Below, piece after piece: positions 1-64,000 of a stretch of 64,000 nucleotides of DNA. The first letter of the stretch is position 1, and the number at the start of each line of letters is the position of its first letter. Made by a program: the position numbers and the translations under genes. The notes beneath the pieces were generated by a model, which saw nothing but the letters and a program-made list of their open reading frames with translations, was not told the DNA's origin and ran no database searches. The stretch spans positions 434,001 through 498,000 of the forward strand of contig NZ_BMZM01000003.1 of NCBI RefSeq assembly GCF_014652795.1, given 5' to 3'. Source of the stretch: Kushneria pakistanensis. GTDB lineage: Bacteria; Pseudomonadota; Gammaproteobacteria; Pseudomonadales; Halomonadaceae.

Positions 1-1352
1 GAGCACCGCTACATATATTTGCGATGCTGTGTGACGCCATTGCCATTGCCGTTTCGGGTGTGATCATTTATTACGTTCGTTTTGGTGAAATAGATATTGA
101 AGAGCGTTACTGGTGGGCGCTGAGCGTCATTACGTTACTGCTTCTTTTCCTGAATCAGTCAGCAGAGGCCTACCGGCGTTGGCGTACACGCCGATTTTCA
201 GAAATTCTGTTCAGGCTTTTCTGGGTATGGATCGGGGTGACCATCGCTGCTACTTCCATCATTTATTTTCTGCATGTGGCAGAGCGGTATTCGCGGTTAT
301 GGCTGGTGCTTACCATGGCGCTATCCTTTGCTATTGCTGTTCTGGTGCGCTGGGGAGCCAGGTCAGTCCTTTTAAGGTATCGTCTACGTGGGCGCCATCG
401 TCGCCCCGTGTTTCTGGTAGGTCCGGGGAAAACCCTGCTCAACATCACCCAGCATATGCGAGCACGGCAGGGCGCCGGCTACTCCGTGAGTGGTGTTCAC
501 CGGTTGAACCGTGAACTCTCTGAATTCGATCTGGCCAATATCGCCAGACGCGTTGCACGATCCGAATGCCGCGAAGTATGGATATGCATGCCGCTCAGCA
601 TGGGTAATACCGTACAGGCCATCATGTATGCCTTGCGTCATCAAACCGCAGAAATTCGTTTTTTCCCTGAGCTTTCAGACCTGCCCTTGCTGAATCATCG
701 CGTAAGCGAGATTGTCGGGTTGTACAGCATCGATTTGAGCGTAAGCCCCATGGCTGGTGGAGCGCGTTTTGCCAAGCGCTTGGAAGACATCATTCTGGGT
801 AGCATCATCACTTTACTGGTATTACCCGTGTGTATTGTTATAGCCATCGCGATTAAATGCTCGTCACCTGGTCCTGTGCTTTTCAAGCAGTACCGCACGG
901 GGATCAATGGTAAACATTTCAAGGTGTACAAGTTTCGCTCAATGAAAATCCATCAGGAAAAGGGTGGACAGGTTACGCAGGCCAAAAGGGGGGATAGTCG
1001 TATTACATCGGTAGGTGCCTTTCTGCGGCGTACCTCGCTGGATGAGCTACCGCAGTTTTACAACGTATTACAAGGGCGTATGTCCATCGTCGGCCCCCGT
1101 CCGCATGCCCTGGCACATAACGAGCACTACAAGGAACTGGTGCAATCCTATATGCAGCGTCACAAGGTAAAGCCCGGCGTGACGGGCTGGGCACAGGTCA
1201 GTGGGCTACGTGGAGAAACAGATACGCTGGAAAAAATGCAAAAGCGTGTGCAGTTCGACTTGTGGTACATCGATAACTGGTCGCTGGCACTAGATCTAAA
1301 GATTATATTCTTGACAGTATTTAAAGGTTTTTTTGGAAAAAACGTATATTAG
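1..1352 (+). CDS. Undecaprenyl-phosphate sugar phosphotransferase (WcaJ/EpsE-like), 5' partial
   Basis: Inner-membrane enzyme that starts exopolysaccharide repeat-unit synthesis by moving a sugar-1-phosphate from a UDP-sugar to undecaprenyl phosphate. The frame stays open to the window edge (codons from base 3), so the ATG at 24 is probably internal; numbering here is from that ATG (442 residues). Several membrane segments fill the N-terminal half, followed by a CoA-binding-like region (FLVGPGKTL near 131) and the bacterial sugar transferase domain: the SPGPVLFKQ stretch near 285, KFRSM at 303-307, DELPQFYN at 340-347 and SIVGPRPHA at 354-362, all hallmarks of the PF02397 family. The sugar (glucose or galactose) cannot be read from sequence. 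It lies upstream of a flippase and ManC, so it is likely the priming enzyme of that locus, whose other glycosyltransferases and polymerase must lie outside the window. Confidence 0.9.
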   Translation, partial: APLHIFAMLCDAIAIAVSGVIIYYVRFGEIDIEERYWWALSVITLLLLFLNQSAEAYRRWRTRRFSEILFRLFWVWIGVTIAATSIIYFLHVAERYSRLWLVLTMALSFAIAVLVRWGARSVLLRYRLRGRHRRPVFLVGPGKTLLNITQHMRARQGAGYSVSGVHRLNRELSEFDLANIARRVARSECREVWICMPLSMGNTVQAIMYALRHQTAEIRFFPELSDLPLLNHRVSEIVGLYSIDLSVSPMAGGARFAKRLEDIILGSIITLLVLPVCIVIAIAIKCSSPGPVLFKQYRTGINGKHFKVYKFRSMKIHQEKGGQVTQAKRGDSRITSVGAFLRRTSLDELPQFYNVLQGRMSIVGPRPHALAHNEHYKELVQSYMQRHKVKPGVTGWAQVSGLRGETDTLEKMQKRVQFDLWYIDNWSLALDLKIIFLTVFKGFFGKNVY

Positions 1353-1739
1353 TTGTGTTAAAAAATTTAATTAAGGTTTATAAGGGATGGTATTTTATAG
1401 GTGCTTATGTGCTAATAGTGTTACTTTTAGATATCAAGGTTGCTATAAAGGCTATATAAGCGAAAATAAAAATCTTCGATTATTTGCCAGTTTTTATCGG
1501 GAAGCTCTTAACTGTTTAGTATAGCAGCCTTCTGCTCAGTGAATAGGGATAACTTAGCAATGAAAGTTTTAGGCAGGGCCTAGCTCTACGTCAAATAAGT
1601 ATGTCGGATTTTATTCATCTCACTATATCGATAGAAGATAGACTATATGAGGCCTCACTGTTATTATGCCGATTCGATCATAGAACCAGATGCAGAGACA
1701 GCTATGATCATTTCTAGAGAAATTATAGGAATAGTTTAA
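1353..1739. other. AT-rich intergenic region, no gene seen
   Basis: This 387-base gap between the sugar transferase and the acyltransferase has short stop-riddled frames on both strands. No hairpin with a T-run and no recognisable promoter pair was found. The only functional signal is an AGGA at 1727-1730, nine bases before the next ATG. Its composition matches the AT-rich genes downstream rather than the GC-rich bulk of the window. Confidence 0.5.
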
Positions 1740-2798
1740 ATGCTTTATGGCATCCAATATCTAAGAGGTGTAGCCGCCCTTATCGTCCTTTTTTTTCATT
1801 CAAAAGTGAGTCTTGATCATTATATTGCAGCCAATGGTAACAACGAATACCTTATAGGTCGCACAACATGGGATACTTTTGGAAAAACAGGTGTTGATAT
1901 ATTTTTTGTGATAAGCGGCCTTGTTATAACTCTTTCTTTTTCAAAAATAGACATATCGAAAACCAATGAAATTAAATTTTTTCTAAAAAAAAGAATAGTT
2001 AGGATTGTGCCAGCATTCTGGATAGCAACAGCTTTATATCTTGCGCTTATTTTTCTTACCAGTGGGAAAATACCCGACTGGCAACATATACTGTCAAGTT
2101 CTTTATTTATTCCCTATGAAGTGCCATGGGGTTTGGGCACCGTACTTCCTGTTGGATGGACACTTAATTATGAAATGCTCTTTTATATTTCGCTTAGCTT
2201 TATGGCTGTCTTTTTCCAAAAAAAAGCTTTTCAAGCTATAATTGCGCAATTCTTAGTTTTTTCGATTTTTTTCTACATTTGGGGAGAGCTGAACTCTTTT
2301 CAAAGATTCGTATTCAATCCCCAGTCATTAGAATTTGCATTTGGAGTCATAATAGGTCTTTTCTTGAAAAGAGAGTTGAAGCTAAACAAGATGGTTGGAG
2401 CAGCGATTCTCGTTATCGGGACACTAGGCTTGCTTGCTGTGGGATTTAGAGGCTACGGTGATGGATACATAGGCAGGGTTGTTTACGCCGGAATCCCAGC
2501 TGCGTTGATAGTTTTAGGAGCAACTAGCGAAAAACTAAAAGCAAAAGACTGCTTACATAAATTATTAAAATCACTAGGTGACGCTTCTTATTCGATATAT
2601 TTAACTCATATTACATCAATTGCTTTGATTGCTTCAATATTTGAGTTTTTTGGAGTTTATATAGGGTCTCGGGTTGCAGTTATTGGATATTATTCTTTTG
2701 TTTCTTTTTTGTCGATTATGCTCGGCATTGTGTTTTATAAAATGGTTGAAAGGCCAGTCACTAAAGCGGTCCATGATAGGCTGATAAGGCCCCATTAA
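1740..2798 (+). CDS. Acyltransferase 3 family membrane protein
   Basis: Predicted multi-pass inner-membrane O-acyltransferase of 352 residues. Family members move acetyl or other acyl groups onto exported or lipid-linked sugars. The N-terminus carries the family signature: GIQYLRGVAALIVLFFH (4-20) with the conserved His at 20, then GKTGVDIFFVISGLV (48-62) with the FFVISG motif. About ten hydrophobic segments follow. The start is supported by AGGA nine bases upstream. The position between a priming sugar transferase and a flippase suggests it decorates the exopolysaccharide repeat unit, but acyl group and acceptor are unknown. Codon use is AT-rich (many ATA, TTA, AAA codons), unlike the genes after 6.8 kb, which points to horizontal exchange of this part of the locus. 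Confidence 0.88.
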   Translation: MLYGIQYLRGVAALIVLFFHSKVSLDHYIAANGNNEYLIGRTTWDTFGKTGVDIFFVISGLVITLSFSKIDISKTNEIKFFLKKRIVRIVPAFWIATALYLALIFLTSGKIPDWQHILSSSLFIPYEVPWGLGTVLPVGWTLNYEMLFYISLSFMAVFFQKKAFQAIIAQFLVFSIFFYIWGELNSFQRFVFNPQSLEFAFGVIIGLFLKRELKLNKMVGAAILVIGTLGLLAVGFRGYGDGYIGRVVYAGIPAALIVLGATSEKLKAKDCLHKLLKSLGDASYSIYLTHITSIALIASIFEFFGVYIGSRVAVIGYYSFVSFLSIMLGIVFYKMVERPVTKAVHDRLIRPH

Positions 2799-2810
2799 GG
2801 GGCTTTTGTT
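2789..2810 (+). terminator. Rho-independent terminator overlapping the acyltransferase stop
   Basis: A GCCCC/GGGGC stem (2789-2793 with 2799-2803) is followed by TTTTGTTT. The TAA stop codon of the acyltransferase forms the loop, so translation termination and the hairpin overlap. Confidence 0.6.
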
Positions 2811-3003
2811 TGCGCAATCATTGCGCTGTAAGTTTTTTAAACTGACTCCGTTTACTCTAAGTTGGTTTTTCCGCTAACACTAGGTTTTAGATCAACTTCA
2901 TGGTTTGTAGCTCAGACGGATACTGGGTCAGCAATTACATCCGGCTCTGGTTTTCGATGAACCTTTTGATCGGGACGCTGACAGTTCTGATAATCCCTTT
3001 TCT

Positions 3004-4479
3004 GTGGGAGATTCCAGCGCCAGCCCAAAATATTCACCAATCAAACTGGGATATGCTTTTAAAAAAGAAGAGTTACATCAGCTGCTGACCGGCGTTAAAG
3101 CTGCAGGCCTGCAGGTCATGGAGATATATCAGCGTGATTTCTCTATCGAAACCAAGGCTGATGAAAGCCCCCTGACCGAAGCTGATACAACAGCAAATGA
3201 AAGTCTGATGAAGCTTGTCAGAGAGGTTACGCCCGAGCTGCCGGTTCTCTCGGAGGAGTGCAGCGATATACCCTTTGCCGAGCGTCGTCAATGGGAACGC
3301 TATTGGTTGATCGATCCTCTGGATGGCACCAAGGAGTTCATCAACCGAAACGGTGAATTTACGCTCAATCTGGCATTGATTGAAAATGGTGTGCCGGTAT
3401 TTGGCATTGTGCATGCACCGGTGCTTGATACCAGTTGGTGGGGCAGTAGTGAGGGCGCGTGGAAACAGATCGGTGATGCCGAGTCTGAACCCATTAGGGT
3501 ACGCACGTTACCTGACCCCGAAAACCAGAACTGGCAGGTGGTCGGGAGCCGTCTACATGGTTCCGAAACCTTCGAGGCTTTTTGCAAACGGTTACCATCC
3601 AACGACCGTGTATCGATGGGCAGTTCACTGAAGCTTTGTCTGGTAGCCGAGGGCAAAGCCGATCTTTATCCACGACTCGCGCCCACCTGTGAATGGGATA
3701 CCGCTGCCGCTCAGGCTGTGGTGACTGCTGCTGGCGGGGAGGTGCTGGATACACGAACGCTGCAACCATTGCGCTGCAATCAGCAGGAGAGTGTGCTCAA
3801 TCCCTTTTTTATTGTGTGTAACCAGCGAGATCGACGCTGGCAAGACGCCCTGGTCCAGTGTCTTGGACATGATCCTGAGCTCCCTTATGAGTACCGGGTC
3901 AACGATAGCAAGGCTGAGGTAGTCTGGAACCACACCAGCATTACGTCAGCACAGCGTGCAAATATCAAAGGCCACAAGGGAAAGTGTGTCTGGTTTACCG
4001 GGCTTTCCGGTTCCGGGAAATCCTCGCTGGCTAATGCTTTGGAGGTTGAACTCAACCGGCAGGGTTATCACACCATGCTGCTGGATGGCGACAATATACG
4101 TCATGCCCTTTGCAAGGATCTTGGCATGAGTCAGGCTGATCGCACTGAAAATATTCGCCGCATTGGAGAAGTAGCAAAGCTATTCGTTGATTCAGGAATT
4201 ATGGTCATTACAGCTTTTATATCACCTTTTAAAGCTGATCGTGATGGCGCTCGTGCGCTGTTTGATGAAGGTGACTTTATTGAAGTGCATGTCGATACCC
4301 CTATCAATATTTGTGAACAACGTGATCCGAAAGGGCTTTATAAAAAAGCCAGGGAAGGAAAAATTATCGACTTTACGGGAATCGATAGTCCTTATGAAAA
4401 GCCGGATTTTGCAGAAGTTGTGTTACAGGAAGAAAAAGTGGCTGATTCACTAACAAAGATTCTTTGCAAGATCAGATGA
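3004..4479 (+). CDS. CysQ-CysC fusion: 3'(2'),5'-bisphosphate nucleotidase / adenylylsulfate kinase
   Basis: Bifunctional cytoplasmic protein of the PAPS cycle, 491 residues. Residues about 22-285 are a CysQ-type inositol-monophosphatase-fold nucleotidase that hydrolyses PAP to AMP; its metal-site motifs are intact: LSEE (82-85), DPLDGTKEF (104-112) and WD (231-232). Residues about 304-491 are an APS kinase: P-loop GLSGSGKS (333-340), DGDNIR (361-366), RTENIRR (380-386), FISPFKADRDGAR (405-417) and FTGIDSPYE (457-465), so both halves look active. CysC is more often free or fused to CysN; fusion to CysQ links the enzyme that makes PAPS to the one that clears PAP. The GTG at 3004 has no clear ribosome-binding site and the frame is open upstream to about 2908, so the start is uncertain. 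A sulfotransferase gene lies 1.35 kb downstream. ATP sulfurylase is not in the window. Confidence 0.9.
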   Translation: MGDSSASPKYSPIKLGYAFKKEELHQLLTGVKAAGLQVMEIYQRDFSIETKADESPLTEADTTANESLMKLVREVTPELPVLSEECSDIPFAERRQWERYWLIDPLDGTKEFINRNGEFTLNLALIENGVPVFGIVHAPVLDTSWWGSSEGAWKQIGDAESEPIRVRTLPDPENQNWQVVGSRLHGSETFEAFCKRLPSNDRVSMGSSLKLCLVAEGKADLYPRLAPTCEWDTAAAQAVVTAAGGEVLDTRTLQPLRCNQQESVLNPFFIVCNQRDRRWQDALVQCLGHDPELPYEYRVNDSKAEVVWNHTSITSAQRANIKGHKGKCVWFTGLSGSGKSSLANALEVELNRQGYHTMLLDGDNIRHALCKDLGMSQADRTENIRRIGEVAKLFVDSGIMVITAFISPFKADRDGARALFDEGDFIEVHVDTPINICEQRDPKGLYKKAREGKIIDFTGIDSPYEKPDFAEVVLQEEKVADSLTKILCKIR

Positions 4480-4522
4480 ATTCCGGGATGAATTTAACGA
4501 AAAACTCAATACCTGGAGTCTG

Positions 4523-5830
4523 ATGAAAATGTACAAGCTTGCATGGCCGGTGGTGATAACATTTTTGGCCAAAATGATCGCTGCCTTGGGAACAGTTCTA
4601 TTAGGCGTCATTTTAGGCAGGCTTTATGGCCCTTCAGGAGTAGGGGTTTTTTCGCTAGCGCAAAGTGTTTTGCTTGGAGCATCCATCCTGGCAAAATACG
4701 GCCTTGATAGTGTTTTGATGAAGCATGTTGGTCAAAATCCTTTTGATAAAAAAACGTTGACCTTGTTGCGTTGGGCTGTTCAAAGAACCTTGATGGCCAG
4801 CGGGATATTCTCATGTGTAATTTTTACCGCAGTTTACATGGTGCCAGCAGAAAAAAGTATAGAGCTTTTTCAACTGCTTAAAATAATTATATTGGCACTG
4901 CCGGCCTATACTTTAGCCTTTGTGCTCTCAGGATTTATGAAAGGGCTCTCAAGGCCTGCATCCGCATCGCTGATGGAAAATGGGTTTATATCCTTGATAT
5001 CAGTTTTGCTTTTGCTTTCGGTCAATTTTTTCTTTTCAAGTGTTGTCGATATAGAGTTGGCAGCATGGTGCTTTGTTGCAGCGGCCTGGACCATTGTTAC
5101 AACAGCGATAATGCGAATCATGTTATGGGAAAAAAAGAGTTTTTTTTCCGACGGCAACGAGGAAGTGGCCTCGAAAAAAGCATTTTTCTCCAGCTCACAT
5201 GCTTTCATGATACTGAGTCTTACGCAATTAATGACTCAGGTGGTCAGTATATGGATAGCCAGTATATTTTTAAGCGATTATGACCTGGGATTGTTCAAGG
5301 CGGCTGAAAGGTTAGGTATTGTTATCAGTTTCGTTCTGATGGTCATCAACGCAGTCTTTCCTCCAATGTTCGCTAAATTGTTCAAGGAAGGAAAGATATC
5401 AGAGCTGGAAAGCCTCGCGAGAAGCAGTGTCCTGATAGGCCTTGTGCTGTCCTTGCCGTTAATAGTTGCTTGTTTGTTTTTTCCGGAAATGGTCCTGCGC
5501 CTTTTCGGTAAAGAGTTTGTTGATGCTGCAAATTTTTTGAGAATTATTACTGTTGGGCAGGCAGTCAATGTAATAACAGGATCTGTTGGTTTGATACTTA
5601 ATATGACTGGGCATGAAAAACACATGAGGAATATTGCAGTATTCTGCAGCGTTACGGGCATACTTTCTTTTACAATATTAACGGCAGCTTTTGGGGCGGT
5701 AGGGGCTGCGTCAGCGTTGGCTTCCATGTTGGTAATGCAGAATATAATGGCGTTAATTTGCGTAACTGTTAAAATAAAAATTTGGGTATTGCCATTCTCA
5801 AAGTTTTTGAATCCGCTGGCTAGAGGGTAA
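4523..5830 (+). CDS. Polysaccharide flippase (Wzx/MOP superfamily)
   Basis: Predicted 435-residue inner-membrane transporter with about 12-14 hydrophobic segments, of the Wzx/oligosaccharide flippase type that turns undecaprenyl-linked repeat units to the periplasmic face. The N-terminal stretch with GTVLLGVILGRLYGPSGVGVF (near 23-43) is the typical first-two-helix pattern of the family. It starts 43 bases after the CysQ-CysC fusion and its stop is one base before the sulfotransferase ATG, so the three are probably co-transcribed. The codon use is AT-rich like its neighbours. No polymerase (Wzy) was found in the window, so it must lie upstream if this is a Wzx/Wzy pathway. Confidence 0.85.
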   Translation: MKMYKLAWPVVITFLAKMIAALGTVLLGVILGRLYGPSGVGVFSLAQSVLLGASILAKYGLDSVLMKHVGQNPFDKKTLTLLRWAVQRTLMASGIFSCVIFTAVYMVPAEKSIELFQLLKIIILALPAYTLAFVLSGFMKGLSRPASASLMENGFISLISVLLLLSVNFFFSSVVDIELAAWCFVAAAWTIVTTAIMRIMLWEKKSFFSDGNEEVASKKAFFSSSHAFMILSLTQLMTQVVSIWIASIFLSDYDLGLFKAAERLGIVISFVLMVINAVFPPMFAKLFKEGKISELESLARSSVLIGLVLSLPLIVACLFFPEMVLRLFGKEFVDAANFLRIITVGQAVNVITGSVGLILNMTGHEKHMRNIAVFCSVTGILSFTILTAAFGAVGAASALASMLVMQNIMALICVTVKIKIWVLPFSKFLNPLARG

Positions 5831-5831
5831 T

Positions 5832-6719
5832 ATGGATAAAAGAAAGCCGGATGTTTATATTGTTGGATCGCAAAAGTCAGGCACAACAACATTATATGAT
5901 TGGTTGGCGCAACATTCTGACATTTATGGTGATGAACTTGCCAAGGATTTTAATTTTTTTAGCGATTCTCATACTTATAATGAAGGGCGAGATGTCTTTT
6001 TGGACTTGAATAAGAAGGCGTCTGAAAGCTCTCTGGCCCTAGGAGGAGATGCAAATGCAATGTTTGCTGAAAGAGGGCCTGAGAGAATGTATGAGATGAT
6101 GCCTGATGCAAAGCTAATAGCTATTTTGAGAGATCCTGTAAAAAGATATTACTCTGCATACACGCATGCAGCAGAAAGGTTCATTGAAAAACGTAGTTTT
6201 AATAAAGCTGTCAGGGAAGAAATAGAAGGATGTAACTACAGCGAAAGAGATTCACTATATTGCGATTATCTTTCACATGGCGAATATACCCACCAGATCA
6301 AAAAAATTTTGAAGTTTTATCCAGAGAGTCAGTTGATGATCCTCGATTTTGACGATCTGGTTAATCAGCCTCTTGAAGTTTTAAAGGATGTCTATAGATA
6401 CATTGGGGTTGACGATCATGGGGGAGTGCCAAATTTGGCTGTAAAAAACAACACGAAAGGTGGCGCTCGCTTCAAGATATTGTCGGATATCGCAAGGTAC
6501 CGACCATCTTCTTATTTCGTAAGAGCTGTTGGGAAAAAAATATTACCATATAATCTTAGAACAAGTTTTCGGCGTCGTCTGGAAGAGGCAAATAGAGTAC
6601 AAAAAGAAAAAGCAGAATTTGATAACGAGTCAAGGCAACTTTTGATTGAGCATTACAAAAATGAGGGGGTTGAAATCAGGAAGCTGACGGGCAAAAATTT
6701 CAAAAGTTGGAGTGTTTGA
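5832..6719 (+). CDS. PAPS-dependent sulfotransferase
   Basis: Soluble 295-residue sulfotransferase that would move sulfate from PAPS to a hydroxyl or amino group, here most likely a sugar of the exopolysaccharide. The 5'-phosphosulfate loop is IVGSQKSGTTTLYDWL (10-25) and the 3'-phosphate motif is ILRDPVKRYYSAY (98-110) with the conserved Arg and Ser. No signal peptide or membrane segment is seen, so it should act in the cytoplasm before flipping. It begins one base after the flippase stop and shares its AT-rich codon use. The upstream CysQ-CysC fusion would supply PAPS and remove PAP, so the context supports polysaccharide sulfation. The acceptor cannot be told from sequence. Confidence 0.88.
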   Translation: MDKRKPDVYIVGSQKSGTTTLYDWLAQHSDIYGDELAKDFNFFSDSHTYNEGRDVFLDLNKKASESSLALGGDANAMFAERGPERMYEMMPDAKLIAILRDPVKRYYSAYTHAAERFIEKRSFNKAVREEIEGCNYSERDSLYCDYLSHGEYTHQIKKILKFYPESQLMILDFDDLVNQPLEVLKDVYRYIGVDDHGGVPNLAVKNNTKGGARFKILSDIARYRPSSYFVRAVGKKILPYNLRTSFRRRLEEANRVQKEKAEFDNESRQLLIEHYKNEGVEIRKLTGKNFKSWSV

Positions 6720-6786
6720 AACAAAAATATAAGGTCGTACTCGCGTCAACTATGCTTTCAAAAGCCTTTTGCCAATCGAGTTCGCC

Positions 6787-8262
6787 ATGCCAGCTACTCC
6801 ATCCAACATTGCCGACCCACTGATCCCCGTCGTGCTTTCCGGCGGTTCAGGCACACGGCTCTGGCCGGTATCCCGCCGGGACTATCCCAAGCAGTTCCTG
6901 CCCCTGCTGGATGCCGAGCACTCCCTGCTGCAGCAAACCCTGACACGTCTTGATGGCATGCCGGAGGTCGGTGCGCCCATTGTGGTCTGCAATGAAGTGC
7001 ATCGTTTCCTGGTCGCCGAACAGTTGCGCCAGCTTGAACTGGCTCATGGCGGCATCCTGCTGGAGCCCGTTGGACGCAATACGGCGCCGGCCATTGCCCT
7101 GGCGGCGTTTCAGGCACTGGAGTCTCATGATGATGCTCAGCTTCTGGTGATGCCGGCCGATCACGCCATCGGTGATCTTCAGACCTTTCATCAGGCGCTA
7201 AACAGGGGGCGAGCGCTGGCCGCACAGGGGAGGATGGTCACATTCGGCATCACGCCGACATCACCCCATACCGGCTATGGCTATATTCGTGCCGGCGAGC
7301 CGATGGATGACGGCCTTATGGTCAGCGCGTTCGTGGAAAAGCCGGACAGTGATACGGCGCAGGGGTATCTCTCACAGGGTGGATATTACTGGAACAGCGG
7401 CATGTTCATGTTCAGCGCACAGACGTATCTGGCAGCGCTTGAACAACATGCGCCAGACGTAGTACAGGCGGTGCGTGATGCCTGGCAAAATCGCCGAAGT
7501 GATCTCGATTTTACGAGAGTGGATCAGCCGGCCTTTGAGCAAAGCCCGGATATTTCGATCGATTACGCCGTCATGGAGTACACGGATCAGGCGGTTGTAT
7601 TGCCACTGGACTGTCAGTGGAGCGATATCGGCGCCTGGGATGCCGTGTTTGATGCGCGGCGCCATGAGCGCGATGAGCAGGGTAACGTCACGGAAGGCGA
7701 TGTGATGTTGCACGACACCACTGGCAGTCTGGTCATGAGCCAGTCGCGGCTGGTCGCCATGCTGGGGCTTTCCAATGTAGTGGCCATCGAGACCGAGGAT
7801 GCCATCCTGCTGGCCGATCGTGACCGCATGCAGGATCTCAAGCACATCGTGGCACGCCTTGAGAAGGAAGGCCGTACCGAGAGCCGTAGCCATTGTCGGG
7901 TGTACCGGCCGTGGGGCTGGTATCGCGCCATGGTTCGAGCGCCCGGTTTTCAGGTCAAGGAGATCATGGTGAACCCGGGCGCGGCGCTGTCGCTGCAGAT
8001 GCATCATCACCGCGCCGAGCACTGGGTCGTGGTGCAGGGTACGGCAAGGGTCACTCGAGCCGATCGCGACGATCCGGACATGGCATCACTGCGCTCGATG
8101 CTGGTGACGGAAGATGAATCCATTTATCTGCCGCTGGGCACGGTGCATCGGCTGGAGAACCCTGGAAAGGTACCGCTCAGGTTGATCGAAGTGCAGACCG
8201 GTCGCTATCTCGATGAAGATGACATCGTGCGTTTTGAGGATGTCTATAACAGGGTTGAATGA
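6787..8262 (+). CDS. Mannose-1-phosphate guanylyltransferase / mannose-6-phosphate isomerase (ManC/AlgA type)
   Basis: Bifunctional cytoplasmic enzyme (491 residues) that makes GDP-mannose, a precursor for mannose- or fucose-containing exopolysaccharide. The N-terminal nucleotidyltransferase domain has GGSGTRLWP (19-27) and, further on, FVEKP and YYWNSGMF. The C-terminal cupin isomerase domain has QMHHHRAEHW (404-413) and PLGTVHRLENPG. The frame could start at a TTG at 6769, but the ATG at 6787 with GAG six bases upstream fits the family better. Codon use changes here to the GC-rich style of the chromosome, so this gene may be the old border of the locus while the preceding genes were exchanged. 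A strong terminator follows. Confidence 0.93.
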   Translation: MPATPSNIADPLIPVVLSGGSGTRLWPVSRRDYPKQFLPLLDAEHSLLQQTLTRLDGMPEVGAPIVVCNEVHRFLVAEQLRQLELAHGGILLEPVGRNTAPAIALAAFQALESHDDAQLLVMPADHAIGDLQTFHQALNRGRALAAQGRMVTFGITPTSPHTGYGYIRAGEPMDDGLMVSAFVEKPDSDTAQGYLSQGGYYWNSGMFMFSAQTYLAALEQHAPDVVQAVRDAWQNRRSDLDFTRVDQPAFEQSPDISIDYAVMEYTDQAVVLPLDCQWSDIGAWDAVFDARRHERDEQGNVTEGDVMLHDTTGSLVMSQSRLVAMLGLSNVVAIETEDAILLADRDRMQDLKHIVARLEKEGRTESRSHCRVYRPWGWYRAMVRAPGFQVKEIMVNPGAALSLQMHHHRAEHWVVVQGTARVTRADRDDPDMASLRSMLVTEDESIYLPLGTVHRLENPGKVPLRLIEVQTGRYLDEDDIVRFEDVYNRVE

Positions 8263-8298
8263 CAGCGTATTGCCTCTTGAGCAGTTCCCCACAAAAAA

Positions 8299-8324
8299 CG
8301 GCACCCTAAGGGTGCCGTTTTTTT
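8299..8324. terminator. Bidirectional terminator between manC and mqo
   Basis: Stem CGGCACCC/GGGTGCCG (8299-8306 with 8310-8317) has a TAA loop, a T-run on the + strand and an A-run before it that becomes a T-run on the - strand. It separates two convergent genes. Confidence 0.85.
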
Positions 8325-8353
8325 ACCTCTTCCTGCTTCAACTCGAAGGCAGC

Positions 8354-10042
8354 TCAGACGTTCTCAACCGTCTCTGCGGTGTCTTCGCTGTCTGCGTCAT
8401 CAGCCTGCTCGCTGCCGGGCTCCTGGCCACGGGCACGTGCCTTGAGTGCTTCGATGCGCTTGGCGTTCTCGGCTGTGGGCTGGGTGTCGCCCAGTTCCAG
8501 AACACTGCTGGTGTAGGCACGAATCTCGTTGGTGAGCTGTTCGTTGCCATCAAGCTTCTGACCATAGGAGGGGATCATGCGCTTGAGCTTGCCCTGCCAC
8601 TGATCGGAGGCCAGCTGCTCGGGGAAGACCCGCTCCATCAGGCCCAGCATGATGGCCGGCGCAGTGGAAGCACCCGGTGATGCGCCCAGCAGTGCCGACA
8701 TGGTGCCGTCTTCTGATGCCACCACTTCGGTGCCGAACTGCAGCACGGAGCCCTTTTCCGGATCCTTCTTGATGATCTGGACGCGCTGGCCGGCGTTGAT
8801 CAGCTTCCAGTCTTCGCGCTTGGCGTCCGGGTAGTACTCCTTGAGCGCCTCAAAGCGATCATCTTCGGACAGCATCACCTGACCGATCAGGTATTTGACC
8901 AGGCTGAAGTTATCCAGGCCGACCTTCATCATCGGGAGAGTGTTGCTGGTGGTCATGGAGCCGAACAGATCCGTCCACGAGCCGTCCTTCAAAAACTTCG
9001 TCGAGAAGTTGGCAAACGGACCAAACAGGATGCGCTGCTGGCCCTCCAGCTTGCGGCTGTCCAGGTGCGGTACCGACATCGGGGGCGAACCGCTCGCGGC
9101 CAGACCGTAGGCCTTGGCGTGGTGACGGTTGGCAATCTCGGGGTTGCTGGTCACCAGGAACTGGCCACCGACCGGGAAGCCGGCATAGATCTTCCCTTCG
9201 GGAATGCCGGATTTCTGCAGCAGGGGCAGGGCAGCACCGCCGGCGCCAATGAAGACATGACGGGCATTGATGCTGTGCTCTTTGCCGTTGTCGTTCAGGT
9301 CCGCCCAGGTGACCTTCCAGCTGCCGTCATCATTGCGCTTTAGATCACGCACTTCACTGCCGGTGCTCAGGCTGAAGTTGTCATGCTTTTCCGACAGGGC
9401 GCTGATGAGCTGGCGAGTGACTTCACCCCACTCGGCATCGGTGCCTGCTTCCATGCGGGTGGCGGCGACCTTCTGTGAAGGGTCACGGCCTTCCATCATC
9501 AGCGGGGCCCACTCACGGATGACCTCGGGGTCTTCCGAGTACTCCATGGCCTTGTAAAGGCTGCTTTGCTGCATGCCTTCATAGCGCTTGCGCAGGAAGT
9601 CGATGTGGTCATCGCCCCAGACAAAGCTCATGTGCGGTGTATTGTTGAGAAACGAGCCCGGGTCATGCATGACGCCGTTGAGCACCTGATAGGACAGAAA
9701 CTGCCGGGTGATCTCAAAGGCTTCGGTGATCTTGGGCGGACGGGAGACGTCAACGCTGCCATCGTCACGCTGCGGGGTGTAGTTCATTTCCGCGAAGGCG
9801 GAGTGACCGGTACCGGCATTATTCCAGCCGTTGGAGCTTTCCTCGGCCACATGGTCCAGGCGCTCATACATGTTGATCTTCCAGTCAGGCTGAAGCTCTT
9901 CCAGGAAGGTGCCCAGGGTGGCACTCATGATGCCGCCGCCGATCAGGGCGACATCGATGGTTTCGTTGTCGTCAGCAGCCATCGCGTAGCCTGAAAACAT
10001 ACAGAAGTTCAGGCACAGCGCAGCTGTCAGTTGCTTTTTCAT
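8354..10042 (-). CDS. mqo: Malate:quinone oxidoreductase, E. coli type
   Basis: FAD-dependent membrane-associated enzyme that oxidises malate to oxaloacetate and passes electrons to quinone in the TCA cycle. The FAD-binding motif [15 protein letters not shown] lies at 31-45, and [10 protein letters not shown] plus [15 protein letters not shown] are family hallmarks. Length is 562 residues from the ATG at 10042; the frame extends upstream to 10135 but the MKKQL start gives a signal-like hydrophobic N-terminus ending near AMA (20-22). E. coli Mqo has a similar N-terminus, so this is not exceptional. The C-terminal 30 residues are acidic and low in complexity, fitting a halophile. A second, distantly related Mqo is encoded at 51975-53444. 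A perfect 8-base dyad lies upstream (10163-10204). Confidence 0.93.
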
Positions 10043-10433
10043 GGGGCGTTTTCTCGACTTGCAGATTGAGGCTCGCCATTGATGGTGAGCCACCCATCGC
10101 GCACTAAAAACACAATGGGCAGAGGTGATATGCAAAAGAAGTGCGGCACTTTAACGCAGCCTTGCTTATCAAGGCATTTGTGAAGCTATAAAAATCGATA
10201 AGCAGTTTTGTTTAGTTCAAAAAGGCGGTAAATGAGGAAGGAGAAAAAGCAAGGCGAAGCGGCAGGGTCAGGGAACAGGCAGGACGTGAAAACAGCACGG
10301 TTCGGGAAATAGACAATGTTGACACATAAAAAATCCGCCTTGAGCGGATTTTAAAATACATCGTTGACAGGCATGCCAACCATGGCTTTATCAGAAGGCG
10401 ATCCTTTTATCTGAATGCCTGACAGAGCAACGC
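10043..10433. other. Intergenic region with mqo leader and operator-like dyad
   Basis: This 391-base gap holds the upstream region of mqo and the terminator of the small gene to its right. TGCTTATC (10163-10170) and GATAAGCA (10197-10204) form a perfect inverted repeat 26 bases apart. Read on the - strand a TATAGC-like -10 element lies between the arms. No further gene was found. Confidence 0.4.
10332..10350 (-). terminator. Terminator of the small membrane-protein gene
   Basis: Stem AATCCGC/GCGGATT (10332-10338 with 10344-10350). On the - strand it is followed by a run of T, and it lies 84 bases beyond the stop of the gene at 10434-10649. Confidence 0.65.
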
Positions 10434-10649
10434 TTAAAGAATGCGTACCGCCGAACCATCATATTCGCCATCGTTGGCGCTGTCGGTATCGGTGCGGGGT
10501 TTCGCCGCGCCCATGATGATCAGGGCGTGTTCATCACCCATGGGTTGCTGCCGTGTCTGCGCTGCGCGTCCAAAACGGCTGGCCAGCCACAGGCTGACGC
10601 CACACCACATCACCATGGCCACTGCCATCGTCATCAACAAGGAAGTCAT
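10434..10649 (-). CDS. Small single-pass membrane protein, unknown function
   Basis: A 71-residue protein that I do not recognise. Residues about 2-24 form one hydrophobic helix rich in Met and Ala (MTSLLMTMAVAMVMWCGVSL), and the rest is a short polar tail ending DGSAVRIL. The start at 10649 is chosen because an excellent AGGAGA lies eight bases upstream; the frame itself runs further to 10820. It has its own terminator and so is probably a monocistronic gene. Size and layout resemble other tiny membrane proteins, but there is no motif to assign a role. Confidence 0.55.
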   Translation of the reverse strand: MTSLLMTMAVAMVMWCGVSLWLASRFGRAAQTRQQPMGDEHALIIMGAAKPRTDTDSANDGEYDGSAVRIL

Positions 10650-11172
10650 GACCGTTCTCCTGCGTGGGATATTGTCGCCCATGATGAAGATGCGCCATGA
10701 CGCCATGGCGTCAAAAAAATGACGCTTTGGTGAATATTGCATCGTTAAAAATCCCGGCGTTGACACTTGATGTGAGGGCCGCGATGCGCATGGCCCTATG
10801 ACAGGCATGAGAAGGATCATGACATTGATAGCCCAATACTGGCACCTGGCCGGATCATGAAAAGGGTGATTGACATCAAGTGGTTAGCAATATGATTAAT
10901 TAATTCTTTGGCAGGAGATGTCATTTATTAAACTTTAAAGGCATTCATTGGTATTGGCCGGATGAAATGCTCCTCATGCTTTTGTTCATTATGGTGTCTG
11001 ATTTGACGGTTTTTCTTTTGGCACAGCCCGTTTAAAGGTTCTGATAGGTGCCCTGATACTGGCGGCTTATTTTGACGATTAGACCGCAAATCTGCACATA
11101 TCGTTACTCAATGTTGCCTCATATTTCTCTCCGTTCACATTTACCGCATCAGACGGTGGAGAAAGGGAAATC
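10650..11172. other. Intergenic region, no gene seen
   Basis: A 523-base gap lies between two small divergent genes. The left part is the leader of the 71-residue protein. The right part (10880-11150) is AT-rich with several weak promoter-like hexamers, none convincing. No conserved RNA structure was recognised. Confidence 0.4.
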
Positions 11173-11361
11173 ATGAGCCAGGCAACCATTGCACTTCTTA
11201 TTATCCTGTTCCTTGGCAGCGGTGTTGCCTGGTGGAACAGCAACCGGCACGACAGCAATCATGGCGGCCATTCCGGCTATCACCAGGGCGGTCACGGTGG
11301 TCATGGTGGCGGTAGCGGCGGTGGTGCTATCCACTTCCCCGACCCGCAGCAGTGCTCCTGA
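11173..11361 (+). CDS. Small His/Gly-rich membrane-anchored protein
   Basis: A 62-residue protein of unknown function. Residues 5-21 are a hydrophobic helix, then comes a tail in which His and Gly dominate (about residues 25-52: repeated GGH, GHG and GGG). The tail contains seven His in about 22 residues and could bind Ni, Zn or Cu, but that is inference. The ribosome-binding site GGAGAAAGGG lies just upstream of the ATG and a strong terminator follows, so it looks like a complete single-gene unit. It belongs to no family that I can name. Confidence 0.55.
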   Translation: MSQATIALLIILFLGSGVAWWNSNRHDSNHGGHSGYHQGGHGGHGGGSGGGAIHFPDPQQCS

Positions 11362-11438
11362 GCGAGCAGCGTTACAAAAGATTCAATTATTGATGATGTC
11401 GGTATGGTCGGTATAAAAGCGCCGACATCATTGATCGT

Positions 11439-11469
11439 AAAAGGCCCATCGCACTGCGATGGGCCTTTT
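11439..11469. terminator. Strong terminator after the His/Gly-rich gene
   Basis: A perfect 14-base stem (11439-11452 with 11456-11469) has an ACT loop and T-runs in both directions. It isolates the small gene from the gpgP-gpgS pair. Confidence 0.8.
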
Positions 11470-11634
11470 GCGTATGGGGGCGTCAATCCTGATATTTCGT
11501 TTTCCAGGACAACGTTTGTTGACACAGGTAGGCAATCTTTCATGCCCGAGCCTTATATGATGTGTTTAAGTTCATACAGACTATTCTGATTTTCCTGTCG
11601 CCATTAACGGCCTTTTACGATTAGAGCTGACACC

Positions 11635-12453
11635 ATGACGTCAACGCTTGAACAACCGCTGCTGGTGTTTACGGATCTGGATGGCTCCCTGCTGGACCAT
11701 GCCACCTATGACTACACGCCAGCCATGAGCTGGCTTGCGCGCCTTGAAAAGAATGCAGTGCCGCTGATCATCAATACCAGCAAGACGGCGGCGGAAGTCA
11801 TGGTGTTGCATCAGGCACTGGGGCTTGTCTCGCCCTTCATTACCGAAAACGGCGCCTCCATTCATCTGCCGGCCTCCTGGTGTCTTGATGAAACCCCTGA
11901 TGATCGAGGCTGGGCAGACATCGTGCTGGGTGAATCCTACCGTCGAATCCGCAATGTACTGGAAGCCATCAGGGCCACCGAAAGGTTTCAGTTTCGAGGC
12001 TTTGGTGATTTCAGCACTGAGGAAGTGGCCGAACATACCGGTCTTGATACCCAGGACGCAGAGCTTGCCCATCTGCGCGAGGCCTCCGAGCCCCTGATCT
12101 GGGAAGACAGTGATGACGCGCTGGAGCGCTTTCGTCTGCTGTTGATTGGTGCAGGGCTGTCACTGACACAGGGGGGGCGTTTTTATCATGTGCTGGGCGA
12201 CAACAGCGGCAAGGGGCGCGCCATCGCCTGGCTGGTCGACCGCTATCATCTTCTCAAGGGCAGACGCCCTCTGACCGTGGGGCTGGGCGATGGCCCCAAC
12301 GATGTGCCGATGCTGGAAAGTGTCGACAGGGCAGTACTGATTCGCGGCGAACATGATATCGCGATCAATATTGCCGATACCGTCAATCTCTATACAACAA
12401 CACAAAAGGGCCCGGCAGGATGGTCGGAAGGTCTTGATCACTGGCTGGGCTGA
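11635..12453 (+). CDS. HAD-IIB phosphatase, probable glucosyl-3-phosphoglycerate phosphatase
   Basis: Cytoplasmic HAD hydrolase of 272 residues in the mannosyl-3-phosphoglycerate phosphatase (MpgP/YedP) family. Motif I is FTDLDGSLLD (12-21), motif II NTSKT (47-51), then ENGA (71-74) and motif IV GLGDGPNDVPML (216-227), so it should be catalytic. Alone the family would suggest mannosyl-phosphoglycerate as substrate, but the next gene, 21 bases downstream, is a glucosyl-3-phosphoglycerate synthase. The likely reaction is therefore removal of phosphate from glucosyl-3-phosphoglycerate to give glucosylglycerate, a compatible solute. Substrate choice is inferred from context. Confidence 0.8.
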   Translation: MTSTLEQPLLVFTDLDGSLLDHATYDYTPAMSWLARLEKNAVPLIINTSKTAAEVMVLHQALGLVSPFITENGASIHLPASWCLDETPDDRGWADIVLGESYRRIRNVLEAIRATERFQFRGFGDFSTEEVAEHTGLDTQDAELAHLREASEPLIWEDSDDALERFRLLLIGAGLSLTQGGRFYHVLGDNSGKGRAIAWLVDRYHLLKGRRPLTVGLGDGPNDVPMLESVDRAVLIRGEHDIAINIADTVNLYTTTQKGPAGWSEGLDHWLG

Positions 12454-12474
12454 CAGCGACAGGGAGAAGACATC

Positions 12475-13695
12475 ATGAGCGATTTTTACCAGAACGGCAT
12501 TATTACCAACTTCCACAACCTCACGCGGCGCCCGCTTGAGGCACTGGAAAGTGATTTGATGGGTTTCTCGAAGCGCCGCCCGATGGGGCTGATTCTGCCG
12601 TCGCTTTTTTCCGAGCTTGAAGGCCCGGCGCTCACGCGCATCATCGATCAGCTCTCTCATGTCGACTATTTAAGCGAAATCATCATCGGACTGGACCGGG
12701 CCGATCGGGATCAGTTTCTTCGCGCTCGGGACTTCTTTGCCCGCCTGCCACAGCGCCATCGTATTCTCTGGAATGACGGCCCACGCCTGCGGGAACTGGA
12801 TGCCGACCTGGCGGCCGAATCGCTTTCGCCGCCGGCGCCGGGCAAGGGGCGCAATGTCTGGTTCTGCTCGGGATATGCCATCTCCTCCGGTCGTGCCGAA
12901 GCGATAGCGCTGCATGACTGCGATATCACCACCTATGACCGCTCGATGCTGGCGCGCCTGCTCTATCCGGTGGCCAATCCGCACTTCAACTACGAATTCT
13001 GCAAGGGCTATTACGCCCGCATTGCCGAGGGCAAGCTCAACGGCCGGGTCGGGCGGCTGATGGTGACGCCACTGCTGCGCGCACTGAAAAAGATCCACGG
13101 TCCGCTGGATTATCTGAACTACCTCGACAGCTATCGCTATCCGCTGTCGGGCGAGTTCGCCATGCGCGCCGATGTGCTGAACGACATTCGCATTCCCAGC
13201 GACTGGGGGCTCGAGATCGGTGTGCTTTCGGAAGTGCACCGTAATTACTCGACCAAACGCCTGTGTCAGGTCGACATTGCCGACAACTACGACCACAAGC
13301 ATCAGCCGCTCTCGCCGGAAGACGCCTCCACCGGGCTCTATCGCATGAGTACCGACATTGCCAAGGCGCTCTATCGCAAGCTGGCAACGCTGGGTGTGAC
13401 CATGAACGAGGCTCATTTCCGCACGCTCAAGGCCACCTACTACCGCACCGCGCTCGATATCATCGAGAACTATTACCACGATGCGATGATGAATGGTCTC
13501 AAGGTCGATCGTCACAGCGAAGAGCAGGCCGTGGAGCTGTTCGCGCAGAGCATCATGGAAGCCGGGGTTACCTTCCTTGAAAGCCCGCGTGACAAGCCCT
13601 TCATCCCCAGCTGGAGCCGGGTGCAGTCCGCCTTCCCCGATATGCTTGAGCGCATGTATGACGCAGTAGAGGCCGATAACGCCGGCGACGTCTAG
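12475..13695 (+). CDS. gpgS: Glucosyl-3-phosphoglycerate synthase (GT81-like)
   Basis: Retaining GT-A glycosyltransferase of 406 residues that joins glucose from an NDP-glucose to 3-phosphoglycerate. Visible features are GKGRNVW (123-129), the metal-binding DCD in ALHDCDIT (145-152), RYPLSGEFAM (221-230), DWGLEIG (243-249) and the HKH triplet (274-276), which fit GpgS-type enzymes. An excellent AGGGAGAAG precedes the ATG. It follows the phosphatase in the same operon; a dyad and then the Pho box of the secretion operon lie just after it. Mannosyl-3-phosphoglycerate synthases belong to a different family (GT55), so the glucosyl product is favoured. In halophiles glucosylglycerate can serve as an osmolyte, notably when nitrogen is short. 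Confidence 0.82.
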   Translation: MSDFYQNGIITNFHNLTRRPLEALESDLMGFSKRRPMGLILPSLFSELEGPALTRIIDQLSHVDYLSEIIIGLDRADRDQFLRARDFFARLPQRHRILWNDGPRLRELDADLAAESLSPPAPGKGRNVWFCSGYAISSGRAEAIALHDCDITTYDRSMLARLLYPVANPHFNYEFCKGYYARIAEGKLNGRVGRLMVTPLLRALKKIHGPLDYLNYLDSYRYPLSGEFAMRADVLNDIRIPSDWGLEIGVLSEVHRNYSTKRLCQVDIADNYDHKHQPLSPEDASTGLYRMSTDIAKALYRKLATLGVTMNEAHFRTLKATYYRTALDIIENYYHDAMMNGLKVDRHSEEQAVELFAQSIMEAGVTFLESPRDKPFIPSWSRVQSAFPDMLERMYDAVEADNAGDV

Positions 13696-13715
13696 CGTTA
13701 CATTTATCTACACAT

Positions 13716-13740
13716 CAGTGCCGGCCCTGCGCTGGCACTG
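13716..13740. other. Hairpin between gpgS and the Pho box
   Basis: CAGTGCC (13716-13722) pairs with GGCACTG (13734-13740). There is no T-run, so it is at best a weak terminator. Its right arm overlaps the first three bases of the Pho box, so it may instead affect promoter access. Confidence 0.4.
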
Positions 13741-13755
13741 TCATGTTTCTGTCAT
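13738..13755 (+). promoter_or_regulatory. Pho box (PhoB-binding site) before the type I secretion operon
   Basis: Two exact CTGTCAT heptamers (13738-13744 and 13749-13755) are separated by GTTT. The 11-base period is the one of the E. coli Pho box. It lies 82 bases upstream of the ABC-transporter start and reads in the same direction, so phosphate-starvation induction by PhoB is likely. Confidence 0.8.
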
Positions 13756-13837
13756 GCGTTCTGCTCAGGATGCCCTGTGTCTATCCCCGGGCAGCCGCAG
13801 CAAGCGACGGCAGGGTCAAAAAAAAGCTGAGGTAAGC

Positions 13838-15604
13838 ATGGCAGCAGCGAACACGTCCACTGATCTGGCCCTGGCCCTGAAAGCCTGCCGACGCTCGTTT
13901 GTGTCGGTGGGAGGGTTCAGCATGTGCATCAACCTGTTGATGCTGGTGCCGCCGCTTTACATGCTGCAGGTCTATGACCGGGTCATCACCACGCGCAGTG
14001 TCGACACGCTGATCATGCTCACGCTGATCGTGATGTTTCTGTTTCTGGTCATGGGCGGGCTTGAGCTGGTGCGCTCACGCATTCTGGTGCGCACCGGCAA
14101 TCGATTGGAAACGTTGACGAATACGCGTGTCTACCGGGCCATGTTTCGACGCAGCCTGCTGCGTGGCGGGCAACAGACGGCGCAGCCGCTCAACGACCTC
14201 ACCACGTTGCGTCAGTTTCTGACCGGCAACGGTCTCTTTGCCTTTTTCGACGCGCCGTGGATGCCGGTCTATATCGCCGTACTCTTTTTGTTCAATGTCT
14301 GGTTCGGAGTGTTTGCCATCGTGGCCGGGCTGGTGCTGCTGGCACTGGCGCTGGCCAACGAACGTGCCACGCGCAAGCTGCTGGCCGAGGCCGGCAGCGA
14401 TCAGATTCAGGCCCAGGAGCTGGCCAGTGCCAACCTGCGCAACGCTGAAGTGCTGCACGCAATGGGGATGCTGTCGGGCATCCAGGCGCGCTGGGCGCAG
14501 CGTCATCATGACTATCTGGTTCGCCAGTCGCAGGCCAGCGACCGTGCCGGGACGCTGGCCAACCTGTCCAAGGTGCTGCGACTGGCCTTTCAGTCGTTGA
14601 TTCTGGGGCTGGGCGCCTGGCTGGTGCTACAGGACAGCCTCACCCCCGGCATGATGATTGCGGGGTCCATTCTGATGGGGCGAGCGCTGGCGCCCATCGA
14701 TCAGATGATCGGTGCCTGGAAGGGGTTTGTGAGCGCGCGCTCGGCGCACCAGCGTCTGGAAGCCCTGCTCCGGGAAGTGCCGGCCGAGGAGGAGCGCATG
14801 GCCCTGCCGGCCCCGCGGGGAGATATTCGCGTCGAAGGCGTGTCGGCGGCGCCGCCGGGCGTACGGCTGCCCACGTTGCGGGGCATCAACTTCGTGCTGG
14901 GCCATGGCGAGCAGGTCGGCATTATTGGCCCCAGCGCGTCGGGTAAGTCGACGCTGGCCCGGGTGCTGCTGGGCATCTGGCCGGCCCAGACCGGCACCGT
15001 GCGTCTTGATGGGGTAGATGTTGCCCAGTGGCCGCGTGAAGCACTGGGGCCGCATATCGGCTATCTGCCGCAGGATATTGAGCTCTTTGATGGCACCATC
15101 AGTGACAATATTGCCCGTCTGGGCGAGGTGGATGCCGAGAAGGTGGTCGAAGCTGCCCGCATGGCCGGTGTTCACGAGATGATCCTGCAACAGCCCCAGG
15201 GGTATGACACACCGATTACCTCGGGCGGCGGTGCGCTGTCCGGTGGCCAGCGTCAGCGCATTGGCCTGGCGCGTGCGCTTTACGGCCGGCCTGTCATGGT
15301 GGTGCTCGATGAGCCCAACGCCAGTCTGGATGACAGCGGCGAGCGTGCCCTGATTCAGGCGCTGGCCCGATTGCGGCAGATGAAAACCACCGTGTTTGTC
15401 ATCTCCCATCGACCGGCCACGCTCAAGGCCGTGGACAAGCTGCTGGTGATGAAGGAGGGCCAGATCGGCGCCTTTGGCCCGCGCGATCAGGTTGTGACCC
15501 ATCTTCAGGCGCAAAAGCCGGCCAACGTGCGTCCCATGACATCCGCCGGACCGACGCCACCTGCAGCGCCTGATGCACAGACCACGGCGGCAGGTAACCA
15601 ATGA
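13838..15604 (+). CDS. Type I secretion ABC transporter (PrtD/AprD family)
   Basis: Inner-membrane permease/ATPase that powers one-step export through an adaptor and TolC-like channel. The 588-residue protein has an N-terminal membrane domain beginning LQVYDRVITTRSVDTL, and a C-terminal ATPase: Walker A GPSASGKST (364-372), signature LSGGQ (467-471) and Walker B VMVVLDEP (486-493). It lacks the N-terminal C39-like domain of HlyB/LapB types, as expected for PrtD-like exporters. The ATG at 13838 with GAGGT upstream is preferred to an earlier in-frame ATG at 13718, which would overlap the Pho box. Its stop overlaps the adaptor start (ATGA). The likely cargoes are the two signal-less exoenzymes encoded downstream. 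Confidence 0.92.
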   Translation: MAAANTSTDLALALKACRRSFVSVGGFSMCINLLMLVPPLYMLQVYDRVITTRSVDTLIMLTLIVMFLFLVMGGLELVRSRILVRTGNRLETLTNTRVYRAMFRRSLLRGGQQTAQPLNDLTTLRQFLTGNGLFAFFDAPWMPVYIAVLFLFNVWFGVFAIVAGLVLLALALANERATRKLLAEAGSDQIQAQELASANLRNAEVLHAMGMLSGIQARWAQRHHDYLVRQSQASDRAGTLANLSKVLRLAFQSLILGLGAWLVLQDSLTPGMMIAGSILMGRALAPIDQMIGAWKGFVSARSAHQRLEALLREVPAEEERMALPAPRGDIRVEGVSAAPPGVRLPTLRGINFVLGHGEQVGIIGPSASGKSTLARVLLGIWPAQTGTVRLDGVDVAQWPREALGPHIGYLPQDIELFDGTISDNIARLGEVDAEKVVEAARMAGVHEMILQQPQGYDTPITSGGGALSGGQRQRIGLARALYGRPVMVVLDEPNASLDDSGERALIQALARLRQMKTTVFVISHRPATLKAVDKLLVMKEGQIGAFGPRDQVVTHLQAQKPANVRPMTSAGPTPPAAPDAQTTAAGNQ

Positions 15605-16947
15605 GCCCATCATCCCCCACGTCCGGTGCCTCCTTCATGAACACGCGCGCGGAACTACCCATCAGCGATCGCGGTGCCCGTCGCGCCGGGTTGATCATTG
15701 TCTTGCTGGCCTTTGGCATCTTCGGCGGCTGGGCGATGCTGGCCAATCTGGCGGTGGCCGTCGTGGCCACCGGTACCGTCTCGGTCGAGTCATTCAAAAA
15801 GACCGTACAGCACCTGGAAGGCGGCATTGTCTCGCAGATCAACGTGGATGATGGCGATCATGTCAAGGCCGGCGATGTGCTGATGGTGCTGGATGCCACC
15901 CAGGCGCGTTCCCAGTACGCCATTGCCCGTACCGGCTGGTTCATGGCCAGCGCCGAGGAGGCGCGTCTGATGGCCGAGCAGCAGCGTCTTGATCAGCTCG
16001 AATTTCCCGCCGAGCTGACGGACATGGCCCGGGACCATCCGCGTCTTGCACAGATGCTTCAGGTACAGCAGAGCCTTTTTATCTCTCGCCGTCAGGCTCT
16101 GGAGGGAGAGCTTGAAGGTCTTGACGAGCAAAGCCGGCAGTTTCGCGAGCAGATTTCGGGGCTTGAGCAGACCATGGCCATTAACAACGAGCGCATCGCG
16201 TCACTGCGTGCCGAAGCCGGGGACTATCGCGCCTTGTTCCGTGAAGGGTTGGGCAATAATCAGCGGGTGCGTGAACTCGAGCGCCAGATCATGCAGTTCA
16301 ACTCGGACAGCGCCTCCTCGAAGGCGCAGATTGCCCAGCTGCGCTCACAGATCAGCGAAAATCGGGTCAGGATGGAAACGCGGCGACAGGCGTATCAGCA
16401 GGAGGTGGGGCAGGCGCTGCGTCAGGCGCAGTCCGAGATTGGTGATACTTCCGAGCGCATGACCGCACTGTCCGATCAGATGCGTCGTACCGAGCTTCGG
16501 GCGCCGGTCAGTGGCACGGTTGTGGGACTTGAAACGCATACTCTGGGGGCCGTGCTGGAGCCGGGGCGGCCGGTCATGAATATCGTGCCCAGTGCCGAGG
16601 GCTTTTTGATCGAGACCCGCATTGCCGCTCAGGACATCGATAACATCTACGTCGGTCAGCCTGCCGAGATTCGCTTTAGCGCCTTCAATCAGCGCCGTGC
16701 CAGCGTGGTAGAGGGAGAGTTGATCAACGTTTCGGCCGACAGCTTTCAGGATGAATCCACCGGGGCGTCCTATTACCGGGGGCGAGTGCGGGTCTCCGAG
16801 GCCGGGCAGGAAAGCATGACCGATGAGATGCAGCTGCTCTCGGGCATGCCGGCAGAGGTCATGTTGCGCACCGGTGAAAGGACCCTGATGGGCTATCTCA
16901 TGGCGCCGGTCACCGACATGCTGGCCCGCGCTGTTCGTCAGGATTGA
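15601..16947 (+). CDS. Type I secretion membrane-fusion protein (HlyD/PrtE family)
   Basis: Periplasmic adaptor of 448 residues that joins the ABC transporter to the outer-membrane channel. A single membrane anchor lies at about 28-50. The first half of the barrel-sandwich domain contains HLEGGIVSQI (71-80), then comes a long coiled-coil hairpin rich in Gln, Glu and Arg (about 130-290), then the second lipoyl half (LRAPVSGTVVGL) and a beta-barrel. The start codon overlaps the transporter stop by four bases, showing translational coupling. Neighbours on both sides complete a standard three-part type I system. Confidence 0.92.
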   Translation: MSPSSPTSGASFMNTRAELPISDRGARRAGLIIVLLAFGIFGGWAMLANLAVAVVATGTVSVESFKKTVQHLEGGIVSQINVDDGDHVKAGDVLMVLDATQARSQYAIARTGWFMASAEEARLMAEQQRLDQLEFPAELTDMARDHPRLAQMLQVQQSLFISRRQALEGELEGLDEQSRQFREQISGLEQTMAINNERIASLRAEAGDYRALFREGLGNNQRVRELERQIMQFNSDSASSKAQIAQLRSQISENRVRMETRRQAYQQEVGQALRQAQSEIGDTSERMTALSDQMRRTELRAPVSGTVVGLETHTLGAVLEPGRPVMNIVPSAEGFLIETRIAAQDIDNIYVGQPAEIRFSAFNQRRASVVEGELINVSADSFQDESTGASYYRGRVRVSEAGQESMTDEMQLLSGMPAEVMLRTGERTLMGYLMAPVTDMLARAVRQD

Positions 16948-16950
16948 TCC

Positions 16951-18471
16951 ATGCCTTCGTCTACTTACTCCAGGTCCGGATGTCTGTGTGCGCTGTTGCT
17001 GGGAGCAGTGTGGTTGCCTTCGACGCTCATCGCCGCACCTGCTGTGGCCGATCCTGCACCGGTTCCCCTGACCATGGCAGGCGAGGCGCGAGGGGAAACA
17101 GGACAGGTTGTTGTTCCTTCTCTGCCGGCGTTATACGCCCATGCCCGTGAATACGACGCCGAGCTGCAGCGCCAGTCGCTTGAAGCCGAGGCGTCAGGCC
17201 TTGAAACGTCGCGGGCAAGGGCCGGACTGCTGCCCACCGTGGACCTGACCTATTCGTATGGGTATACCGATAGTGACAACTACTACTCCCGTGGTGCCGA
17301 CTCCTGTGAGGAAAATCCTCGGACCGGTGAATTATTCGGGGGAGATGATTTTGCCGCGCGCTGTCGCGGTCATTCCACGGATAGCACCGCACAGCTACAG
17401 CTGACCCAGCCGCTTTTTTCCATGGAGCGCTGGCGAACGCTGGCACAGTCGCGAGAACAGGTGCAGGCCGCACAGCTCCAGCTGGCGATCGCCGAGCAGC
17501 AGCTGGCACTGGAGACTGCGGACGCCTACATGGCAGGGTTTTATAGCGCCCAGCAGCATCGCCTGCTGGAAGGCAAGCAGCGTGCGCTCGAACTCCAGGT
17601 CAAACAGGCCACGCGCGCCTATGAGCTGGGCATTGGTGATCGTATCGATCTGCTGGCGGCACGCTCCCGACTGGATCAGGCGCATGCCGAAATCGCCCTG
17701 GCCGGCAATGAATACGCTGACGCCCAGGCCCGGCTTGCCCGGCTGACCGGTGAGTCGCCGGACTTTACCCGCTTTTCGCTGCTGGAACTGGCGCAGGCGC
17801 AATGGCCCGAACCCGCCGCACTGGCCGGATTTGAGGACGGCATTGACGACAACGTACAGGTGCGTCTGGCTGATCAGCAGCTCAGAGTGGCTCAGGCCGT
17901 ACAGGCCGTCCGCCAGGGCAGTTATTACCCTGAAGTCTCGCTCAATCTTTCCTGGTCGGATCGCAACAGTGATGACCCCTACCGTGAAAGCGAGGATCGC
18001 TCGGCGGTGATCCAGGCGCGCATGAATCTGTATCGGGGTGGGGCGACCAGCGCCGAGGTGCGCCAGGCCGATCTGCGCCGCCAGGCCCAGAGCGCCGATG
18101 TCCATCAGCAAAAACGCCTGGCGCTGGAGGAACTGCGCCGTCGCCATCGCGGCATTCAGGGCAACCTGTCACGCCTTGAGGCGCTCTCCCAGGCGATCCG
18201 CTCCAGCGAGCTTTATCTGGAAGCCGCCGATCGCGGGGCGGCACTGGGGCTGCGTGATCTCGTGGATGTGCTGGATGCCCGCGCCACGCTTTACGATCAG
18301 CGTATCCAGTATGTCGATGCCTTTCGACAGCTGCTGCTCGACAGGCTTTATCTTCAGGCCGCTGCCGGGCGCCTCGGGACGCAGGACATGACCGACACGA
18401 TGGCGCTGATTGGACAGATCATCGGGCCGCCCCGTGATGATGTGCTGTCGGAAAGCCATGCGCCGTCGTAA
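16951..18471 (+). CDS. TolC-family outer-membrane channel of the type I system (PrtF-like)
   Basis: Outer-membrane/periplasmic tunnel protein of 506 residues. A Sec signal peptide is visible (hydrophobic stretch ending near APAVA, residues 29-33). The rest has the duplicated OEP architecture: LPALYAHAREYDAEL at the first repeat, long Gln/Ala-rich helices and a beta-strand region TVDLTYSYGYTDSDNYYSRG. It starts three bases after the adaptor stop, so the operon is complete. The strand segment near 100-130 has an inserted loop with two Cys (SCEEN and ARCRG), which is unusual for TolC proteins and might form a disulfide at the cell surface. Confidence 0.9.
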   Translation: MPSSTYSRSGCLCALLLGAVWLPSTLIAAPAVADPAPVPLTMAGEARGETGQVVVPSLPALYAHAREYDAELQRQSLEAEASGLETSRARAGLLPTVDLTYSYGYTDSDNYYSRGADSCEENPRTGELFGGDDFAARCRGHSTDSTAQLQLTQPLFSMERWRTLAQSREQVQAAQLQLAIAEQQLALETADAYMAGFYSAQQHRLLEGKQRALELQVKQATRAYELGIGDRIDLLAARSRLDQAHAEIALAGNEYADAQARLARLTGESPDFTRFSLLELAQAQWPEPAALAGFEDGIDDNVQVRLADQQLRVAQAVQAVRQGSYYPEVSLNLSWSDRNSDDPYRESEDRSAVIQARMNLYRGGATSAEVRQADLRRQAQSADVHQQKRLALEELRRRHRGIQGNLSRLEALSQAIRSSELYLEAADRGAALGLRDLVDVLDARATLYDQRIQYVDAFRQLLLDRLYLQAAAGRLGTQDMTDTMALIGQIIGPPRDDVLSESHAPS

Positions 18472-18538
18472 CGAACGGTTACGTATCATTTCCAATCGAT
18501 GCCATTTAAAACCTGAGTGTCACCTCAATGGAGGCAAA

Positions 18539-18578
18539 CCGTCATGGATAGCGGGCGAGCATGACGGTGCATTCTGAG
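18539..18578 (+). promoter_or_regulatory. Upstream element shared with the nuclease gene
   Basis: CCGTCATGGATAGCG (18539-18553) and TGCATTCTGAG (18568-18578) recur with one mismatch each upstream of the nuclease gene (23118-23132 and 23143-23153). Here the first block also forms a dyad with CATGACGG (18560-18567). CCGTCAT resembles a Pho half-site, and a GTGTCAC lies exactly 22 bases (two Pho periods) before it. Confidence 0.45.
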
Positions 18579-18695
18579 AGGCGATCAATGCCTGCAGAAG
18601 CTCGCGGGTACCGGGAAAATCATTTCATGGGTACCTGATCATCATGTCTGCGCCTGATGCGCGACAGGCATGCTTTATCCTCCAGGAGAATGACG

Positions 18696-20363
18696 ATGTT
18701 TGGCTACAGCAACGGCATGTTTGGCAGCACCGGCGCGATGTATGGCAGCAACGCAATGACACTGGGCAGCGCACCTTCTGCGATGTTCTCTCCCTTTCAG
18801 TCACTGTCACCGCTATCAAACCTGTGGTCCGGCAATGATACGCTCTGGGCGTCAGAGCCTGCGCTGGTACCGGCCTTTCTGGATGCCACAAAATCGATTC
18901 TGGATGGCTATAGTCAGGCGCTGGGCCAGTTGAGTGACGCCTTCCGTGACGTGCTGGCTGGCGGCAATGACAAGCCCGGCATGCCTTCTCCTGAAATGCC
19001 GGAGCCTGAAGCCCCTGCCAATGACGGCCTGGCACAGAACGTGATTCTGATGGTGCCGGACGGCTTTGGCACGGATTATTCCACCGCCTTTCGGACCTTC
19101 AAGGGCGGCGAGGAACTGCCGGCCTGGGAAGCAGAGAACATGCTGACCGGCGCCATCAAGACGCATTCTGCCAACTCATTGATTACCGATTCTGCAGCGG
19201 CGGGCACGGCCTTTGCCACGGGTCAGAAAACCGATAACGGCAGGATCTCCACTGCGCCGGACGGCCAGGACCTGGAGTCGATCGTGGATCTGGCCCAGGC
19301 GGCCGGCAAATCCACTGGCGTGGTCTCCACGTCGTCCGTGACCCATGCCACGCCTGCCGTGTTTGGTGCCAATGTGGATGATCGCAACGATGCCACGACC
19401 ATTGCCCAGCAGTTCATCGACAACGATCAGCTTGATGTGATGCTGGGTGGCGGTCTGCAGTACTTCACCTCTGAAGAGAACGGCGGCATGGCTGCCAGCG
19501 ACCTGCTGGTGCAGGCCGAGGCCCAGGGTTATACCTTCGTCGGCAACGCCACCGATCTGGAAAATGCCGAAGGCGATCGTCTGCTGGGGCTGTTCGCGGA
19601 TGATGCGATGGACACCAGCTACGGTGAAAGCGGTGATGACCAGCCGACACTTGCCCAGATGACCCAGACAGCGCTGGACACGCTGTCACAGAATGAAAAC
19701 GGCTTTTTCATGATGGTCGAAGGCAGCCAGATTGACTGGGCCGGACATGCCAACGATGCCGGCTGGGCCATGAACGATTCCCTGGCCTTTGAAGATGCGG
19801 TAAAAACTGCCCAGCAGTTCTCTGAGGAAAACCCGGACACGCTGATCGTGATCGCGCCGGATCATGAAACCGGTGGCATGTCAGCGCAGTCCACGCTGGA
19901 CAACAATGCCTCGATCTATCAGAGCTTCACTGGTACCTACGAGCAGATGTACGACGAGGCCAGCGAGCGTATCGATGTGGCCGGCATGAGCGGTAATGAC
20001 AGCGGTGTTGCCGAGATCATGCAGGACACCGTGGCCGAGATGACCGGCGGTGCCGTTGTGCTTACCGACGAAGAGCTCACGGCAGTACTGTCGGCCGACG
20101 ATGCGGATGCAGGCCTTGCTGCCCTGACGCAGACGCTCAACGAATACGGTGGCATGAGCTTCAGTTCCGACAACCACACGGCCGAAAACGTGCCGCTGTA
20201 TGCCTCCGGCCCGGGTTCTGACATCTTTGCCGGCCTTCTGGACAACACCGAAGTCGGTCAGGGACTGGCTGCGGCCATGGGTCTTGAGTTCTCCGATTTG
20301 CCCACCGTCGATGTCGTGGGTGTCGATACCCAGCTGCAGGGCAGCGAGCTGGCGGTCGCCTGA
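18696..20363 (+). CDS. Alkaline phosphatase (PhoA superfamily) without Sec signal, likely type I substrate
   Basis: A 555-residue phosphomonoesterase. The catalytic domain starts near residue 115: VILMVPDGFG (116-125, metal Asp), the nucleophile Ser166 in TDSAAAGTA (164-172), then GSQIDWAGHAND, IAPDHETGG and SSDNHTAENV. There is no signal peptide; instead the N-terminus has three tandem heptads beginning MFG/MFG/MYG, then a helix and a Pro/Glu linker (about 94-108). The tail GSELAVA is acidic then hydrophobic, as in many type I secretion signals, and no RTX repeats are seen. The ATG at 18696 has AGGAG seven bases away; the ATG at 18690 is too close to it. The gene follows the type I operon, so extracellular release of phosphate from organic esters is the probable role. 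Confidence 0.88.
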   Translation: MFGYSNGMFGSTGAMYGSNAMTLGSAPSAMFSPFQSLSPLSNLWSGNDTLWASEPALVPAFLDATKSILDGYSQALGQLSDAFRDVLAGGNDKPGMPSPEMPEPEAPANDGLAQNVILMVPDGFGTDYSTAFRTFKGGEELPAWEAENMLTGAIKTHSANSLITDSAAAGTAFATGQKTDNGRISTAPDGQDLESIVDLAQAAGKSTGVVSTSSVTHATPAVFGANVDDRNDATTIAQQFIDNDQLDVMLGGGLQYFTSEENGGMAASDLLVQAEAQGYTFVGNATDLENAEGDRLLGLFADDAMDTSYGESGDDQPTLAQMTQTALDTLSQNENGFFMMVEGSQIDWAGHANDAGWAMNDSLAFEDAVKTAQQFSEENPDTLIVIAPDHETGGMSAQSTLDNNASIYQSFTGTYEQMYDEASERIDVAGMSGNDSGVAEIMQDTVAEMTGGAVVLTDEELTAVLSADDADAGLAALTQTLNEYGGMSFSSDNHTAENVPLYASGPGSDIFAGLLDNTEVGQGLAAAMGLEFSDLPTVDVVGVDTQLQGSELAVA

Positions 20364-20453
20364 TCATCGATCAGTGATCCGAGTGGGGCACCGGTTCAGG
20401 AAAACGACAACGAAACGTGCGAGAGACGACAATAAAAAAGACCGCAACGCAAA

Positions 20454-20478
20454 GGGCGCCGTGATGGCGCCCTTTTTT
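20454..20478. terminator. Terminator between alkaline phosphatase and nuclease
   Basis: GGGCGCC/GGCGCCC stem (20454-20460 with 20466-20472), loop GTGAT, followed by six T. It lies between two convergent genes. Confidence 0.85.
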
Positions 20479-20504
20479 GTGGCTGTTGGTGTGGGCTTCA
20501 AGGC

Positions 20505-23060
20505 TCAGAAGCCGACGGCCTGCTGAGCATCAACGCTCGGGTCGATGCCGATGATGATCGGGTCGTGATCCGAAGCACGGAAGGGGCCGTCACCGTAGAG
20601 CGACTCGATCTGTTCGGTCGATTTGTACTCGGTGTTGTAGTCCAGCACGATCGGTTCATCGGCGTTGATATGCCAGGTGGTAACACCGGTGATCTGATCA
20701 CTCATCGATTCACTGGCCAGCGCGTGATCCAGCGAGCCCCACTGGCCGTTAAAGCTGTAGGAGTAGTCGTCATCCAGCAGCGTATAGCCCTCGTTTTGCA
20801 GGGTGGTGATGGGGTCTTCCATGGCGTAGCTGTTGAGATCACCGATGATCAGCACATCGCTGTCACCGCTGCCGGTGGGATCGGTCCCGATCCAGGCGGC
20901 CAGCTGTTCAGCGGCCTCGACCCGGGTCGGGTTGTTGTTGCCCTGGCCGTCACCGATGGCCTCCTCGCCGTTGATCACGCTGCCCTTGGACTTGAAGTGA
21001 TTGACCGCGATCGAGAAGGTTTCACCGCTGTCGTTGTCCGCAAAGGTCTGCAGCATGGGCGCCCGGTTGCCGGTGGCAAAGGCGCCGCTGGTGTTGATGG
21101 CCGCCTCACCTTCAGGGGTCACGCTGTCGCTCTGGTAGATCAGCCCTACGGCAATGGCGTCGCTGCCGGGGGAGACCACGTTGCCGTTCTCGTCGCGGGG
21201 GGTGATGTAATCCCACTGCGCCTGGCCCTGTGCGTTGAGCGCCTCGACCAGTCCGGCAATCGAGCTGTCTGCCCCATAGCCATCGTTGGCGACTTCCATC
21301 AGCCCGGCGATATCGGCACCGCTGTCATTGATGGCACTGACCAGCTTGTCCTGTTGCCGGGTCAGTTCCTGCTCGGTGTTGGCGCCGCGCGGGCTGTGCT
21401 CGGTACCTTCAGGCGTGGTGATCTGATGGCCTGGTTGGTCCAGCGTTTCGAAGTAATTCAGCACGTTGAAGGAGGCCACCTTGAGCGGGGCATCATTCAG
21501 TGCCTGAGCATCGGGCTGATCGGGGCGCGGGTTGGCAGGCTGGAAGTCGAGCCCCTGGTCGCTCTGGATGCGCCATTGCTGGTGGGCAAAATCGAGCACA
21601 CCGGTGGCGTTTGCCAGCGTGTCGCCGCCGCGCAGGGTGTTGTCTGCCGAGAGCGGCTCGCCACCGCGGCCGAACAGGATTTCTTCCGGGTTCTGCGCGT
21701 TGCTGGCGTCATCGAGGATGATCGAGCGGCTTTCGATCTGGTCCAGCCACTGCTGATAGCCGGCCTGATCCGGCGCGTTGATCTCTGTGTACTGCTCAAG
21801 GCGCCCGCCGCTTGAGAGGGTGACCGTGCCGTAACGACCCAGCTCATAGGTGTCGGTGACCGTCAGCGGGGTGCCGTCTTCGCCCGTGATGCTCACGAGC
21901 ATGCTCTCGCGGGCGGAAAGCGTCGACTTGTCCTCGATGGGCAGGTCCAGTTCGGTGATCGTGGGCAGCGGCTGATCCCGGGCGGTGACGTCCAGTGATC
22001 TCACATCGGTCAGCTCGGTCTTGCCCTGGTACTGCTCGACCGTGCCGGTCAGACGGACCCGGTCGCCCACGGTAAAATCGGCCACGTTGCTGTCATCGGG
22101 CAGGTAGACAAAGATCCCCTCGGAAGTCGTCTTGTCACCGTCACGGTCGGCGTCTTCCTCCTGCAGGAAAAAGCCGTTCAGGCCGTTGCGAGCGTCCAGC
22201 GTCACGATGGCCTCGACGCTGACTTCGTCACCCACGCGCTCGCTGCTCATGCCGCTGCCCTGAATCGTGGAAATCAGCTCTACGGGCGGTAGATCCATGT
22301 TGTCTCCGTCATTGTTTGGCACGCCATTGTCCGGTGAATCATCGCCCGGGACCTCGTTGTCAGATGCATCACCCGGGGCGTCCCCATTGCCCAGCCCGTC
22401 GAAGGTGTCCTGCGGGTATTCCTGCCACTGGGACGCCTCGAAGCGGTCATTGCCCTCGGTAATGCTTTCATCACGGCGCAGGGTGACATCGCGGGCAAAG
22501 TACGCGTCATCGCCAATGGTGCCGACGATATCCTGCGTCTCGCCCTCGGCGTTGGTCAAAACGATGGCATCGTTGCCGTTGTAGTTGATGACGCTGCTGG
22601 TGGCATCGCTGCGGTCCAGCATGGCCTGATCGGCCTGGGCGTTGGCCAGCACCAGCGTATCTCCGGGGGCCAGGTTGCTATACCGGGCCAGATCCAGTGT
22701 CGCGTTGGCTTCGGTGTTGCCATTGGAATAGAGCGACAGCGTAAAGCCTTCCAGCGAGAGGTCGCTACCGCCGCGGTTGGTCAGCTCGATCGCCTTGTTG
22801 TAGCCACTGCCTTCGACGTATTCGGTGATCAGCAGTGATCCCGGCGTCGCCGGCGTTTCCGTGGCGGGCGGCTGGGCAGGCGTTGCTGGAAAAAGCCTGT
22901 CGTTGATGCTGTCGAGCAGGCTGTCAAGACGTGTGCGCAGTGACTCGAAGGGTGAGCGCCACTGCTCGGTCCAGTGGGTAACGAGCCCAGGGCCGTGGTT
23001 GAGCTGCTGGGCGTCCTGATGAAAACTCCAGGGCGAGGGGAGACGAGAGAACAATGACAT
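20505..23060 (-). CDS. Large extracellular nuclease: lamin-tail, OB and EEP nuclease domains
   Basis: An 851-residue protein of the ExeM/NucH type that should cut DNA outside the cell. Order of parts: amphipathic helix and Pro/Thr linker (about 30-73), lamin-tail domain (about 73-190, beginning LLITEYVEGSG), acidic Asp/Asn/Pro linker, an OB-like region (VSVEAIVTL to the YQGKTELTDV stretch), then an endonuclease/exonuclease/phosphatase domain with ASFNVLNYF, GLMEVANDG, IIGDLNSYAMEDP, SLDHALAS and ASDHDPIIIGI, all catalytic landmarks. No Sec signal is present, and the C-terminus ends DAQQAVGF with hydrophobic residues. AAGGA lies eight bases before the ATG. Together with the convergent alkaline phosphatase and the type I operon it suggests DNA-phosphate scavenging. 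Related ExeM proteins usually carry a Sec signal, so its loss is notable. Confidence 0.88.
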   Translation of the reverse strand: MSLFSRLPSPWSFHQDAQQLNHGPGLVTHWTEQWRSPFESLRTRLDSLLDSINDRLFPATPAQPPATETPATPGSLLITEYVEGSGYNKAIELTNRGGSDLSLEGFTLSLYSNGNTEANATLDLARYSNLAPGDTLVLANAQADQAMLDRSDATSSVINYNGNDAIVLTNAEGETQDIVGTIGDDAYFARDVTLRRDESITEGNDRFEASQWQEYPQDTFDGLGNGDAPGDASDNEVPGDDSPDNGVPNNDGDNMDLPPVELISTIQGSGMSSERVGDEVSVEAIVTLDARNGLNGFFLQEEDADRDGDKTTSEGIFVYLPDDSNVADFTVGDRVRLTGTVEQYQGKTELTDVRSLDVTARDQPLPTITELDLPIEDKSTLSARESMLVSITGEDGTPLTVTDTYELGRYGTVTLSSGGRLEQYTEINAPDQAGYQQWLDQIESRSIILDDASNAQNPEEILFGRGGEPLSADNTLRGGDTLANATGVLDFAHQQWRIQSDQGLDFQPANPRPDQPDAQALNDAPLKVASFNVLNYFETLDQPGHQITTPEGTEHSPRGANTEQELTRQQDKLVSAINDSGADIAGLMEVANDGYGADSSIAGLVEALNAQGQAQWDYITPRDENGNVVSPGSDAIAVGLIYQSDSVTPEGEAAINTSGAFATGNRAPMLQTFADNDSGETFSIAVNHFKSKGSVINGEEAIGDGQGNNNPTRVEAAEQLAAWIGTDPTGSGDSDVLIIGDLNSYAMEDPITTLQNEGYTLLDDDYSYSFNGQWGSLDHALASESMSDQITGVTTWHINADEPIVLDYNTEYKSTEQIESLYGDGPFRASDHDPIIIGIDPSVDAQQAVGF

Positions 23061-23087
23061 GGGGGCGTCCTTGCAGGAAGTTGTTGG

Positions 23088-23153
23088 TTGTCATGGCCCG
23101 GGCTGTCATCAATGGGACCGTCATGAATAGCGCCAGGCACCCTGCATCCTGAG
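23088..23153 (-). promoter_or_regulatory. Repeat-rich upstream region of the nuclease gene
   Basis: Three YYGTCAT heptamers, TTGTCAT (23088), CTGTCAT (23103) and CCGTCAT (23118), recur at an exact 15-base period on the + strand. The last opens the element shared with the alkaline phosphatase upstream region (23118-23132 plus TGCATCCTGAG at 23143-23153). The heptamers look like Pho half-sites but lack the 11-base period and point away from the gene. Confidence 0.45.
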
Positions 23154-23191
23154 CGGTTGTTGTTGCAGCCCGGTGAAGCGGACATTGCAGC

Positions 23192-24961
23192 TCAAACTTT
23201 CAGCCTGGTCCTCGGCCCCTGGTCCTCATTGATCAGCCAGCAGCTGCGATAGGGTTTGAGCACAGGAGATTCGGCGTCGGGATCAATGCGCCCGAGAAGG
23301 TCACGCCAGTGATGGTTGGCGTAAGCTTCGGGAAGATGCAGCGGATGGGGCTTGTCGGTCACGTTGTGCACGGCCAGCAGGCGTCGGCCGTCAGGCAGCG
23401 GGCCGCGCAGGAAGGCAAAAAAGTGTGGCCCCAGGTCAATGATCTTCTGCGGCGTGTCCGGATGAAAGCAGGGCTCCTCACGACGGACCTTCAGGCGCGC
23501 CGTCAATGCCTCGAACACGATATGGGTCGGTGTGCTGTAGGCCTCCAGCAGTAAATCAAGCGCCTCGCGTTGCCAGCGCTTGCGGTTGATGGCGCGCAGT
23601 CGACCGGTGCGGGTGACGCCTTCATGGTCATTGAGCGTGGCCAGCAGGCTGTGAATATAAACGGCCGGAATGCCCTGCAGGCCCAGCATGATGGTTTGCG
23701 AGCAGATAAAACGGGCGATCTGCCACGCGTCGGCGCCACGTCGTGTCCCCTGGAGGGCATCAAAGTAGGTGATGTTGATCTCGTAGGGCGAGTCCTGGCC
23801 ATCCGGGTCGGTCTTCATGCTGATAAAGCCGCCGAAACGCTGCATCAGCTCCAGCAGGGCGTCGATATCATGACGTGGCAGCAGTCCTTCGAGCGCCCGG
23901 ACACCAACGCCGTCGTGGCTGGCGGTAAAGTTGAGGTAGGTGCAGCCGGTCGGCAACGGGGGCAGGGTGGCGGCCCATTCGGTCAGGGCTCGGGCATCGC
24001 CCGTGGTCAGGGTATGCAGCAACAGCGGCGGCAGGGTGAACTGATAGATGATGTGGGCTTCATCACCGGCTCCGAAGTAGCTCAGATTTTCATGATGCGG
24101 CACGTTGGTTTCGGTCAAAAGCAGTGCCCCGGGCGCCACGTGTTCCATGACGGCGCGCAACAGTCGCACAATGGCATGGGTCTGAGGCAGGTGAATGCAG
24201 CTCGTGCCCAGTGTCTTCCACAGGTAGGCGATGGCATCAAGTCGAATCAGACGCGCGCCCTGGCTCAGGTAGTACAGCAGCACGCCGACCATCTCGATCA
24301 GGACATCGGGGTTGGCAAAGTTGAGATCGATCTGATCCTCGGAGAAGGTCGCCCAGACATGGCGCATGCCGCGCCGCGTCGATACCGGGGTCAAAAGCGG
24401 TGTATTGCGCGGGCGGGTGACGCTGCGCACGTCGGTCTGCTCGGGCAGCTCGATAAAGTAGTCTCGCCCCGGCGGCGTGTCGGCGAGATAGTCGATAAAC
24501 CACAGCGATTCCCGCGAGACATGGTTGATGACCAGGTCAAACATCAGGTTAAAGCGCCCGGCCAGGTGGCGCACCTGTGGCCAGTCGCCGACGCTGGGGC
24601 TGACCCTGCGGTAATGGATGACCGAGAAGCCGTCATCACTGCTCCAGGTGAAAAAGGGCAGGATATGGACGGCACTGAAGGTACCCTCGAGATGCTCGCG
24701 CATGAAGCACTCCAGCACTTCCAGCGGGACGCTGTCCTCGCCTTCGATGATGCTGTCGCCATAGGTGATCATCATCTGGGTCTGCTCGCTCCATAGCGGG
24801 CGTGGCTCGCAAGTGACCCCTTGCTGATGCTGGGTGATCAGCGCTTCCAGGCGTTGCAGAATGTCAGGGGCGTGTTCGCCGTAGACAAGGTTCAGTTCGA
24901 CACGGGCACGGGCGAGGAAATCACTGCGGGAAAGCGGTATGGCAGGAGAGGCGGCAGACAT
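23192..24961 (-). CDS. GH13_18-like sugar phosphorylase (sucrose or glucosylglycerate phosphorylase)
   Basis: Cytoplasmic 589-residue glycoside phosphorylase. The alpha-amylase-fold motifs are DLVINHVS (142-149), nucleophile Asp242 in IRLDAIAYLW, acid/base Glu284 in LLTETNVPHH, and TASHDGVGVR (346-355). The subfamily includes sucrose phosphorylase, glucosylglycerate phosphorylase (E. coli YcjM) and sucrose-6-phosphate phosphorylase; which sugar is used here cannot be read directly. Because a glucosylglycerate synthesis pair lies 10 kb away and no sucrose genes are visible, phosphorolysis of glucosylglycerate to glucose-1-phosphate and glycerate is a reasonable guess. A GGAG lies eight bases before the ATG. 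The gene lies upstream of the nuclease gene on the same strand with a 131-base gap. Confidence 0.85.
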   Translation of the reverse strand: MSAASPAIPLSRSDFLARARVELNLVYGEHAPDILQRLEALITQHQQGVTCEPRPLWSEQTQMMITYGDSIIEGEDSVPLEVLECFMREHLEGTFSAVHILPFFTWSSDDGFSVIHYRRVSPSVGDWPQVRHLAGRFNLMFDLVINHVSRESLWFIDYLADTPPGRDYFIELPEQTDVRSVTRPRNTPLLTPVSTRRGMRHVWATFSEDQIDLNFANPDVLIEMVGVLLYYLSQGARLIRLDAIAYLWKTLGTSCIHLPQTHAIVRLLRAVMEHVAPGALLLTETNVPHHENLSYFGAGDEAHIIYQFTLPPLLLHTLTTGDARALTEWAATLPPLPTGCTYLNFTASHDGVGVRALEGLLPRHDIDALLELMQRFGGFISMKTDPDGQDSPYEINITYFDALQGTRRGADAWQIARFICSQTIMLGLQGIPAVYIHSLLATLNDHEGVTRTGRLRAINRKRWQREALDLLLEAYSTPTHIVFEALTARLKVRREEPCFHPDTPQKIIDLGPHFFAFLRGPLPDGRRLLAVHNVTDKPHPLHLPEAYANHHWRDLLGRIDPDAESPVLKPYRSCWLINEDQGPRTRLKV

Positions 24962-25031
24962 GGCAGGGCTCCGTCTTATATTGTTGTCATGTTCTTATCA
25001 AAGCCCCTGGTGCATGGAAATTCAAACGGTA

Positions 25032-25066
25032 TTGAGCCTGAAAAAACCTTAAGGATTAATTATAAG
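25032..25066 (+). promoter_or_regulatory. Possible sigma-70 promoter for the TerC gene
   Basis: TTGAGC (25032-25037) is followed after 17 bases by ATTAAT (25055-25060), with TATAAG right after it. It lies about 45 bases before the riboswitch, which would place the riboswitch at the start of the transcript. Confidence 0.3.
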
Positions 25067-25104
25067 CTTGCACTGATGTAAAACCTGGCTGACACTTGCC
25101 GCTG

Positions 25105-25294
25105 TCAAGGAGGGGAGTATTCCCTGCAGGGCGTAGTGCTTGTGATCAAGCCTGCGTTTTTCTACAGCGGTGTCGTCATCACGGTATTCTGTCGCCAGAC
25201 AGTTGCCCGGTGCCGCTGGTCCAGAGGGGTTGCCACAAAAGATGCTGGCAAACGTTGGGCGGAAGAGACCTCCGGTAAATCATCTTTGCCGGAG
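25105..25294 (+). promoter_or_regulatory. yybP-ykoY-like (Mn2+) riboswitch before terC/alx
   Basis: The 341-base gap before the TerC gene is mostly this structured leader. It opens with the conserved GGGGAGTA (25112-25119) and closes with a GGCGGAAGAGACCTCCGG-type segment (about 25258-25275), the two parts that form the Mn2+ pocket of the yybP-ykoY class; a GTCGTCATCACGG segment lies between. CTCCGG (25270-25275) can pair with CCGGAG (25289-25294), and this hides the Shine-Dalgarno GGAG (25291-25294), suggesting translational control with ligand binding freeing the site. E. coli alx, the same gene family, has this element. The match is by eye; a covariance search was not possible. Confidence 0.75.
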
Positions 25295-25302
25295 AACCAG
25301 GT

Positions 25303-26316
25303 ATGAACGTTCCTGTCTGGGTATGGGAAGCCACTGTTGCGGGCTTCGCTGCCATCTTTATCTTTGATTTCTTCTCGCATGTGCGTAAGCCGCACGCACC
25401 GACCCTGCGTGAGTCCGCCCTCTGGTCAGTCTTTTATATCAGTCTTGCCGCCATTTTCGGCGCTGGGCTCTGGAAGGTATGGGGGCATGATCACGGGGTG
25501 GAGTACTTTGCCGGCTTCATTACCGAGAAAAGCCTGTCGGTCGATAATCTGTTTGTCTTTGCCATCATCATGGCCAAGTTTGCGGTGCCCAGAATCTATC
25601 AGCAAAAGGCGCTGCTGATCGGCATTATCATGGCGCTGATCATGCGCGGCATCTTCATTGCCGTAGGGGCGGCGGCCATCAATCGGTTCAGTTGGGTCTT
25701 TTATCTCTTCGGGCTTTTTTTGCTCTATACCGCCTTCAAGCTGGCGATCGAGAGTGCGCAGCATAAAAAGCAGGGCGCCGATGAGTTTGAGCCCAATGCG
25801 CTGGTGAAATTTGCCCAGCGCCATCTGCCGGTGACCGATAAATTCCACGAGCAGCGGCTGCTGGCACGGGAAAACGGCAAGCGCGTGCTGACGCCACTCT
25901 TTCTGGTGGTGCTGACCTTGGGGGTGACCGATCTGCTGTTTGCCTTGGATTCCATTCCGGCCATTTACGGCCTGACCCAGGAACCCTATATCGTCTTTAC
26001 TGCCAATGCCTTTGCGCTACTGGGGCTTTTGCAGCTCTATTTCCTGCTGGGCGGCCTGCTGGATCGGCTGGTGTATCTGGGCTTCGGGCTGTCGCTGATT
26101 CTGGGCTTCATCGGGGTAAAGCTGGTAATGCATGCCATGGTCGAAAACACGCTGCCCTTTATCAACGATGGCCAGCCGTTGGCATGGGTGCCGCATATTT
26201 CAACCGTGTTATCCCTGTCTGTCATTATCGGTATTTTGCTGGTGACGACCGTGGCCAGTCTTTTAAAAAGCCGGCACGATCGGCGTCAGGACAGGGACAT
26301 CGATACGGTCGAGTAG
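25303..26316 (+). CDS. TerC family membrane protein (Alx/YgjT-like), probable Mn2+ exporter
   Basis: Inner-membrane protein of 337 residues with seven to nine hydrophobic helices and the conserved acidic motifs EKSLSVDNLFVF and FALDSIPAIYG that mark the TerC/Alx family; these acidic residues are thought to bind metal. E. coli Alx is linked to Mn2+ export and induced at high pH through its riboswitch. A similar leader lies upstream here, which supports the same role. GGAG eight bases before the ATG is the ribosome-binding site and is paired in the leader. A terminator follows. Confidence 0.9.
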   Translation: MNVPVWVWEATVAGFAAIFIFDFFSHVRKPHAPTLRESALWSVFYISLAAIFGAGLWKVWGHDHGVEYFAGFITEKSLSVDNLFVFAIIMAKFAVPRIYQQKALLIGIIMALIMRGIFIAVGAAAINRFSWVFYLFGLFLLYTAFKLAIESAQHKKQGADEFEPNALVKFAQRHLPVTDKFHEQRLLARENGKRVLTPLFLVVLTLGVTDLLFALDSIPAIYGLTQEPYIVFTANAFALLGLLQLYFLLGGLLDRLVYLGFGLSLILGFIGVKLVMHAMVENTLPFINDGQPLAWVPHISTVLSLSVIIGILLVTTVASLLKSRHDRRQDRDIDTVE

Positions 26317-26349
26317 CTCTTCATGGCGCAATGAGTAGTGGTTAAAAAA

Positions 26350-26381
26350 AACGTCGCCCCGCTATTGCGGGGCGACGTTTT
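26350..26381. terminator. Strong bidirectional terminator after terC
   Basis: A 13-base stem (26350-26362 with 26367-26379) with a TATT loop, an A-run before and a T-run after. It separates convergent genes. Confidence 0.85.
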
Positions 26382-26416
26382 TGATCAGGCGTGTAGCGGC
26401 CACTTTTCTGTTGGCG

Positions 26417-26665
26417 CTACTTTTTAACCACACGATAAAGAAACAGCAGCACCAGAGCGCCAATCACGGCCACGGCAAAACTGCCAATATTGAATCCATC
26501 GACACTGCCAAAGCCCAGTGCGGTACCGATCCAGCCACCGACCACAGCGCCCAGAATACCGATGATGATGGTCACGATAATGCCACCGGGATCCTTGCCG
26601 GGCATCAGGAACTTGGCGATGGCACCTGCAATCAGGCCAAAGATGATCCACGCGATAATACCCAT
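26417..26665 (-). CDS. GlsB/YeaQ/YmgE family stress-response membrane protein
   Basis: An 82-residue inner-membrane protein with three hydrophobic helices and the family pattern GLIAGAIAKFLMPGKDPGG (10-28), followed by Gly-rich helices. Members, often labelled transglycosylase-associated proteins, are induced by general stress, but their biochemical role is unknown. AAGGAG precedes the start at 26665. A divergent copy is encoded 175 bases upstream on the same strand. Confidence 0.88.
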   Translation of the reverse strand: MGIIAWIIFGLIAGAIAKFLMPGKDPGGIIVTIIIGILGAVVGGWIGTALGFGSVDGFNIGSFAVAVIGALVLLFLYRVVKK

Positions 26666-26840
26666 AGTCAGCAGCTCCTTGCCGTTTTTCGTATCTGGCA
26701 GTTTCCAGTGTCAAAGGCCGAAAAGAAACATTGTTCCTTAAGATTTCTTTCCGCGCCGATCGTAAGATTAGATGGGCAAACACGAACTGGCAAGCAGGCT
26801 GTATTGCAGTATGTCACTGATTGCAAAGTGCTATCGAGAA

Positions 26841-27104
26841 TTAACGCTTGTCGTAACGCATCACCCAGAGCGTCATGACCGCGATCCCGCCCAGGGCGCC
26901 AACAACGGCGGCGGCAAGACTTCGAACATCAAATTCAAGTTCGGCGGCAAAGCCAAAGACCGTCACAAGAAAGGCCAGTACCACGCCGCCCAGTACGCCC
27001 ATGCCGGCAGTGCCGAGAAAGCCGACACTCAGGCGCCGGGGAATGATCAAATTGACCAGCATGCCCACGGCGATGCTGGCGAAAATCCAGGAGATAATGT
27101 TCAT
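26841..27104 (-). CDS. Second GlsB/YeaQ-like small membrane protein
   Basis: An 87-residue protein with the same three-helix layout as its neighbour: MNIISWIFASIAVGMLVNLI at the N-terminus, then a short basic turn and two Gly/Ala-rich helices, ending MRYDKR. It lacks the MPGKDPGG motif and has IIPRRLSVGF instead, so it is a divergent member or a related family. The start is placed at 27104 (AGAGAAAG upstream) rather than 27284, because the extra N-terminal frame shows no conserved character. The tandem arrangement suggests old duplication. Confidence 0.7.
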   Translation of the reverse strand: MNIISWIFASIAVGMLVNLIIPRRLSVGFLGTAGMGVLGGVVLAFLVTVFGFAAELEFDVRSLAAAVVGALGGIAVMTLWVMRYDKR

Positions 27105-27490
27105 GTGCTTTCTCTGTCGGTAGACGTCCACGGCTTCAAAATAGCGCTGTAGATGATAGCGCTCAACTGCAGCAGCCGCCGTTGTGGCGTCCGGGCGACA
27201 CTGAAGAAAGCAGGCCTTGAGCGTCTTTTTAACGGATAAACATGCACGTTCGCGCCCATGGCATGGGGATGCGTTTCCGAACACAGGGTAAAACGTTACA
27301 ATAATGGGTCCCGGTATGCGTCGACATGTCGCAACGCTTGCCAGTAGAACGGATCAGGTCAGGGTATGGCAGGCTGCTGCCTTGCCCATGGCGCATTACC
27401 TTTTCATGGCCACGGGTCACCATTTGACACTGGACAGGGCGCTCGGGGCACCGGTTGCCGGGCCTTTCATCGACGGGACAGAGAACACTC
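27105..27490. other. Intergenic region between the GlsB-like gene and nrdR
   Basis: This 386-base gap holds the divergent promoters of both genes. No convincing sigma-70 pair, NrdR box pair or RNA element was recognised, and the open frames in it are short and unlike their neighbours. Confidence 0.4.
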
Positions 27491-28000
27491 ATGCATTGCC
27501 CCTTTTGCGGTGCGCAGGATACGCGAGTCACTGATTCCCGACTGGTGGCTGACGGTGATCAGGTCCGCCGACGTCGCCAGTGTCTGGCCTGCGGCGAGCG
27601 CTTCACCACGCATGAAGCCGCCGAGCTTGTCATGCCGCGCGTCGTCAAGGCCGATGGCTCACGCGAAAGCTTTGATCCTGCCAAGCTTCGTGCCGGCATG
27701 CTGCGGGCACTGGAAAAGCGTCCGGTGTCCAGTGAGCACATCGAGGCGGCCATCGAGCGTATCCGACAGCGTCTTCGCGCCCGTGGCGAGCGTGAAATCA
27801 ATGCACTCGCCATTGGAGAAGAAGTCATGGGCCAGCTCAGGGCGCTGGACCAGATCGCCTATATCCGCTTTGCTTCAGTGTATCGGCGCTTTCAGGACAT
27901 TGATGAATTTCGCGCCGAAATCGAACGCCTTTCCAGTGAGTCTGCGCCGTCATCGGCTGCCGACCCGGTGGGCAGGGATCAGGAGTCTCATGAGCATTGA
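27491..28000 (+). CDS. nrdR: Transcriptional repressor NrdR
   Basis: Zinc-ribbon/ATP-cone repressor of ribonucleotide reductase genes, 169 residues. The zinc ribbon uses Cys3, Cys6, Cys31 and Cys34 (MHCPFC and CLACGERF), followed by the ATP-cone (about 46-136) that senses dATP/ATP, and a charged tail. The start is placed at MHCPFC (27491); an upstream in-frame ATG at 27455 would add 12 residues not seen in the family. It overlaps the start of ribD, the usual gammaproteobacterial arrangement nrdR-ribD. Confidence 0.95.
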
Positions 28001-29243
28001 GGACACCGCAGAAGGCGCGGTAGTACCCTTTTGCAGCGTAAAGGAAAGACCGGACGTGACAGGGCAACCCGAGGATTACATGGCTCGCGCGTTGCATCTG
28101 GCGCGCCGCGGGCTTTATACGACCGATCCCAACCCGCGGGTAGGCTGTGTGCTGGTGCGCGGCAATCAAATTGTGGGCGAAGGGTGGCACGAGCTGACCG
28201 GCGAACCCCATGCCGAAATTCATGCCCTGCGCGCCGCCGGTGAGGCTGCGCGTGGCGCTACGGCCTATGTCACACTGGAGCCCTGTTCGCATTACGGCCG
28301 TACCGGTCCCTGTGCCAAGGCGTTAGCGGAGGCGGGCGTGGACGCTGTCGTGGCGGCCATGCTCGACCCTAACCCGCAGGTGTCCGGCCGCGGCATTGCC
28401 ATGCTGGAAGCTGCAGGCGTGAGTACTCGGGTCGGCATGCTTGAGGCAGATGCGCGCGAGCTCAATGTGGGCTTTATCTCGCGCATGTCGCGCTCGCTGC
28501 CTTATGTTCGCCTCAAGATGGCGATGAGCCTGGACGGACGCACGGCCATGGCCAGCGGCGAGTCCAAATGGATTACCGGTGAGCGCGCCCGTCGCGATGT
28601 GCAGCATCTGCGGGCGCGCTCCAGCGTGATTCTCAGCGGTGTTGCCTCGGTCATCCGCGATGACAGTCGATTGACCGTACGCGCTGAGCAGCTTGGCAGC
28701 CAACCTGATTCCCACGCCGTTCAGGTATCCCACGAAAGAGGGTTGCGTCAGCCACTGCGGGTCATTGTCGATTCGACCCTGTCTCTGCCTGCCACGGCCC
28801 GCTGTCTGACAGAACCGGGTCGTACGCTGGTGGCCACTGTTTCGCCGACAGGGCCCGGTGCGCTTGATAATCGCGATCATTTTCGCCGGCGGGAAACGCT
28901 GGTGGCTGCCGGTGCTGAAGTGGTCACGCTGACAGCCGGGCCAAGCGGCCAGGTCGACCTTGAAGCACTGATGCATTATCTGGCTGATGTCGAACAGTGC
29001 AACGAAGTGCTGCTCGAAAGCGGCTCGCGCCTGAGCGGTGCCATGCTTGATGCGGGGCTGGTCAATGAGCTGGTCATCTACATGGCACCGATACTGATGG
29101 GTGATGAGGCGCGCGGGCTTTTGACCCTGCCGGGGCTTGAGAAACTGTCCCAGCGTCGACAGCTTTCGATCGTTGATGTTCGCGCCTTCGGCCCTGACTG
29201 GCGTATTATCGCGCGCCCCGTGAATGACGACGAAACATCCTGA
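27990..29243 (+). CDS. ribD: Riboflavin biosynthesis protein RibD (deaminase/reductase)
   Basis: Bifunctional enzyme of riboflavin synthesis: the N-terminal deaminase removes the amino group of the pyrimidine intermediate, and the C-terminal reductase reduces its ribosyl group. Zinc ligands and catalytic Glu are His74, Glu76, Cys99 and Cys108 ([10 protein letters not shown] and [13 protein letters not shown]). The reductase half begins at about 165 with [16 protein letters not shown]. The ATG at 27990 overlaps the nrdR end and has AGGAG only four bases away; it gives 417 residues with a roughly 28-residue N-terminal extension compared with usual RibD. The ATG at 28080 ([10 protein letters not shown]) is an alternative start. 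Confidence 0.93.
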
Positions 29244-29331
29244 TTGAGCATGTTCGCTGCTATCGGTGGCGAATGTTGATATTCATCCCAGCGACCCTGC
29301 ATCGAAAGGAGCGGCTTAGCCGGCAAGCGTT

Positions 29332-30492
29332 ATGAGTCAGTCAACGGGCAACTTCGCTTCCGTGGAAGCGCTGATTGAAGATATCCGTCAGGGAAAGATG
29401 GTCATTCTCATGGATGACGAGGATCGTGAAAATGAAGGCGATCTGATCATGGCCGCCGAGTGTGTGGAGGCCTCACACATCAATTTCATGGCCCGTTATG
29501 CCTGTGGCCTGATCTGTCAGCCCATGCTGCGTGAGCGTTGCGAGCAGCTGGGCCTGTCACTGATGGTCAATGACAACGGTTCCGGTTTTGGTACCCGATT
29601 CACGGTGTCCATCGAGGCGGCCACCGGTGTCAGTACCGGCATCTCGGCTGCCGACCGCGCACGCACGGTGCAGGCAGCGGCGGCACGCGACGCCAGACCC
29701 GGCGATGTCGTCCAGCCCGGCCATATCTTTCCGTTGATGGCAGAAGCCGGCGGCGTACTGCGCCGGGCCGGGCATACTGAAGCAGCCTGTGATCTGGCAG
29801 CGATGGCCGGTTTCGAGCCAACCGGGGTGATCTGCGAGATCATGAACGAGGATGGCACCATGGCAAGGCGCCCGGAGCTTGAGCGCTTTGCGGCCATTCA
29901 CGACATCAGGATCGGCACCATTTCCGATCTGATTCACTACCGCATTCACAATGAGCAGACCGTTGAACACGTGGAGTCACATCCGGTAGAAACGGACGCC
30001 GGCCCCTTTCAGCTGCACTGCTTTCGCGATCGGATTCAGGGCTCTCATCACCTGGCGCTGGTCAAGGGCTCTCCCGAGAGCGACCAGGCCACGACCGTGC
30101 GCGTGCACGTTGCCGATGCCCTGCGCGATCTGCTGGGGATGCGCCGTGACGGCCATCAGAGCTGGTCGTCGCGCGATGCGCTGGCCGAGATTGCTGCCAG
30201 CGACACCGGCGTGCTGGTGCTTTTGGCCGACCAGCGTGGCATGACAGATTTTCGTGATCAGCTGGATCTTTTCCTGGCGCGGCGCCCGCGAACTCAGGAT
30301 CCGCAGACCGACGGCGCCGGCAACTACCTGAGTATCGGCACCGGGGCACAGATTTTGCGTAGCCTGGGTGTTGGCAGAATGCGTCTTTTAAGCTCGCCCT
30401 GGCGCTTTTCGGCGCTGGCGGGCTTTGGCCTTGAGGTCATCGAACAGATCAGCAGCGTCGATGACAGCCGCACTGCGCAGCACCGACAATAG
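29332..30492 (+). CDS. RibBX: DHBP synthase fused to a degenerate GTP cyclohydrolase II domain
   Basis: The N-terminal part (about 9-205) is 3,4-dihydroxy-2-butanone-4-phosphate synthase with its catalytic acid cluster DDEDRENEGD (28-37) and RRAGHTEA (144-151). The C-terminal part (about 210-386) aligns with GTP cyclohydrolase II, but its zinc-binding cysteines are gone: the usual SEC and CDCG positions read VAD (260-262) and RDGH (272-275). It therefore should not hydrolyse GTP, and a separate RibA is expected elsewhere in the genome. This matches the RibBX variant described in Proteobacteria. It stands between ribD and ribH, so only the DHBP reaction is probably supplied here. No FMN riboswitch was seen before it. 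Confidence 0.9.
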   Translation: MSQSTGNFASVEALIEDIRQGKMVILMDDEDRENEGDLIMAAECVEASHINFMARYACGLICQPMLRERCEQLGLSLMVNDNGSGFGTRFTVSIEAATGVSTGISAADRARTVQAAAARDARPGDVVQPGHIFPLMAEAGGVLRRAGHTEAACDLAAMAGFEPTGVICEIMNEDGTMARRPELERFAAIHDIRIGTISDLIHYRIHNEQTVEHVESHPVETDAGPFQLHCFRDRIQGSHHLALVKGSPESDQATTVRVHVADALRDLLGMRRDGHQSWSSRDALAEIAASDTGVLVLLADQRGMTDFRDQLDLFLARRPRTQDPQTDGAGNYLSIGTGAQILRSLGVGRMRLLSSPWRFSALAGFGLEVIEQISSVDDSRTAQHRQ

Positions 30493-30501
30493 CAATGACA
30501 G

Positions 30502-30517
30502 GGGCCCGAAAGGGCCC
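30502..30517 (+). other. Short GC hairpin between ribBX and ribH
   Basis: GGGCCC (30502-30507) pairs with GGGCCC (30512-30517) around a GAAA loop. No T-run follows, so it is more likely an RNA-stability element within the operon than a terminator. Confidence 0.4.
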
Positions 30518-30588
30518 AAAGAATGACAGCCCCAATGGCTTACATCACGCAATGATGCGTTTTATCAGAGATAACAGGATTTCATGAC

Positions 30589-31101
30589 ATGCAACCGATT
30601 GCACAACTGGAAGGGCGTTTCAACGAGATCGATGGCCGCTACGTCATCGTGGTCGGGCGCTTCAACCATCACGTGGTCGACTCTCTGGTAGAGGGCGCCG
30701 TGGACGCGCTGGTCCGTCATGGCGTTGACGATGGCAATATCGACATTCTTCATGTGCCCGGCGCCTGGGAACTGCCGCTGGCCGTCAAGCGTGCGCTGAC
30801 CCGAATTCAGCCGGATGCCATCATTGCGCTGGGCGCGGTCATTCGCGGCGGTACACCGCATTTTGAACATGTGGCAGGCCAGTGCAATGCAGCGCTCAAC
30901 CGTCTGCAGCTTGATTTTGACACCCCCATTGCCAACGGTGTCCTGACGGTCAACTCGATCGAGCAGGCCATCGAGCGTGCCGGCACCAAGGCCGGCAACA
31001 AGGGCTTCGAAGCGGCAATGGCCGCCATGGAAATGGTTTCCCTGCTGCGTCAGCTCGGCGGTAATGACGGCGATGATGCCGATCATGGAGGTGTGGCGTG
31101 A
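30589..31101 (+). CDS. ribH: 6,7-dimethyl-8-ribityllumazine synthase
   Basis: Riboflavin pathway enzyme (170 residues) that condenses the RibD product with dihydroxybutanone phosphate; subunits usually form a large capsid-like shell. Visible motifs are the substrate-binding [16 protein letters not shown] near 22-37, [10 protein letters not shown] (56-65) and [16 protein letters not shown]. The C-terminal tail is acidic ([12 protein letters not shown]). The stop overlaps the nusB GTG start (GTGA), the standard ribH-nusB coupling. Confidence 0.95.
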
Positions 31102-31604
31102 CCCAGCAAAAACGTGCCCCTTCAAAGCAGCAGCAGGCCCGAAGGGCAGCACGCGAGCTGACGGTGCAGGCGCTGTATCAGTGGGAAATCACGGGCACCT
31201 CGATTGCCCAGCTTGAGGCCGAGTTTCGTGCCCAGACTGCTGATGATGATCTGGAACCGCATGAAGACTGGGTTCAGGTCATGAAGATTGCGGATCTGGG
31301 GCTGTTTCATCAGCTCCTTCACGGCGTCGCCAGACACTGTGGCGAGATGGATAACCTGATCGCGCCTTCTCTGGATCGAAAGCTTGATGAGCTTGATCGT
31401 ATCGAGCTTTCCATTCTGCGTCTTGGCGCCTATGAGCTGGCGCACCGTCCGGAGGTGCCCTACATCTCGGTCATCAATGAAGGCATTGAGCTGGCTCGTT
31501 CATTTGGCGCCACGGATGGACATAAATATATCAATTCCATTCTTGATCGCCTGGCCAGAAAGCTGCGTGACGTTGAGGTTCAGGCGCGCAGGCGCCGTGA
31601 CTGA
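31098..31604 (+). CDS. nusB: Transcription antitermination protein NusB
   Basis: RNA-binding all-helical protein (168 residues) that pairs with NusE/S10 on boxA RNA for rRNA antitermination. The N-terminus [17 protein letters not shown] and the C-terminus [27 protein letters not shown] are typical. The GTG at 31098 overlaps ribH by four bases and has GGAGG before it. The next gene, thiL, is 85 bases downstream. Confidence 0.95.
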
Positions 31605-31689
31605 TCATGGTCCATTACGATCATGGCCTGTGCCTGTTGGTCCTCATTGATCAGCACTTTCCTTCACATGTCAGGGAGATGACCGGGCG

Positions 31690-32709
31690 ATGAGCGATGC
31701 AGCCACTCCTGGCGAGTTTGAACTCATCAGGCGTTATTTCATGCAGGACGTTGAGCACGCCTGCAGCTCGGATCATGTCTCGCCACATCAGGCCCGTGCC
31801 GGCGTCGTGCTGGGGCAGGGCGATGACTGCGCGCTGCTGGCACCTGCGCCTGGCACCCGCCTGGCCGTCAGCGTGGACACGTCGCTGGCCGACGTGCATT
31901 TTCCGCGCGACGCCTCTGCTGAAGCCATCGGTCATCGGGCGCTGGCGGTCAATCTCAGCGATCTGGCGGCCATGGGCGCCAGACCGCGCTGGTTCGTGCT
32001 GGCGCTGACGCTGCCCGATGTTGACGCGCAGTGGCTTGAGGGCTTTGCGTGCGGGCTCTATGGTCTGGCACGCGAGCATGATATTGCCCTGGTGGGCGGT
32101 GACATTACCCGCGGCCGGGAGCTCTCCATCACCATTACCGTGCATGGTGATGTGCCCGATGATGAGGCCATTACCCGCCATGGGGCCAGGCCCGGCGATC
32201 TTCTGGCCGTGACAGGCACGCTGGGCAGCGCGCACGGTGGCCTGCGTGCCTGGTTTGATGGCGAGCGTGATGAGCACCATCCGCTGGTGGCGGCCTATCT
32301 GCGGCCGACGCCGCGTACCAGCGAAGGAATGGCAATCCGTCAGATGGTATCGGCCGGTCTTGATATCTCTGATGGGCTGCTGGCAGATCTTGGGCATCTG
32401 TGTGATCGCTCAGGCGTCGGTGCGCGCCTTGAGGCCTCGTCCATTCCGGTGGATCAGGCGCTGGTAGCTTCACTGGGTGCGCAGGACGCACTGGAGGCCG
32501 CGCTCAACGGCGGCGATGACTACGAGCTGTTGCTGTCACTGGCGCCGAAGCATGAAGATGCCGTTCGCCAGACGCTCGAGACGCTGGGTGGCACGCTTCA
32601 TGTGATTGGTCAGATCACCAGCGAGCCCGGTATTACAGGTGTCGTGTCCACCGGGCGTGGCTGGCAGCATTTTCATGCCAGTGAGCCGAGTACGGGAGCA
32701 ACACCATGA
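31690..32709 (+). CDS. thiL: Thiamine-monophosphate kinase
   Basis: PurM-fold kinase (339 residues) making thiamine diphosphate from thiamine monophosphate. Motifs include GDDCALL (46-52), SVDTSLADVHF, VGGDITRG and GLDISDGLLADLGHL, which carry the metal and nucleotide ligands. GGGAGA lies upstream of the ATG. Its stop overlaps the pgpA start (ATGA), so the two are translationally coupled, as in many gammaproteobacteria. Confidence 0.95.
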   Translation: MSDAATPGEFELIRRYFMQDVEHACSSDHVSPHQARAGVVLGQGDDCALLAPAPGTRLAVSVDTSLADVHFPRDASAEAIGHRALAVNLSDLAAMGARPRWFVLALTLPDVDAQWLEGFACGLYGLAREHDIALVGGDITRGRELSITITVHGDVPDDEAITRHGARPGDLLAVTGTLGSAHGGLRAWFDGERDEHHPLVAAYLRPTPRTSEGMAIRQMVSAGLDISDGLLADLGHLCDRSGVGARLEASSIPVDQALVASLGAQDALEAALNGGDDYELLLSLAPKHEDAVRQTLETLGGTLHVIGQITSEPGITGVVSTGRGWQHFHASEPSTGATP

Positions 32710-33179
32710 ACCGTGCACCTGCAAGCGTCTGGCGCCGCCCCGTACACTTTCTGGCCTTTGGGCTTGGCAGTGGGGCGGCACCCTTTGCCCCGGGGACCTT
32801 CGGTACCCTGGCCGCCATTCCCTTTTACTGGTTGATGTCGACATTGCCGCTGGGGATTTACCTGGCGGTACTGGGTGTGGCTACCATCATCGGGATCTAT
32901 CTGTGTGATCGCACCTCGAAGGATCTGGGGGTGCATGATCATTCGGGTATCGTCTGGGACGAGTTTGTCGGCTACTGGCTGACCATGGCTGCCGTGCCCT
33001 TCTCCTGGCAGTCAGCCCTGTGGGGCTTTGTCATTTTCCGGGTCTTTGATGTCATCAAGCCCTGGCCGGTACGCACGGTGGACCGGCGTGTGGCAGGGGG
33101 ATTTGGCATCATGGCGGATGACATTCTGGCCGGTATCTACGCCTGGAGTGTGATGCATGTATGGCTTTGGCTACATTAA
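32706..33179 (+). CDS. pgpA: Phosphatidylglycerophosphatase A
   Basis: Inner-membrane lipid phosphatase (157 residues) that makes phosphatidylglycerol from its phosphate. Characteristic parts are the SGAAPFAPGTFGTLAAIPF stretch (about 21-39) and IVWDEFVGYWLTM (about 82-94), with four hydrophobic helices. It overlaps thiL by four bases. This ends the rib-nus-thi-pgp block. Confidence 0.95.
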   Translation: MNRAPASVWRRPVHFLAFGLGSGAAPFAPGTFGTLAAIPFYWLMSTLPLGIYLAVLGVATIIGIYLCDRTSKDLGVHDHSGIVWDEFVGYWLTMAAVPFSWQSALWGFVIFRVFDVIKPWPVRTVDRRVAGGFGIMADDILAGIYAWSVMHVWLWLH

Positions 33180-33276
33180 TGTCATGTGAATCACGAATGT
33201 CGGTACTGTAGGCGCCATCGGCGCAGGTTCTACTCGTACTGGTCCGGCCTGCCGTGTTGACCCCCGGGGAGCGTTG

Positions 33277-34617
33277 ATGAAAAGGAAAGTGGCAACAGGA
33301 TTGATGGGACTTGCCGTGTTGGCGCTGGTGCTCTGGCTGGGCATGCTGGCCTGGAGTCGTCATCAGGTGCAGTCACGCATGGCCGAGCAGGTGGCTGACA
33401 TCAATGCGCTGTCGGGTATCCGCGCCATCAATACCATTGACGATGACGGCTTTTTTTCCTCTCGCGGGACGCTCAGGATCATCATGACCGACAGTGATGC
33501 TGTCGTACCTGCTGCCATCATCGACTGGCGCGTCGCTTACGGCATCCTGCGTACCCGCTTTACAGGCGGTGCCGATATCGAAACCCGCTCTGGCACCGCC
33601 TTGCTGGCCAGCCAGCTGTCCGACGGTGGCAAAATCAATTTCAACGCGCGCATCGGACATCTGAAAAGTGATCTGATCCTCAATGCCACGCTTCCTGACA
33701 ACCTGCATTATCAGGACCAGGGCATGACGCTTCGTCTTTCCGGCGCCCGTGTGAAGCTTGTCGATAATGCGCAGGGGCTGCACCTTGAAGGGCAGTGGTC
33801 AGGGCTGGATCAGAAAAGTCCACTGCGTCAGATGCACCTTGGCGATACACACTGGTCGATGCTGTTTCCGACTGATGATGCCGAGACTGAGGCGCAGACG
33901 GAGACGTCGTCAGATGGTCGGCCCGGACGGCTGGATACACTGACCGTCAGCCAGGCCATGCTGCAAAGACAGGGTGGACTGCCCCTGACGTTGAGTGATC
34001 TGGATGTCGAGGGCAGTACCCACCATGAACGCCAGGAGCTCAGCTATCGATTAAAGGCGCATTTGGGTAACGCGGCGTTCTCCGAGCAGCAGCTGGGCAG
34101 TGCTTCCCTTGACGCTGTCATCAGACGTATCAATGAGCAGGCCGCTCGCGCACTGCTGCAGACCGTTGGGCAGGATATCGAGCGGCGCTGGCAGCGGGGC
34201 CGTGAGCAGACAGCGCTTCAAACGCCCATGCCGGCGGATGAAGTTGCTGGCGTGCAGGATATTGGCGCGCTGATCGCGCCATGGGAGGAGGAGTTTTTTG
34301 CCGTGCTGACCGACTCGCCTCAGCTGGTGGTCAATAGCCTGCAGCTGGAAAGTCCGATGCTGGATCAACAGATGCATCTGGATGGTGAGCTGACACTGGA
34401 TGGCACCGATATTGAAGCAGCCCGCATCGAGCGGCTCAGAACGTCCTGGGGACGAGCAGCCTTCAAGCGTCGCCTTGATGGCCAGTTCACGCTGCACAAT
34501 ACGCCACCGCTTCTGGCACTGGTGGCCGGTCAATCGCCGGAACAGGACACGCTGGATCTGTCCATTCGAAAAGGCGTTTTTCTGATCAATGATGAGCCCT
34601 GGTTTTTATTGAACTAG
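33277..34617 (+). CDS. DUF945 family protein (YdgA-like)
   Basis: Protein of 446 residues with an N-terminal signal anchor (about 6-25, VATGLMGLAVLALVLWLGML) and a large periplasmic part predicted to be mostly beta-rich. It belongs to the DUF945 family, whose function is unknown. A Glu/Thr-rich acidic loop (about 190-210) and a long C-terminal segment ending FLINDEPWFLLN are visible; that ending is typical of the family. GGGGAG precedes the ATG at 33277, preferred over a TTG three bases earlier. No operon partner is evident. Confidence 0.8.
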   Translation: MKRKVATGLMGLAVLALVLWLGMLAWSRHQVQSRMAEQVADINALSGIRAINTIDDDGFFSSRGTLRIIMTDSDAVVPAAIIDWRVAYGILRTRFTGGADIETRSGTALLASQLSDGGKINFNARIGHLKSDLILNATLPDNLHYQDQGMTLRLSGARVKLVDNAQGLHLEGQWSGLDQKSPLRQMHLGDTHWSMLFPTDDAETEAQTETSSDGRPGRLDTLTVSQAMLQRQGGLPLTLSDLDVEGSTHHERQELSYRLKAHLGNAAFSEQQLGSASLDAVIRRINEQAARALLQTVGQDIERRWQRGREQTALQTPMPADEVAGVQDIGALIAPWEEEFFAVLTDSPQLVVNSLQLESPMLDQQMHLDGELTLDGTDIEAARIERLRTSWGRAAFKRRLDGQFTLHNTPPLLALVAGQSPEQDTLDLSIRKGVFLINDEPWFLLN

Positions 34618-34655
34618 GCTTTCGGTCAAGAGACAGACTCATTCGAATGTATCAC

Positions 34656-34684
34656 GCGGCTGCCTTTGGCAGCCGCTGTCGTTT
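34656..34684 (+). terminator. Hairpin after the DUF945 gene, probable terminator
   Basis: GCGGCTGCC (34656-34664) pairs with GGCAGCCGC (34668-34676) and is followed by TGTCGTTTT. The interrupted T-run makes termination likely but not certain. Confidence 0.55.
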
Positions 34685-34833
34685 TGGTCCGTTAACGGTT
34701 TTAACGTGATGCCGGACTTGATAACGCTGTCCGGTGCCCGCATTGCCAGAAACAACAGGTAACGTCAGGCATGTGCTGTCGTTCAGGCATCGCATCCGGC
34801 GAACGGTTCCGATACGGGAGAGCAGGGTAGCCC

Positions 34834-37233
34834 ATGAGCGAAGAAGATCAGTCCGACTACACCATCGAACCCGGTGATGATAACGGCAGTGCCATGACGC
34901 AGGCCGTGGTACCGGCCAGTGAATATCTGCCCGAAAGGCTTTATCTGCTGCCAGTGCACAATCGCCCCTTTTTTCCGGCACAGGTTCAGCCGCTGGTACT
35001 CAATAAAAAGCGCTGGAGTGACACGCTCGAGCAGGTCGGCAATACATCGCATCATATTGTGGGGCTGACCTTCATCGGTGATACCGGTGCCGACCCATCT
35101 CCGGAAGAATTCCCGGTCTATGGCACTGCCGTACGGGTACATCGCGCCGAAAACAACCAGGAGCAGCTGCAGTTCATCGCCCAGGGGCTTCGTCGTTTCA
35201 AGATTACCCGCTGGTTGTCGCAGGAGCCCCCCTATCTCGTCGAGGTCCACTATCCCAGAGAGCCCGTCGAAAAGGAAAGTGATGAGACGCGCGCCTATGC
35301 GATGGCCATTATCAATGGCATCAAGGAGCTTTTGCCCATCAACCCGCTTTACGGAGAGGAGCTCAAGCACTATCTCAATCGTTTCAGTCCCAATGAGCCC
35401 GGGCCGCTGACCGATTTTGCCGCGGCCATTACTTCGGCGCGGGGGCCGGAGCTTCAATCGGTACTGGAGACCCTGCCGGTACTGGAGCGCATGCAGGTGG
35501 TGCTGCCCCTGCTGCGCAAGGAGATCGAGGTCGCGCAGCTGCAAAGCGAGATCTCCGAGCAGGTCAACGCGCAGATGCAGGAGCGTCAGCGCGAGTTCTT
35601 CCTGCGCGAGCAGCTCAAGGTCATCCAGAAGGAGCTGGGGATTTCCAAGGACGATCGGGAAAACGACGTGGATACCTTCCGCGAGCGGCTGGAAGGCAAG
35701 GTGGTGCCCGAGCGCGTCCAGGCCCGTATTGATGACGAGCTGGGCAAGCTGTCCGTACTGGAGACCGGCTCCCCCGAGTATGGCACCACGCGCAACTATC
35801 TTGACTGGCTGACGGCACTGCCCTGGGGCATCACCTCCGAGGATCAGCTTGATCTGCCGCGCGCACGTCACGTACTTGATCGCGATCATGATGGCCTGCA
35901 GGACGTCAAAAGCCGCATCATCGAGTTCCTTGCCGAGGGCGCCTTCAAAGGTGATGTCGGTGGCTCGATTCTGCTGCTGGTGGGCCCGCCCGGGGTGGGC
36001 AAGACCTCGGTCGGCCGCTCGATTGCCGAAGCGCTGGGCCGCAAGTTCTACCGCTTCTCGGTCGGCGGCATGCGCGATGAGGCCGAAATCAAGGGCCACC
36101 GTCGTACCTACATTGGCGCCATGCCCGGCAAGCTGGTGCAGGCGATGAAGGAAGTCGACGTCGAAAACCCGGTCATCATGCTCGATGAGATCGACAAGCT
36201 GGGACAGTCCTTTCAGGGTGATCCGGCCTCGGCACTGCTGGAGGTGCTGGATCCGGAACAGAACGTCGATTTTCTCGATCACTATCTCGACGTGCGCATG
36301 GACCTTTCCAAGGTGCTGTTTGTCTGTACGGCCAACCAGCTCGATACGATTCCCGGACCGCTGCTGGACCGCATGGAGCAGATTCGACTGGCCGGCTACA
36401 TCGCCGAGGAAAAGGTGGCGATTGCCAAACATCACCTCTGGCCCAGGCTGCTGGAGCGTGACCGCATCCCCAAAAAGCGCATCAACCTGACCGATGCGGC
36501 GCTCAAGCATGTCATTGATGGCTATGCCCGTGAGTCCGGCGTTCGTCAGCTTGAAAAACAGCTGCATCGCATTGTGCGAAAATCCGCCGTCAAATTGCTG
36601 GAAGAAGAGCTCGAAACGGTCAAGGTCTCGGTCAACAACCTTGAAGAGTTTCTGGGAGCGCCGATTTTCCGCAAGGAGAAAGTGCTCAAGGGCGTCGGCG
36701 TAGTGACCGGCCTTGCCTGGACGGCCATGGGTGGTGCCACCCTGCCCATTGAGGCGACGCGGGTGCACGGACTGCAGCGCGGGATCAAGCTGACCGGCAA
36801 GCTGGGGGACGTCATGCAGGAGTCCGCCAATCTGGCCTACAGCTTCGTGCTCGGACATCTACAGGAGTTTGGCGCGCAGCCCGGCTACTTTGATCAGGCC
36901 TTCATTCATCTGCACGTACCGGAAGGTGCCACGCCCAAGGATGGCCCCTCGGCAGGCGTGACCATGACCACAGCGCTGCTGTCGCTGGCCCGCGGGCAGG
37001 ATATTGACCGGCCGCTGGCCATGACAGGGGAGATCACGCTGACCGGGCAGGTGCTGCCGGTAGGTGGCATTCGTGAAAAGGTTATTGCCGCTCGACGCAG
37101 TGCCATCTTTGAGCTGATCCTGCCGCACGCCAACCAGCGCGACTTTGACGAGCTGCCGGATTATCTAAAGGAGGGCATGACGGTGAACTTTGCTCGCACC
37201 TATCAGGATGTGGCAAAGGTGGTGTTTGGCTGA
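34834..37233 (+). CDS. lon: ATP-dependent Lon protease
   Basis: Cytoplasmic AAA+ serine protease (799 residues) that degrades misfolded and regulatory proteins. The N-terminal substrate domain spans about 25-230, Walker A is GPPGVGKT (384-391), Walker B is VIMLDEIDKLG, and the protease dyad is Ser706 (in PKDGPSAGV) with Lys749, spaced 43 residues apart as in E. coli Lon. The N-terminal 25 residues are acidic. No clear heat-shock promoter was recognised upstream. A strong terminator follows. Confidence 0.96.
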   Translation: MSEEDQSDYTIEPGDDNGSAMTQAVVPASEYLPERLYLLPVHNRPFFPAQVQPLVLNKKRWSDTLEQVGNTSHHIVGLTFIGDTGADPSPEEFPVYGTAVRVHRAENNQEQLQFIAQGLRRFKITRWLSQEPPYLVEVHYPREPVEKESDETRAYAMAIINGIKELLPINPLYGEELKHYLNRFSPNEPGPLTDFAAAITSARGPELQSVLETLPVLERMQVVLPLLRKEIEVAQLQSEISEQVNAQMQERQREFFLREQLKVIQKELGISKDDRENDVDTFRERLEGKVVPERVQARIDDELGKLSVLETGSPEYGTTRNYLDWLTALPWGITSEDQLDLPRARHVLDRDHDGLQDVKSRIIEFLAEGAFKGDVGGSILLLVGPPGVGKTSVGRSIAEALGRKFYRFSVGGMRDEAEIKGHRRTYIGAMPGKLVQAMKEVDVENPVIMLDEIDKLGQSFQGDPASALLEVLDPEQNVDFLDHYLDVRMDLSKVLFVCTANQLDTIPGPLLDRMEQIRLAGYIAEEKVAIAKHHLWPRLLERDRIPKKRINLTDAALKHVIDGYARESGVRQLEKQLHRIVRKSAVKLLEEELETVKVSVNNLEEFLGAPIFRKEKVLKGVGVVTGLAWTAMGGATLPIEATRVHGLQRGIKLTGKLGDVMQESANLAYSFVLGHLQEFGAQPGYFDQAFIHLHVPEGATPKDGPSAGVTMTTALLSLARGQDIDRPLAMTGEITLTGQVLPVGGIREKVIAARRSAIFELILPHANQRDFDELPDYLKEGMTVNFARTYQDVAKVVFG

Positions 37234-37252
37234 TCGCTCGCTTGAAAGTAAA

Positions 37253-37279
37253 AGCCGCCCGGTGGGGCGGCTTTTTTTT
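37253..37279 (+). terminator. Terminator after lon
   Basis: AGCCGCCC/GGGCGGCT stem (37253-37260 with 37265-37272), loop GGTG, followed by seven T. Confidence 0.9.
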
Positions 37280-37317
37280 GGTTTCGATTGCGTGTTTCAG
37301 CGTGAGCCGCTGTCGTT

Positions 37318-38958
37318 TCAGCGTGAATCGTCGTCGCCTGCCAGAGCCTCAAAAAGACGGGCAACGGCTTCGGCGCCCGGGTCCACAACACCGTCGAGTG
37401 CCTGTTCGGGCACCAGAGAAGAACGTCCGGCGCTGGCCTTGCGCAGTGTGGCTGTCTTGTCAGCCCCCGAGCGTGCAGCGCGAGCCGCTGCTTCAAGGTC
37501 CTGACCGGCGGCCATTGCTTCGATGGCCGGTATCAACGCGTCCAGCATGGTACGGTCACCCTGCTGCGCGCCGCCATAATGCTGCATGCGCTCAACGCCG
37601 GCCTGCAGAGCCGAGGGCCAGTCGGCGACGTCCTCAAGTTGCTGCGCAGCACTGGTCATCAGAATCGACAGCAGTACGCCGCTGGAGCCGCCCATGGCGG
37701 TGGCAAACAGGTGGCCCAGCTCACTGGCCAGGCGCGCATTCTCTCCGGTGGAAAGCTGATTCTCATCCAGCGCCTTCAATACCGCGCGAGCACCTGCGGC
37801 GACCGTAGCACCGGCATCGCCATCGCCGACTTTCGCATCAAGTTCGTCCAGCGCCTTTTCACTGTCGCGCAGGGTGGTGGCCAGGCGTGTGATCAATTGA
37901 CTGCGCGCGTTGTCATATTGGCCTTCGCCCGCCGGCGGCTGCTGACTGAAGCGCGGCGAGAAGGTCTTGATATCGTGCACGGTCTGCGGGGTCGGCCAGT
38001 GGGGCGCCTGAACCGGCGCCTTCAGCGCCTCCAGCGTTGCCTCATCCGCCGGCGCCAGCGTGATGGAAAATCCATGCATGTCCAGCGAGGTCATCAGGGG
38101 CGCCGGGCCCGTCATCAGCGCTACATTGTCACGACCGAGGCGTTCAAGGCAGGCACGCGTGAGAATCTGCATCTCCTGCGGCGCACAGCCGCCCAGGTTG
38201 TTGATCAGCACCACCCAGGGACCGTTATCGGGGCGGCCCAGCGCCTTGAGCACCTGGTCAACGGCGTCATCGGCACTTTCAGGCGTGACCTGACGCACAC
38301 CGGGCTCATTATGGATGCCCAGCCCCAGCTCGGGTGTCTTTCGCGAGGAAGCCTCCTGTCCGGGAAGGGTGGCGCTTGAAAGCGCCATGCCCATGGAGCG
38401 CACCTGTGCCGCCATGTCGATGGCTGCCTGATGGACGGTATCGAGATCATCGCCCCGCTCGGCGCGATAGCCGGCCATCTTGTGGACCAGCAGGGTGCCG
38501 GCCAGCCCGCGCGGCTGCGGCGCGTCCGGCAGGGCGACATCATCGGCCACGATCACCGTTGCCACGCGAAAGCCTTCCTCGCGGGCACGCTCGGCGGCAA
38601 GGCCGAAATTGAGCCGGTCGCCGGTATAGTTCTTGATGATCAAAAGACAGCCGGCTTCTCCGCAGCAGGCACGAATGCCGGCCAGAATGGCCTCTACGCC
38701 CGGGGAGGCGAAAACGTCGCCTGCCACGGCTGCGGTCAGCATGCCCTGGCCGACAAAGCCCGCGTGTGCCGGTTCATGTCCCGAGCCACCGCCCGATATC
38801 AGGGCGACCTGCTGTCGGCCTTCCCGATCAGGCTGCCAGTCCGAGCGCATGACAATGCGCGCATCCCGATGATCGGAGAGGGTAACGTTGGCTGACATGG
38901 CCAGCCCTTCCAGCAGTTCGCTGACCAGCGCTTCCGGACGGTTATAAAAGTGATGCAT
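37318..38958 (-). CDS. ATP-dependent dihydroxyacetone kinase (DAK1 + DAK2)
   Basis: Single-chain kinase (546 residues) phosphorylating dihydroxyacetone, possibly glyceraldehyde. The DAK1 half shows ALISGGGSGHEPAHAGFVG near 52-70 and NYTGDRLNFGLAAERA; the DAK2 half has DELDAKVGDGDAGATVAAGA near 366-385, the Asp cluster that binds Mg-ADP and lipid-like elements, followed by GGSSGVLLSIL. It is the ATP-type (Citrobacter DhaK) rather than the PTS-type three-subunit kinase. AAAGGAG precedes the ATG. The adjacent genes do not point to a glycerol pathway. Confidence 0.92.
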   Translation of the reverse strand: MHHFYNRPEALVSELLEGLAMSANVTLSDHRDARIVMRSDWQPDREGRQQVALISGGGSGHEPAHAGFVGQGMLTAAVAGDVFASPGVEAILAGIRACCGEAGCLLIIKNYTGDRLNFGLAAERAREEGFRVATVIVADDVALPDAPQPRGLAGTLLVHKMAGYRAERGDDLDTVHQAAIDMAAQVRSMGMALSSATLPGQEASSRKTPELGLGIHNEPGVRQVTPESADDAVDQVLKALGRPDNGPWVVLINNLGGCAPQEMQILTRACLERLGRDNVALMTGPAPLMTSLDMHGFSITLAPADEATLEALKAPVQAPHWPTPQTVHDIKTFSPRFSQQPPAGEGQYDNARSQLITRLATTLRDSEKALDELDAKVGDGDAGATVAAGARAVLKALDENQLSTGENARLASELGHLFATAMGGSSGVLLSILMTSAAQQLEDVADWPSALQAGVERMQHYGGAQQGDRTMLDALIPAIEAMAAGQDLEAAARAARSGADKTATLRKASAGRSSLVPEQALDGVVDPGAEAVARLFEALAGDDDSR

Positions 38959-39019
38959 AAAAGGCTCCTTTGAGGGGGCGCTTTCAGCGTAGAGCCTTGC
39001 AGGGGAAAACAGGAGGGCT

Positions 39020-39988
39020 TTATGTCACTCGGGTATCAGAAGAAGACGCAACTCGAGGGCGTGGCCATTGGATCGGGCCCTGCTCGGTGCCCGGGTCCAG
39101 CCGCCCCGGGCGCATTTCGGGGGTGCAGGTCTTGAGGGCCTGTGCCAATTGGTCCAGGGCTTCCTGTCCGGTCGTGCCCGCAGTCACCCTGTCCCACCAT
39201 TGCCGATGTACGGCGCGTACAACAACCGGTATCGACGGTAGTCCCACACGCTGTGCCATCGCCAGACGATGCAGGCCGCGGTTGATCTTGAGCAGATGGC
39301 CTTCACGCGTGACCACGACGCCAAGCGCGTCCTTGCCGCGGTCGGCATCAAAGCCGTGTCGGGCCATGTCATCCAGAAAATCCAGATAGATGTTCAGGTA
39401 GGCAAGAATCTTTGCCTCGCTATCGAGCAGAATGCCTTCATGCGGTGATGCCCATGGAGTGCCGGCTCTCAAGCGTGCGGCATGCTCCTGAAAGCGCTGT
39501 GTGAGGGTGAGATCATGGCGATGCTCATCCAGATCGGTGATGAATTCATAGCGCGAGCCACGACGCAGATCACCGCGACTGTCATCCCACTCGCCATCCC
39601 AGATAAAGGCAGACGTGGATGGGCGAACGCCGCCGACGCCCTTGAAGTTGACGTCACGGATCATGTCCCGGGGGTTGATATGCACGATCAGCTGATCACC
39701 CAGGCGCTTTTCGATGGAGCGCCGAGGCAGCCCCATCTCTTCAAGGCGGGCACCGCCAGGCTGGCCTTTCAGCCAGCGCTGGAACCAGAATTCTTCAAAA
39801 GGAATGCCCACCTGTTGTCGAAAAGTGAGTTTCAGCCACTCCTGAAATCTGACACGACGTCTGGGCCAGCGAAGACGATCGCTGTCCAGACCGGCAAAAG
39901 CATTCTCATCCCGAGAGGCAGGGGAGGTGTGACAGTGGCGTGACGACATGAACCGAACCGATAATCTGCGTATGCGAAAGTTTACCAT
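39020..39988 (-). CDS. Unassigned protein with a ParB/sulfiredoxin-like motif
   Basis: A 322-residue soluble protein without a family I can name. The C-terminal third has a VVVTREGHLLKINRGLHRLAMAQ pattern (residues about 222-244) followed by LPSIPVVV, which looks like the nucleotide-binding core of ParB/Srx-fold proteins; the rest, rich in Arg and Trp, shows no motif. It lies 39 bases after a glycosyltransferase gene on the same strand and so is probably in its operon. In polysaccharide loci such proteins are sometimes present with no known function. The start at 39988 (with AGGG upstream) is uncertain; an ATG at 39949 is an alternative. Confidence 0.6.
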   Translation of the reverse strand: MVNFRIRRLSVRFMSSRHCHTSPASRDENAFAGLDSDRLRWPRRRVRFQEWLKLTFRQQVGIPFEEFWFQRWLKGQPGGARLEEMGLPRRSIEKRLGDQLIVHINPRDMIRDVNFKGVGGVRPSTSAFIWDGEWDDSRGDLRRGSRYEFITDLDEHRHDLTLTQRFQEHAARLRAGTPWASPHEGILLDSEAKILAYLNIYLDFLDDMARHGFDADRGKDALGVVVTREGHLLKINRGLHRLAMAQRVGLPSIPVVVRAVHRQWWDRVTAGTTGQEALDQLAQALKTCTPEMRPGRLDPGTEQGPIQWPRPRVASSSDTRVT

Positions 39989-40027
39989 GCTCGCCCTGAG
40001 GATCAGGGCAGGCAGAGCGCTCGTATT

Positions 40028-41176
40028 CTACGTCGTGGGCAGCTCAAGAAACTGTTGCATGATGCGTGTATCACGAAAGCGCTCGATCAGTTCGGGATCC
40101 TTCTCCAGTGCCGGTGGATGCCTGAGGCCTTCTCGAATGCCTTCGGCCAGCCCTTCGATCGTGTTTTCGACAATCAATCGGCGCTGATCATTGATCAGAA
40201 CGTTGCGAATGCCGCCTGGCGCATCCACGGCGACGCAGGGCGTGCCACAGATCATGCTTTCTGCCAGTACGATACCGAATGCCTCGCTCATCGAGCTCAG
40301 TACAAAAAGGCGTGCATGCTTCATCCACGGGTAGGGATTGGTGCGGCTGCCAACGAGATGAACACGGTCCCGGACGCCCAGTTCATCGACCAGACGCTCG
40401 ACACTCTCACGCATGGGGCCATCGCCCACGATGACAAGATCCTCTTCAATATCCGCCTTTAAATAGGCATGGATCAAAAAGTCCTGACGCTTGACCCGTG
40501 ACAGCCTGCAGACATGCACCACATAGGGTCTGACGGGCAGATCGTCAGGTGTCTCATCTGCCATGGCACTGATGGCTTCTATATCACACGGGTTGCCAAT
40601 CGTGGCCCAGTGCGAAGGCGATATATGATGATGGCTCAGTTGACTTTCCAGCTGCTCACGCACGTTGGGTGTATTGCAAACCACGCGTTTGCCTTCATAA
40701 AGACGACGCAGGTACATGCCCTTGAGCCTGCCGCCATGATCGCCCGGCCAGGACACGGTCACCTGCCACAGGCGTGGATCCTGCCAGGACCAGACGGTTT
40801 CAAAGGCGCCCTGGCCACGCATGATAATGCGGTCAATCGGGCCATATTCGTTTTCAAGTCGCGTGATGAATCGCTTGAGGTAACGACCGCCGTAATATCC
40901 TCGCCAGAGAAAGCCGGAACCCGGCAGCAGGGGCTTGAGCAGGGCACGAGTCGCCAGGTCATAGGCCAGCCCGCCTCCTGTACGGCGAAAGGCCTTGTCA
41001 AAGTCCTCGTAATGAAGCGTGACCCCGGGGTCGGGCAGTAATTCATCGCCACCCTTGAGCACCAGCACGTGCACATCATGACCGGCACGGTGAAGGACAT
41101 TGGCAAGGTTGATGGTGACGCGTTGAATGCCACCGATGTTGAGTTTTCGAACGATCAGTAAAACGCGCTGTTTCAT
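40028..41176 (-). CDS. GT4 family glycosyltransferase
   Basis: A 382-residue GT-B glycosyltransferase. The N-terminal nucleotide-independent acceptor domain starts with LLIVRKLNIGGIQRVTINLA, which carries the GG-xxR motif of GT4; the C-terminal donor domain has VCRLSRVKRQDFLIHAYL, VGDGPMRESVERLVDELG and SMSEAFGIVLAESMICGTPCVA (E-x7-E motif). It probably adds a sugar to a lipid-linked or core oligosaccharide; donor and acceptor are unknown. The gene upstream of it on the same strand (42108-41236) encodes another glycosyltransferase, 59 bases away. Confidence 0.88.
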   Translation of the reverse strand: MKQRVLLIVRKLNIGGIQRVTINLANVLHRAGHDVHVLVLKGGDELLPDPGVTLHYEDFDKAFRRTGGGLAYDLATRALLKPLLPGSGFLWRGYYGGRYLKRFITRLENEYGPIDRIIMRGQGAFETVWSWQDPRLWQVTVSWPGDHGGRLKGMYLRRLYEGKRVVCNTPNVREQLESQLSHHHISPSHWATIGNPCDIEAISAMADETPDDLPVRPYVVHVCRLSRVKRQDFLIHAYLKADIEEDLVIVGDGPMRESVERLVDELGVRDRVHLVGSRTNPYPWMKHARLFVLSSMSEAFGIVLAESMICGTPCVAVDAPGGIRNVLINDQRRLIVENTIEGLAEGIREGLRHPPALEKDPELIERFRDTRIMQQFLELPTT

Positions 41177-41235
41177 GAAGTGAAGCCAACGAATCCGGGA
41201 ATGTGTTCAGTATCTGATGGCGTCATGTTACCTGC

Positions 41236-42108
41236 TTATGGCGCAAGAAGCTTTGCCATCAAATCCGGATAGCTGGCCAGACAATTGGAAAACTGCTGAT
41301 TATTGCCATCACCTTTTACGTTTTTCTTGTGCAGGGGTTGGCAATGGGCTGCTCGCGTGGAAAGAAAATTGATGTTATGGGGATTGACCCGAAAGCATCT
41401 TGTTCCCTGTTTCAGGGAAGCCATCTTGAACCAGATGTCATCAGCATTGGGCGCCAGTGTCTGGAAGGCCGTGTGGTCAGCAGCCATGGGGTCCAGTGAA
41501 TTGGGCGGATAGAGAACGCCTCCGTTGCCGGTTGGCATGAGGCTCAAAAGAGGACGATCAACGGGGGGCTGTATACCGGATCGGGAACTCTGATAGCAGA
41601 TCCTGCCCGACCCGGGGTTCGATTCCCTGAGCAGATGCCCACGATGGCAGATAATACAGTCAGGATGCTTTCTGGCACCTTCGAGCAGGCGTTCAAGCCA
41701 GTCGCGTGGATAGATTACATCGTCATCGGCAGTCACGATGGTCGCATTGGGCGCTGCCTTGAGGACGTGAACCAGCTTGTCGTAGGAGCGATAGTCTTCA
41801 GTGGTAGTAATAACCTTTACGCCACGAGCGATCTGTCGTTGCAATGTTGCAGGCAGTTGCCCGAGCGTCGCCATATCCTTTTCTGAAATATAAAGATGAA
41901 TTTCAAAATTTCTGGCGCGTTGTAAAAGGATGGATTCGATGGTCAGGTAGACATCGCGTATCCGCGGCAGGTAAGTGGTCAACGATACAATGAGATGACC
42001 ATCACCGCTGGAATGCTGCCTTTTGCAGGCAAGGTTTACACCATGGAGATAGCTGGAAAGCGCCAATGACTTTAACTTGCGCTTCTGTCTGATGTAGTAG
42101 GAAAGCAT
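41236..42108 (-). CDS. Putative GT-A glycosyltransferase
   Basis: A 290-residue protein starting MLSYYIRQKRKLKSL. The Asp triplet in TIVTADDDVIYPRDWL (about 122-137) is a GT-A-type metal-binding motif, preceded by HLIVSLTTYLPRIRDVYLTIESIL. It resembles small GT-A enzymes linked to capsule or LPS synthesis, but the exact family is not certain. The start at 42108 is chosen for homology-like content; the frame is open to 42288, but the upstream 60 residues are Cys-rich and look noncoding. It precedes the GT4 gene and probably forms a three-gene cluster with it and the ParB-like gene. Confidence 0.65.
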   Translation of the reverse strand: MLSYYIRQKRKLKSLALSSYLHGVNLACKRQHSSGDGHLIVSLTTYLPRIRDVYLTIESILLQRARNFEIHLYISEKDMATLGQLPATLQRQIARGVKVITTTEDYRSYDKLVHVLKAAPNATIVTADDDVIYPRDWLERLLEGARKHPDCIICHRGHLLRESNPGSGRICYQSSRSGIQPPVDRPLLSLMPTGNGGVLYPPNSLDPMAADHTAFQTLAPNADDIWFKMASLKQGTRCFRVNPHNINFLSTRAAHCQPLHKKNVKGDGNNQQFSNCLASYPDLMAKLLAP

Positions 42109-42558
42109 CCTGTCCCGTCCAATGCGGTGAAAACACCATGAACGCGCACAATAACAATCTTGTTGGGCCGTTTTATTAAGGGATTCTGAGGTTTTCTGAA
42201 AACTGAGAGTGATTCTGTAAAACCAGCCTTTTGCGCAGCAAGAGTATTGAGGACAGGGGCGAATACAAGACAGCGATTCCTTTTTCATTCAGCCAGCAGA
42301 AAACAGTCTAATTCTTTACCCAAGCTTTACTTGTTTTTGTACAGTACTTTGACGGCGTGCCTTTTGTATCCTAATTTCAGGATTACTTACGCAGTGGTGT
42401 TATGGAGAAGATGCCACCGTGACTGCCTCGCTTGCCATGGAAGGCAGACTGCAATACTGCTTGATGCTCATTGCAGGAAGTATCTGTGTCCCCGGCGGCG
42501 AGGCGTGATTGTGCCTGGCGCACCGGAATGAAAATCAGAGCCCCAGGAGGAAGTCCCC
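42109..42558. other. Intergenic region between glycosyltransferase and secreted-protein genes
   Basis: This 450-base gap carries the divergent leaders of both genes. The left 180 bases are open in frame with the glycosyltransferase but have unlikely composition. AGGAGG at the right end serves the next gene. No conserved RNA or operator was recognised. Confidence 0.4.
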
Positions 42559-42948
42559 ATGAAGAAATTGATCGCCAGCGTTTTTTGTGCCGCGCTTGTG
42601 TTGCCTGCCATGTCTGCCATGGCTTCGACCGAAGCCACACAAAGTGGTGCATCCAGTGATGGTCAGGAAATGACCGGCGCGGCTGCCAATGAATCCTCTA
42701 GCACCATGGATAACAGTGCGACCAGTTCCCAGACCACGCCCACCGGGCAGGGCGGCAATGGTGGTTCGGCGCAAATGAATGATATGGATGGCATGAGTGA
42801 GTCCAGCAGCAGCTCAATGGATAGCCCCGGTACCCGGAATGCTGATGAGACCATGACAGGACGGCAGGGCCATTCTGCTCAGATGGAATCCACCGACCCC
42901 ATCAATGACGGTGACACGACCGAGCATGGTGCCAGCCCGTCTCACTGA
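42559..42948 (+). CDS. Small secreted Ser/Met/Gly-rich protein
   Basis: A 129-residue exported protein of unknown function. A clear Sec signal peptide (MKKLIASVFCAALVLPAMSA, cleaved near MAS at 21-23) is followed by a disordered tail of Ser, Thr, Gly, Asp, Met and Gln with no regular repeat and a slightly acidic net charge. There are no Cys in the mature part. Excellent AGGAGG before the ATG supports translation. A very stable hairpin follows the gene. Confidence 0.6.
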   Translation: MKKLIASVFCAALVLPAMSAMASTEATQSGASSDGQEMTGAAANESSSTMDNSATSSQTTPTGQGGNGGSAQMNDMDGMSESSSSSMDSPGTRNADETMTGRQGHSAQMESTDPINDGDTTEHGASPSH

Positions 42949-42988
42949 TCCTTGCTTGACGCTATACCCGCGTTGAGCACGATATAAT

Positions 42989-43021
42989 GAAGGGCCCGGC
43001 AGCCTGGCTGCCGGGCCCTTC
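42989..43021. terminator. Long perfect hairpin, probable bidirectional terminator
   Basis: A 15-base perfect stem (42989-43003 with 43007-43021) closes on a CTG loop. It has no T-run, but it lies exactly between convergent genes (secreted protein and nudE), which suits a terminator or mRNA-end stabiliser. Confidence 0.55.
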
Positions 43022-43082
43022 ATGTTAGTGAAATGTGCATGTTATTGATAACTGGCAGGGCCGCTACATTTCAAGGGCTGGT

Positions 43083-43667
43083 TTACCAGAACATGGGATC
43101 GGGTTTTTCCTGTCGCTCACGCAGGCGTTCCCGGGCAATAAACAGCGCTGCGATGGCACGTCCTTCATGAAAGTCGCCGCGTGCCAGCAGAGCAGTAATA
43201 TCCTCGATGGGATGTTTTTCAACGATCAACGGCTCGGGTTCGTCGCCGGGCAGGCGCTCTTCGTAAAGCTGTGTGGCCATGACCACATGAATGCGATGGG
43301 TCATGTAATTGGGGGCCAGCGTCAGTTCGGTCAATGGCTCGATAGCATGGGCACCATAACCGCACTCTTCACGAAGCTCCCGATTGGCTGCCGTCACGAT
43401 GTCTTCGCCCGGATCAATCACCCCCTTGGGCAGGGTCAAGGCATAGTCCTCGATACCGGCTGCATACTCCTGGATCAACAGGACATGATCCGGGTCAGGC
43501 ATCGCCACGATCATCACGGCGCCGGCCCCGTTGCCCTGACTGGTCAGACGCTCAAAGGTGCGCTGTTCACCATTGGAAAATTCAAGCTCCAGGGCTTCGA
43601 CAGCAAAAAGCCGGCTCTGGGCGATACGGCGGCGCCGCCCGATTTCGGGCTTTCCTGATGGGGACAT
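43083..43667 (-). CDS. nudE: ADP compounds hydrolase NudE
   Basis: Nudix hydrolase (194 residues) that cleaves ADP-ribose, NADH and Ap3A-type compounds. The Nudix box covers 82-104 with RELREE at 96-101, and LEFSNGEQRTFER near the N-terminus matches E. coli NudE closely. The start at 43667 has GGAGGT seven bases upstream. It is divergent from hslR, the arrangement common in gammaproteobacteria. Confidence 0.9.
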   Translation of the reverse strand: MSPSGKPEIGRRRRIAQSRLFAVEALELEFSNGEQRTFERLTSQGNGAGAVMIVAMPDPDHVLLIQEYAAGIEDYALTLPKGVIDPGEDIVTAANRELREECGYGAHAIEPLTELTLAPNYMTHRIHVVMATQLYEERLPGDEPEPLIVEKHPIEDITALLARGDFHEGRAIAALFIARERLRERQEKPDPMFW

Positions 43668-43846
43668 GTCTTTACCTCCGGATGCTTCAAAAAACGGGAA
43701 CGACGGATACGGCAAATCTCGATACGTGCTTCACAGATTATCGCATTGCAGGGCCAGGAGCATCTGCCCTGTCCCGCAATGCCAGGGGCTTGAGAGCATG
43801 ACTTTTGCCCCCATATTGGCATCCAGAAACGGCGTGGAGACATGGC

Positions 43847-44239
43847 ATGAGCGAACAGGTTCGACTCGATAAATGGCTCTGGGCTGCCCGGTTTTTCAAG
43901 ACCCGCGGGCTGGCGCAGAAGGCCATCGATGGTGGCAAGGTTCACTACAATGGCGCGCGCACCAAGGTCAGCAAGATTGTAGAACCCGGGGCGCTGCTCG
44001 TATTGCCTCAGGGATGGGATCGCGTTGAAGTAGAGATCATCGCCGTCAGTGACAAGCGCCGTGGCGCAGCCGAAGCCCAGACGCTGTATCGTGAAACACC
44101 GGGGAGTATCGAGCGTCGCACTCGCGAAGCCGAGATTCGTCGTCTGGACAAGAGCATGCAGCCTCCGAAGGGGCGTCCGGATCGCAGGGATCGTCGCGAT
44201 ATCCAGCATTTCCAGCGTCATCAGCACGACGACTCGTAG
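43847..44239 (+). CDS. hslR: Ribosome-associated heat shock protein Hsp15
   Basis: S4-domain RNA-binding protein (130 residues) that rescues stalled 50S subunits carrying peptidyl-tRNA. The S4 core is VRLDKWLWAARFFKTRGLA (5-23), followed by a basic C-terminal tail (RPDRRDRRDIQ). GGAG lies before the ATG at 43847; the frame extends to 43805 but without support. The hslO gene follows 78 bases downstream, as in E. coli. Confidence 0.93.
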   Translation: MSEQVRLDKWLWAARFFKTRGLAQKAIDGGKVHYNGARTKVSKIVEPGALLVLPQGWDRVEVEIIAVSDKRRGAAEAQTLYRETPGSIERRTREAEIRRLDKSMQPPKGRPDRRDRRDIQHFQRHQHDDS

Positions 44240-44317
44240 CCCCGGTGGCAGGCACGGACAAGCGGATTCCTGTCATGGCTGCCGCGCCGATTACCCCTTC
44301 TCCTTATCGAGTGACCC

Positions 44318-45205
44318 ATGGATCATATTCAACGCTTTATCTTTGATGACACCAATGTTCGCGGTGAGCTGGTCAAGGCCGACGACACCTGTCTGGACAT
44401 CATCAATCGTCACGGCTATCCCGAGGTCGTCAATCGTCAGCTCAGTGAAATGCTGGCGGCCGTGGCGCTTCTGACAGCCACCATCAAGCTTGATGGCGTG
44501 TTGACCCTTGAGGTCAAGGGCAACGGTCCGGTCAGCCTTCTGATGGCGGAGTCCAATCCGGGCCATGACGACAATGGCCAGCGTCTGCGTGCCATTGCAC
44601 GCCTTGCCGAGGATCAGCCGCTGCCCGATGAGGGGGCAACGCTTCAGGAGCTGGTCGGCGACGGACACATTGTCATGACGCTTGATCCGCGTGACGGTCA
44701 GCGCTACCAGGGCATTGTCGCGCTGGAATCCGAGACGCTGGCGCAGTGCCTTGAGAGCTACTTCGAGCGCTCCGAGCAGCTGCCCAGCCGTCTGTGGCTT
44801 TCTGCCTCGAAGACTCATGCGGCAGGGCTCATGCTCCAGACCCTGCCGGAAGATGCCAGTCTCAAGGACACCGATGCCTGGCCGCGCCTCAACATGCTGG
44901 CCGATACCCTCAAGTCCGAAGAGTTGCTGGAGCTGCCGGCGCGCGAGATTCTGACGCGTCTGTTCCACGAAGAGCAGATTCGCGTGTTCGAGCCGGACCC
45001 CATCGGCTTTGGCTGCACCTGCTCGCGTGAGCGCTTTGCCAGTGCCCTGCATCAACTGGGGCCGGACGAGCTGCGCTCGGTGGTGGAAGAGCAGGGCGAG
45101 CTGAGTACCACCTGTCATTTTTGTAACACGGATTACACTTTCAGCGCCGCCGATATCGAGGCACTAATTGAATCACCGGACGCCCCGTCTCCCACGCTGC
45201 ACTGA
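44318..45205 (+). CDS. hslO: Redox-regulated chaperone Hsp33
   Basis: Holdase chaperone (295 residues) activated by oxidation and heat. Its zinc-binding redox switch uses Cys233, Cys235, Cys266 and Cys269 (FGCTCS and TTCHFCN). The N-terminal domain begins [20 protein letters not shown], standard for the family. It lies after hslR in the same direction. No terminator with T-run was found before pckA. Confidence 0.96.
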
Positions 45206-45435
45206 CCGCTTCTGATCCCTGGACCTGCGCGCTATGCCTTTTCTACTGGAGTAGCGCGTTGTGCCTGTTCGTTTAATGCCATCGTGATACATTCTCTGCC
45301 GGAAGCGTTTTTGATCATAATACGCTTTCCCGATCGCCTGGTGCCGCCTCATGCAGGGCGCGCCGTGCTGATACGGGAATATAACGCCAGAGACACATGA
45401 TAAGTGTCCATGCGCTTAACGAGAGAGAACGGCTT

Positions 45436-47007
45436 ATGCCCGGGATAGACATGACAACGAATATGAGCACGCCCCGTATCAACGCAAGTGCCGCCGAGCT
45501 GGTGGAGCATGCCATCCTGCGCGGTGAAGCAAGACTTGCAGCCAATGGGGCGCTGGTGGCGGAAACCGGGCGTCGTACCGGCCGGTCTCCTGTTGACCGC
45601 TATATCGTCGATGAGCCTTCCACCAGTCACGAGATCGACTGGGGTAGCGTCAACCGACCCTTTTCCCTTGAGCATTTTGATGCGCTCTGGGAGCGGGTCG
45701 AAGAGTTTCTGGCCGACAAGCGTGCCTTTGAAACCGAGTTGCACGTGGGCGCCGATCCCGAGCACTACCTGCCGATTCGTGTCATGGCCCAGTATGCCTG
45801 GCACACGCTTTTTGCACGCAATCTCTTTGTCCGTCCGCAGCCTTTCAATCCGCGTGACAAGCGCGAGTGGCAGATCATGAGTGCACCGGAATTTGTCTGT
45901 CAGCCCGAGCGTGATCACACCCACTCCGATGGCACGGTCATCATCAATTTTGCCCGTCGTCGGGTGTTGATCGCCGGCATGCATTACGCCGGAGAAATGA
46001 AAAAGGCGATGTTTACAGTGCAGAACTTCCTGTTGCCGGAAAAGGACGTGCTGCCCATGCACTGTAGCGCCAACGTTGGCGACAATGGTGAGACAACACT
46101 CTTTTTCGGTCTTTCCGGCACCGGCAAGACCACGCTTTCCGCTGACCCGTCGCGCTATCTCATCGGTGATGATGAGCATGGCTGGGGCGAGGGTACCGTT
46201 TTCAATCTTGAAGGTGGCTGTTACGCCAAGACCGTGGATCTGAGCGAAAAAAATGAGCCCATCATCTATCGGGCCATTCGCTTTCCGACCGTGCTTGAAA
46301 ACGTCGTGCTCGATGCGTCGCGACAGCCGGTATACGACGATGCCTCGCTGACCCAGAATGCCCGAGCGGCCTATCCGCTGGAGCATGTCGACAAGCGCGT
46401 ACCGGATAATCGTGGCGGTGAGCCGAGTGCCATTGTCTTTTTGACCTGCGACATGAGCGGCGTGCTGCCGCCGGTGTCGATCCTGTCGCGCGAAGCGGCG
46501 GCCTATCACTTTCTCTCCGGCTATACCGCCCGGGTCGGGTCGACCGAAATCGGCGCCAGCAGTGCGCTGGAGGCGACCTTTTCGACCTGTTTTGGCGCGC
46601 CGTTCTTTCCGCGTCCTGCCCATGAGTACGCCGAGCTTTTGATCAAGCGCATCGAAGCGTTTGGTTCGCGTGTCTATCTGGTCAACACCGGCTGGACCGG
46701 CGGTGCCTACGGGCAGAGCGGCAAGCGCTTCAGTATTCCCACCACACGCGCCATCATCACTGCCATTCAAGGCGGCGACCTGAAGGACGTCGAGACGGTC
46801 ACGCTGCCCGGGCTCAACCTGTCGGTGCCAGTGGCCGTGAAAGGGGTAGAGTCGACGCTGCTTGACCCACGCAAGGCCTGGCAGGATGAAGCGGCCTTTG
46901 AAGAGCAGGCCAGTCTCCTGATTGATAAATTCATCAATAACTTCAGTCGTTTCGAAGGTGTTGATGAGGCCATTACCCGCGCCGGACCGAGCCTGATTCA
47001 GGCATAA
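45436..47007 (+). CDS. pckA: Phosphoenolpyruvate carboxykinase (ATP)
   Basis: Gluconeogenic enzyme (523 residues) converting oxaloacetate and ATP to phosphoenolpyruvate. The kinase loop GLSGTGKT is at 225-232, with the [15 protein letters not shown] stretch near the N-terminus and the [17 protein letters not shown] stretch before the loop. The start at 45436 has GAGAGA nine bases upstream; the frame could begin at 45397 or, with a shorter product, at the internal MTTNM. It may share precursors with the two Mqo enzymes in this window, which supply oxaloacetate. A strong terminator follows. Confidence 0.95.
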
Positions 47008-47051
47008 GATGTATCGATCCTGGCAGTGCCTGCGCCAGCGCGCAGACCATC

Positions 47052-47084
47052 ATGGCGACAGTCCTCGGGCTGTCGCCATTTTTT
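47052..47084 (+). terminator. Terminator after pckA
   Basis: ATGGCGACAG/CTGTCGCCAT stem (47052-47061 with 47070-47079), loop of eight bases, then a T-run. Confidence 0.85.
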
Positions 47085-47170
47085 ATGGCTGCCTGCTCGC
47101 TTCAGGCGTTGTCCCGTCGGCGCAAGGTTTGTGATACCCTGGCGCCCTGTTTGGAAGGGAATGCGTTTTC

Positions 47171-49531
47171 ATGACACAGATTTCTTCGATGGCAGAGCGT
47201 CTGGCAGCAGAGCTTGGTGATGCTGCCGGTGCCACTGCCGTTCGTCCTGCCCAGATCGAGGCCACCATCGCCCTGCTGGATGAAGGGGCCACCGTGCCGT
47301 TCATCTCACGCTATCGAAAGGAGGCTACCGGCGGTCTGGATGACAGCCAGCTGCGCCTTCTCGAAACCCGCCTGCGCTACCTGCGCGAGCTCGATGAGCG
47401 CCGCACGACGGTACTGGCGTCAATTGAAGAGCAGGGCAAGCTCGACGATGCGCTGCGCGCCAGTATCCTGGCCGCCGATACCAAGCAGCGGCTGGAAGAT
47501 CTTTATCTGCCCTATCGTAAAAAGCGCCGTACCAAGGCGCAGATCGCTCGCGAGGCGGGGCTCGAACCGCTGGCCGACGCCCTCCTGAACGATCCTTCGC
47601 TGGTGCCTGAACAGCTGGCCGCCGAGTACTTCAACGACGAGCACGGCATTGCAGATGCCCGCACCGCACTGGATGGGGCCAGACAGATTCTGATGGAGCG
47701 CTTTGCCGAATCACCTGCGCTGGTCGGCCGACTGCGTGAGCGGCTCTGGCAGGAGGCCGAGCTGGTCGCCACGGTGCTGGCCGGTCAGGAGAGCAGCGGC
47801 GCCAAGTTTTCGGATTACTTTGATCATCGCGAAAAGCTCATCAAGACGCCGTCGCATCGAGCGCTTGCCATGTTTCGTGGCCGTCAGGAAGGCGTGCTGG
47901 GGCTGGCGCTCAAACTGCCCGATGAAGACGAGGCGAGCGTGCATCCGTGTGAGGTTGAGATCGCGCGGGAGTTTGGCATCAGTGACCACGCACGTCCCGC
48001 CGATCGCTGGTTAAAGGAAGTGGTGCGCTGGACCTGGCGAGTCAAGCTCTACACGCATCTGGAAACCGAGCTTCTGGGGCAGCTGCGCGAGCAGGCCGAG
48101 GCTACAGCCATCAGCGTTTTTGCCGATAACCTGAAGGACCTGCTGCTGGCGGCACCGGCCGGATCGCGTGCGACACTAGGGCTCGATCCGGGGCTTCGCA
48201 CCGGCGTCAAGGTGGCGGTGGTGGATGCCACCGGCAAGGTGGTCGATCACACGGCCATCTATCCCCATGCGCCGCGCAACCAGTGGGAAGCCTCGCTGGA
48301 GACGCTGACGGCGCTGTGTAAAAAACACGATGTCGGGCTGGTGGCCATCGGTAACGGCACTGCCAGTCGCGAAACCGACCGGCTGGCCGCTGATCTGCTG
48401 GACCGGCTCAAGGGACGGGATATTGCGAAGGTCATGGTGAGCGAGGCGGGCGCCTCGGTCTATTCCGCCTCCGAGTTTGCCTCGCGCGAGCTGCCGGAGC
48501 TGGATGTCACCATTCGCGGTGCGGTATCGATTGCCCGCCGCCTGCAGGATCCGCTGGCGGAGCTGGTCAAGATCGATCCCAAATCCATCGGGGTGGGGCA
48601 GTACCAGCATGATGTCTCGCAATTGATGCTGGCCCGCTCGCTGGACGCCGTGGTCGAGGACTGCGTTAACGCTGTGGGGGTGGATCTCAATACGGCCTCT
48701 TCGGCGCTGCTGGCGCGGGTGTCGGGGCTTAATAATACGCTGGCCGATAACATTGTGGCCTGGCGGGACAGCCATGGTGCCTTTGACAATCGCCGCCAGA
48801 TTCTTGAGGTCGCAAGGCTGGGGCCGAAGACCTTCGAGCAGTGCGCGGGTTTTCTGCGCATCAACGGTGGCAGCAATCCGCTGGACGCCTCGGCGGTCCA
48901 CCCCGAGGCCTATCCGCTGGCAGAGCGCATTGCTCAGGCCAGTCGTCGGAATCTGAAGGCGCTGATCGGTGACAGTGATTTCCTGCGCAGCGTTCGCGCC
49001 GCAGATTATGTCGATGAGCGCTTCGGACTGCCGACGGTGAGCGATCTTTTAAAGGAGCTGCAAAAGCCCGGTCGTGACCCACGGCCTGAATTTCGCGCCG
49101 CGCAGTTTCAGGAAGGCGTCGAGAAGGTCAGCGATCTGGTCGCCGGCATGGTGCTGGAAGGCGTGATTACCAACGTCACCCACTTTGGTGCCTTTGTAGA
49201 TGTCGGCGTTCATCAGGATGGTCTGGTACATATTTCGGCGCTGTCGCATCAGTTCGTGCAGGATCCGCGCTCGGTGGTCAAGGCCGGCGATGTGGTCAGG
49301 GTCAAGGTCATGAACGTGGATCAGGCGCGTCAGCGTATTGCGTTGTCCATGCGTCTTGATGATACGCCGGACAACGAGCAGGGCAGCAGGGATGACAGCG
49401 CGGGGCGCCGCGGACGTGGCAAACCTCAGACGCGTCACAGGGAGACGGCTTCTACGCAGGAGCCGGTCGGCGCGCTGGGCGCGGCGCTGCTCAAGGCGGG
49501 CGCCGGCAAGCCACAGGATCGCAAGCGCTGA
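47171..49531 (+). CDS. tex: Tex family RNA-binding transcription accessory protein
   Basis: Large (786 residues) nucleic-acid-binding protein. Order: helix-turn-helix-like N-terminus and YqgF/RuvC-like domain ([17 protein letters not shown] near 336-352), helix-hairpin-helix region (about 500-570), and an S1 domain ([24 protein letters not shown] near 660-683). It binds RNA and modulates transcription and toxin expression in several pathogens, but the precise role is unclear. GGAAGGGA precedes the ATG. The tail is rich in Arg, Gln and Gly. Confidence 0.95.
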
Positions 49532-49613
49532 GATGATAAACTCGTTAGCATGCACACTTTGGCGCTTGAAAGGCCAGGGTGGCGCTTCATAATGAGCATA
49601 CTATTGGCAGATG

Positions 49614-49649
49614 CCAGCGCCTGACTGACGTAATATCAGCAGGCGCTGG
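49614..49649 (+). other. Stem-loop in the gshA leader
   Basis: CCAGCGCCTG (49614-49623) pairs perfectly with CAGGCGCTGG (49640-49649); inside the loop CTGA and TCAG can pair further. There is no T-run. It lies about 80 bases before the gshA start, so it is either an attenuating leader structure or a weak tex terminator. Confidence 0.4.
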
Positions 49650-49729
49650 TCGACGAAAACAGTTCCGGAGCCCTGCCTCGGCAACCTGCCGGCATGCGCG
49701 CGGGCTCCCGCAAGAGAAGGTGTTCAACC

Positions 49730-51331
49730 TTGTCCGAGCAATTCACTCGCCGCATCGATGGATTGAGCGCACCGGCGCAGCAGGGCCTTTTTGGCCGCAT
49801 TCGCCGGGGCATTGAAAAGGAAGGGCTGCGCGTGGATTCGCAGGGGCGTATCGTTTCAACGCCTCATCCGCATGCTCTGGGCTCGAAGCTGACCCACCCC
49901 TATATCACGACCGATTACTCGGAATCACTTCTGGAGTACATCACGCCGGTCTTTTCCCGGCCCTCGGATGCGCTCGCCTTTCTGGGCGATCTTCATCGTT
50001 ACAGCTATCGCTACCTGGGGCAGGAACTGATCTGGCCGGCCAGCATGCCGGCCGAACTCGATGGCAACGACAGCATTCCGATTGCCGATTACGGCAACTC
50101 CAATGTGGGTACCATGAAGCGGGTCTATCGCAACGGTCTGGATATGCGCTACGGGCGCATCATGCAGTCGATTGCCGGTATCCATTACAACTTTTCGCTG
50201 CCCGATGAGCTCTGGACGCATCTACAGGAAATTGACGGCCAGCAGGCGGTGTCGGCACAGGCATTTCGTTCGCGCGCCTATTTTGATCTGATCCGTAACT
50301 TCCGTCGCAATAGCTGGGTACTGATGTATCTGTTCGGCGCATCGCCTGCGGTGGATCGCAGTTTCCTTGACGGGCGTGATGCCGGGCTGCTGCCTCATGG
50401 TCGTCAGACCCTGATCTCGGATACCGCCTCTACGCTTCGCATGAGCGATCTGGGCTACCAGAACAAGGTGCAGTCACAGCTGAGGATCTGTTTCAACTCG
50501 CTTGAAAACTATATCGGCACCCTGCGCCATGCCATTGTCACGCCGTGGCCCGATTATGAGCGTGAGGGCGTTGAGAGAGAGGGCGAATGGCGCCAGCTCA
50601 ATGCCAACATGCTGCAGATTGAAAACGAGTATTACAGCGATATTCGCCCCAAGCGTGTGGCGCGCCATGATGAAACGCCGACCCAGGCCATGGAGTCGCG
50701 CGGCGTCGAATATATCGAAGTACGCTGTCTGGATCTCAATCCGTTCACGCCACTGGGCATCGATGAGCAGCAGATTCACTTTATCGACACGTTCCTGGTC
50801 TGGTGTCTGCTCTCGCCCAGTCCCTGGATCGATGATCAGGAGTGTGATCGCCTTGATGATAACCGCGCCCAGGTGGTGCGTGGTGGTCGCGATGCCTCGC
50901 TGATGCTCTCCTTCGCCAGCGGTGATCGCCCGCTGCATGAGTGTCTGGAAGAGATTTTTGATGCCATGGCACCCATTGCCGAGCTGATGGACAGTAATGA
51001 TGACGCCACACCTCATCAAAAGGCCCTGAGCGAGCTGCGCGCCCTGATTCATCATCCCGAGAAGACGCCGGCCGGTCGCATGTATCAGCAGATGCAGGAC
51101 AGTGGCGATGACTTCGTGAGCTGGTCACTGGCACGTGCGCGTGAGCATGCACAATGGTTTGCAGACACATCCATGGATCCGGCGCGTGACACGCTGCTGG
51201 ATCAACTGGTGGAAACCTCCCATCAACAGCAGCGCGAAACGGAAGAGAATGACGACGTTGATTTCTCGACCTTTATGCAGCGTTATTTCGAACATGCGCG
51301 CCAATTGAAGGTCAATACTGGCGCCTCATAA
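49730..51331 (+). CDS. gshA: Glutamate-cysteine ligase
   Basis: First enzyme of glutathione synthesis (533 residues). IRRGIEKEGLRVDSQG (near 24-39), THPYITTDYSESLLEYITP (near 55-73) and IAGIHYNFSLP (near 145-155) match E. coli GshA. A TTG start at 49730 with AGAAGG nine bases before it is preferred; an in-frame ATG at 49694 would add 12 residues without a ribosome-binding site. The C-terminal region is acidic, in line with a halophile. The dsbB gene follows 32 bases later. Confidence 0.93.
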   Translation: MSEQFTRRIDGLSAPAQQGLFGRIRRGIEKEGLRVDSQGRIVSTPHPHALGSKLTHPYITTDYSESLLEYITPVFSRPSDALAFLGDLHRYSYRYLGQELIWPASMPAELDGNDSIPIADYGNSNVGTMKRVYRNGLDMRYGRIMQSIAGIHYNFSLPDELWTHLQEIDGQQAVSAQAFRSRAYFDLIRNFRRNSWVLMYLFGASPAVDRSFLDGRDAGLLPHGRQTLISDTASTLRMSDLGYQNKVQSQLRICFNSLENYIGTLRHAIVTPWPDYEREGVEREGEWRQLNANMLQIENEYYSDIRPKRVARHDETPTQAMESRGVEYIEVRCLDLNPFTPLGIDEQQIHFIDTFLVWCLLSPSPWIDDQECDRLDDNRAQVVRGGRDASLMLSFASGDRPLHECLEEIFDAMAPIAELMDSNDDATPHQKALSELRALIHHPEKTPAGRMYQQMQDSGDDFVSWSLARAREHAQWFADTSMDPARDTLLDQLVETSHQQQRETEENDDVDFSTFMQRYFEHARQLKVNTGAS

Positions 51332-51363
51332 CGAAGTAATAACGTAAATTGGTGGAGCAACGC

Positions 51364-51891
51364 ATGTCGAATCTTTTGAACCGGTCAGCACGCCAGTGGT
51401 GTCTTGCTGGTAGCGCCTTTTGTATTTTCATGCTGGCCTTTGCGCTGGTGTTGCAGTATGGCTTCGGGCTTGAGCCCTGCCCGCTGTGTACCTTTCAGCG
51501 CGTTGCCGTGCTGGCGGCGCTGGTGCCCCTGATCATTGGAGCGCTGCACAACCCCAGAGGATGGGGCGGCAGCGTCTATGGTGTGCTGGCGTTGATCGGT
51601 GCCGGTACCGGTATCTTTCTGGCCGGTCGACATGTCTGGTTGCAAAGCCTTCCTGCTGATCAGGTCCCCAGCTGTGGGCCGGGGCTGGATTACATGATGG
51701 AAGTGCTGCCACTGAAAAGCGTGATTGCTACGGTGCTGAGCGCTTCAGGCGAGTGCGCCGATATCGAAGGCAGTTTTCTGGGCGTTTCCCTGCCCGGCTG
51801 GACGCTGGTTGGTTTTATCGTTCTGGCTCTGATGGCGCTTGCCCTGATATTGAGTGCGGTTAAACGCCAGCGTTTGAACGCGGCCGCCTGA
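51364..51891 (+). CDS. dsbB: Disulfide bond formation protein B
   Basis: Inner-membrane protein (175 residues, four helices) that reoxidises periplasmic DsbA and passes electrons to quinone. Both Cys pairs are present: Cys39-Cys42 in EPCPLC and Cys104/Cys131 in the second periplasmic loop (VPSCGPGLDYM and GECADIEG). The ATG at 51364 with GGTGGAG six bases upstream is chosen over an in-frame TTG at 51349. Adjacent genes are unrelated in function. Confidence 0.95.
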   Translation: MSNLLNRSARQWCLAGSAFCIFMLAFALVLQYGFGLEPCPLCTFQRVAVLAALVPLIIGALHNPRGWGGSVYGVLALIGAGTGIFLAGRHVWLQSLPADQVPSCGPGLDYMMEVLPLKSVIATVLSASGECADIEGSFLGVSLPGWTLVGFIVLALMALALILSAVKRQRLNAAA

Positions 51892-51924
51892 AGATGCCGT
51901 GGTGATATCAGTCTTGTCATAAAA

Positions 51925-51951
51925 AAAGGCACCCGAAAGGGTGCCTTTTTT
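51925..51951. terminator. Bidirectional terminator between dsbB and the second mqo
   Basis: AAAGGCACCC/GGGTGCCTTT stem (51925-51934 with 51939-51948), GAAA loop, A-run before and T-run after. Confidence 0.85.
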
Positions 51952-51974
51952 GTGCCAGCCGCTGGCCTGTGAAT

Positions 51975-53444
51975 TCAGGCGCCGGGACCGACGCTTTTAT
52001 CCTGCTTTTCCTTTTCCCGCTCGCCTTCGAGGTCTTCTCCATGAGATGACTTTTCGGGTGACATCTGCGGGTTTTCATCAAGACCCCGGAGCTCGACTTC
52101 ACCCATCAGGAGGTCACGCTCGAACGCTTCCTTGTCGATATTGAAGCCAAGGAACTGCTGCGCCAGGTACATGTCCTTTTCGGCATTACCCAGACAGCTT
52201 GTGCCACCGGGCGAGGGCGTCATGTTGAATACGATACCGGTACCGGGATCGATCTTGGCTTCACCCATGACCAGTTTTTTGGCGGTCTTGTCGATCAGCT
52301 GCGGGCGCACGCCGCCAAAGCCCTTGGCAAACTCGACATCTTCTACCCGAAGGCCGGGCACAATGGTCTTGATACTTTGATAGAAAAGTCTCTCGCGCAG
52401 TACCGGCACTTCGTACATGAAGTTCTTGAAGACATAGTTGCGAATATCACGCACCTTGAGCAGGTCCCAGAAGACCTTCGCCACGCTGCCATCAAAGCGG
52501 AACACGCGCAGGAATTCCGTGAAGGTCTTGCTGTTATAGCGCTCGAGCAGCGGCAGCATCAGGGCCGTGGGGCCAAAGCGGGTCTTGCCGTCCACCAGTA
52601 CATCGGGGTCGCCGTGTACGGCTGCAAACGGCAGATTCTCGTTCTGGATGGTATAGACCTTGCCGTTGAGCACCTTGGGCGTGAAGTAAAACGAGCCGGC
52701 CATCGGCAGACAGGACTTGTCCAGACCATAGCCCATCTGATGGGCAAACAGCAGCGAGTGGCCGCCGGCGGCCACGACCACGTAGCGTGCCTGCAGTGTC
52801 CCCTTGTTGGGCGTGGTGACCTTGAAAAGATCGCCTTCCTTCTCGATCTTGTGCACCGGCGTCGAGAGGTGCAGGTCGCAGGTCATGCCCTTTTTCTCGG
52901 CATCCTGCTCAGCATATTTAACGAAGGCTTCCGACAGCGTGGTGTAGTTGACGGCCGTATATTCGTTGGGCGAGCCCAGCGCCACGATCTTTTCGGCCGG
53001 ATCGCGACCTTCTACCACCCGGGGTTCCTGGGCGGCGATGTCATCGCGCTCAAGAAGGCGCATTTCCGGGAAGAGTTCGCGAAAGGTGTCAAAGCGCTTG
53101 CGCAGGAAGTCACACTGTTTGTCACCTACGCCCAGTACCATCTTGGGATAGCGGTAGATGATGCTGTCGCGTTCTTCTGCAGAAAGCTTGGTGCCAAAAT
53201 TGACCACCATGCCGGCGGTACGCTTGGTCGTGCGCGCCTTTTCCAGCGTGTAGTTGGTCTCGATATCGCCACAGTGAATGGTCTGGCTGTTGTTGCGACC
53301 ATGCGAATTGACAATGGCAACCTTGTCATATTTCTCGACCAGACCGATGGCTTTCAGATCGGTATATCGGGCCAGTTCATACAAAAGGGCAGTGCCTGAT
53401 ACGCCGCCACCCACGATAAGAACATCATACGTCGTTGCTGCCAT
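51975..53444 (-). CDS. Malate:quinone oxidoreductase, Helicobacter type (FAD-dependent)
   Basis: A 489-residue FAD enzyme with VLIVGGGVSGTALLYEL (8-24) and NSQTIHCGDIETNYTLEKA, KMVLGVGDKQCDFLRKR and MTPSPGGTSCLGNA (residues about 421-434). These resemble the shorter Mqo of Helicobacter more than the E. coli-type protein encoded at 8354-10042, so this is a second, distinct subfamily in the same window. Function as malate:quinone oxidoreductase is probable but not certain; other 2-hydroxyacids are possible. The last 30 residues are highly charged (GEDLEGEREKEKQDK). GAGAAG precedes the ATG. No signal peptide is seen. Confidence 0.82.
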   Translation of the reverse strand: MAATTYDVLIVGGGVSGTALLYELARYTDLKAIGLVEKYDKVAIVNSHGRNNSQTIHCGDIETNYTLEKARTTKRTAGMVVNFGTKLSAEERDSIIYRYPKMVLGVGDKQCDFLRKRFDTFRELFPEMRLLERDDIAAQEPRVVEGRDPAEKIVALGSPNEYTAVNYTTLSEAFVKYAEQDAEKKGMTCDLHLSTPVHKIEKEGDLFKVTTPNKGTLQARYVVVAAGGHSLLFAHQMGYGLDKSCLPMAGSFYFTPKVLNGKVYTIQNENLPFAAVHGDPDVLVDGKTRFGPTALMLPLLERYNSKTFTEFLRVFRFDGSVAKVFWDLLKVRDIRNYVFKNFMYEVPVLRERLFYQSIKTIVPGLRVEDVEFAKGFGGVRPQLIDKTAKKLVMGEAKIDPGTGIVFNMTPSPGGTSCLGNAEKDMYLAQQFLGFNIDKEAFERDLLMGEVELRGLDENPQMSPEKSSHGEDLEGEREKEKQDKSVGPGA

Positions 53445-53688
53445 GGCTTCTCACGCTCGGTTTGATGCGAGATTTGCGTCCTGATCTGTCAATCGACATG
53501 ACACGGGGCCTTTACACGCCGAAGCGTCATCGTCGCAGATGGGTGAATGACAAACAGGACACGCTGGGTCAAACGGCATTTCCATTGTCTGACCGGGGGC
53601 CGTTCCTCAAGCGGGGAGATCCCATGAGAATTCCCTTCCGGTGCTGCCAGGGGTGTCAAAATGACACACTCCACGATGGATATGTCGA

Positions 53689-54384
53689 TTATAGGGAATC
53701 ACGTCGTTCGTCGCGATCCCGCAGGGTCATGATTTGCCAGCTACGCTTTCTGGCAATGTCGGCCAGTATCGGGTCCGGGTCGACGGCTACCGGATTGTCG
53801 ATCCGCTCCAGCAGCGGCAGATCATTTTGAGAGTCGCTGTAGAAAAAAGCGCCTTCAAGCGAGATGTCGTGCTCGTCAAGCCAGTGTTCCAGCCGGGTAA
53901 TCTTGCCTTCGCGGAAACTGGGGGTGCCCGTGACGCGCCCGGTATAGCGATTCTCGACCATTTCAGGCTCCACGGCGATCAGGTGCTCGACACCGAGCCG
54001 CTGAGCAATGGGGGCTGTCACAAAGCGATTGGTGGCCGTAATGATCAGAATCTGATCACCACGTGCGCGATGCGTTTCCAGAAGCGCCTCGCCCTGGGCC
54101 AGGATGATGGGCTCGATACGCTCTGCCATGAAATGCCGATGCAGATCATCAAGCTCCGCCATGGTGTGGCGGGTCAGTGGCGCAAGTGCGAAGGCCAGAT
54201 ACTCATGAATATCCAGGGTGCCGGCCTCGTAGGCGCGATGAAACCGATCGTTTTCCCGGCGGAAGTGGTCACGATCAACAATGCCCCGTTCGACCAGAAA
54301 ATCGTTCCAGGCGTGATCGCTGTCGCCGCCAAGCAGCGTGTTGTCGAGATCGAAAATGGCCAGCGTCAAGGGGGAAGCTCCCAT
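53689..54384 (-). CDS. HAD-IB family phosphatase (SerB-like)
   Basis: A 231-residue phosphatase with motif I FDLDNTLLGGDSDH (11-24), motif II TATN, and motif IV SDSQNDLPLLE (about 180-190). It resembles SerB-type HAD-IB hydrolases that precede rppH in other gammaproteobacteria; the substrate is not known and phosphoserine is only one possibility. An earlier in-frame TTG would add three residues; the ATG at 54384 is preferred. It is divergent from rppH. Confidence 0.85.
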   Translation of the reverse strand: MGASPLTLAIFDLDNTLLGGDSDHAWNDFLVERGIVDRDHFRRENDRFHRAYEAGTLDIHEYLAFALAPLTRHTMAELDDLHRHFMAERIEPIILAQGEALLETHRARGDQILIITATNRFVTAPIAQRLGVEHLIAVEPEMVENRYTGRVTGTPSFREGKITRLEHWLDEHDISLEGAFFYSDSQNDLPLLERIDNPVAVDPDPILADIARKRSWQIMTLRDRDERRDSL

Positions 54385-54539
54385 CAAAGGCAAGGGTCGG
54401 TTTGTTTAGTTTCATTATTACAAAGATGACTGCGCTTTAATATGCGCAACAACACGTGCCTGCCCTTGCGCAGCATATTGATGCGCTTTCGCGCTTTGTG
54501 GAAGAATGCCTGTAATCTATTTTCAAAAGGTGGCAAGTC

Positions 54540-55040
54540 GTGATCGATCCCGACGGTTTCCGGCCCAACGTTGGCATCATCATTGCCAACTGCGGTGGCC
54601 AGGTGCTGTGGGCACGACGGGTAGGACAAAATGCATGGCAATTTCCACAGGGTGGTATCAAGGAAGATGAGACACCTCATGACGCCTTGTATCGAGAACT
54701 GAAAGAGGAGATCGGCCTGCATCCTGATGACGTTGATATACTGGCCTGTACGCGTGGCTGGCTCAGATATCGACTGCCAAAGGGACTGATTCGTACCCAT
54801 TCGCGCCCGCTTTGCATCGGCCAGAAGCAGAAGTGGTTCCTGTTGCGCATGCGATGTCAGGAATCAAGCATTTGTGTGGATACCACGCCCAAGCCCGAGT
54901 TTGACGGCTGGCGATGGGTCAGTTACTGGTATCCTCTGGGTCAGGTGGTGTCTTTCAAGCGTGACGTCTACCGGCGCGCCCTGCGAGAGCTGGCGCCGCG
55001 TTTGCCCGGAGAGAATTCGGTGGATGCGGCCGGCCAATAG
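54540..55040 (+). CDS. rppH: RNA pyrophosphohydrolase RppH
   Basis: Nudix enzyme (166 residues) that removes pyrophosphate from the 5' end of mRNA and starts RNase E decay. The N-terminus [18 protein letters not shown] is nearly identical to known RppH, and the Nudix box contains [20 protein letters not shown] (about 38-57). The GTG start at 54540 has AAAGG upstream. It is followed by ptsP 79 bases later, the usual order in gammaproteobacteria. Confidence 0.96.
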
Positions 55041-55119
55041 CGGCCATTGCATGTTCAGGCGTCCGTCATGTCCGGGCGCTTTGTTCATGGCAGATACACA
55101 GGGATGAAAATATAACGTC

Positions 55120-57381
55120 ATGCTCGAAATTCTTCGCCGCATCGTTCAGGAGGTTAACGGCGCCCGCAGTCTGGATGCGGCGTTGTCGATCATTGTGCGG
55201 CGCATACGCAAGGCAATGCAGACCGATGTCTGCTCGGTGTATCTGCGCGACGACGAGCGTGACTGCTTCATCCTGATGGATACCATTGGCCTGAACGCCT
55301 CGGCGATCGGGCAGGTGACGCTAAAGCCGGGCGAGGGTCTGGTGGGGCTTGTCGGTCAGCGTGAAGAGCCTCTCAATATTGAGGAGGCCCCGTCGCATTC
55401 CCATTTTCGCTACTTTGCCGAAACCGGCGAAGAGCGCTATTCAAGCTTTCTTGGCGTTCCCATTATTCACCAGCGCCGCGTGCTGGGCGTTCTGGTGGTA
55501 CAGCAGCGTGAAAAACGCCAGTTCGGCGAAGGTGAAGAAGCCTTTCTGATCACCATGGCCGCACAGCTGGCCGGCGTACTGGTGCATGCCCTGTCTACCG
55601 GTGCGCTGGCGCGCTTGAGTGACCCCAGTACGCAGGCGCTTTTGAACGGCATCGCTGCCGCCCCGGGCATGACCATCGGTGAAGCCTTTGTGGTGGTGCC
55701 ATCGGCCAATCTCGAAGCGGTTCCCGAGCGAGTCCCCGAGGATGTCGAAGCCGAGGTTGTGCGCCTGCGCGAGGCCATCGACTGCGTGCGCCACGATATT
55801 CGTCAGGCGGCCGAGCGGCTGGCGAGTCGCATCTCGGCGCAGGAGCAGGCGCTGTTTGATGTCTATCAGCAGATGCTGGGAGACGCCGCGCTGGGCAACG
55901 AGGTTGAAAAGCGCATTCGTGAAGGGCAGTGGGCACCCTACGCGTTGTCGCGGGTCGTGCAGCGTCACGTCAATTATCTTGAGCGTGTGGATGATAATTA
56001 TCTGCGCGAGCGTGCTGCGGATATTCGTGATCTGGGGCGCCGAGTGCTGGCGCATCTGCAAAAGGACAGCAGTGCCCGTCCGCCGGTTTATCCGGATCGC
56101 ACCATTCTGGTCGGCGATGAAATCAGTGCCGCGCAGCTCGGTGAAATTCCGCGGGAAAAGCTGGCGGGTCTGGTCGCGCTGCGAGGGTCGAGTACCTCAC
56201 ACGTGGCGATACTGGCACGGGCCATGGGGATCCCGGCCGTGATGGGCATGAGTGATCTGCCTATCTCGCGACTGGCCGGCACACCGATGATCGTGGATGG
56301 TTATCGTGGACGCCTGATCCTGCGACCGCAGCCGGATCTTCTGGTGCGCTATGAGAGCATGATCGAGGAGGAGGAAGCCCTCACCTCGATGCTCGAGAGC
56401 GAGCAGTCCCTGCCCAGCGAAACCAGTGACGGGTTTCGTATCCGGTTGATGATCAATACCGGACTGGCGGTGGAAATGAGCGGCTCGCCTGCTGCGCGAA
56501 TCGATGGGGTGGGGCTCTATCGCACCGAAGTGCCCTTCATGATGCATCAGCGCTTTCCCAGCGAGAAGGAGCAGACGCGGATCTATCGTGAGCAGCTTCA
56601 GGGGTTTGCACCGCTGCCGGTGGTCATGCGCACGCTCGATATCGGCGGTGACAAGTCGTTGCCCTATTTTCCCATCGAAGAAGACAATCCCTTTCTGGGC
56701 TGGCGTGGCATTCGGGTGACGCTGGATCACCCTGAAGTGCTGATGGTACAGCTGCGTGCCATGCTCAGGGCCGCCGAGGGGCTGGATAACCTGCGTATTC
56801 TGCTGCCGATGGTCACCAGCGTTGAGGAGGTCGATACGGTATGTCGCCTGCTGGAGCGCGCCATACAGGAACTGCGTAACGATGGGGTCCAGGTAGAGCG
56901 ACCGCTGCTGGGTGTGATGCTGGAGGTGCCTGCAGTGATTTATCAGCTGGAGGCGCTGGCAGAGCGCGTTGATTTCTTCTCGGTAGGCAGCAATGATCTG
57001 ATTCAGTATCTGCTGGCGGTAGATCGCAACAATGCTCGCGTATCAGGACTTTATGATGCCTGTCAGCCGGCGGTGCTCAGGGCGCTGGATCATATCGCAC
57101 GCGAAAGTCGACGGCTCAATATCTCTGCGTCGGTATGTGGTGAGCTGGCGGGGGACCCGATCGGTGCACTGTTGCTGATGGGCATGGGCTATCGAGTGCT
57201 GTCGATGAACGCGCCCAACCTTTCACGCGTGCGCGCTGCGATACGTCGCGTATCGCTGGAGGGGGCGCAGAATCTGGTCAGTGATGTGCTGGCACTGCAT
57301 TCGCTGACCGAGACGCGCGAGCTGGTCTATCAGCGCATGAAGGAGTGGGAGCTGGCCCATCTGCTGCCACCACGGGACTGA
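55120..57381 (+). CDS. ptsP: Phosphoenolpyruvate-protein phosphotransferase EI-Ntr
   Basis: First enzyme of the nitrogen-related PTS (753 residues). A GAF domain (about 1-160) senses glutamine or nitrogen state, then the EI-like part follows: catalytic His361 in RGSSTSHVAILARAMGIP and the PEP-utilising domain up to CGELAGDP near 683. It passes phosphate to NPr and EIIA-Ntr, which regulate potassium, nitrogen and envelope stress; those partners are not in the window. It follows rppH, probably in one transcript. Confidence 0.95.
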   Translation: MLEILRRIVQEVNGARSLDAALSIIVRRIRKAMQTDVCSVYLRDDERDCFILMDTIGLNASAIGQVTLKPGEGLVGLVGQREEPLNIEEAPSHSHFRYFAETGEERYSSFLGVPIIHQRRVLGVLVVQQREKRQFGEGEEAFLITMAAQLAGVLVHALSTGALARLSDPSTQALLNGIAAAPGMTIGEAFVVVPSANLEAVPERVPEDVEAEVVRLREAIDCVRHDIRQAAERLASRISAQEQALFDVYQQMLGDAALGNEVEKRIREGQWAPYALSRVVQRHVNYLERVDDNYLRERAADIRDLGRRVLAHLQKDSSARPPVYPDRTILVGDEISAAQLGEIPREKLAGLVALRGSSTSHVAILARAMGIPAVMGMSDLPISRLAGTPMIVDGYRGRLILRPQPDLLVRYESMIEEEEALTSMLESEQSLPSETSDGFRIRLMINTGLAVEMSGSPAARIDGVGLYRTEVPFMMHQRFPSEKEQTRIYREQLQGFAPLPVVMRTLDIGGDKSLPYFPIEEDNPFLGWRGIRVTLDHPEVLMVQLRAMLRAAEGLDNLRILLPMVTSVEEVDTVCRLLERAIQELRNDGVQVERPLLGVMLEVPAVIYQLEALAERVDFFSVGSNDLIQYLLAVDRNNARVSGLYDACQPAVLRALDHIARESRRLNISASVCGELAGDPIGALLLMGMGYRVLSMNAPNLSRVRAAIRRVSLEGAQNLVSDVLALHSLTETRELVYQRMKEWELAHLLPPRD

Positions 57382-57438
57382 TATCTGCCCGTGCGCGCGT
57401 CCTTCTGACCTCCCCTGTCTCGTTTTGACCCACCTTGA

Positions 57439-57479
57439 CCATGTGTCATGGCGACCCATGTGTCGTTCTGATACATGGG
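57439..57479 (+). promoter_or_regulatory. Repeat cluster upstream of the acyltransferase
   Basis: CCATGTGTC occurs at 57439-57447 and 57456-57464, and CCCATGT (57455-57461) forms an inverted repeat with ACATGGG (57473-57479). It lies about 150 bases before the gene at 57631, so an operator is possible; nothing identifies the regulator. Confidence 0.3.
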
Positions 57480-57630
57480 GTGTGAGGCTTGTCCAGATTC
57501 ATCCTGTTGTCATGTTATGGAAGATATCCTTTAAAAACATGAGTTTAATGTTTTTTTGTGCAGGCTTCTCATGTTGGCATGGTCGTTGCTCTCCCAAGGG
57601 ACGATAACGATCAACGGATAGTGACTGCCC

Positions 57631-58659
57631 ATGGTCAAGAAGCTTGAATGGATCAACATTCTGAAAGGACTCGGCATCATGATGGTGGTGTATGGCCACA
57701 TGACATCCGGGTACTGGAGGAATTTTTTCTTTCTGTTTCATATGCCGCTTTTTTTCATCATTGCGGGTTACCTCTTCAGGCCCAATGCCGATCTCAAGGC
57801 CTATCTGGGACGCAAAAGCCTGCACCTGCTGGTGCCCTACAGCTTTTTCATGGCGCTTTTGTATGCCCCGGTACTCTATCAGTCGCTGGGTGAAGCTCAG
57901 TCGCTCCTTGATGCACTGCTGGATATGGCGCTGGGAGGGCGTGCGCTGATATCGGGCCTGGCGCCTTTCTGGTTCGTGACCTGTTTCTGGGCCACCCAGC
58001 AGCTGATCAATTGGCTGCTGACACGTCTGTCGCTGCGTACCACGGGCCTTGTCATGCTGGGCATGCTTGGACTTGCCACCGTAAACCAGTGGTTTTTCAG
58101 AGAGTTCTGGCTGATCGGCAATCTTAATGTGGTCCTGATGGCGGCCCCCTGTTTTTACCTGGGGCACCTGGTGGCGCATTACAGGATCGATGTCGAAAAA
58201 ATGCACGTGCTATTGCCGGCCACACTGGCCGGACTGCTCTCCATGTGGCTGGTACAGGCCAATCCCCACTTCACGATGGACATGAAGTATGCCGACTACG
58301 GTATGCCGGTATTGAGCCTTCTGGCAGCGCTTGCCATCACGCTGGTGCTGATGGCGTTGTCACGTCAGCTGGCTCGCGTGCCGGTTATCTCCAAAAGCGT
58401 GGGCGTGGTGGGCGAAGCCTCCATGGTCATCATGTTTTTGCACCTGAGCATCCAGGTTATGCTTGATCACCATGACATGGTGACGTCACTGGCCCCGCGC
58501 TGGCTGTTGATGACGGCACTGCCGGTCATGTTTTATCTGCTGGTACGTCATAACGGCTGGACACGACTGCTGTGCCTGGGGGACCCCGCCGTGCTGGCAG
58601 AACGTCGCGAGCGTCGCCGTGAACGACGCCAAAAGGATTACACGCTGGCCTCCAGCTAG
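57631..58659 (+). CDS. Acyltransferase 3 family membrane protein
   Basis: Inner-membrane acyltransferase (342 residues) with about ten helices. The family signature is LEWINILKGLGIMMVVYGH (5-23, ending in the conserved His), followed by FHMPLFFIIAGY (36-47). The C-terminus has a strongly basic tail (RRERRRERRQK). Unlike the acyltransferase at 1740, this one uses the GC-rich codon style of the chromosome and stands alone after ptsP, so it is not in the exopolysaccharide locus; acceptor unknown. A hairpin with a T-run (57533-57555) precedes it. Confidence 0.85.
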   Translation: MVKKLEWINILKGLGIMMVVYGHMTSGYWRNFFFLFHMPLFFIIAGYLFRPNADLKAYLGRKSLHLLVPYSFFMALLYAPVLYQSLGEAQSLLDALLDMALGGRALISGLAPFWFVTCFWATQQLINWLLTRLSLRTTGLVMLGMLGLATVNQWFFREFWLIGNLNVVLMAAPCFYLGHLVAHYRIDVEKMHVLLPATLAGLLSMWLVQANPHFTMDMKYADYGMPVLSLLAALAITLVLMALSRQLARVPVISKSVGVVGEASMVIMFLHLSIQVMLDHHDMVTSLAPRWLLMTALPVMFYLLVRHNGWTRLLCLGDPAVLAERRERRRERRQKDYTLASS

Positions 58660-58697
58660 TATCAGAAGGGGTACAGGTGCTTGAGCAGAAGGGCAGG

Positions 58698-60062
58698 CTA
58701 GGGCGTATCGCGCTCCTCGAGACGTCGATAAAGCGTCTTGCGGCCAATACCCAGAATGTCTGCGGCGCGGCGCTTGTTGCCGTCGACGGCGTCGAGGACG
58801 CGCTTGATATAGTGCTGTTCCATCTGTTCAAGGCTGAGCCACTCCCGAGTGCGAGCATCTTGACTGTCCGGCGCTGATGTTGCCGCCTGGCGAAAGCGCT
58901 CGGGAAAGTCATCGGGTTCCAGCATGTCTGCTCTGGCCAGGGTCACGGCGCGCAGAATGGCATTGTCCAGCTCCCTGACATTGCCGGGAAAGGGGTAGGC
59001 CCACAGTAGCGATAGCGCTGAAGGTGACAGGGTCATGGCGCTGCGGCCCTGTTCCCGGCTGTAGCGCTCGATGAAATGCGTCGCCAGCAGGGTGATATCG
59101 TCGGGTCGCTCGCGCAGCGGTGGCAGGGTCAGACTGAAGGTCTCCAGTCGGTAGAACAGGTCCTCGCGGAAAAGACCGGCCTCGATGAGTTCTTCGAGAG
59201 GGCGATTGGTCGCGGCCACGATACGAACATCAATCTGCTGCTCCTCTTCACTGCCTACGGGCCTGACACGATGTGTCTGCAGTACGCGCAGCAGCCTGGC
59301 CTGCAGGGCAAGTGGCATATCGCCGACCTCATCGAGAAAGAGCGTGCCGCCATGAGCCTGCTGAAAAAGGCCGCGGCGGTTGGCAATGGCGCCTGTAAAG
59401 GCGCCTTTGACGTGGCCAAAGCACTCGCTTTCCATGACATCGGCCGCGATGCTGGCACAGTTGACGGCAATAAAGGGACCCTTTCGGCGAGGACCTTCCC
59501 GGTGCAGCGCGTGAGCCAGAAGCTCCTTGCCGGTACCGCTTTCTCCCTGAATCAGGACGGCGGCCTGCTGCGCCGCCAGGGTCCGGGCCTGATCAAAAAG
59601 CCGCCCCATGGCCGGGGTACAGCTTGATAGCTCGTCCAGATGAAAGGTGTCGCGTGTTCCGCTGGCCTGTTGGTGTGTCGTTAATGCCTGGCGTCGGGTC
59701 AGTCGCGCGACGCTGGCGCGCACCTGATCAAGGTCGAGCGGTTTGGTCAGGAAATCGTCTGCACCGCGCTGCAGGGCATTTACGGCCTGCTCGATGCTGC
59801 CAAAGGCGGTAATGATGATGATGGCCGGTCGACTGGCCTGCTGTGCTCTGGACTGCTGTACCAGCGTGTCCAGCAGTGTCATCCCATCCATGCCGGGCAG
59901 ACGGATATCGCTGATGATGATGTCAAAGGGAGTATCAGACAGCGTCAGCGCTCGCTCGGCGGTGTCGATGCCGGTGACGACATGGCCGGCTTCCTCGAGC
60001 TCTTCGGTCAAAAGCTCAAGAATGGCAGCGTCATCCTCGACAATCAGAATACGATCAGTCAT
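58698..60062 (-). CDS. Sigma-54-dependent response regulator (NtrC family)
   Basis: A 454-residue activator: receiver domain with phosphoacceptor Asp52 ([10 protein letters not shown]), AAA+ domain with Walker A GESGTGKE (173-180) and sigma-54 contact motif GAFTGA (220-225), and a C-terminal Fis-type helix-turn-helix (about 408-449, [20 protein letters not shown]). It overlaps the end of the kinase gene by eight bases, so the pair is translationally coupled. Targets are unknown; no sigma-54 promoter was recognised in the window. Confidence 0.93.
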
Positions 60063-61596
60063 GGCCGTGACGCCGTGGCATGGTATTTTCCCCATTACTG
60101 ACATCTTTCATATCGTCTCTGCCAGTTGCAGTGTCGTTGGTGGTGGCAGCGTCAGGCGGCAATAGCGTTTCAGGGGGCAGGGTGATCACAAAGGCCGCTC
60201 CCTTGAGTGCACTCTCTTCCAGCGTGATATGCCCGCCGTGATCCTCAAGTGTCTGGTGAACGATGGTCAGTCCCAGCCCGCTTCCCTTGCCGGCCCCTCG
60301 GGTGGTGTAGAAGGGGTCAAAAATCCGGCTGCGGTGCTCGGCATCAATGCCCGGCCCATCATCTTCGATACGCAGCACCACGCCTGCCGCCGAGTAGTGC
60401 GCTGAAATGTCGACCCGGTGGCTGCCGGCCTGAAAGGCATTCTTGACCAGGTTGTCCAGCAGTTGCTGAAATCGCTGCGGGTCCACGGTGATGGCATCCC
60501 TGGCCGGCAGATGGGTCACGAGCAGCGGATGCGCCTTTTCAAGATGCAGGGCATCGCGTGCCAGCTGTTCTGCCTCACTTATCATGTACGCCAGCGAGCG
60601 CTGCACCGGATGCAGCGTGTGGCGCCGCCCCATGTCCATCAACTGGCGTACGGTATTCTCCATGCGCCGCGTCTCGTGTCTGATTCGTGCCAGGCGCTGG
60701 CGTGTATCATCGGGCAGATCTTCGCGGCGCTGCAAACGCTGAACCTGTCCATCAATGACCGTGAGTGGCGAGCCAAGTTCGTGGGCAACGCCTGCGGCCA
60801 GAACGCCGATTTCGGCAAGCCGCCGGGATTTTTTCAGACTGCGCTCCAGGGCGAGCTGCTGCTGTTGCTGTTCACGGACCTCCTGCTCCTTGTGGGCCAC
60901 GGCGTCGAGCATGGCGTTGAACGCCTCGCCAAGCTCTCGAAACTCCCGGGCCCCGCCGGGTGTCATCCGGTGCAGGCGATTGCCGCCCTGGACGGCCTTC
61001 ATGCTGCGATAGAGCCGGTTGACCGGGCGGTCCACGTAACGGCGAAAGCCCCACCACACCATGAGGACGACCAGTATGCCAATGAGGACAGCCAGCAGCA
61101 GTGCCACGGTGGTCATCAGGCTCATGTAGCGCTCGATGCCGGTGGCCAGCCGGTTGATCTGCAGGACGCCCAGCACTTCACCCTGTGCGTTGGTCAATGG
61201 CAGCAGGTAAGTGTAAAAGTCCTGCCCGTTCTGCTGCGAATAGCGCCCTGCATCCTGTCCTGCGTTGATCACCCGTTGCAGCAGGTCGTCATCATGCAGA
61301 CCGCCGGCAAGGCCTACGCCGGCAATCTGCTGGCCTGACGGGGAGAGAATAAAGGCACCATAAAGGCGCGACAGTGAAAAGGTGGTGCTCAAGGCGTCCT
61401 GCAGGGCCTGCTGCTGATGATCGATCAGTGCCTGTGACAGGGGCAGACGTATGCCGTGGGCAATAAGACGCACTTCTTCCTGCTGGCGCTGCGCCATGTT
61501 GTCTTCTAGCACCCAGAGCGCCACGGCGCTGAAGGTGATCAGCGTCAGCAGCAGGGGACAGATGATGGTCAGTAGTATGGTGTTGCGTAGTCTCAT
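60055..61596 (-). CDS. Membrane sensor histidine kinase
   Basis: A 513-residue kinase. Two membrane helices (about 7-30 and 160-182) enclose a periplasmic sensor of about 130 residues, followed by HAMP, a Gln-rich coiled linker (about 230-258), the H-box with His272 in AAGVAHELGSPL, and ATPase motifs NLVKNAFQ, DDGPGI, and GKGSGLGL. Partner of the adjacent NtrC-type regulator. The periplasmic domain has no recognisable ligand motif, so the signal is unknown. It is divergent from lgt. Confidence 0.93.
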   Translation of the reverse strand: MRLRNTILLTIICPLLLTLITFSAVALWVLEDNMAQRQQEEVRLIAHGIRLPLSQALIDHQQQALQDALSTTFSLSRLYGAFILSPSGQQIAGVGLAGGLHDDDLLQRVINAGQDAGRYSQQNGQDFYTYLLPLTNAQGEVLGVLQINRLATGIERYMSLMTTVALLLAVLIGILVVLMVWWGFRRYVDRPVNRLYRSMKAVQGGNRLHRMTPGGAREFRELGEAFNAMLDAVAHKEQEVREQQQQQLALERSLKKSRRLAEIGVLAAGVAHELGSPLTVIDGQVQRLQRREDLPDDTRQRLARIRHETRRMENTVRQLMDMGRRHTLHPVQRSLAYMISEAEQLARDALHLEKAHPLLVTHLPARDAITVDPQRFQQLLDNLVKNAFQAGSHRVDISAHYSAAGVVLRIEDDGPGIDAEHRSRIFDPFYTTRGAGKGSGLGLTIVHQTLEDHGGHITLEESALKGAAFVITLPPETLLPPDAATTNDTATGRDDMKDVSNGENTMPRRHGHD

Positions 61597-61771
61597 GGCA
61601 ACTCGAGGGCGTTGATCAGGCTGCTACCTTAACGCGCCGTACACAAGCAGACGAGCATTGGCATAAAGGCGCGAGGCCTGATGGTCATGGTAGACTCGCC
61701 GCTGTCATGGCATCGCCTGCGAAGGGGTGATGTTGTCGGGTCTGGTATGGCTCTTCTGCAGGGAAGGTTGC

Positions 61772-62575
61772 ATGTTTCATCATCCGCAATTTGATCCGGT
61801 AGCGATCTCGCTTGGACCGCTGGCCATTCACTGGTACGGCCTGATGTATGTGGTAGGGTTCGTGGGTGCCTGGTGGCTGGCCCGCGTACGCGCCGAGCGG
61901 CTTGGTCTGACAAAGGACCAGGTCGGTGACATGATCTTTTACGGTGCCCTGGGTGTGGTGCTGGGCGGGCGCATCGGTTACGCCCTTTTTTACGGCTGGG
62001 AGCAGTTCCTGGCCAATCCGCTGTGGGTGTTCAAGGTTTGGGAAGGCGGCATGAGCTTTCACGGCGGTCTCATCGGGGTACTGATCGCATCACTGCTCTA
62101 TGCGCGCCGACATCGGTTGACCTTTTTTCAGCTCACCGACTTTATTGCGCCCATGGTGCCCATCGGGCTGGGGGCCGGGCGACTGGGCAACTTCATCAAT
62201 CAGGAACTGCCCGGACGCGTCACGGATGTGGCCTGGGGCATGGTGTATCCCCTGTACGGCCCCGAGCCGCGGCATCCTTCCGAGCTTTACGAGTTTGCCC
62301 TTGAAGGCGTGGTGCTCTTTTGCATTCTCTGGACCGTCTCACGCCAGCCGCGTCAGCGTGGTCTGATCTCGGGACTGTTTCTGATCTGCTATGGTGCCTT
62401 CCGCTTTTTCATCGAATTCTTCCGCCGTCCCGACCCGCAGCTTGGTTTTATCGCCTTTGACTGGCTGACCATGGGGCAGCTCTTGTGTGTTCCCATGCTG
62501 CTGGCGGGTGTGGCGCTGGTGGTCTGGTCGCGTCGTCAGGATGTTGACGACGCGCGTTCTTCTTCACAGGTATAA
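61772..62575 (+). CDS. lgt: Prolipoprotein diacylglyceryl transferase
   Basis: Inner-membrane enzyme (267 residues, about seven helices) that adds diacylglycerol to the Cys of prolipoproteins. The signature [16 protein letters not shown] lies near 141-156, with [10 protein letters not shown] before it. The start at 61772 with GGGAAGG upstream is preferred to the ATG at 61727. thyA starts 13 bases after the stop, as in E. coli. Confidence 0.96.
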
Positions 62576-62588
62576 ACGGTTCAAGTAC

Positions 62589-63383
62589 ATGCAGCCCTAT
62601 CTCGAACTCATGCAGCAGGTGCTCGATCATGGCGTGGAAAAACATGATCGTACGGGCGTGGGTACGCGCGCCATCTTTGGCCATCAGATGCGTTTTGATC
62701 TTTCGCAGGGCTTTCCGCTTCTGACGACCAAGAAACTGCATCTGCGTTCGATCATTCATGAGCTTCTCTGGTTTTTGAGCGGCGATACCAACATTGGTTA
62801 TCTCAGGGATAACGGTGTCTCCATCTGGGATGCCTGGGCCAATGACGAAGGCGAGCTGGGCCCGGTCTATGGTTATCAGTGGCGCAGCTGGCCGGCACCG
62901 GGTGGCGGTCATGTCGATCAGATCAGCCGGGTCATCGAGCAGATCAAGGCGAATCCGGATTCCCGGCGCCTGATCGTGTCGGCCTGGAATCCGGCACTGG
63001 TCGATGAGATGGCGCTGCCGCCATGCCATGCGCTGTTTCAGTTTTTTGTGGCGGATGGAAAACTGTCCTGTCAGCTCTATCAGCGCAGTGGCGATATCTT
63101 TCTGGGCGTGCCCTTCAACATTGCAAGCTATGCGCTATTGACGCATATGGTGGCGCAGGTCTGTGGACTGGCGCCCGGGGAGTTCATTCATACGCTGGGC
63201 GATGCGCATCTGTACAGCAATCATATGGAACAGGCGCGCCTTCAGCTGACGCGGGCCCCTAGGCAAAGGCCGGCACTCAGGCTCAATCCTGACGTAAAGG
63301 ATATTTTTGCCTTCCGCTTTGAAGACATCGCCATTGATGACTATGACCCCCATCCGCACATTCGTGCCCAGGTGGCCGTGTAA
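62589..63383 (+). CDS. thyA: Thymidylate synthase
   Basis: Makes dTMP from dUMP with methylenetetrahydrofolate (264 residues, the same length as E. coli ThyA). The nucleophilic Cys lies in [10 protein letters not shown] and [17 protein letters not shown] forms the folate site. The start at 62589 matches the family start [15 protein letters not shown]. It shares one base with an upstream-most possible folA start (TAATG), indicating coupled thyA-folA expression. Confidence 0.97.
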
Positions 63384-63403
63384 TGAAACCGGAGAGCGAT
63401 ACA

Positions 63404-63931
63404 ATGCAGGAAACACTGGTGCCTATCGCCTTCATCGCTGCCATGTCACGCAATCGCGTCATTGGCGTTGATGGCAAGCTGCCCTGGTATCTGCCCGAGG
63501 ATCTGAAGTTCTTCAAGGCAGTCACATTACACAAGCCCCTGATCATGGGACGCGCTACCTTTGCCTCCATCGGCAAGCCATTGCCCAACCGTCTCAATAT
63601 CGTGGTAACCCGTGATACCACCTTCGAGCATCCCGGGGTACGGGTATGTCATGACCTGGCGAGTGCTTTTGCACTGGCTGATGATCAGGCCATGATCGAA
63701 GGTGTTGAAGAGATCATGGTGATCGGGGGCGGTGAGATTTATCAGCAGGCGCTGCCTTGCGCTTCACGTCTTTATCTGACAGAAATTGATGTAGAGGTTG
63801 AAGGCGATACCTTTTTTCCGGCGCTGGAAAGTGACTGGCAGGAGATGGAGCGGGTAGCAGGTTCTCCCGCCGAGGAACAGCCCAGGTATGATTTTGTACG
63901 TTATGAAAGGCATGGTGTCGCAGAAAGTTGA
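63404..63931 (+). CDS. folA: Dihydrofolate reductase
   Basis: Regenerates tetrahydrofolate after the ThyA reaction (175 residues). Motifs include IAAMSRNRVIGVDGKLPWYLPED (about 10-32, with substrate-binding Asp), LIMGRATFASIGKPLP (about 48-63) and IMVIGGGEIYQQAL. GGAG nine bases before the ATG at 63404 supports this start; an in-frame ATG at 63383 gives seven extra residues. The sixty-nine bases after the stop show no gene. Confidence 0.95.
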   Translation: MQETLVPIAFIAAMSRNRVIGVDGKLPWYLPEDLKFFKAVTLHKPLIMGRATFASIGKPLPNRLNIVVTRDTTFEHPGVRVCHDLASAFALADDQAMIEGVEEIMVIGGGEIYQQALPCASRLYLTEIDVEVEGDTFFPALESDWQEMERVAGSPAEEQPRYDFVRYERHGVAES

Positions 63932-64000
63932 GTTTTCCTTGCCGGATGATGGCTGCAAGCCCCATAAAATGATGTATGGTTCGATGGTGTTAGATGCAGG

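What the first reader, a model, noticed from the sequence alone, without database searches (positions are those of the whole stretch)
13738..23060. Phosphate-controlled type I secretion with two exoenzymes
An exact CTGTCAT-N4-CTGTCAT Pho box stands 82 bases before a complete ABC-HlyD-TolC operon. Right behind it are an alkaline phosphatase and a large nuclease, both without Sec signals and both ending in hydrophobic tails. The logic is a phosphate-starvation scavenging island: export system, DNA-cutting enzyme and phosphate-releasing enzyme in one 9.3-kb block.
Basis: partly seen in the sequence, partly recalled or inferred. Interest (0 to 1): 0.75.

Follow-up and report, generated by a model that had tools for sequence, protein, structure and literature searches.

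The report
Phosphate-starvation export system for phosphorus enzymes
A salt-loving bacterium appears to switch on a dedicated protein exporter when phosphate runs out, to send DNA-cutting and phosphate-freeing enzymes outside the cell; relatives keep the same idea but swap in unrelated enzymes.

Summary
Confirmed. The window is a Kushneria chromosome. A perfect Pho box (13738-13755), the only exact one in 3.52 Mb, precedes a complete PrtD-type type I secretion operon. The box is exact in all 3 of 10 sampled Kushneria genomes that carry the operon here, while its flanks diverged. PhoA and the ExeM/NucH-type nuclease have no Sec-like start and no cysteine. T1SS-linked nuclease relatives are cysteine-free over the aligned part in 10 of 10 rows; of 83 unlinked rows, 66 have cysteines there and 55 a Sec-like segment. 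In other Halomonadaceae the transporter-nuclease pair stands beside an unrelated phosphoesterase: 5'-nucleotidase, or a phytase-like/EEP fusion. A third likely client elsewhere in this genome is an RTX glycerophosphodiesterase. So this looks like a phosphorus-scavenging secretion island. Corrections: the nuclease is convergent, with no Pho box, and PhoA probably has its own promoter. Pho-controlled phoA-nucH and PhoB-controlled T1SS are each known; joining exporter and scavenging enzymes is the new part. Export and phosphate control are inferred, not shown.

The parts
13738..13755 (+). Pho box, two CTGTCAT repeats with a 4-base spacer
   Evidence: exact; only exact match in the genome; exact in G036 and G050 at the same gene, flanks diverged; 0 of 400 shuffles as good in each
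13766..13771 (+). -10-like CAGGAT, 10 bases after the Pho box
   Evidence: read; CA[GC]GAT in the three genomes aligned; the 10-base distance as a PhoB-promoter feature is recalled
13838..15604 (+). PrtD-type T1SS ABC transporter, 588 aa
   Evidence: TIGR01842 776.8 bits, cut-off 510.15; only match over that cut-off listed for this genome
15601..16947 (+). HlyD/PrtE-type membrane fusion protein, 448 aa
   Evidence: TIGR01843 387.8 bits, cut-off 208.65
16951..18471 (+). TolC/PrtF-type outer membrane protein, 506 aa
   Evidence: PF02321 189.5 bits, cut-off 22; TIGR01844 217 bits, just under its cut-off 225.15; Sec-like start
18519..18545 (+). conserved GTCAY-N17-GTCAT element upstream of PhoA, candidate own promoter element (function inferred)
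   Evidence: present in 5 of 5 Kushneria PhoA upstream regions, 2 of them from genomes without the transporter
18690..20363 (+). signal-less, cysteine-free alkaline phosphatase PhoA, 557 aa; the only PF00245 match in the genome
   Evidence: PF00245 277.3 bits; start from alignment; Cys 0; no Sec-like start
20454..20478 (.). hairpin GGGCGCC-GTGAT-GGCGCCC with T-run between the convergent genes, likely a terminator
   Evidence: read by eye; one search lists a nearby terminator-like site on the - strand
20505..23060 (-). signal-less, cysteine-free ExeM/NucH-type nuclease with lamin-tail domain, 851 aa
   Evidence: NF033681 612 bits, cut-off 300; PF00932 and PF19580; Cys 0; no Sec-like start

Best explanation
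This is a phosphorus-scavenging type I secretion island. When phosphate is short, phosphorylated PhoB binds the Pho box and turns on prtDEF (inferred from the box and its conservation). PrtD, PrtE and PrtF then carry cysteine-free, signal-less enzymes from the cytoplasm to the outside in one step, using C-terminal signals (inferred). Outside, the ExeM/NucH-type nuclease cuts extracellular DNA or RNA and PhoA takes phosphate off the products (inferred from the families). An RTX glycerophosphodiesterase encoded elsewhere probably uses the same exporter and would feed GlpT, beside whose gene Pho-box-like repeats also lie. PhoA may be transcribed partly from the operon and partly from its own conserved promoter. 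What controls the nuclease is unknown.
For: Pho box exact and unique in the genome, conserved with diverged flanks in 3 of 3 genomes. The genome encodes PhoB, and sites with up to 2 mismatches stand by phoB, phoU, glpT and a PhnD-like gene. Both enzymes: no Sec-like start, no cysteine. Linked nucleases: 10 of 10 without cysteine in the aligned part, 0 of 10 with a Sec-like segment; unlinked rows 17 of 83 and 55 of 83. Of 18 genomes with a nuclease at 51% identity or more, 14 hold a PrtD, and in 10 of these 14 the two lie within 10 kb (chance about 4e-17 if genomes were independent). The phosphoesterase partner changes between lineages. The signal-less 5'-nucleotidase, matched in 5 of 151 genomes, is beside PrtD and the nuclease in 5 of 5. 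Two Sec-less, cysteine-free nucleases from outside the family carry RTX repeats over cut-off (L169, L130). GDPD-RTX is whole in 2 of 3 Kushneria genomes with the linked operon and in 0 of 7 others.
Against: G061 keeps whole PhoA and nuclease with no PrtD over cut-off in a one-contig genome. The nuclease catalytic part is under purifying selection also in genomes without PrtD: dN/dS to the window 0.11 (G015), 0.12 (G097), 0.13 (G061), 0.22 (G072), against 0.14 and 0.19 for G036 and G050, which have it. No Pho box at the nuclease, and none of canonical form at PhoA. GDPD-RTX has no Pho box up to 3 mismatches and is missing in G036, which has the exporter. Outside Kushneria the transporter promoters lack a clear Pho box; only weaker ones stand before the 5'-nucleotidase-prtDEF operons. 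Neither PhoA nor nuclease has RTX repeats. Of five outside nucleases scanned, L147 had only a sub-cut-off RTX match and L152 and L192 none. Sec absence rests on a simple hydrophobicity rule, not SignalP.
Confidence: 0.75

Rival explanations
1. The transporter exports something else (for example only the RTX glycerophosphodiesterase, or an unseen small protein), and PhoA and the nuclease leave by another route or by lysis.
For: An RTX GDPD exists elsewhere in the genome. G061 keeps both enzymes without PrtD. A second, more distant T1SS-like ABC transporter (about 325 bits to TIGR01842, under cut-off; probably LssB/LapB-type, not tested) is present in G000, G061, G015 and others and might substitute.
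Against: Recurrent T1SS-nuclease linkage in 5 genera, absence of cysteines and Sec-like segments in the linked nucleases, and the same for the 5'-nucleotidases, 0 Cys in 5 of 5. G036 has the transporter and both enzymes but no GDPD-RTX.
Confidence: 0.15
2. The enzymes are exported by this T1SS, but only the transporter answers to phosphate; the nuclease (and perhaps PhoA) is constitutive or under another regulator, so the exporter is the gate. (A sub-case of the best explanation, so the two confidences overlap.)
For: Only the transporter has a Pho box; no site up to 2 mismatches at PhoA or the nuclease in the Kushneria genomes scanned, nor a convincing matrix score.
Against: PhoA carries a conserved pair of half-site-like GTCAY/GTCAT motifs 22 bases apart in 5 of 5 genomes, which could be a weak PhoB element.
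Confidence: 0.4
3. The cluster is a chance neighbourhood of unrelated genes.
For: The three units need not share one promoter, and 7 of 10 sampled Kushneria genomes lack the transporter at this place.
Against: 10 of 14 genomes holding both have them within 10 kb, in different gene neighbourhoods; the exact Pho box is conserved.
Confidence: 0.03

Closest known systems
Synechocystis PCC 6803 phoA-nucH operon (SphR/Pho regulon; PMC1906773, passages seen)
   Same: Alkaline phosphatase and NucH-type extracellular nuclease gene pair switched on at low phosphate
   Different: There a two-gene operon with a cyanobacterial Pho box; a search of that text for 'secretion' found nothing. Here a T1SS operon carries the Pho box and the nuclease is convergent
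Pseudomonas aeruginosa EddA-EddB (PMC3572637 and PMC4899797, passages seen)
   Same: Extracellular phosphatase plus ExeM-related DNase gene pair used to live on DNA; the DNase is made at low phosphate
   Different: EddA is PhoD-like and leaves by Tat and type II secretion; here the phosphatase is PhoA-family, signal-less and T1SS-linked
PhoB-controlled T1SS or RTX clients: E. coli O157:H7 RTX operon, Synechocystis slr1651 cluster, P. putida BIRD-1 PPUBIRD1_0849/0850 (PMC12846084 and PMC11126600, passages; PMC5082522, passages and section 12)
   Same: Type I exporter or its RTX client under PhoB(R)
   Different: Clients named in the first two are RTX toxin-like proteins and none is given in the table for P. 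putida; here the predicted clients are phosphoesterases, two of them beside the exporter
Secreted glycerophosphodiesterases GlpQI/GlpQII of Pseudomonas (PMC5438359, passages seen)
   Same: Extracellular GDPD used to obtain phosphorus from phospholipid head groups at low phosphate
   Different: No type I secretion or RTX is mentioned there (text search), and the GlpQII cluster has predicted signal peptides; the Kushneria GDPD has RTX and DUF4214 domains and no Sec-like start
PrtDEF/AprDEF-type T1SS (TIGR01842/01843/01844)
   Same: Same transporter family and gene order
   Different: Classical clients are RTX proteases, lipases and HasA (recalled); PhoA and the nuclease here have no RTX repeats

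Membership tests
PrtDEF-type type I secretion system | ABC subunit over the TIGR01842 cut-off | tested here: met
   776.8 bits, cut-off 510.15
PrtDEF-type type I secretion system | HlyD-type adaptor over the TIGR01843 cut-off | tested here: met
   387.8 bits, cut-off 208.65
PrtDEF-type type I secretion system | TolC-type channel over the TIGR01844 cut-off | tested here: inconclusive
   217 bits against 225.15; PF02321 clearly met
PhoB (Pho) regulon member (prtDEF) | Pho box upstream, conserved in relatives | tested here: met
   within Kushneria only
PhoB (Pho) regulon member (prtDEF) | PhoB encoded in the genome | tested here: met
   TIGR02154 355.3 bits, cut-off 296.2
PhoB (Pho) regulon member (prtDEF) | phosphate- and PhoB-dependent expression | not testable with these tools
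   needs an experiment
Pho regulon membership of the nuclease gene | Pho box upstream of the nuclease | tested here: not met
   none up to 2 mismatches; one 3-mismatch match at the start codon; matrix p 0.383 in the window
Pho regulon membership of the PhoA gene | Pho box upstream of PhoA | tested here: inconclusive
   no canonical box (p 0.647 in the window); conserved 22-base-spaced half-site pair; read-through from prtDEF possible
T1SS substrate (PhoA, nuclease) | no Sec/Tat-like N-terminus | tested here: met
   hydrophobicity rule with PrtF as control; relatives; SignalP not available
T1SS substrate (PhoA, nuclease) | few or no cysteines | tested here: met
   0 and 0; at the rate of 0.99% in 26 other window genes zero would have p 0.004 and 0.0002
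T1SS substrate (PhoA, nuclease) | functional C-terminal secretion signal | not testable with these tools
   needs fusions
RTX protein | nonapeptide repeats (PF00353) | tested here: not met
   absent from PhoA and nuclease; present in GDPD, 23.2 bits at cut-off 23
ExeM/NucH nuclease family | NF033681 over cut-off | tested here: met
   612 bits, cut-off 300
ExeM-GG (Shewanella ExeM proper) | NF033680 over cut-off | tested here: not met
   355.9 bits, cut-off 1300
Alkaline phosphatase PhoA family | PF00245 over cut-off | tested here: met
   277.3 bits, cut-off 24.4
E. coli-type PhoA (NF007810) | NF007810 over cut-off | tested here: not met
   157.8 bits, cut-off 540
EddAB system | phosphatase of the PhoD family, Tat-exported | tested here: not met
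   here PF00245, no Sec-like start

The most novel reading that the evidence does not exclude
A phosphorus-dedicated type I secretion system: an exporter whose client set is defined by function rather than by homology. Across Halomonadaceae, unrelated phosphoesterases (PhoA, 5'-nucleotidase, phytase-like/EEP fusion, perhaps SurE-SurE-RTX and RTX glycerophosphodiesterase) were each made signal-less and nearly cysteine-free and most of them joined to the same PrtDEF-nuclease pair. In Kushneria the exporter, not the enzymes, carries the strong Pho box, so secretion itself is the phosphate-gated step.
Probability: 0.45. Interest if true: 0.68.

Novelty: new variant of a known kind. Interest (0 to 1): 0.52.

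Why it matters
Phosphatases and nucleases of phosphate-starved bacteria are mostly discussed as Sec/Tat plus type II exports (recalled, with the Pseudomonas papers cited). An island that instead bundles a Pho-boxed type I exporter with cysteine-free phosphoesterases, and swaps the phosphoesterase between lineages, gives another route for organic-phosphorus use in saline habitats. It also supplies secreted PhoA and nuclease candidates, and natural cases of one nuclease family in Sec-type and T1SS-type forms for studying how a protein changes export route.

Tried and rejected
Own Pho boxes at PhoA and nuclease: none convincing; three ATGAC motifs upstream of the nuclease (read by eye) are not all conserved in the alignment. 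Simple story 'loss of T1SS means decay of clients': only partly true. In Kushneria both enzymes are whole in 3 of 3 genomes with the linked T1SS and in 1 of 7 without (one-sided p 0.033, no correction for kinship), but the nuclease of T1SS-less genomes is still under purifying selection. One clade of nuclease-linked PrtD: rejected, at least 3 changes of the label are forced (36 rows, chiefly the PrtD most similar to the window's, not all of those; L094 and L118 dropped as duplicates, L204 also dropped). A structure of the nuclease was sought but the job was interrupted, so no fold evidence is used. Solved structures by sequence: PhoA has relatives, the nuclease none at E 0.01. Rfam found nothing in the window at gathering scores. 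The signal-less PhoA matched only G000, G015, G036 and one distant genome in 390 genomes of the order, so it is no wide marker of such islands.

Error and label notes: the row 'L081 PhoA' was out of frame and is replaced; pI 4.05 looks like the floor of the program, so read it only as very acidic; the site of L030 was called pstS-like in the script and in my note, and is phnS2-like; the G015 PhoA region was taken from an internal start (corrected). One search dropped 4 rows at contig ends (L135, L141, L143, L173) and contains four pairs that appear to be the same genome twice (L120/L078, L121/L077, L122/L084, L125/L076); the window itself is not among its 10 linked rows and was scored for Sec only.
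Full report
What is there. The genes at 13838-18471 are a contiguous PrtD-PrtE-PrtF type I secretion operon, followed on the same strand by PhoA (18690-20363) and, convergent, an ExeM/NucH-type nuclease (20505-23060, - strand). The block stands between the convergent genes gpgS and a sucrose-phosphorylase-like gene; in same-genus genome G082 the ends of these two genes lie 393 bases apart (L208; the phosphorylase recognised by eye), so the block is an island.

The Pho box. It is exact and unique in the genome; about 0.01-0.02 exact sites are expected from base composition. Thirty of the 51 sites with up to two mismatches were held as loci. Of nine neighbouring proteins that I chose from these and scanned, five are phosphorus genes: PhoB, PhoU and GlpT over their cut-offs, a PhnD-like protein over the subfamily cut-off, and a phnS2-like protein under its cut-off; the other four are not. 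The two glpT sites lie in reverse orientation to glpT. In G036 and G050, the two other sampled Kushneria genomes with the linked operon, the box is also exact, while much of the surrounding intergenic sequence differs. A matrix built from five other sites of this genome, not from prtD, scores these three boxes above all of 400 shuffles.

Promoters of the enzymes. Among the 31 regions scored, neither PhoA nor the nuclease has a convincing box in Kushneria (lowest p 0.048, G036 nuclease). PhoA has a conserved upstream block with GTCAY-N17-GTCAT in 5 of 5 genomes, including G061 and G015, which lack the transporter. The pattern occurs 15 times in 785 kb of strand sequence, these five included, and 4 times in the window against 0.34 expected, so it is uncommon but not unique; its meaning is inferred. 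Outside Kushneria, weaker Pho-like boxes stand in the divergent nuclease/5'-nucleotidase region, reading towards the 5'-nucleotidase-prtDEF operon: G141 0 of 400 shuffles, G131 p 0.003, Halomonas sp. Y3 0.003, G010 0.013, G143 0.05. These are related genomes, and Y3 aligns with an offset. Other regions under 0.05 there were the G009 prtD and nuclease, G141 prtD and G046 SurE regions (0.033-0.048), about what 31 tests give by chance plus a little.

Export route. The window PhoA and nuclease have no cysteine and no Sec-like start, whereas PrtF scores as one. Among 93 usable nuclease rows, the 10 with a linked PrtD have 0 Sec-like segments and 10 of 10 no cysteine in the aligned part (9 of 10 none at all); the 83 others have 55 and 17 (Fisher p 6e-5 and 1e-6; kinship not corrected). 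Other Halomonadaceae nucleases without a linked transporter are also Sec-less, and most are cysteine-free; of their genomes G046, G104 and G121 have a PrtD elsewhere. Of five nucleases with no cysteine in the aligned part from outside the family that were scanned, L169 and L130 carry RTX repeats over cut-off, L147 a match just under it, L152 and L192 none.

Recurrence with swapped enzymes. Eighteen of 151 family genomes hold a nuclease at 51% identity or more; 14 of these hold a PrtD, within 10 kb in 10. The third gene differs: PhoA in G000, G036 and G050; a 5'-nucleotidase-like protein in G009, G010, G131, G141, G143 and Halomonas sp. Y3; a phytase-like/EEP fusion in G074; none seen in the stretch held for G003. 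G046 has no transporter in the stretch held but carries PhoA, the nuclease, a SurE-SurE-RTX protein and a phytase-like protein side by side. The 5'-nucleotidase is matched in 5 of 151 genomes, each time in such an island. The PrtD tree does not make the linked transporters one clade; four label changes are needed, which allows several joinings, or one old joining with losses.

A third client. In this genome RTX repeats were found in an 8538-residue open frame just upstream of a second, more distant T1SS-like transporter and in one 679-residue protein. The latter is GDPD-RTX-DUF4214 at G000:C2:314418-316454, without a Sec-like start and with one cysteine. It is whole in G000 and G050, a 94-residue remnant in G015, and unmatched in the other 7 Kushneria genomes, G036 included; five genomes of other genera match it over the first 400 residues or less. 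It has no Pho box up to 3 mismatches.

Results against. G061 holds whole PhoA and nuclease without a PrtD. In G015 the PhoA frame is interrupted near residue 54; in G072 only PhoA pieces remain and the nuclease is N-truncated; G097 and G090 lack PhoA and have N-truncated nucleases (G090 does have an unlinked PrtD); G082 and G103 have neither enzyme. Yet the nuclease of PrtD-less G015, G061 and G097 is still constrained (dN/dS 0.11-0.13 to the window, 0.22 for G072). Thus dependence on the linked transporter is likely but not proved.

Known background. Pho-controlled phoA-nucH is known in Synechocystis, phosphate-responsive EddB with EddA in P. aeruginosa, secreted GDPD in Pseudomonas, and PhoB(R)-dependent T1SS or RTX clients in three systems. 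Ten literature searches of open-licence papers showed, in the rows listed and the passages read, no report of a T1SS beside these enzymes in Halomonadaceae; the library is limited and most hits were seen as listings only. Verdict: real, ordinary in its parts, new in its combination.

Noticed in passing
L213:2419-4458 (G000:C2:314418-316454): Signal-less glycerophosphodiesterase with RTX and DUF4214 domains, whole only in the two Kushneria genomes G000 and G050, both with the linked T1SS; its N-terminus MPLFDR resembles the nuclease N-terminus MSLFSR.
   Followed up: partly
L081:4850-7330 (G046): Tandem SurE-SurE-RTX fusion, i.e. a normally intracellular nucleotidase fold apparently turned into a type I exoenzyme, next to a signal-less phytase-like protein, PhoA and the nuclease.
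   Followed up: partly
L074:11157-16007, L079:8589-13415, L085:8088-12773: Long forms of the nuclease (1561-1616 aa) carry an extra N-terminal region with weak DUF3616 matches; in L085 also DUF4214 repeats.
   Followed up: partly
L201:10023-13529, L202:8151-11527: In G046 and G090 the unlinked PrtD sits beside a gene that looks like an exopolysaccharide-type sugar transferase (by eye), suggesting another use of this transporter family.
   Followed up: no
L087:17353-18766 (G010): The prtE homologue is split into two overlapping frames in one of the four g11 islands; a real break or a sequencing error.
   Followed up: no
window 11635-13695 and 23192-24961: The island separates a glucosylglycerate-type gene pair (MPGP-like phosphatase, GpgS) from a sucrose-phosphorylase-like gene on the other strand; the three may belong to one osmolyte pathway.
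   Followed up: no
L147:5096-12199 and L152:9113-20819 (Nostocales): Cyanobacterial neighbourhoods with a NucH-type nuclease beside large phytase-like frames, in L147 also a 5'-nucleotidase; a possible parallel phosphorus exoenzyme island.
   Followed up: partly
L002 and L003, site at 1501-1518: Overlapping tandem Pho-box-like repeats near glpT in reverse orientation to the gene.
   Followed up: no
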